Shown here: positions 1-21,265 of the stretch, piece by piece
How the letters are laid out: each line of letters begins with the position of its first letter
Numbering within the stretch: position 1 is the stretch's first letter
Origin: a virus
DNA length: 21,265 nt
IMG/VR virus record: IMGVR_UViG_3300044641_009961
Span: 1-21,265 of that record
Strand: one strand, 5' to 3'
Notes under the pieces: model-generated
Database searches by the model: none
What the model was told of the DNA's origin: nothing
What the model saw: only the letters and a program-made list of their open reading frames with translations
Position numbers and translations under genes: made by a program

Positions 1-2118
1 ATATAATTTTAAAGAAACGGTTCCATCTTCTACGCTTCCTGTTCTTTCTGATACTAAATTAAAAACTAAAGATTCGCCCGTCGAACCCGTAATATAAAAT
101 CTAATTAAAGATTGTGTATTCCAAAACTGCGTTTCTGGAAATCTATAAGTTGATTCGTATGTCCAGGATCCGCTGGTCAATAAACCGTCGGATGGATCAT
201 CGCTTCCATTCGCACCTAAATTACCTTTGGGTAAAGGTACGCCTGGCTCAATTCTTGTTCCTGATAAAAACTGTGACTCTATGATATAGTTGTCTTTTAC
301 TAATAATTTATTACACGAAATTCTTCTCGATCTTCTTGTTTCAAGTATATCTTCTCTTGATCCACCGTATTCTCTAAGTCTAACGGAAGTGTCTGGATTA
401 ATTCCAAACGCTCGTATTAATTCTTTGATAGAAGATATTGTTCCTTTTCCTCTTATTATATTTGGTACAGAAGCAAGTAATCTTCTCCATATTTTAGATT
501 GTATTTCTTGTAATGTGTATCCGCCAGGTAATTTGAGCTGTATCCCAAAATCGTCGCCAGAATCTTCATCTGACGGTTTTACGGTTTCGAATAGCTTTGG
601 TAAATCTATTCCCATATTTCTTGCTTGTTGTATTAGAAATTGATCGGCTATCGATCCATTTTGGTCGTATTCGTATGATTCGATTTTTGAAAAATGATCT
701 AGAAATACTTTTATTTCGTCAAATTGTTTGGCCCAAATATACAAAAGTCCTGATAAAATTTGTGAGGCCCCTAATACTGCTTCTCTTGGGAGCGTTTTGT
801 CAGAATAATAAGTTTCTGATATGGGACCTGTGTCGGTTTCAAATCCTTGTTCAAGTTTTCCTTCGAAAAAATAATGCGGAGGAACAAGTTTAGTTATTAA
901 GTTTGGATTAACTTCGTCGTATAAAGAAGCAGACGACAATAATTTTTGATTTAAAGAAACTAAATCTTCGAAGTCGGGAAATAGTATGGGATTTTCATAT
1001 ATATCTTCTCTAAATGTCGCAAGACCGTGTTGATTTTTTCTAAGTTGATTTGAATAATTTATAATATTAGAATGCAAACCATTAGTACTGCTATCGATAA
1101 CGAGGGAATTTTGAGCGTAACTTCCCGATGGCTCGTTAAATTTAAAAAATAATTTTAATTTTTCTTCTGGATATTGATTTTCTAGTACGGCGTTTAAGAT
1201 CTCTTCGTCAGTTCTATTGCCATGAAATATTTTAAAGTCGTCCAATGACCCACTAAAAGTTTCTACTGGTACAAAAGAATTTGTTCCAAAAATATGCGAA
1301 CTGCCTGATCCTATTATTAGTTTCGAATTTGATATATTGAATTCATGAAATTCTGACGATTTTGTGCTAGTTGCTACCTTTTTGCCTTCTTTGTATATAA
1401 AAAGTTTGTTAAATATTGATTTTTTATCAAAAACTGCCGTTATATCGATCCACTTTCCTTTGTCTACTTCATGAGATGCGCTAATATATGAAGAACCTGA
1501 TGAAACTATGAACACCAAATTACATGTGTCAATCGATGTGGACGCCGATAACGCTAGCGTATAACCGCTTGTATTAATTAATTTTTGAAAAATTACTTGA
1601 TTATCGTTCGCTATGTTTTCAAAAAAACCTTTAAATTGAAATGAAATACTATCCTTTCCTGAATCTAAAACAGATTGTCCATCTTTTTTTCTAGATAATT
1701 CTGAGTATGTCGTACCAGGAACGTCGTTCACTATAATTTTTGAATTAGAAAAATGTAATGTGCCTCTGTTCTTTGGAAATTGATCGTATATCCACTTCTC
1801 ATAGCCAGTTAAATTATCTAAAAAATAGATAATTTCATTTTTAGTCCCATCAAATGGATATCCATTTATTATAGAATTAAAAGTTACATTAACGTTAACT
1901 TCTGCGCTACTAAAAAATGTGTGATTTTCGAATTTTGACCAATCCAAAGGTATTTGTTGCGTCGATCTTAGCGGACTTCCTGGTGGATCGTTTCGAAATG
2001 AATTTGAAGAAGTAGATATGCTTTTAAAGTCGTCGCCTCGCAACGTAATATTAGCATTACCTTCAGTAGCAAATTTTGTAAGACCAGGAGAACCCAAAAA
2101 GTCTTTAACAATACGCAA
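1..2118 (-). CDS. Large virion structural protein with LamG domain and tail-protein-I-like motif (partial, C-terminus outside window)
   Basis: The frame is open for 706 codons from a TTG at 2118-2116 to the left edge, so the C-terminus is missing. I checked every codon in this frame and found no stop. The start is TTG because AAAGG lies 6 nt upstream, an in-frame TAA precedes it, and no early ATG exists. Residues about 155-305 look like a LamG/concanavalin A-like sandwich (beta-rich, ending SGSLDDFKIFHGNRTDEEI). Residues about 555-585 carry VPNIIRGKGTISSIKELI followed by a GIN...REYGG stretch. This resembles the KGT...YGI...EYGG motif of large phage structural proteins and, more loosely, P2 tail protein I. 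It follows the gp25-gp6-like genes, as gene I follows W and J in P2, so a wedge or fibre-attachment protein carrying a sugar-binding domain is the best guess. The family assignment is by eye. Confidence 0.8.
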   Translation of the reverse strand, partial: MRIVKDFLGSPGLTKFATEGNANITLRGDDFKSISTSSNSFRNDPPGSPLRSTQQIPLDWSKFENHTFFSSAEVNVNVTFNSIINGYPFDGTKNEIIYFLDNLTGYEKWIYDQFPKNRGTLHFSNSKIIVNDVPGTTYSELSRKKDGQSVLDSGKDSISFQFKGFFENIANDNQVIFQKLINTSGYTLALSASTSIDTCNLVFIVSSGSSYISASHEVDKGKWIDITAVFDKKSIFNKLFIYKEGKKVATSTKSSEFHEFNISNSKLIIGSGSSHIFGTNSFVPVETFSGSLDDFKIFHGNRTDEEILNAVLENQYPEEKLKLFFKFNEPSGSYAQNSLVIDSSTNGLHSNIINYSNQLRKNQHGLATFREDIYENPILFPDFEDLVSLNQKLLSSASLYDEVNPNLITKLVPPHYFFEGKLEQGFETDTGPISETYYSDKTLPREAVLGASQILSGLLYIWAKQFDEIKVFLDHFSKIESYEYDQNGSIADQFLIQQARNMGIDLPKLFETVKPSDEDSGDDFGIQLKLPGGYTLQEIQSKIWRRLLASVPNIIRGKGTISSIKELIRAFGINPDTSVRLREYGGSREDILETRRSRRISCNKLLVKDNYIIESQFLSGTRIEPGVPLPKGNLGANGSDDPSDGLLTSGSWTYESTYRFPETQFWNTQSLIRFYITGSTGESLVFNLVSERTGSVEDGTVSLKLY

Positions 2119-2119
2119 A

Positions 2120-3607
2120 TTACACCTTTACTTTTAGAATATAGTTGGAATCAAATATAATTTTTTCATCGCCATTATAATTTACCAAGAATTCAAAAGT
2201 CAATGGCGCATCTAACGGCAAAGATGTTGCGCTAATATTAAAATAATTTCCTATTGAATCTAGTGATAATTTAGTAAAATTATTATTAAAATCGCAAATA
2301 AGAGTGTCTGTCTGGACGTCTCTTATTCTGTACAATACCCGGGAAAGTTTTAAAGCTTCTCTTTCGTAACTAAACTTATACGCTATTTCTTCGGGTGCAA
2401 TATCGTAGAATAAGGATCTAATAAAAATGATGTCTGATTGTGTAACCTCTCTCGGTCCATCACATCGAACTATAACTTTTGAGCGAGCGGATACCGCATC
2501 CGTTAATATAAGAGATTTAATGTCTATTATTTCGTTTTTAAATGTCTTTAATCCATTCAATGTTTTCCACGATGCGTTAAAACTTATCGAATCGTTCTCT
2601 AAGATGTATTCAGAAAGTGTTTTCGTACCGGACACGATCGATACATCATTAGACGATATTAAAATTGGAGCTTTATAAATACCTGTTATTTTTTCCCCAA
2701 GAATTTCTTGTGAACCTGTAAAATTAATAGAAAAAGAACCTGTAGATAATCCTAAAAGTATGCAATTTGAACCTGTTAATTCATTTCCACCTAAATCTTT
2801 TAGATTAACGTATGATGTAGAATTTTTAGAAATCAAAAATACATTTCCTATTTCATCAAAAAATAGAGATTCTTTTTGATCTATTCTAGAGTCGTCGAAT
2901 CTAATTTCAAGAGTCGGTACAAGTAATTTATTTTTAACGTGTCTTGAAGCGAATCTTTTAACGAATAATGAAGTTGAAGAAGCTTCGTCAGAAGCCGAAT
3001 ACGCTACTCGAAAACCAAAATTAGAAAGTTTATTACATAAACTAGCAGATACAATATTTGTAACATCTATTTCTAAATTTTCTGATCCGATATCAAAATA
3101 TTGCTTCGATTCAAGAGAAATTAAACCCGTTCCAAAATCTGCGTGCGTAATGTAATCTATATTACTCGACCCGCTTAAACCACCTTGTGAGCACCCACTC
3201 AAGAACCACGAAGAGTTTAAACTTGCTGTTATGTAATTCGAAATGTCCAGATCCGCAAAAGATATAACATCTCTGCCTAATCCTTCTGTAAATTCTTGTG
3301 CTAGTGGGAATACTGATATTGTGAAATTATTTGGGCATGGATTGCCTAGAACAATCGGTTTTAATTTTAAGACAGCATTTAGATTATTCAGATTTAAAAT
3401 AGAAGAAGTAAAAAAATTTAAATAATCTAAATTAAACTTTAATAAAATTCTTGACAATTCCAAAGAATTCGACTGTTCTGTCTCATCATATAATTTGAAT
3501 AAATCTAACGTTCCAGCTTTTCCGACATTCGAAAATATTCTAGCCTGTCCGTCAACTATTTTGTTCGTGATATATGTATCGGCCGAAGCCGTCAATGAAA
3601 TTATCAT
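2120..3607 (-). CDS. DNRLRE-like phage structural protein, probable tail/baseplate adhesin
   Basis: A 495-residue protein with no signal peptide and no membrane segment. The N-terminal half (about 1-240) reads like a DNRLRE-type beta-sandwich. It opens with ASADTYITNK, then has SRILLKFNLDYL near residue 55, a VTNIVSASL strand near 180, and closes with LLVPTLEIRFDD near 235. The rest is beta-rich with many Ser, Asn and Thr residues, as in fibre or adhesin stalks. The ATG overlaps the stop of the gp6-like gene by one base (TAATG) and has no clear Shine-Dalgarno, so translation probably restarts from the upstream gene. Its place between the gp6-like wedge gene and the LamG protein points to a tail-tip role in binding host surface glycans. 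DNRLRE domains are known in secreted and surface proteins. The exact virion position is inferred. Confidence 0.7.
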   Translation of the reverse strand: MIISLTASADTYITNKIVDGQARIFSNVGKAGTLDLFKLYDETEQSNSLELSRILLKFNLDYLNFFTSSILNLNNLNAVLKLKPIVLGNPCPNNFTISVFPLAQEFTEGLGRDVISFADLDISNYITASLNSSWFLSGCSQGGLSGSSNIDYITHADFGTGLISLESKQYFDIGSENLEIDVTNIVSASLCNKLSNFGFRVAYSASDEASSTSLFVKRFASRHVKNKLLVPTLEIRFDDSRIDQKESLFFDEIGNVFLISKNSTSYVNLKDLGGNELTGSNCILLGLSTGSFSINFTGSQEILGEKITGIYKAPILISSNDVSIVSGTKTLSEYILENDSISFNASWKTLNGLKTFKNEIIDIKSLILTDAVSARSKVIVRCDGPREVTQSDIIFIRSLFYDIAPEEIAYKFSYEREALKLSRVLYRIRDVQTDTLICDFNNNFTKLSLDSIGNYFNISATSLPLDAPLTFEFLVNYNGDEKIIFDSNYILKVKV

Positions 3608-5439
3608 TAGTTTGTACTCACTACTATATCAAAATTTGGATATTTTAATTCGAACATAGAACCTGGCGCGCCGATTATTAGTCCTTTAATTGTATTCGCT
3701 TGCATATCATAAAATACGTTAGAATACTCTCGACCATCATGTGTACCACTTAAATTAAAAAATTCCAATCTTATTAATGATAAAACGCCCGGCACATTTA
3801 TGATGGTCGACATTATGTCTGCGATTACAATCGGTTGATCGATTTGAAATTTTTTCGTCTCTAATATTGATTGCAGGGCTAATATAACGCTCTTTATAAC
3901 ATCTGCTGGGTTTGTCTCGGGGGCCGGTATTATCGAAGTGGAAATCGAGTAATTTATTACAGCTGCATCTACGATATCAATTGCGTCCGATATTAAGCGA
4001 TATTCATTAATATAAGTAGATAAATTTCTTTTTAAAGAATCAGGAGAATTTATTAATCTACCAGAATTATCTCTAGATAGCACAAATAACTGTGTTGCAA
4101 GTGGATTGTTCGGATTCTGTCTAACACCCGCCCTATAGACACTTCCGAATTTAGAAGGAAGAGAATAGATTCGAGATAGTAAATCTGTTTTTGTAACTAT
4201 TCTAGATTGCATGTTTTTAGCAGCTGGTATTAGAGATCTCAACTCGTCTACTGTTGGTGCTTGCGCTCCACCTACGGCCGGTGATTTATTCGTAACATCT
4301 AATGAAGCTCTAACTTTTGAAGCTACCGACGCAGAGGCTGCGTTTTTAAAATCTATTCTTAATGTCTTAATCGCGCGGATAGAATTGGAAGCTACGTTGT
4401 GCTTTATTCCTCCGCCAGCCCGATAAGTTACTGTAATGACAGTTGAAGCAGGTGCTACTCCCATAGTCCTACTCTTCATCAGGCTATTCGGATCAATAGA
4501 AAATCTAGATATCGTATTTTTACCATATAACGGTACTACAACTTTTGATGGATCTGGAAATACGTCGTCATCTAGTAATGTTGGATCTCCACTTCCAAAC
4601 ATCAATTTCACGCTTCGAGATTGTAAATCAGTACTAGTCATATATCTTTTTGGAGCAGGTACTATTTTTAAATTTCTTTTTACGAGGTCTCGATCATCTC
4701 CAATGTTAACGATTCCAACGTAAGCAGTGTCTTGCGTTAAACTTTCAACCTCGTACCAAGTATCTCCTGATGAATCGACTGAACTAATGATCTCTGACAC
4801 ATCGGGCGTAGATAAAGTCACTGTTCTATAAGGAACATACTCTGGGCCGAAACTAAACGATTCTACGTATACCTTGCCAGATATCGCCGTAACATCTCTG
4901 GATAAAATAAACGTCGCTGGTTGTCCATTATCGTCTACATCTCCAACAATAGTTGTAGCGTAAAGATTACCGAATCTATCAGTTTCAGAAAAATCCAAAT
5001 CTTCTGCGGTTGCGAAAGGGATGCCATCTTTCGAAGATAAGACAGTGCCCTCTTGTATTACGGGTAAAGAAGAACGATCGGCTATTCTTTTGCCATTTTC
5101 CTCGATTGCTGGTACTTCGATATAAAAAGATAACGAAACTGTTGATGGAGAAGATCCTATTATTTTAACTCCACTATTTTTTATCATTCTTTCTATATTT
5201 TGAATTTCTACAGCATCCGACCATAATGTTTCTCTAAATTGGTGATCCATGTAGAAAGACATATTATCTCCTACGGACGCAGCCATGTCGAGTAACAAAC
5301 CACCTACAGACGCTTCGCTAAAATCTTGAATTTTATCTGCGAAAAATGTTTTCGCATATTTTAAAAGATCACTTTTAAATGACGAAAAATCTTTAGATAA
5401 ATAATTTCTTGTTGGATTTGTTTTTCTTTGAGCAGCCAT
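3607..5439 (-). CDS. 6: Baseplate wedge protein, T4 gp6-like (baseplate J family)
   Basis: A 610-residue protein, close to T4 gp6 in length. Gp6 dimers form the inner ring of the baseplate wedge that opens during sheath contraction. The N-terminus carries the family hallmark: RNYLSKDFSSFKSDLLKYA (11-29), then FSEASVGGLLLDMAASVGDN (40-59) and the helix FYMDHQFRETLW. This is the usual start of gp6-like wedge proteins, in which the protein packs against gp25. The middle part (about 95-340) is beta-rich. Residues about 380-520 resemble the conserved J-like core, including AGVRQNPNNPLATQLFVLS. The start is ATG, 2 nt after the gp25-like stop, with GGG before it. The gp25-gp6 order matches W-J in P2 and many myophages. 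Confidence 0.9.
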   Translation of the reverse strand: MAAQRKTNPTRNYLSKDFSSFKSDLLKYAKTFFADKIQDFSEASVGGLLLDMAASVGDNMSFYMDHQFRETLWSDAVEIQNIERMIKNSGVKIIGSSPSTVSLSFYIEVPAIEENGKRIADRSSLPVIQEGTVLSSKDGIPFATAEDLDFSETDRFGNLYATTIVGDVDDNGQPATFILSRDVTAISGKVYVESFSFGPEYVPYRTVTLSTPDVSEIISSVDSSGDTWYEVESLTQDTAYVGIVNIGDDRDLVKRNLKIVPAPKRYMTSTDLQSRSVKLMFGSGDPTLLDDDVFPDPSKVVVPLYGKNTISRFSIDPNSLMKSRTMGVAPASTVITVTYRAGGGIKHNVASNSIRAIKTLRIDFKNAASASVASKVRASLDVTNKSPAVGGAQAPTVDELRSLIPAAKNMQSRIVTKTDLLSRIYSLPSKFGSVYRAGVRQNPNNPLATQLFVLSRDNSGRLINSPDSLKRNLSTYINEYRLISDAIDIVDAAVINYSISTSIIPAPETNPADVIKSVILALQSILETKKFQIDQPIVIADIMSTIINVPGVLSLIRLEFFNLSGTHDGREYSNVFYDMQANTIKGLIIGAPGSMFELKYPNFDIVVSTN

Positions 5440-5441
5440 TT

Positions 5442-5924
5442 TTAACCCACGGTATATAGTATTACTTCTATAGCATTTTCTTTCGCGTTAATCGCCGGTA
5501 CGACGTAAGTTATTCTAACTGCGATTTTTGCGATAGATTCATCGTCTAAACCACCTAGTTTAATCGGTTCGAAAGTATTAAGCACGACATATGGCATATA
5601 TGTAGAAACTGCGCGCTGTATTCTTCTAGTAGCTTCTTCGTCAATTTCCTCACTACATAATTCGAAAGTCAATTCTTTTAAATTTGCTCCAAAATTATAA
5701 TCGAATAATCTTTCACCATTATTTGTAAGTATTAGATTTTTTAAATTATCTGCGACTACATTTTCTATATTAGAATGCATCTTTAAAAACCCGCCATCTC
5801 CTTCGTCTAGTTCTAACGGTGTTTTTATTCCGATCGGAGGTCTGGTAACATTCTGCGATGCTCGTTCTTTTTGTGACGAAGCATCTTCACCGGACGATTT
5901 AAAACTATAAACTCTTTGTGCCAT
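5442..5924 (-). CDS. 25: Baseplate wedge protein, T4 gp25-like (GPW/gp25 family)
   Basis: A 160-residue protein; T4 gp25 is about 130, and the difference is an N-terminal extension of some 40 residues. The family core starts near residue 50 with MHSNIENVVADNLKNLILT and continues NNGERLFDYNFGANLKELTF, the conserved segment that contacts gp6. This is followed by an IRRIQRAV-like helix (ATRRIQRAVSTYMPYVVL) and a beta-hairpin C-terminus. In T4 this protein sits in the wedge next to gp6 and gp53 and primes sheath assembly. The ATG at 5924 has no recognisable Shine-Dalgarno. Instead, TATAAATA lies 6 nt upstream (see the promoter entry). The upstream gene stops 9 bases before it, so restart translation is the alternative. 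Confidence 0.9.
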   Translation of the reverse strand: MAQRVYSFKSSGEDASSQKERASQNVTRPPIGIKTPLELDEGDGGFLKMHSNIENVVADNLKNLILTNNGERLFDYNFGANLKELTFELCSEEIDEEATRRIQRAVSTYMPYVVLNTFEPIKLGGLDDESIAKIAVRITYVVPAINAKENAIEVILYTVG

Positions 5925-5930
5925 CGAAAA

Positions 5931-5938
5931 TATTTATA
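5931..5938 (-). promoter_or_regulatory. Late-promoter-like TATAAATA box before the gp25-like gene
   Basis: The minus strand reads TATAAATA here, a perfect match to the T4 late promoter -10 element read by gp55-type sigma factors. It overlaps the stop codon of the preceding small gene. With T4 spacing (box at -13 to -6), transcription would start at about 5925, one base before the gp25-like ATG, giving a nearly leaderless message. The ATG lacks a Shine-Dalgarno, which fits. Chance occurrence in AT-rich DNA is a real alternative: another exact copy lies inside a coding region at 12540-12547. Confidence 0.4.
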
Positions 5939-6284
5939 CTGTATCTAAAGTTTCGGACGTTCCTACGCCCGTCGTTACGCCTTTTAATCTCATAGGACTT
6001 ACTATATCTATAGATACTTTTTGGTTCGCTAGTGAAGTGTCGGTACTGGTTCCTGTTATAACTCCGGATAATTTCGTAGGAGTTATTATTTCGACTGAAA
6101 TCCCTCGGTTAATTGTTACTACTATGTCTTGAATATGAGCGTGTACTGCGTCTGCTATAGCGCTAGATAGATTTTCTATTATCTCAGGAGATGAGAGTCC
6201 TTCTTTACCGGCTTCGAGTGATCCGCTAAACGCGTTCTTAATATCTCTTCGTAATTGAGCGACATCTGGTACTTGTATCGACAT
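5934..6284 (-). CDS. Small conserved-looking structural protein between hub and gp25
   Basis: A 116-residue protein I cannot assign. I place the start at ATG 6284 because GGAG lies 6 nt upstream; a TTG at 6296 would put that GGAG inside the gene. The start falls one base after the hub stop. The N-terminal half is mainly helical (LRRDIKNAFSGSLEAGKEG, then ENLSSAIADAVHAHIQDI). The C-terminal half holds two related segments, EIITPTKLSGVITGTSTDTS and DIVSPMRLKGVTTGVGTSET, which look like a duplicated beta-hairpin unit. T4 has the small PAAR spike-tip gene 5.4 near gene 5, but I see no PAAR or metal-ligand pattern here. A minor hub or baseplate component is plausible from position only. Confidence 0.7.
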   Translation of the reverse strand: MSIQVPDVAQLRRDIKNAFSGSLEAGKEGLSSPEIIENLSSAIADAVHAHIQDIVVTINRGISVEIITPTKLSGVITGTSTDTSLANQKVSIDIVSPMRLKGVTTGVGTSETLDTV

Positions 6285-6285
6285 A

Positions 6286-7758
6286 TTATTCTCCAAATAT
6301 TCTTGAGCTTTTTAAAGTTGGTATTTTTTGTTTTTCTCCGGAAATTTTACCAAGTACGCTAACCCCAGCTCCTAGTAACGTCGGACAAGGAGCAGCATAT
6401 CCAGGCGGAGCATTTTTTGACATCGCATCTGCTAATTCGTTAATCAAATCGAACATACTGGTTAATATCGAATTTAATTCTTGATATTTTACGTATGGTT
6501 GTCCTTCGCCTGCTACTTCTTCATCCCTCTTTGAATCTCCGCCTTGTGATGTTGATAGTCCCAAATATATTTTACTCGCGGCTACGTGCACGATTCCATC
6601 TTCTAATAAAGAAATAGAACATCCATCTCCGTCATTAGATATTTCTCCTTCTTTAATGATTTTAATTGTTCCGTTTATCGTTAAATCGTCATCTTTTCTT
6701 GATATAATTCTTACATGATCTGACTTTAACGCTATTGAAGCACCAACAGATGGCTCTCTTAACTCTGATTCATTCGGTAAAATAGGAGTAAAATCTGTTA
6801 AAGAAAACGCTTCATCTATTGAAGTATTTATAGAGACATATATTCTAGAAGCGTCTGAATAAAAATCCGGGTCGCCTTCCGATTTTAATAGTGTCTTACC
6901 ATTTCTTGGATCTTTTACTATTTCTTTATATTTTCTAGTATTTTCGAATATTTCTGGTGATGTTCTACCGGCGCTACCAGAAAAAACAGTTCTCGATCGG
7001 CCCGCAACGATATCGATAATACCAGAATATTCTTTTGGATTTATTTTTGCTAAGGGTTCTGCTGTCGTTGGATCGTCTTCTTTTTTCCAAAATCTCTCGG
7101 TACCGAATAATATCATTGAATTATTGCTACCGTGTATAGCAAAATCACCTGGTCTTTTTGTGTATCTTGGAACTGGTTCTAATGCGATGGGCTCTAACGA
7201 CGTACTTAAAATTTTTTCGTATTCGTTAACTTCGCCTTTTTGACTCAAAGATAAGTTGGGAAAATCTTCGGGAGGTGATGGTTTACCACCAGATGCCTTT
7301 TCTATTGTGCCTGGTTTATCGTTTTCTTTTCTTTGCGATGTATAAATTCTATCGTAATGAGAAAAATTGAGATCTTCAGTATATTCATCGCCGTGAACTC
7401 GACTTATCCAGTACCCAACAGTTTTTATTTCTCTATCGAAAATTACCCAAACCGTTTCGCCTGCTTTTACAGGTAGAGATAAATGCGAAGAGAAAAATGG
7501 ATAAGCCAACACGACCGAAGAAGAGAAGGAATCTACGTTATTACTAATTCTTCTTACCAAACAACTATTTTTGGGCACTCTTTCTGGTATAAATTTATTA
7601 AATAATTCTGGGTATTGTTCTTGATATTTTAAGACGCTATCATATCCATAAATTACAGCGATAACAACGGCTTTTTCGAATGACGACGCCTGACTTGTGG
7701 CACTTTGTAATTCGCTTTTCTGCGAGATACTTTTTATCGCCGAATTGATAGTACTCAA
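6286..7758 (-). CDS. Baseplate hub/central spike protein, T4 gp5-like, without lysozyme domain
   Basis: A 490-residue protein. Residues about 65-123 read like the gp5/VgrG N-terminal OB-fold (VVLAYPFFSSHLSLPVKAGE, then VWVIFDRE and GYWISRVHGDEY). A low-complexity linker rich in Pro and Glu follows (about 140-200). Residues 202-216 show RPGDFAIHGSNNSMI, typical of the strand-rich part after the OB-fold. Residues 341-400 are short strands (VRIISRKDDDLTINGTIKII, HVAASKIYLG) as in spike domains. I see no T4-lysozyme-like insert (no Glu/Asp/Thr catalytic pattern). The start is TTG: GGTG lies 5 nt upstream and there is no early in-frame ATG. The gene would form the membrane-piercing spike base. The hub assignment rests on fold pattern and on the neighbours 25 and 6. 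Confidence 0.75.
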   Translation of the reverse strand: MSTINSAIKSISQKSELQSATSQASSFEKAVVIAVIYGYDSVLKYQEQYPELFNKFIPERVPKNSCLVRRISNNVDSFSSSVVLAYPFFSSHLSLPVKAGETVWVIFDREIKTVGYWISRVHGDEYTEDLNFSHYDRIYTSQRKENDKPGTIEKASGGKPSPPEDFPNLSLSQKGEVNEYEKILSTSLEPIALEPVPRYTKRPGDFAIHGSNNSMILFGTERFWKKEDDPTTAEPLAKINPKEYSGIIDIVAGRSRTVFSGSAGRTSPEIFENTRKYKEIVKDPRNGKTLLKSEGDPDFYSDASRIYVSINTSIDEAFSLTDFTPILPNESELREPSVGASIALKSDHVRIISRKDDDLTINGTIKIIKEGEISNDGDGCSISLLEDGIVHVAASKIYLGLSTSQGGDSKRDEEVAGEGQPYVKYQELNSILTSMFDLINELADAMSKNAPPGYAAPCPTLLGAGVSVLGKISGEKQKIPTLKSSRIFGE

Positions 7759-7772
7759 GTTTTCACCAAATA

Positions 7773-8135
7773 TTAATCATTAATTTTTTCGAATAAATCG
7801 TCAGGCGTTATTTTTTGTTCTTCTTCTTGTGTTGAGCGAACGATTTCAGCCAACTTTAATAATTGTTCATTAGCTTTAGACATGCGTTCGAGATATTTGA
7901 CCATTATAGGACCCACATTTACATGTTCGCCCTGTCCTCCACCGAACGTTGTATAGGCGCTTAAATATAACGCGTAAGCGTTTTCCCTATCCGTCAAAGA
8001 ATTATTATATATTTCTTTCCACAAAGCCTTTCTTTTGTCGTCTGTTGAAGAAAGAGTATCGAGTAATTCTGCGAATTCTTTTACTTTTTCGTCGTTCTTT
8101 TTTATTCTCTTTAGTAGATCGTCATGAATAGTCAT
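7773..8135 (-). CDS. Small helical protein of unknown function, coupled to the gp55-like gene
   Basis: A 120-residue, mostly helical, charged protein that I do not recognise. The N-terminal part (DDLLKRIKKNDEKVKEFAEL) and the C-terminal part (YLERMSKANEQLLKLAEIV) look like amphipathic or coiled-coil helices, separated by a Gly-rich turn (TTFGGGQGEH, about 65-74). The acidic tail ends ITPDDLFEKIND. The ATG overlaps the sigma factor stop by 4 bases (ATGA) and AGGA lies 9 nt upstream, so it is translationally coupled to the sigma gene. A transcription-linked role (for example a sigma partner like T4 gp33) is one idea from position, but I see no clear gp33 similarity. A structural or chaperone role next to the hub gene is equally open. 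Confidence 0.75.
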   Translation of the reverse strand: MTIHDDLLKRIKKNDEKVKEFAELLDTLSSTDDKRKALWKEIYNNSLTDRENAYALYLSAYTTFGGGQGEHVNVGPIMVKYLERMSKANEQLLKLAEIVRSTQEEEQKITPDDLFEKIND

Positions 8136-8863
8136 TCAGAATTTTCCTGTACGATTATGTCTTTATAATGTTTTCTTATAGCAGATAAAGCTGACGATAG
8201 TTGTTTTTGTGTAAGATTAGACATGTCGCGTATGTATACGAATATAGCTCGTTTATGCAAAATATCGATATCTTCAACATGATCGAAAATTGTCATTATA
8301 GCTTGCATACAAACTTTTTCGTTTTCATCTATTAATCTTTTATTAATCTTAAAAAACACTTCTTTTATAAAATCTTTTTTCATGCTTTGTATCATAACGT
8401 CGTCGGGTGATTCGGCAACACTATAATTTGCGATAGTTGCCCTATCCTTACCTGACAACATCTCTTGATCTTCGAAAGAAACGTTTCTTATATTCGAGGT
8501 CGATCTTTTTCTTGAATTCTGGATCAGCCAATTTCTTGCGATAACGTTAAAATAGCTAAATGCCTTTGTGCCCCTTGATGAGTCGAACTTTCTAAGATTT
8601 TCGTATAAAAATGCGACACAATCTAATTGCATTTCGGTTATATCTTCTCCTGGCTCTGAGAATCCATAAATTAAAATTAAACTTTCTGCTAATTTCATTA
8701 AAGCAGGAGATATTATTTTTCTGTAAATTAATATTTTATCATCTTCGCTAGCTAATGTATTGTAGGCAGAAATAGCCTCAGTAACCTCGGGCCCGAAATA
8801 CATTTTTTTACTGCTATCTTGTGATCTTGGCTTTCTACGAATTTTTTTCCTACCGATCATCAT
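8132..8863 (-). CDS. 55: RNA polymerase sigma factor for late transcription, T4 gp55-like
   Basis: A 243-residue protein. Residues 81-120 match sigma region 2 as found in gp55: FLYENLRKFDSSRGTKAFSY followed by FNVIARNWLIQNSRKR. The first block is the core RNA polymerase binding segment and the second is the -10 recognition helix. Downstream are helical parts (about 155-240) but no clear sigma region 4, as in T4 gp55, which reads only TATAAATA late promoters. I choose ATG 8863, not an upstream non-ATG codon at 8905, because GGAGG lies 9 nt before it; a second ATG follows directly. It overlaps the upstream membrane-protein gene by 14 bp. The tail, KHYKDIIVQENSE, is polar, and I see no hydrophobic clamp-binding end like the T4 late factors carry. 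Confidence 0.88.
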   Translation of the reverse strand: MMIGRKKIRRKPRSQDSSKKMYFGPEVTEAISAYNTLASEDDKILIYRKIISPALMKLAESLILIYGFSEPGEDITEMQLDCVAFLYENLRKFDSSRGTKAFSYFNVIARNWLIQNSRKRSTSNIRNVSFEDQEMLSGKDRATIANYSVAESPDDVMIQSMKKDFIKEVFFKINKRLIDENEKVCMQAIMTIFDHVEDIDILHKRAIFVYIRDMSNLTQKQLSSALSAIRKHYKDIIVQENSE

Positions 8864-9152
8864 TGGCGTTTTCCTCCACAGCGACAATAGACATTGCTTC
8901 AGCAACTTTTAAAATCGCTGTCTTTGACGCCCTTAAATCATCATGTACCCTTCTAATTTCTGGGCTGTCGAAAAACAATGGTATTTCTAATACTTTCGAA
9001 ATCGATTCGCTTCTTGAATCTAAGAGCTCTATACATTCCTCGATTGTGTCTTCTACATTCAATAAAATTTTTGCAAACTTAAAACAATAAAAAACAAGGA
9101 AAAAGTTTAATAAAATCGAAATAAAAAAAAGTATTAAAAAAAAATATATCAT
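8850..9152 (-). CDS. Small membrane protein with one N-terminal transmembrane helix
   Basis: A 100-residue protein. Residues 2-27 are almost wholly Phe, Ile, Leu, Val and Tyr (IYFFLILFFISILLN onward), a clear membrane segment with no signal-peptidase-like site. The remainder is a soluble, acidic, helical tail (VEDTIEECIELLDSRSESIS). The start is ATG 9152, overlapping the upstream glycosyltransferase stop by 4 bases, with GGA about 9 nt upstream. The stop lies inside the start region of the sigma gene. The membrane codons contain runs of nine and eight T, so slippage or assembly error could change the frame here. No family is recognised. Phage inner-membrane proteins of this size occur as spanins, holins or superinfection factors, but nothing in the sequence selects one. 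Confidence 0.75.
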   Translation of the reverse strand: MIYFFLILFFISILLNFFLVFYCFKFAKILLNVEDTIEECIELLDSRSESISKVLEIPLFFDSPEIRRVHDDLRASKTAILKVAEAMSIVAVEENANDDR

Positions 9153-10300
9153 AGTATTTTTTCCATCAATCTATCATATCTTTCGAAAATAGATTCATGT
9201 GAATACTCTTTGCGTATTATTAAGCCCAATTCTTTAGACCATTCTACCGGCTTAATTTGTGACTCAAAAGCTTTCTTCATTCTCTTTTTCGCATCGAGTT
9301 CCCTAGGCATTGCCCACTTTGAGCCTTCGACGAAAATGTTACCATCTTGTTTTTGTTTAGGAACTTCAACTAAGTCATACTCTACCTTTGAAAAATGACC
9401 GCGATTTAAAAATTCCAAGTGACCAGACCAATTCGTCGCGATGATTGGTAAATCAGCGGCCGCGGCGTCGACGAGAGGTAAACCGTACCCTTCTCCGCGA
9501 GTAAAAGATATCATACAATTTACTTTTTTCGACTTCATTAAACCAGCGACTTCTTTTTGAGTCATGTCTCCGTTTAATAGATAAATTTTTGGATATTCTC
9601 CCTTTCTAACTTCTGATATTAGTTTTTGAAATAAACTTAGAAGGGATTTTCTATGAAAAATACAATTTGTGCCTAAATTAGACTTGACTATTAGACCAAC
9701 GTCTTTATTTCCGGCGAATTCTTCGCAGAACCATTTAACGGAATTAAATAAATTTTTTCTATCGCTTTCTATGTCTGTGCCTGTAATTTGGCCAAATAGT
9801 AAAAAATTATATTTTGTTACGACTTCGCTTAGTTCTAAGCCTGTGGTCGTTTCATCTATAAACATATTGTACGCCTCTGGTATCACGGAGACACCCGTCG
9901 TAACTCCTCCACCAGATATCAAAGAGTTTTTCGAAAACTCAGACGGTACAATTACATGATTTACTTGGTTACAAGCATCTTTCCATTGCTTACTACACCT
10001 ATCCGTTTCTACCCCAGCAGTAACGCCAATATTAAACTTAGCTAGCGTTGTGTCCCATTCATTAGGCAATTGAATTTGTAGACTCAAATCTGCTAGTGTT
10101 TCGAAAGGAACGGAGCGATTCATAATTTCTCCGACCAATCCGCCTAAATCATTTTTATCCAAAAACCACGGAGTGATACCCCAATTTAAAATTTGACATC
10201 TTACGTCATGACCCCGGGTTAAGGCCCACTGAAACACCTGTCTTGCGTGTTCTCCGTAACCAGACTTTGATAAAACAGGTCCTCTTACTAAAACTTTCAT
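9149..10300 (-). CDS. GT-B glycosyltransferase (GT4-like)
   Basis: A 383-residue protein. The N-terminus is a Rossmann-like GT-B start (MKVLVRGPVLSKSGYGEHAR), with VNHVIVPSEFSKNSLI at 113-128 as in GT4 enzymes. The C-terminal half has the nucleotide-sugar site TRGEGYGLPLVDAA (267-280). This is the E-x7-E motif with Asp as the second acid (E270, D278), and then PIIATNWSGHLEFL follows. It should transfer a sugar from an NDP-sugar, probably in the cytosol, with acceptor unknown. I start at ATG 10300, which overlaps the previous stop (ATGA) and has GAGG upstream; an upstream non-ATG start would add 13 basic residues before the normal GT start. Together with the next gene upstream it forms a pair of different GT-B enzymes. 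Confidence 0.85.
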   Translation of the reverse strand: MKVLVRGPVLSKSGYGEHARQVFQWALTRGHDVRCQILNWGITPWFLDKNDLGGLVGEIMNRSVPFETLADLSLQIQLPNEWDTTLAKFNIGVTAGVETDRCSKQWKDACNQVNHVIVPSEFSKNSLISGGGVTTGVSVIPEAYNMFIDETTTGLELSEVVTKYNFLLFGQITGTDIESDRKNLFNSVKWFCEEFAGNKDVGLIVKSNLGTNCIFHRKSLLSLFQKLISEVRKGEYPKIYLLNGDMTQKEVAGLMKSKKVNCMISFTRGEGYGLPLVDAAAADLPIIATNWSGHLEFLNRGHFSKVEYDLVEVPKQKQDGNIFVEGSKWAMPRELDAKKRMKKAFESQIKPVEWSKELGLIIRKEYSHESIFERYDRLMEKIL

Positions 10301-11541
10301 AGTACATTTACCTCGAAATTTTTTCTCTTTTCTTTCCAAGTGTCGATGAGATCATTTAATGTTGTATCCCAAGCATCAATAACTTTTTGATATCCAAACT
10401 CAGTTAGAGCGTATTGTCTTGCCTTCGCTCCAAGACGACGTCGACCTTCTTTACCAAGTTCGTAAATTTTCATAATACCTGTTGCTGTCGTTTCGACAGA
10501 AACGTAATCTTCATAAATGTAAGGAACTCCTTGAGATCCTACGAGAGTTTTTAATTCAACAGGCAACGCAGCGCCGTTTTCTTCTCCTGTATATGGATTA
10601 AGGACTTGCCTTGTTAAGCCACCTGTTTTCACTGCGACGATTGGATTACCTACGTTCATGGCTTCAAGAGTAGCCAAACCGAAACCTTCGGCATACGAAA
10701 TATTAATACAAAAATCACTAACATTGTGAATAATATTCATTTTATCGAATTCGACGCGCTCTTTACTAAATGCGATATTTTCTTCTATACCAATATTTCT
10801 AGATACTTCGACAAGATTAGGACCTTCTTGATCGAATGGATCGGTATGCATTATTAGTGTTGCTTTTCTATGACCATGCTTTCTTTCGAGTTCATCGACG
10901 AATAATTTCCACGCCCAAATAACGTCTGATGGTCTCTTTCTTCGCGCGTTTCTATTAATCCATAGCCCGACAAAATGATCAGATCTATGAGCACCTAATA
11001 GTAGTATTTTATTTTTTTGTCTATCCTGCTCAGACATCGGATAAAACATACCAGGAGGTAAAGAATGGGGGATGAAATTAGTCTTATCAGGAAATAAATC
11101 ATTACAAAATTCATAAGTAAGATACGAATGACAATTTATAAGATCTGTCGCTTCGTACATCGAAGAATTAAACTTGGGTACAGGATAATTATCCCAAACG
11201 TGCCACCAGGCTATTGGACAAATTTGATGCACTTCGTCTTCCATTTCGAAAAGCCAAGTAAAAAATCTTGGATCCGTGAAAATAAGAAGAGCGTCGGGTC
11301 TTTCCGTCGCAAGAGTTTCTCTTAATAAAGATCTATTTCCGAATCCATCTATCGGTTTAATAATAAAATCTTCGTTAACGACGACAGTTCTATAATCAGC
11401 GTGCTTTATGGCTGCTCCAAACTGTCTAAACGTCCAGGTTCCTTTTTGTAATAAACCGTTTACAAGATGTCTCGTCTGATTTCCAACGCCTGATGGTGAT
11501 AGCGCATGATCTGAAAGTATTAATACTTTTCGCTTAGTCAA
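10297..11541 (-). CDS. GT4-family glycosyltransferase
   Basis: A 414-residue protein from the TTG start at 11541, or 421 from an ATG at 11562. I prefer the TTG because GAGG lies 5 nt upstream of it and no Shine-Dalgarno precedes the ATG. The N-terminus has KVLILSDHALSPSGVGNQTR, a typical GT-B donor-domain start with a Gly-rich loop. The C-terminal half has SYAEGFGLATLEAMNVGNPI with the E-x7-E retaining GT4 motif (E285 and E293 from the TTG). The middle segment ARRKRPSDVIWAWKLFVDEL is common in long GT4 proteins. It is expected to add a sugar to a glycan or protein, with acceptor unknown. The ribosome binding site lies inside a predicted hairpin (see 11542-11575). Confidence 0.85.
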   Translation of the reverse strand: MTKRKVLILSDHALSPSGVGNQTRHLVNGLLQKGTWTFRQFGAAIKHADYRTVVVNEDFIIKPIDGFGNRSLLRETLATERPDALLIFTDPRFFTWLFEMEDEVHQICPIAWWHVWDNYPVPKFNSSMYEATDLINCHSYLTYEFCNDLFPDKTNFIPHSLPPGMFYPMSEQDRQKNKILLLGAHRSDHFVGLWINRNARRKRPSDVIWAWKLFVDELERKHGHRKATLIMHTDPFDQEGPNLVEVSRNIGIEENIAFSKERVEFDKMNIIHNVSDFCINISYAEGFGLATLEAMNVGNPIVAVKTGGLTRQVLNPYTGEENGAALPVELKTLVGSQGVPYIYEDYVSVETTATGIMKIYELGKEGRRRLGAKARQYALTEFGYQKVIDAWDTTLNDLIDTWKEKRKNFEVNVL

Positions 11542-11575
11542 CTTAACCTCACAGTATATCATTATCGAGGTTAAG
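11542..11575 (-). promoter_or_regulatory. Inverted repeat that would hide the ribosome binding site of the GT4 gene
   Basis: On the minus strand CTTAACCTCG (11575-11566) pairs with TGAGGTTAAG (11551-11542): nine Watson-Crick pairs plus one G-U, with a 14-nt loop. The 3' arm contains the GAGG Shine-Dalgarno of the TTG start that follows directly, and the loop holds the alternative ATG. No U-run follows, so it is not a standard terminator. It lies in one of the two widest gaps of the window (57 bp before the TTG). Control of translation is inferred, not shown. Confidence 0.45.
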
Positions 11576-11598
11576 AGAATGTTAACAGACTATAATAA

Positions 11599-12381
11599 TT
11601 ATCTTGCACATTGCCCTGTTTTCGCAAAATCGCAATATTCACAACTATATTTATTTTTTGGGAAAAATCCACGTTTAACGCTAGAAATCATATTTGAAAC
11701 AATTTTATTCGCTTTTTGTTGCGTACTAGGACCTGCCGAAAAATCTACGATATCTATAGACTTACCAGGCTTCGATCCTTTTTTTAAAACAAAAAAACTT
11801 GTTTTCACATTCGAAGATTCGAGTTCTAATAACTTAGAAACATAAAACTTATATAATATTAATTGAGCTTGCGTTAAAAAATCTTTCTTTTTATCAGCTC
11901 TCCAGCCGTAAGCAGGTCCTGTTTTCCAGTCTAGAATTAAAATTTTATTATTTCCTCGTTTATCTTTAATCTTAATAATACCGTCTATAAATCCTTTAAA
12001 CTTAATATCTGAGTTTTCGATGGGCTCCATTAGGGGGAATTCTGCAGCATAAACTTCCCATCCCGGGAAGTTCGATTCTAAAAATTCCGGAATATCGTTT
12101 AATACAACTGTAGCCCAACCGATCCACTTATCTACTTCTGCGAATCCGTTCTTCTTCCACGCTTCTTTAATTAAATTAGTACATAATTCGACATCTAATT
12201 GTTTCGTTTTTAAATATTTTTCACAAGTAGCGTGTACAGCTGTACCAAAATCAAGATGTTCAGACTTTATCTCAGGCTGTAATTTATCAATATAAATTAA
12301 TTTATGTCGCCATGGACATTCTGCCCAGGTTCGAACTTCGGAAAAAGAAACGTGTGATTTACCGGTTGGAAAATTACTCAA
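11599..12381 (-). CDS. PD-(D/E)XK nuclease, Cas4/RecB-like with four cysteines
   Basis: A 260-residue protein. The nuclease core is visible: GTAVH with H50, FIDG with D133, LDWKTG with D151 and K153, and QAQLILY (Q173-x3-Y177), the order of the RecB/AddB/Cas4 branch. Cys22 (ECPWRHK) plus Cys247, Cys250 and Cys258 (C-x2-C-x7-C at the end) match the one-plus-three layout of the iron-sulfur cluster in Cas4/AddB-type nucleases. It should cut DNA ends with a metal ion. Such proteins are common in T4-like phages, but the role is not fixed. There is no CRISPR array and no Cas1 or Cas2 in the window, so a CRISPR role is not supported. The start is TTG with AGGA 6 nt upstream. It sits between sugar genes, so its function may be unrelated to its neighbours. 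Confidence 0.85.
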   Translation of the reverse strand: MSNFPTGKSHVSFSEVRTWAECPWRHKLIYIDKLQPEIKSEHLDFGTAVHATCEKYLKTKQLDVELCTNLIKEAWKKNGFAEVDKWIGWATVVLNDIPEFLESNFPGWEVYAAEFPLMEPIENSDIKFKGFIDGIIKIKDKRGNNKILILDWKTGPAYGWRADKKKDFLTQAQLILYKFYVSKLLELESSNVKTSFFVLKKGSKPGKSIDIVDFSAGPSTQQKANKIVSNMISSVKRGFFPKNKYSCEYCDFAKTGQCAR

Positions 12382-12417
12382 AATTTATCCTTTTATTAAT
12401 ACTTCAAGTAATTTATT

Positions 12418-12834
12418 CTATATTTCGAATATATCTTTTACACTTTCGTATATCTTTTTCTTTAAAGAAGTCAAACTATAATCGTGCTCTCTTCTACAAA
12501 AATAAACTTCTTTATTTAAGAAATCACCTGTATATTTTTTATTTATATAATCAGATCCTAGAATTCTCACATCAAATTTTGTAGTTTTTAAGAGTTCAAC
12601 TAATTCGCTTTCTGTAGAATATCTTATAACCTCGTCAACATATTTTAGAGATTCAAGTATTTCTTTGCGCTCTTCCCAAGTCTGAACGGGTTTTAATTTG
12701 TTCGCTCTGTCGATTGTTGGATCATCTTGCAAAGCGACTATTAGGTAGTGACAAATTTCTCTTGCTTCTTTAAACATCCTGACATATCCAGGATGAATTA
12801 AATCGAAAGATCCTGCTGTTAAACCAATTCTCAT
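12418..12834 (-). CDS. Cytidylyltransferase-like protein (TagD/RfaE family) with HPGY active site
   Basis: A 138-residue protein, the normal size for glycerol-3-phosphate cytidylyltransferases. The nucleotidyltransferase start is GSFDLIHPGYVRMFKEAR, but the usual HxGH reads HPGY (H14, Y17). The middle segment, DDPTIDRANKLKPVQTWEER, is typical of the family. Near the end HDYSLTSLKKKI (about 116-127) stands for the ISTT-type motif. It would join a phosphorylated polyol or sugar to CMP or AMP. The substrate cannot be read from sequence, and no kinase partner of the RfaE type is nearby except the APH-like domain of the three-domain protein. The ATG follows the gmd stop by 2 bases with no clear Shine-Dalgarno, so translational coupling is likely. 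Confidence 0.82.
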   Translation of the reverse strand: MRIGLTAGSFDLIHPGYVRMFKEAREICHYLIVALQDDPTIDRANKLKPVQTWEERKEILESLKYVDEVIRYSTESELVELLKTTKFDVRILGSDYINKKYTGDFLNKEVYFCRREHDYSLTSLKKKIYESVKDIFEI

Positions 12835-12836
12835 AT

Positions 12837-13811
12837 TTAAACCATATTTTTTTTCACTAATTCTAAATCTGCCTCATACATTAACTTCGCTAATTCTTTA
12901 AACGTAGTTTTCGGTTCCCAACCAAGTTTTTGTTTTGCCTTTGTATAATCGCCCATTAAAATCGGAACTTCATGGGGACGATATAATCTTTCATTAATTT
13001 TTAGGTACTTATCAGGATCTAAATTAGCTAATAAAAATACTTCATCTAGAAACTCTCTAACTGTATGGGTTTGATTCGTCGCGACGACGTAATCATCTCC
13101 TTTGGGTTGTTGCAACATTAGCCACATTGCTTCGACATAATCTTTGGCGTAGCCCCAATCTCTTAGAGCGTGGAGATTACCGAGTTCGATATGATCTTGA
13201 AGACCACACTTAATTCGAGCAGCAGCCAACGTAATTTTTCTTGTTACGAATGTTTCTCCACGTCGAGGACTTTCATGATTAAATAAAATGCCCGATGATG
13301 CGTGAATTTTATATCCTTCTCTATAGTTTCTAGTCAAACCATGCGCGAATACTTTAGAACAAGCGTAAGGAGAAGCGGGCTGCAATCTTGTGAATTCATT
13401 TTGTGGAACGTCTGGGTTGTCACCATACATTTCTGACGATGAAGCTTGATAAAATTTTGCATCTGGTTGCATCAAACGTACGCACTCTAACAATCGAAGC
13501 GGTCCCATCGCGTCGATTTGTGCCGTTTCTTCGGGTACGTCGAATGAAACCCTAACATGGCTTTGAGCTGCTAAATTGTAGACCTCGTCGAATTTATATT
13601 GTGAAAATAAGCGATAAAAACAACTAGAGTCTTCCATGGAACCATATTCTACTTTAAAATTAGAATTTGAAAATAAATGATCGATTCTAGAAGTTGAAAT
13701 AATAGACGTCCTTCTTTTTAGTCCTATTACCCTATAGCCTTTTTCCAAAAGTAATTCGGCCAAATACGAACCGTCTTGACCAGTTACACCCGTTATTAAT
13801 GCAGTTTTCAA
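12837..13811 (-). CDS. gmd: GDP-mannose 4,6-dehydratase
   Basis: A 324-residue protein, slightly shorter than the usual 340-375. It converts GDP-D-mannose to GDP-4-keto-6-deoxy-D-mannose using bound NADP. Visible features are the nucleotide loop GVTGQDG (8-14), KRRTSIISTSRIDHL (the GMD insert that binds NADP), AAQSHV at 81-86, the catalytic block QASSSEMYG (122-130, with E127), Y149-x3-K153, and FNHESPRRGETFVTRKI, which is diagnostic for GMD. The start is TTG with AGGGG about 9 nt upstream, which fits because the family begins exactly at KTALITG. The fcl gene ends 2 bp before, giving the pair needed for GDP-L-fucose. Confidence 0.96.
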   Translation of the reverse strand: MKTALITGVTGQDGSYLAELLLEKGYRVIGLKRRTSIISTSRIDHLFSNSNFKVEYGSMEDSSCFYRLFSQYKFDEVYNLAAQSHVRVSFDVPEETAQIDAMGPLRLLECVRLMQPDAKFYQASSSEMYGDNPDVPQNEFTRLQPASPYACSKVFAHGLTRNYREGYKIHASSGILFNHESPRRGETFVTRKITLAAARIKCGLQDHIELGNLHALRDWGYAKDYVEAMWLMLQQPKGDDYVVATNQTHTVREFLDEVFLLANLDPDKYLKINERLYRPHEVPILMGDYTKAKQKLGWEPKTTFKELAKLMYEADLELVKKNMV

Positions 13812-13813
13812 AA

Positions 13814-14749
13814 TTAAATTCCCCTTATTTTTGGATATTTTACTATAAAATGGTCTATCGTTTCTTTTAAACCTACACTAAGTGGTGTGTATTTATCATT
13901 CCAGCCCATGGAAAATAATTTCTTATTCGAAGAAGATTTTTCATATTGACCTTCTGGTTTCGAACTATCAAAAATAATTTCTCCTTCATATTTAATTTCT
14001 TCGGAAATTAAAGTTGCTAATTCTTTAATAGAAATAAATTCTTGATTGCCAATATTAACAGGAGATTCTTCGTTATAATTTCTAGCCAACCAAGAAATTA
14101 TTTTAGCTGCATCTTTTGCGTATGTAAATTCTCTAATTGGTCGCCCAGAACCCCAAACGATTACAGATTTCGATCGACTAATTTTTGCTTCATAAAACCT
14201 TCTTATTAACGCAGGAATTACGTGGCCTAATTCAAGATCATAATTGTCTTCTATACCATATAAATTATTTGGAATAACTGTAATAAAATTACAGTTATAC
14301 TGTTGTCTATATGCCTTCGTTTGAACATCTAGCATTCTTTTTGCGTATGCGTATCCGAAATTTGAAAAATGTGGAGGTCCAACATGCAATTGATCTTCAG
14401 TTAGTGGATATTTTACGTAATCTTTATCCGGATAGATGCATGTCGATAGAATCGAAACTAATTTTACATTAGCTTCCTTACATGCGTTCATAACATTAAG
14501 ATTCATTAAAATATTTTCGTTAAAAAAATCACAAACATAATCTGTATTTGCTTTAACGCCTCCAACGCGAGCAGCACAATGAATAACAATTTCTATATTA
14601 TTTTTTAATATTTTATCTTTTAAATAATCAAAAGCACTATTTTTTGTTAAATCGCAATCTTTTGAATTCACGCCGATTGAATTACTGTTTAACTTGACTA
14701 TTTCGCTACCAAGCAATCCGTTGGCGCCTGTAACTAGTATTTTAGACAT
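13814..14749 (-). CDS. fcl: GDP-L-fucose synthase (epimerase/reductase)
   Basis: A 311-residue protein of normal size. It turns the Gmd product into GDP-L-fucose by 3,5-epimerisation and NADPH reduction at C4. Features are GANGLLG (8-14), HCAARVGGVKAN (57-68, characteristic of the family), STCIYP (102-107, with the catalytic Ser102 and Cys104), FGYAYAKRML with Y133-x3-K137, IPNNLYG, and ELGHVIPALIRRF carrying the catalytic His. The late block VWGSGRPIREFTYAKD is the substrate loop of the family. The start is ATG with GGA 6 nt upstream. The stop is 2 bp from gmd. It lies downstream of the C-methyltransferase gene in one transcription unit. Confidence 0.96.
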   Translation of the reverse strand: MSKILVTGANGLLGSEIVKLNSNSIGVNSKDCDLTKNSAFDYLKDKILKNNIEIVIHCAARVGGVKANTDYVCDFFNENILMNLNVMNACKEANVKLVSILSTCIYPDKDYVKYPLTEDQLHVGPPHFSNFGYAYAKRMLDVQTKAYRQQYNCNFITVIPNNLYGIEDNYDLELGHVIPALIRRFYEAKISRSKSVIVWGSGRPIREFTYAKDAAKIISWLARNYNEESPVNIGNQEFISIKELATLISEEIKYEGEIIFDSSKPEGQYEKSSSNKKLFSMGWNDKYTPLSVGLKETIDHFIVKYPKIRGI

Positions 14750-14764
14750 TTTTAATCCAACGAA

Positions 14765-15982
14765 TTATTTACCTATAACTTCGAATTTTGGGCAAGGAAC
14801 AATAAATTTTCCGCCTCTTTCCAAAAAATCATTTTCCCTATCTAAAAATTCGCTTATAAAATGCCACGGCAAAACAAGTAAGTAATCTGGGTTTTCTTGC
14901 CTCATTTGAGCTTCGGAGAAGATGGGAATGTCTGTCCCTACGGTTCTCTTTCCGTATTTATATGGACTTCTTTCAGCTATACCATCTATCATCGTATTAT
15001 CTAACCCAAAGTATTGCAAAAGGGTATTTCCTTTTGTACTAGCTCCATACGCCCAAATAATTTTTCCTTTTGCTTTTTCTTGCTTTATAAAAGAAATCGT
15101 TTTATTTTTTAATTCTTCTATGTCATCGAAGAACTTTAACCAAGATTCTTTTTGATCAAGTTTTAATGCGCGTTCGTATTCTAACGTTGATTGCACTCTA
15201 TAGTGCGCAACATCTCTATGTGGTTGAGTTCCAAACTTTTTAAAGTTTGCAGTGGATTTCATAGCATAAATTCTAAACGATCCACCATTAACCGTATTTA
15301 ATTCGCAATCCAGTATTTCGAAACCATTTCTTCTAAAAAGTTCCTTTATATTAAATAACGAATAATAATAAACATGTTCATGACATATATTATCGAAAGC
15401 CATTTGTTGTATCATTAGAGGGGTATAACTCATCTGTAATACCCAAAGACCATCGTCGTCTATAATTTCATGTACATCTTTTATAAATGAATCGGGATCA
15501 TCTAGGTCATAAAACATAGCTATCGTTGTAACAACTTTTGGTTTTTTAGAAGAAAATTTCGTTCTCTTATAAGCTTTCGAACTAAAATAATCCTGAATAA
15601 TTTCGTCTGCGTGTTGCGTAGATTCAAGTTTATAAGAATCATCGGCAGGATCGATACCTACTCTAAAACACGTATTTCCTACATGCTTTAAAAGCGTACC
15701 ATCATTACATGCGATATCGAGCCAAACATCTTCTTTATCTATTTTAATAATTTTTTTTATAGATGTCACAATTTCGCTTAAATCATTCGACATACTAGCG
15801 TTAATACCTGAACGGTACCAATATTTTCCATACATGAAATCTTTATTCGCTACTTTTTCAAGTCTTACGAATCCGTTTTCATCTAATAATAGATTCATTT
15901 CTACCTTATCACATCTAGGATTTTCGTCGGGCGACAAAAAATCAGAAACGTACATTTCGCCTAAACTAAATAATTTTTGCAT
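14765..15982 (-). CDS. NDP-sugar C-methyltransferase (TylC3/NovU-like) lacking N-terminal zinc ligands
   Basis: A 405-residue protein. SAM binding shows as WLDIACNDGTLL (about 87-98), catalytic centre CHEHVYYYS (190-198) with the general-base His, NGGSFRIYA (222-230), and the C-terminal Rossmann-like domain AYGASTKGNTLLQYFGL (301-317) with KRTVGTDIPIFS. These belong to the two-domain C-methyltransferases that methylate C3 or a neighbouring carbon of a 4-keto sugar. The family normally starts with a zinc domain of two Cys pairs. Here the first pair is absent because the protein begins at the LGE stretch, and the second pair reads Asp/Asn (LLLDENGFVRL). An in-frame TGA four codons upstream of the ATG rules out an earlier start. 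It overlaps the preceding gene by 17 bp. Confidence 0.88.
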   Translation of the reverse strand: MQKLFSLGEMYVSDFLSPDENPRCDKVEMNLLLDENGFVRLEKVANKDFMYGKYWYRSGINASMSNDLSEIVTSIKKIIKIDKEDVWLDIACNDGTLLKHVGNTCFRVGIDPADDSYKLESTQHADEIIQDYFSSKAYKRTKFSSKKPKVVTTIAMFYDLDDPDSFIKDVHEIIDDDGLWVLQMSYTPLMIQQMAFDNICHEHVYYYSLFNIKELFRRNGFEILDCELNTVNGGSFRIYAMKSTANFKKFGTQPHRDVAHYRVQSTLEYERALKLDQKESWLKFFDDIEELKNKTISFIKQEKAKGKIIWAYGASTKGNTLLQYFGLDNTMIDGIAERSPYKYGKRTVGTDIPIFSEAQMRQENPDYLLVLPWHFISEFLDRENDFLERGGKFIVPCPKFEVIGK

Positions 15983-16937
15983 TTTTCTCTCTCATTTCGA
16001 ATTGTATCATTCTATCGACTAAATCTTCGATCGTATATTGAGTAAACCAATTTAATCGACTTCTAATTTTTTCTGTGTTTGCTCTTACATATTTCGTGTC
16101 GACACTTCTGGTGTATATAAGATTTTGTTTAATAATTAATTCTTTATTTAAATTTAATTTTTTTAAAACTAAAGAAACAAAATCTTCTAATTTTACGAAG
16201 CTTCCTGTTCCAACTACATAATCTTCGCAATCTTTTTCTTCCAATATTAAAGAAATAGCTTTCATATAATCAATGGCGCATCCCATGTCTCGATAGGAAT
16301 TTAAGTCGCCTAATTCCATTTGATGTAATTCGCCTCGAAATATTTTCACAGCATTTTTTATTACTTTTTTTGTGAAAAAATTGTTTTCTCGACGCTCAGA
16401 TTCATGATTAAAAAGAATTACAGAACTACATTTAATATTTTTTCTTTCTCTTAATTCAAGTATTAGTTGATCTACGGTGTTCTTAGCTATGCCGTACGGA
16501 TACAAAGGACTTCTTATTGATTTTTCATTTATAAATTCTTCGCCGCAATTTCCAAAAACAAGTGAAGAAGAAGCTTGCACAAATTTTATATCTAATTTTG
16601 TATCACATAAAAACTGTAATATATTAATGGGAAATTGAGCATTAACCTTAAATATTTTATCTACATCGCGCCAGGCATCGAAAACATTGGAAATAGCTAG
16701 AAGATTACAAATCGCATCTGGTTGTTCTTCTAATAAGATTTTCTTTATATTGTCAAAATTTTCGATGTCTATTTCTTTGAAAATAATATCTTTATTAACA
16801 GCTTCGATAAGTTCTATTTTTCTTTCTTCTTTCGTATTTTCTCTTATGCAACAAATAACTTCGTGTCCCTTCGAAATAAGTTCTTTAGTTAAAAAGAAAC
16901 CATCTTGACCTAGCGCGCCAAATATTAAAACCTTCAT
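15966..16937 (-). CDS. GMD-like short-chain dehydrogenase (NDP-sugar epimerase/reductase), not a canonical dehydratase
   Basis: A 323-residue extended SDR protein clearly related to GMD: GALGQDG (7-13), CCIRENTKEERK in place of the GMD NADP insert, FNHESERRENNFFTKKV near 167-183, and Y148-x3-K152 (YGIAK). The GMD catalytic Glu is missing: the SSSE block reads QASSSLVFG (121-129), with Leu126 where Glu stands in 4,6-dehydratases. It therefore probably reduces or epimerises a keto sugar, like GDP-4-keto-6-deoxymannose reductases, and does not dehydrate. The ATG follows the previous stop by 4 bases with a weak GAAG site. It is a diverged paralog of gmd in the same cluster (shared motifs, many changed residues). 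The substrate is probably GDP-linked. Confidence 0.8.
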   Translation of the reverse strand: MKVLIFGALGQDGFFLTKELISKGHEVICCIRENTKEERKIELIEAVNKDIIFKEIDIENFDNIKKILLEEQPDAICNLLAISNVFDAWRDVDKIFKVNAQFPINILQFLCDTKLDIKFVQASSSLVFGNCGEEFINEKSIRSPLYPYGIAKNTVDQLILELRERKNIKCSSVILFNHESERRENNFFTKKVIKNAVKIFRGELHQMELGDLNSYRDMGCAIDYMKAISLILEEKDCEDYVVGTGSFVKLEDFVSLVLKKLNLNKELIIKQNLIYTRSVDTKYVRANTEKIRSRLNWFTQYTIEDLVDRMIQFEMREKNAKII

Positions 16938-16941
16938 AAAT

Positions 16942-18801
16942 TTATACTTCTTCTATAAGTTTTAATGCCAAATTTATTAAGTTTAATTTAATAGAATCTG
17001 GTTGCATAGGAACGCAAGTAAAAATAAGAGACGCCGTTAAGCCTTTTAATATTTTTTCGTCGACTTGAATTTCTTTAACGAAAAAATTTCTTAATGAATT
17101 TAGCTTATTCTCGTCAACGATTTGTTTTCTAATAATAAAATCATATCCAATTAAAGATTGATAAACTTTTGAGTAATCGTAATTAATATCGCCTGTAATA
17201 GTAAGGGTATTCCCGACAAATCCTCGCATATCAATAAATTTAATTCTATTATTTTTATCTATGATTATGTTAGTAAATACAGGATCTCCGTGAATATTTC
17301 CTCTTTTTGCTATATTCGAATTTTCGTATTCTAATAAGAAATTCATAATTGAAGAATAAATTTTATCAGTTAAAGAAGTTTTTTGAAAATTAAAATCTGA
17401 ATATCTTTCTTTTAATTTTTTTGAATAGTTTAATAAAATATCGATATTTTTATTTTCTATTTCTGATGAATGCAAAACGTTAAGAGAATCGACCAAATAT
17501 TCTAGGTGGGATTTCTGGAGAATTCCTGTGACTAGCATTTTTGAAAACGTTGGACCATCTATTTTTTCTAATTCTAGAGATATTGAATTATTTATTTCTT
17601 TATGCGATATTAGCTTTGGAAATAAATACTTGATACTATCTGGTGAGTTAAGATACCAATAAAGTTCTCCTCTAATCGCATCATTAGAGGACGATTTAAT
17701 TATTGCTGTCGAAGTTTCATCTAGATTATTATAGTCTCTAGAAATCATCTCATTACAATATACACCCGTTAATTTTTCTAGATCGTCATATGCGTTAATA
17801 GCTTTATCGTCAATATAAAAATCAGCGTAAGGTTTTCCGAAATATATTTCGTCGTATGGTATTTCAAATTTATCTAGTGTTTCGAAAGTAATTTTTCCTA
17901 TGTCTGCGACCAATCTGCCAACATTTCCACCATGCGTTTTCATTCGACGAGCAGTTTGCAAAATAATCGTATGACCATTTGATTTAAGATATTTTAAAAA
18001 TTCTATATTTTTTATTATTGGTTCAACAGTCGTATAATCACCAGCTATTTTAGGTTCTGATACCAGAGTATTATCTAGATCGAAACAAAATCTAAGTTTT
18101 TCGCTCGTCTTAAATCCTTGCAACTGAGACGGTGTTCCTAAACAAGTAAATTGTTGCGTTTTTTGGGCGTAAACTTCTTCTCCTGCTTCTATCATTTCCT
18201 GAAATACTGTAGAAATATAGTATTCGTTATTTATCAATCGACTCTTATTCATGATTTTGTCGATATATTTTAAAGCAGTAAGCCCGTCTTTGAAACAATA
18301 AGTTCCTACTGAAGCGAAATTAGATATTTTGCTTTTCTCTATAATTTTTTTTACTTTTTCGTTTTCTATTTCGATATAAGAATATATCGGAGTATTTCCA
18401 GTATCCTCGAAATAGAAAATAGAATTTTTATTTTTTGGGATTGAATTTATGTGATTTTTATCATAAAAAGTATCTGAATCGCAAATTACGAATTGTTCAT
18501 TTAAATTAAAAACGTGATTTTCTAATGCTAATTTAATCGTATGGGCTGCGCCTTGCGTATTTTCGTTTAATACAATCGTTTTAATTTTATCGTGATATCT
18601 TGACCTTAATCTTTCGGTTAAACGTTCTGATTCGATGTCTGACCTATGCACTATCACAACGTTATTAGAGTTGCAATCTATGTTATCTAGCAACCAAAAA
18701 AGAATTTCTTTACCGTGCGCTTTAATAAGTGGCTTAGACGAAAGATACCCCACTTCTCTAAATCGTTGTCCAACGCCCATCATAGGAATAATAACGTTCA
18801 T
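16942..18801 (-). CDS. Three-domain protein: sugar nucleotidyltransferase - EcbF/BcbF-type HAD - APH/choline-kinase-like kinase
   Basis: A 619-residue protein. Domain 1 (1-230) is an NTP_transferase fold: GVGQRF (9-14), KP (23-24), DSD (108-110) and LGTPSQL (221-227). Domain 2 (about 236-350) is a HAD phosphatase of the capsule EcbF/BcbF kind: FDLDNTLV (D241, D243), GDYTTVEPI, LQTARRMKTHGG (T283), K323 and D331-D332, all four motifs intact. Domain 3 (about 370-619) is an aminoglycoside-phosphotransferase/choline-kinase-like kinase: HGDPVFTN (H504-N511) and IDMRG (D524). Together these give kinase, phosphatase and nucleotidyl transfer, the chemistry that activates a sugar phosphate or choline-like group (compare HddA-GmhB-HddC or LicA-LicC). 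The start is ATG with GGG upstream. The substrate is unknown. Confidence 0.85.
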   Translation of the reverse strand: MNVIIPMMGVGQRFREVGYLSSKPLIKAHGKEILFWLLDNIDCNSNNVVIVHRSDIESERLTERLRSRYHDKIKTIVLNENTQGAAHTIKLALENHVFNLNEQFVICDSDTFYDKNHINSIPKNKNSIFYFEDTGNTPIYSYIEIENEKVKKIIEKSKISNFASVGTYCFKDGLTALKYIDKIMNKSRLINNEYYISTVFQEMIEAGEEVYAQKTQQFTCLGTPSQLQGFKTSEKLRFCFDLDNTLVSEPKIAGDYTTVEPIIKNIEFLKYLKSNGHTIILQTARRMKTHGGNVGRLVADIGKITFETLDKFEIPYDEIYFGKPYADFYIDDKAINAYDDLEKLTGVYCNEMISRDYNNLDETSTAIIKSSSNDAIRGELYWYLNSPDSIKYLFPKLISHKEINNSISLELEKIDGPTFSKMLVTGILQKSHLEYLVDSLNVLHSSEIENKNIDILLNYSKKLKERYSDFNFQKTSLTDKIYSSIMNFLLEYENSNIAKRGNIHGDPVFTNIIIDKNNRIKFIDMRGFVGNTLTITGDINYDYSKVYQSLIGYDFIIRKQIVDENKLNSLRNFFVKEIQVDEKILKGLTASLIFTCVPMQPDSIKLNLINLALKLIEEV

Positions 18802-18844
18802 TCTTTGCCCATAAAAATAAAATAATTTAAATCTTATTTTTATT

Positions 18845-19438
18845 TCAAAAACTGTTTATAATATCGATAGGATATTTTCCATCGCATTGAATTTTTAAAA
18901 ACTTTGTAAGATCGACATGTACGGGATCGATCCACCAGTCTTCGAACGCACATTCCTTTCGTTCGAACCCAGGTTGTTGAACGTATACATTCGAGCACAA
19001 TAAATGATATCCTAATTCACTAAGAATTTTTCTTTGTTCTCCTCTATATTTGTCACCATATAGATACGCGTCGTGTTCTATAGTAATGACTTTAAAGCGA
19101 TATAAATCGTGTGGTAATATCTTAAGAACATCAACACTAGCTTGATCAACATCGAGGGAGAGATAATCTATAGAATTAGGAGCATTACATTGATTAAAAA
19201 TAGAAGAATAATTTAGTTTAAGAGCATCAGCTATTATTAAAGTACACGATCTTGTACTATATGAAGACGCATAATTCTTATCTAATTCTACGCATATTCC
19301 GTTCCACGAATAAGCTTCGAATAAAGCAGTATTATTAGAAGAATAAGCTCCACAGCTACCAATGTCTAAATAGAAACCATTATTTTTTCCATTATTAATT
19401 CTTATCGCAAATTCATCTTGTTGAGCATCTGAATACAT
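18845..19438 (-). CDS. FkbM-family methyltransferase
   Basis: A 197-residue Rossmann methyltransferase. The SAM site shows as GFYLDIGSCGAYSSNNTALF (21-40, with D25), the acidic residue after strand 2 as GICVELD (47-53), and a later conserved block as IDYLSLDVDQASVDVL (90-105). EDWWIDP near 166-172 is common in phage and LPS-cluster FkbM proteins. These enzymes O-methylate sugars or similar acceptors. Start ATG with AGGA at 6-7 nt. It is followed by a 43-bp AT-only gap before the three-domain gene. The acceptor is most likely a sugar hydroxyl of the glycan built by the neighbouring enzymes. Confidence 0.83.
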   Translation of the reverse strand: MYSDAQQDEFAIRINNGKNNGFYLDIGSCGAYSSNNTALFEAYSWNGICVELDKNYASSYSTRSCTLIIADALKLNYSSIFNQCNAPNSIDYLSLDVDQASVDVLKILPHDLYRFKVITIEHDAYLYGDKYRGEQRKILSELGYHLLCSNVYVQQPGFERKECAFEDWWIDPVHVDLTKFLKIQCDGKYPIDIINSF

Positions 19439-19455
19439 TTTTATTCCTATAAATT

Positions 19456-20184
19456 TTAAAAAATGAAATCTTTTCTTTCTTTCGTACTGGATATCGACGA
19501 GGCATTATCTTTGATAGATTTTTTTACTTTTATTTTCGATTTCGTAATATGGTAACCTAATAAAACTTCAGGATTAAATTCAATACCTAACGCGTAGTAG
19601 TTTTGTAAGTGATTAAAGACATTAGAGTAGACGTTCATATTTTCACTATTACTATACGCTATATGATCGTTTATGGCATAAAAAGTGTGCTTACAATCAG
19701 ATTTCGTATGCAAATACTCGAGATCATTTAATGAAATTTCGAAATTTTCTGAGAAAGTATAATCAAATCGGCATCGAATTACGCAATCATATTTAAAATT
19801 ATTTTCATTTTCGAACGTCGACTTTAATTCATTCGATTTTAAAATGGAATAAAACATACTTTGTATATTAAAAGAAGGTCTAGGATTCGTGATTGGATTA
19901 TAGCAAGAAAAACGATGTGAATCTCTATATTCTTTTTCAAAGTATTTCTGGGCTTCAAAAGTATATTTCTTTGGCTTATAGTTTTCTAATATAAAGTTTT
20001 CAGTATCTTCGCAAAAAATATCCGTCAAAACATCTTTTCGAAATGGTTTTCCTCGAACACTTTCGTCAATCCAAACGTGAGCAAATACATCGCAATTATT
20101 AATATCAATTACTTTTTCTTTTATACTATAAAAAGATTCTTTTAATCCTCGAGGTTGACCAGATAAACACAAAGCTACTTTCAT
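19456..20184 (-). CDS. Putative glycosyltransferase-like protein, DUF family seen in surface-glycan clusters
   Basis: A 242-residue protein. The N-terminus MKVALCLSGQPRG and the later CDVFAHVWID (31-40) are a pattern I associate with uncharacterised glycan-cluster proteins. YDCVIRCRFDYTF (132-144) resembles the R-x-D site that these proteins use in place of a classical DxD. No signal peptide or membrane segment is visible. The ATG overlaps the previous stop (ATGA) and GGA lies 6 nt upstream. Its place between a GT-like gene and the FkbM methyltransferase supports a glycan role. The enzyme activity is not proven; I am fairly sure of the gene but not of its reaction. Confidence 0.7.
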   Translation of the reverse strand: MKVALCLSGQPRGLKESFYSIKEKVIDINNCDVFAHVWIDESVRGKPFRKDVLTDIFCEDTENFILENYKPKKYTFEAQKYFEKEYRDSHRFSCYNPITNPRPSFNIQSMFYSILKSNELKSTFENENNFKYDCVIRCRFDYTFSENFEISLNDLEYLHTKSDCKHTFYAINDHIAYSNSENMNVYSNVFNHLQNYYALGIEFNPEVLLGYHITKSKIKVKKSIKDNASSISSTKERKDFIF

Positions 20185-21176
20185 AGTATTTCCAACATCG
20201 CGCGTGCTCTATTCACGTAAGTGTGATAATCTTTAATATAATTTTGAGCATTAATTATAAAACCATAATCATGCAATTTATTTTCTACATCATAATATAA
20301 CTGCGTTATATTAGAATTATAAACTAAATTTCCCTCAAGCTCATTATAAACCTCGTGAGAATTTGTCATGCCTAGGTGACCGTAGCTCATATTTTTATAA
20401 ACTCTACAAGGAACGTGACCCCATTCTATCATATTTTTTGATCGAACATCGAATCCCATAAGAGAACGTTTTGAATATTCTATGTAAGACTCTTCGTTTA
20501 ATGGATTCGAATAAAAATCATTAAATTTAAATAATACACCATTTTTTTCACATTCTAAAGCAAATTGATTTATTTCTTCGACGTTTGAATGCGCACCATC
20601 GCTACTTAAAGTTCCTAAAAAATACACAATATTTTCTCTAGGAAAATAAACGTCTTCTTCTTTGAATTCATGAGGAAGTAAATTCGTAGCCCAACCCATA
20701 TATAACTTATCGAAATCATCGATTCGATATTTGCATTTTCCATTTTCGAAATCTACGACTCTATTTGTAGACTGTTGATAGTAGCAACCTCTATTAATTT
20801 GAGGCGTATTTTTTTTATCTAATTTATAAATATAGTTTGGATGATTGACAGAAATTGCGTTATATCTAACATCCACAAAACGCCCAACATTTCCAACGTA
20901 TTTTTGTGGATCATATGCACAATGAACATAATATATCGAACTTTTATTTAAGGGAATAAAAGAATCATCATAACCTTCTGCCCAAAAAATACAATTAGAA
21001 AAATCGAAATCATTATCAGGCGGTTTATTTTCAAACCAATACGTATCGAATCCCATCGACTTAAAAGCTCTATACATGGAATTCCAAACATAGCTTATCG
21101 TATTTGACATGCCTGGCTTCATCGGCCAACCCCAGATAATAACCTTATAATGCTTCTTAGCTAGTTCTAAATTCAT
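20181..21176 (-). CDS. Putative GT-B glycosyltransferase-like protein, unusual family
   Basis: A 331-residue protein I cannot place in a named family. It starts with a Rossmann-like strand, YKVIIWGWPMKPGMSNTISY (10-29), and has a second one at ENIVYFLGTLSSDGAHSN (181-198). It ends with a donor-site-like region, GHVPCRVYKNMSYGHLGMTN (243-262), similar in layout to the x-R-x-[FY]-x-x-[ML]-[SA]-x-G block of GT-B enzymes that select a donor. No E-x7-E motif is seen. The start is ATG 21176 with AGGA 10 nt upstream; the upstream gene ends 2 bp before it. Its place in the cluster favours glycosyl transfer. Confidence 0.65.
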   Translation of the reverse strand: MNLELAKKHYKVIIWGWPMKPGMSNTISYVWNSMYRAFKSMGFDTYWFENKPPDNDFDFSNCIFWAEGYDDSFIPLNKSSIYYVHCAYDPQKYVGNVGRFVDVRYNAISVNHPNYIYKLDKKNTPQINRGCYYQQSTNRVVDFENGKCKYRIDDFDKLYMGWATNLLPHEFKEEDVYFPRENIVYFLGTLSSDGAHSNVEEINQFALECEKNGVLFKFNDFYSNPLNEESYIEYSKRSLMGFDVRSKNMIEWGHVPCRVYKNMSYGHLGMTNSHEVYNELEGNLVYNSNITQLYYDVENKLHDYGFIINAQNYIKDYHTYVNRARAMLEIL

Positions 21177-21178
21177 GT

Positions 21179-21265
21179 TTAAATTATCCTATTTAATAGT
21201 GGTAAATATTCATTTTTAAGAATGTTTGATAAATCAAATTTATTTATTGCATATTCTCTTATTTG
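21179..21265 (-). CDS. C-terminal end of an upstream gene, possibly a glycosyltransferase (partial)
   Basis: The last 28 codons of a minus-strand gene enter from the right edge and stop at TAA (21181-21179), 2 bp before the next ATG. The sequence REYAINKFDLSNILKNEYLP, ending LLNRII, resembles the helical tail of GT4 enzymes, where a YA..F motif precedes the final helix. This is too short for a firm call. The open frame and the AGGA of the next gene lying inside it support it as coding. Confidence 0.5.
   Translation of the reverse strand, partial: QIREYAINKFDLSNILKNEYLPLLNRII

Follow-up and report, generated by a model that had tools for sequence, protein, structure and literature searches.

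A single gene in the window analysed here, a 21,265-nucleotide stretch of viral DNA, raises the question of whether one phage polypeptide could make an activated glycosyl donor by itself. A first-pass annotation had described the product as a nucleotidyltransferase (NTase), a HAD phosphatase and a kinase joined in one protein. The gene occupies positions 16942-18801 as a single open frame on the minus strand with an ATG start and encodes 619 aa, while the plus-strand translation of the same interval is riddled with stops. Matches to the T4-type late promoter pattern TATAAATA do not exceed chance expectation, and no copy lies just upstream of the gene. All residues named in the annotation are where it had placed them: GVGQRF at 9-14, DSD at 108-110, D241, D243, T283, K323, D331-D332, H504-N511 and D524. 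The protein and its domains are as follows.

16942..18801, minus strand: NTase–HAD phosphatase–APH-fold kinase fusion, 619 aa (open frame, domain matches, AlphaFold2 model)
18109..18801, minus strand: NTase domain, aa 1-231 (PF00483, fold alignment with 4evw, invariant columns)
17758..18102, minus strand: small HAD phosphatase domain, aa 234-348 (TIGR01689, 1xpj, 9iqw, phrog_1238, invariant columns)
16945..17754, minus strand: APH/choline-kinase-fold kinase domain, aa 350-619 (model of the isolated domain, fold matches, PF01636 in relatives)

Taken individually, the domains are of known kinds, and the presence of three intact domains on a single chain is borne out by sequence matches or confident models for each. 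The NTase domain matches Pfam PF00483 (NTP_transferase) over aa 9-217 with E 3.2e-10 and a score of 40.4 bits, above the gathering cut-off of 21.2, and its model aligns with 4evw in VIA-align with a Z of 28.3 and an rmsd of 2.3 over 230 residues. The HddC-type structures 5xhw and 6jq8 follow behind 4evw in profile matching (E 3-4e-10), and MurU and LicC are both among the fold matches, while a search of NCBIfam gave no match between the window protein and the MurU family NF045761. The assignment of the central domain is based on sequence matches to solved HADs (1xpj profile, E 3.7e-24; 9iqw, E 1.4e-17) together with the full-length model, and phrog_1238 matches the same region with E 5.5e-24. 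The EcbF-BcbF model TIGR01689 (NCBIfam) matches aa 237-345 with E 4.3e-20 and scores 72 bits, below its curated cut-off of 162; judged by sequence, the HAD domain is thus related to EcbF/BcbF and, by the cut-off rule, not a member of TIGR01689. We found no relevant literature on EcbF/BcbF and no confirmation in the literature of arabinose in the Pasteurella type B capsule, which is not used here.

The C-terminal region of the window protein reaches the cut-off of no curated family, its one match to a curated kinase family being ABC1 at a below-cut-off E of 0.0078, and it also matches PHROG families that have no assigned function. The APH family PF01636 is matched in 5 of 28 fusion relatives. 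Modelled alone, the domain gave a pLDDT of 93.3 and a pTM of 0.91, and the model aligns with structures of APH, choline and sugar kinases at Z 16-19. The hallmarks of APH/choline kinases, namely the Lys-Glu pair, HxDxxxxN, a later Asp and the APH fold, are all present. The best fold matches are tied (4r77 LicA, Z 18.8; maltokinase, 18.6; APH(4), 18.4; methylthioribose kinase, 18.1) which, with the isolated model, identifies the domain as an APH/choline-kinase-fold kinase and leaves its substrate class unfixed. AmgK structures are absent among the 50 kinase matches listed, which has no bearing either way. An AlphaFold2 model of the entire fusion, built from an alignment of 28 sequences, has a mean pLDDT of 89.4 and a pTM of 0.60, indicating that the domains are confident and that their mutual arrangement is uncertain.

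To place the fusion among its relatives, viral contigs were searched with an alignment of four fusions, which brought in some thirty further loci that match over the full length; 37 ORFs in the collected loci bear all three domains (duplicates counted, the window counted twice). We aligned 28 full-length fusions, comprising the window protein and 27 homologues that have the same domain order and are 31-52% identical to it. The key residues of the NTase (G9, G11, R13, K23, D108, D110, E155 and K156) and of the HAD domain (D241, D243, T283, K323, D331 and D332) are invariant in 28/28 sequences, as are K369, E379, D506, N511 and D524 of the kinase, whose remaining key residue, H504, is kept in 27/28. 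Homologues with the same fusion therefore exist, and the near-complete invariance of their catalytic columns argues that they are not dead copies. The recurrence of this order in 27 further full-length proteins, together with these columns, likewise argues against a chance fusion. The two findings that would have spoken against the annotation, a domain lacking fold support or dead sites in most relatives, are thus at odds with what the domains and the alignment contain. Sugar NTases of such families usually carry an Asp in a 'DxGTP' motif; at that position (column 220; C220 in the window protein) the fusion family has Cys or Val throughout, so the second metal site of the NTase may differ. Mean pairwise identity among the 28 fusions is 59% for the HAD domain, 45% for the NTase and 40% for the kinase.

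A midpoint-rooted tree of the three domains joined, covering the fusions along with split sets from phages and bacteria, groups every fusion in a single clade (support 0.97), within which the proteins of the window and L024 are sisters. Given the midpoint rooting and the high divergence of some split rows, a single fusion event is likely but falls short of proof. Genome contigs searched with the window protein alone yielded no relative, and the same search with the alignment yielded separate bacterial HADs and split sets only; on the bacterial side, the records behind six bacterial loci were searched. A structure search added one full-length relative, A0A1V0SE67 (BFVD) of Indivirus ILV1, which has 635 aa and 41% identity over its whole length. 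It is an NTase-domain protein like that of the window, but its record is that of a giant virus and not of a phage, which may reflect either transfer between phage and giant virus or a mis-binned contig.

The genetic company of the fusion bears on its function. The phage of the window is T4-like, with baseplate wedge and late-sigma-like genes, and the fusion sits in its glycan island, in a run with genes for a GDP-mannose 4,6-dehydratase, a fucose-synthase-like reductase, a C-methyltransferase, a further epimerase and glycosyltransferases:

9149..11562, minus strand: two glycosyltransferase genes (phrog_2170, E 7.7e-15 and 9.8e-20)
12418..12834, minus strand: cytidylyltransferase-like, RfaE domain II / TagD type (PF01467, E 1.3e-14; TIGR02199, E 1.2e-21, below cut-off)
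12837..13811, minus strand: GDP-mannose 4,6-dehydratase (TIGR01472, 435.7 bits, above the cut-off of 415)
13814..14749, minus strand: GDP-L-fucose-synthase-like reductase (NF047922, E 4.5e-74, below cut-off)
14765..15982, minus strand: sugar C-methyltransferase (PF08484, E 3.5e-46)
15966..16937, minus strand: NAD-dependent epimerase/dehydratase (PF16363, E 2.4e-63)
18845..19438, minus strand: FkbM-like methyltransferase, weak (PF05050, E 4.9e-4, below cut-off)
19456..20184, minus strand: 'SGQPR' family, phrog_13607 (PHROG, E 2.2e-31)
20181..21176, minus strand: conserved protein, possibly glycosyltransferase-like (homologues in two other fusion loci; no match in Pfam or PHROG)

Donor synthesis, as proposed in the first-pass annotation, fits with the nucleotide-sugar dehydratase, reductase and methyltransferase genes of this neighbourhood and likewise with the glycosyltransferases of the window and of its relatives. 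The clusters of the two glycosyltransferases at 9149..11562 are present in 15/27 and 12/27 fusion loci, and phrog_13607 recurs beside the fusion in 7/27 (window included). No SIS-domain isomerase is encoded in the 21-kb window, whose record may be a fragment; among the 35 records, SIS isomerases occur in three Straboviridae records and, as one weak match, in a fusion contig, so the context does not name the sugar. Positions 14778-15523, part of the C-methyltransferase gene, have 71% DNA identity to LR756501, an uncultured 735-kb phage and the only one in the phage collection searched with a near DNA match to the window.

The surroundings of the relatives are varied, which indicates that the fusion is not bound to any single acceptor. 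In many, the gene is followed by GT61, RfbH and RmlB-like dehydratase genes and then by either a ThDP enzyme with PanB or split transketolase-like genes. L025, L031, L041 and similar loci carry, downstream of the fusion, RfbH-like, RmlB-like, acetolactate-synthase-like ThDP enzyme and PanB genes in what is a phage glycan island; in L003 and L040, split transketolase-like genes replace the ThDP enzyme/PanB part.

A different association marks a deep branch of the family, in which translational coupling links the fusion to genes for a TET/JBP oxygenase and a DNA-glucosyltransferase-like protein:

L004:6683-10609 and L053:8690-12606: operon of ParB_N-like, DNA-glucosyltransferase-like, fusion and Tet_JBP genes
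L002:98-2703: the last two genes only, at the contig end

In L004 and L053 the fusion is flanked by a phrog_25200 gene and the Tet_JBP oxygenase gene, with 4-base overlaps across the glycosyltransferase-fusion-TET junctions, and a ParB_N-like gene precedes them (the Pfam match in L004 lies just below cut-off). The phrog_25200 gene of L004 is also related to beta-glucosyl-HMC-alpha-glucosyltransferase (E 3.1e-5). Tet_JBP genes among the 35 records are confined to these three fusion contigs, and the operon looks like a DNA hypermodification cassette. Neither the three-way fusion with its conserved active sites nor its spread or TET/JBP link was described in the literature searched, a body that left outside the main earlier survey of TET/JBP and base-modification operons (Iyer 2013).

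The same three activities also recur as adjacent separate genes in phages and bacteria, which indicates that the set behaves as a unit. The cyanophage S-SKS1 (L009) and L005, L058, L067 and L073 have kinase, NTase and HAD as neighbouring genes; these loci share the three activities with the fusion but are unfused. They carry a five-part set of RibB (3,4-dihydroxy-2-butanone-4-phosphate synthase), kinase, NTase, HAD and a TalC-like aldolase, in which the RibB of S-SKS1 is fused to the NTase. This set suggests an unusual sugar derived from ribulose-5-phosphate or formed by aldol addition; RibB and the aldolase were not seen in the fusion neighbourhoods. In other T4-like phages the NTase and kinase share one protein of about 560 aa, alongside which a separate HAD and a SIS phosphosugar isomerase are encoded. 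In bacteria, a HAD and an NTase-kinase-like protein occur in capsule-type loci, and the surface-polysaccharide loci of Legionella, Rickettsiaceae, Citrobacter and Caballeronia hold the domain set of the fusion, with an EcbF/BcbF-type HAD and beside WavE-type genes, divided among two or three genes. The order is kinase-HAD-NTase in Legionella (L109), beside WavE-type genes, and in a Rickettsiaceae contig (L015), where the kinase is assigned by position and alignment. In Citrobacter and Caballeronia the N-terminal NTase signature is degenerate, unlike that of the fusion; NTase-kinase-like proteins with such a degenerate signature lie beside HAD and WavE-type genes at L110:6375-7985 and L111:6273-7817.

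Building on the computed domains, their intact conserved active sites and this genetic company, we propose, with a probability of roughly 55%, that the fusion is a trifunctional enzyme that makes an NDP-sugar donor by acting as phosphatase, then as anomeric kinase, then as NTase. A single substrate, which would be a pentose, hexose or heptose phosphate of central metabolism, would pass through the three domains in turn. The HAD domain would strip the phosphate borne away from C1 of this host sugar phosphate, the APH-fold kinase would place a phosphate on the anomeric carbon (C1) of the sugar thus released, and the N-terminal NTase would couple the sugar-1-phosphate to a nucleotide. The resulting NDP-sugar may then feed the glycosyltransferases of the same island, with a surface or virion glycan as the target, and the phage would in this way make its own activated donor, as the annotation had suggested. 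Uniting phosphatase, kinase and NTase on one polypeptide is sensible for an enzyme that has to relocate a phosphate, in what would be the logic of MupP-AmgK-MurU within a single protein, and the donor-making view is supported by the presence of such sugar kinases as maltokinase and methylthioribose kinase among the fold neighbours of the kinase domain.

The main rival, to which we assign a distinctly smaller but real chance, places the kinase first: phosphorylation at C1 would turn a sugar phosphate into a bisphosphate, from which the HAD would take off the distal phosphate before the NTase completes the donor. This is the order of the GDP/ADP-heptose routes, implied by the first-pass annotation. 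Small HADs without a large cap, such as GmhB, have sugar bisphosphates as their substrates in the heptose route, which favours this order, as does the kinship of the NTase to the HddC-type 5xhw and 6jq8; the NTase is also the one domain that shows kinship with a GDP-heptose enzyme, HddC. However, no GHMP-family kinase is matched by Pfam in any of the 28 fusions and the kinase model has the APH fold, while TIGR01689 is the sole HAD model matched at E 1e-3 or better in the window protein, pointing to EcbF/BcbF and to no GmhB family. As the 21-kb window, whose record may be a fragment, holds no GHMP kinase, GmhB-type phosphatase or SIS isomerase, the parallel with the GDP-heptose route is not supported beyond a loose analogy. 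The known APH-type route, that of AmgK, moreover uses the free sugar (PMC5371407).

The tie with choline and aminoglycoside kinases makes a non-sugar alcohol a possible substrate. Choline, ethanolamine, glycerol or another alcohol would then be converted to an NDP-alcohol as by LicA-LicC, the HAD acting on a precursor, a reading we regard as unlikely. LicA heads the kinase fold list, LicC is among the NTase fold matches, and a bacterial kinase relative weakly matches the choline kinase family PF01633 (E 0.0022), a family without a match in the 28 fusions. But the Z of LicA is tied with those of sugar kinases, RB69-type relatives accompany a phosphosugar isomerase and arabinosylated DNA, L025-type loci hold the deoxysugar enzymes RfbH and RmlB-like dehydratase, and the deep fusion branch holds a DNA-glucosyltransferase-like gene. 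The resemblance to LicA-LicC claimed in the annotation thus stands for the folds of kinase and NTase and goes no further than fold, the kinase being tied with several sugar kinases; LicA-LicC is itself a choline-specific pair of two proteins with no HAD.

It is more improbable still that the domains serve different pathways or substrates of the island and are fused for co-expression only: their divergence rates do differ, and the HAD is separate in the RB69-type version, but the three activities remain associated in fused and split form alike, across phages, bacteria and several gene orders. Repair of RNA or DNA ends by a kinase, phosphatase and NTase, to which a weak HAD match to the polynucleotide kinase family phrog_415 (E 7.8e-5) might point, can be practically dismissed, as the kinase has the APH fold and not a P-loop, the NTase is of the sugar type and the neighbours are glycan genes.

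If the donor-making reading is correct, a phage would need no more than a single gene, and a sugar phosphate common in its host, to obtain a donor that the host may not have, and the fusion, with all three active sites on one chain, offers a tractable protein for finding the substrate. More tentatively, and at somewhat less than even odds, the fusion may be a portable virus-borne enzyme that converts a sugar phosphate to an NDP-sugar, was fused once, and was recruited both to T4-like surface-glycan islands and to TET/JBP DNA hypermodification operons, where oxidised bases would receive the sugar that it supplies; the missing donor steps in phages with arabinosylated DNA would thereby be named as well. 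The TET/JBP-linked copies would then predict glycosylated bases in phages that have perhaps never been analysed.

Among described phage systems, the nearest to the fusion is RB69 ORF53_52c together with a HAD encoded apart from it. Like Thanatos TH1_060, ORF53_52c combines an NTase and an APH-like kinase on one chain with an EcbF-like HAD nearby, and all of these parts are present in the window fusion. The RB69 type differs in keeping the HAD separate, whereas in the fusion it lies between NTase and kinase; its phage members are about 22% identical to the window protein; a SIS isomerase is present in all three Straboviridae records and not in the window (records may be fragments); and the target is DNA for the RB69 type and a glycan island for the window phage. 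According to published proposals, the RB69-type module is the source of the UDP-arabinose used in DNA arabinosylation (PMC6024577, PMC13390438), although the full arabinose-donor pathway has been described as uncharacterised (PMC13390438). TH1_060 is required for phage propagation; in vitro assays detected no activity for it, and xylose-1-phosphate yielded no product (PMC12838424). In function, a closer precedent by analogy than either the GDP-heptose route or LicA-LicC would be the series formed in peptidoglycan recycling by MupP (HAD phosphatase), AmgK (anomeric kinase) and MurU (NTase) (PMC5371407). The likeness lies in the set of HAD phosphatase, kinase and NTase, with an APH-fold kinase of putative sugar specificity in the fusion; MupP, AmgK and MurU differ from it in being MurNAc-specific products of three separate genes, with MupP a HAD_2-type phosphatase (PMC5371407).
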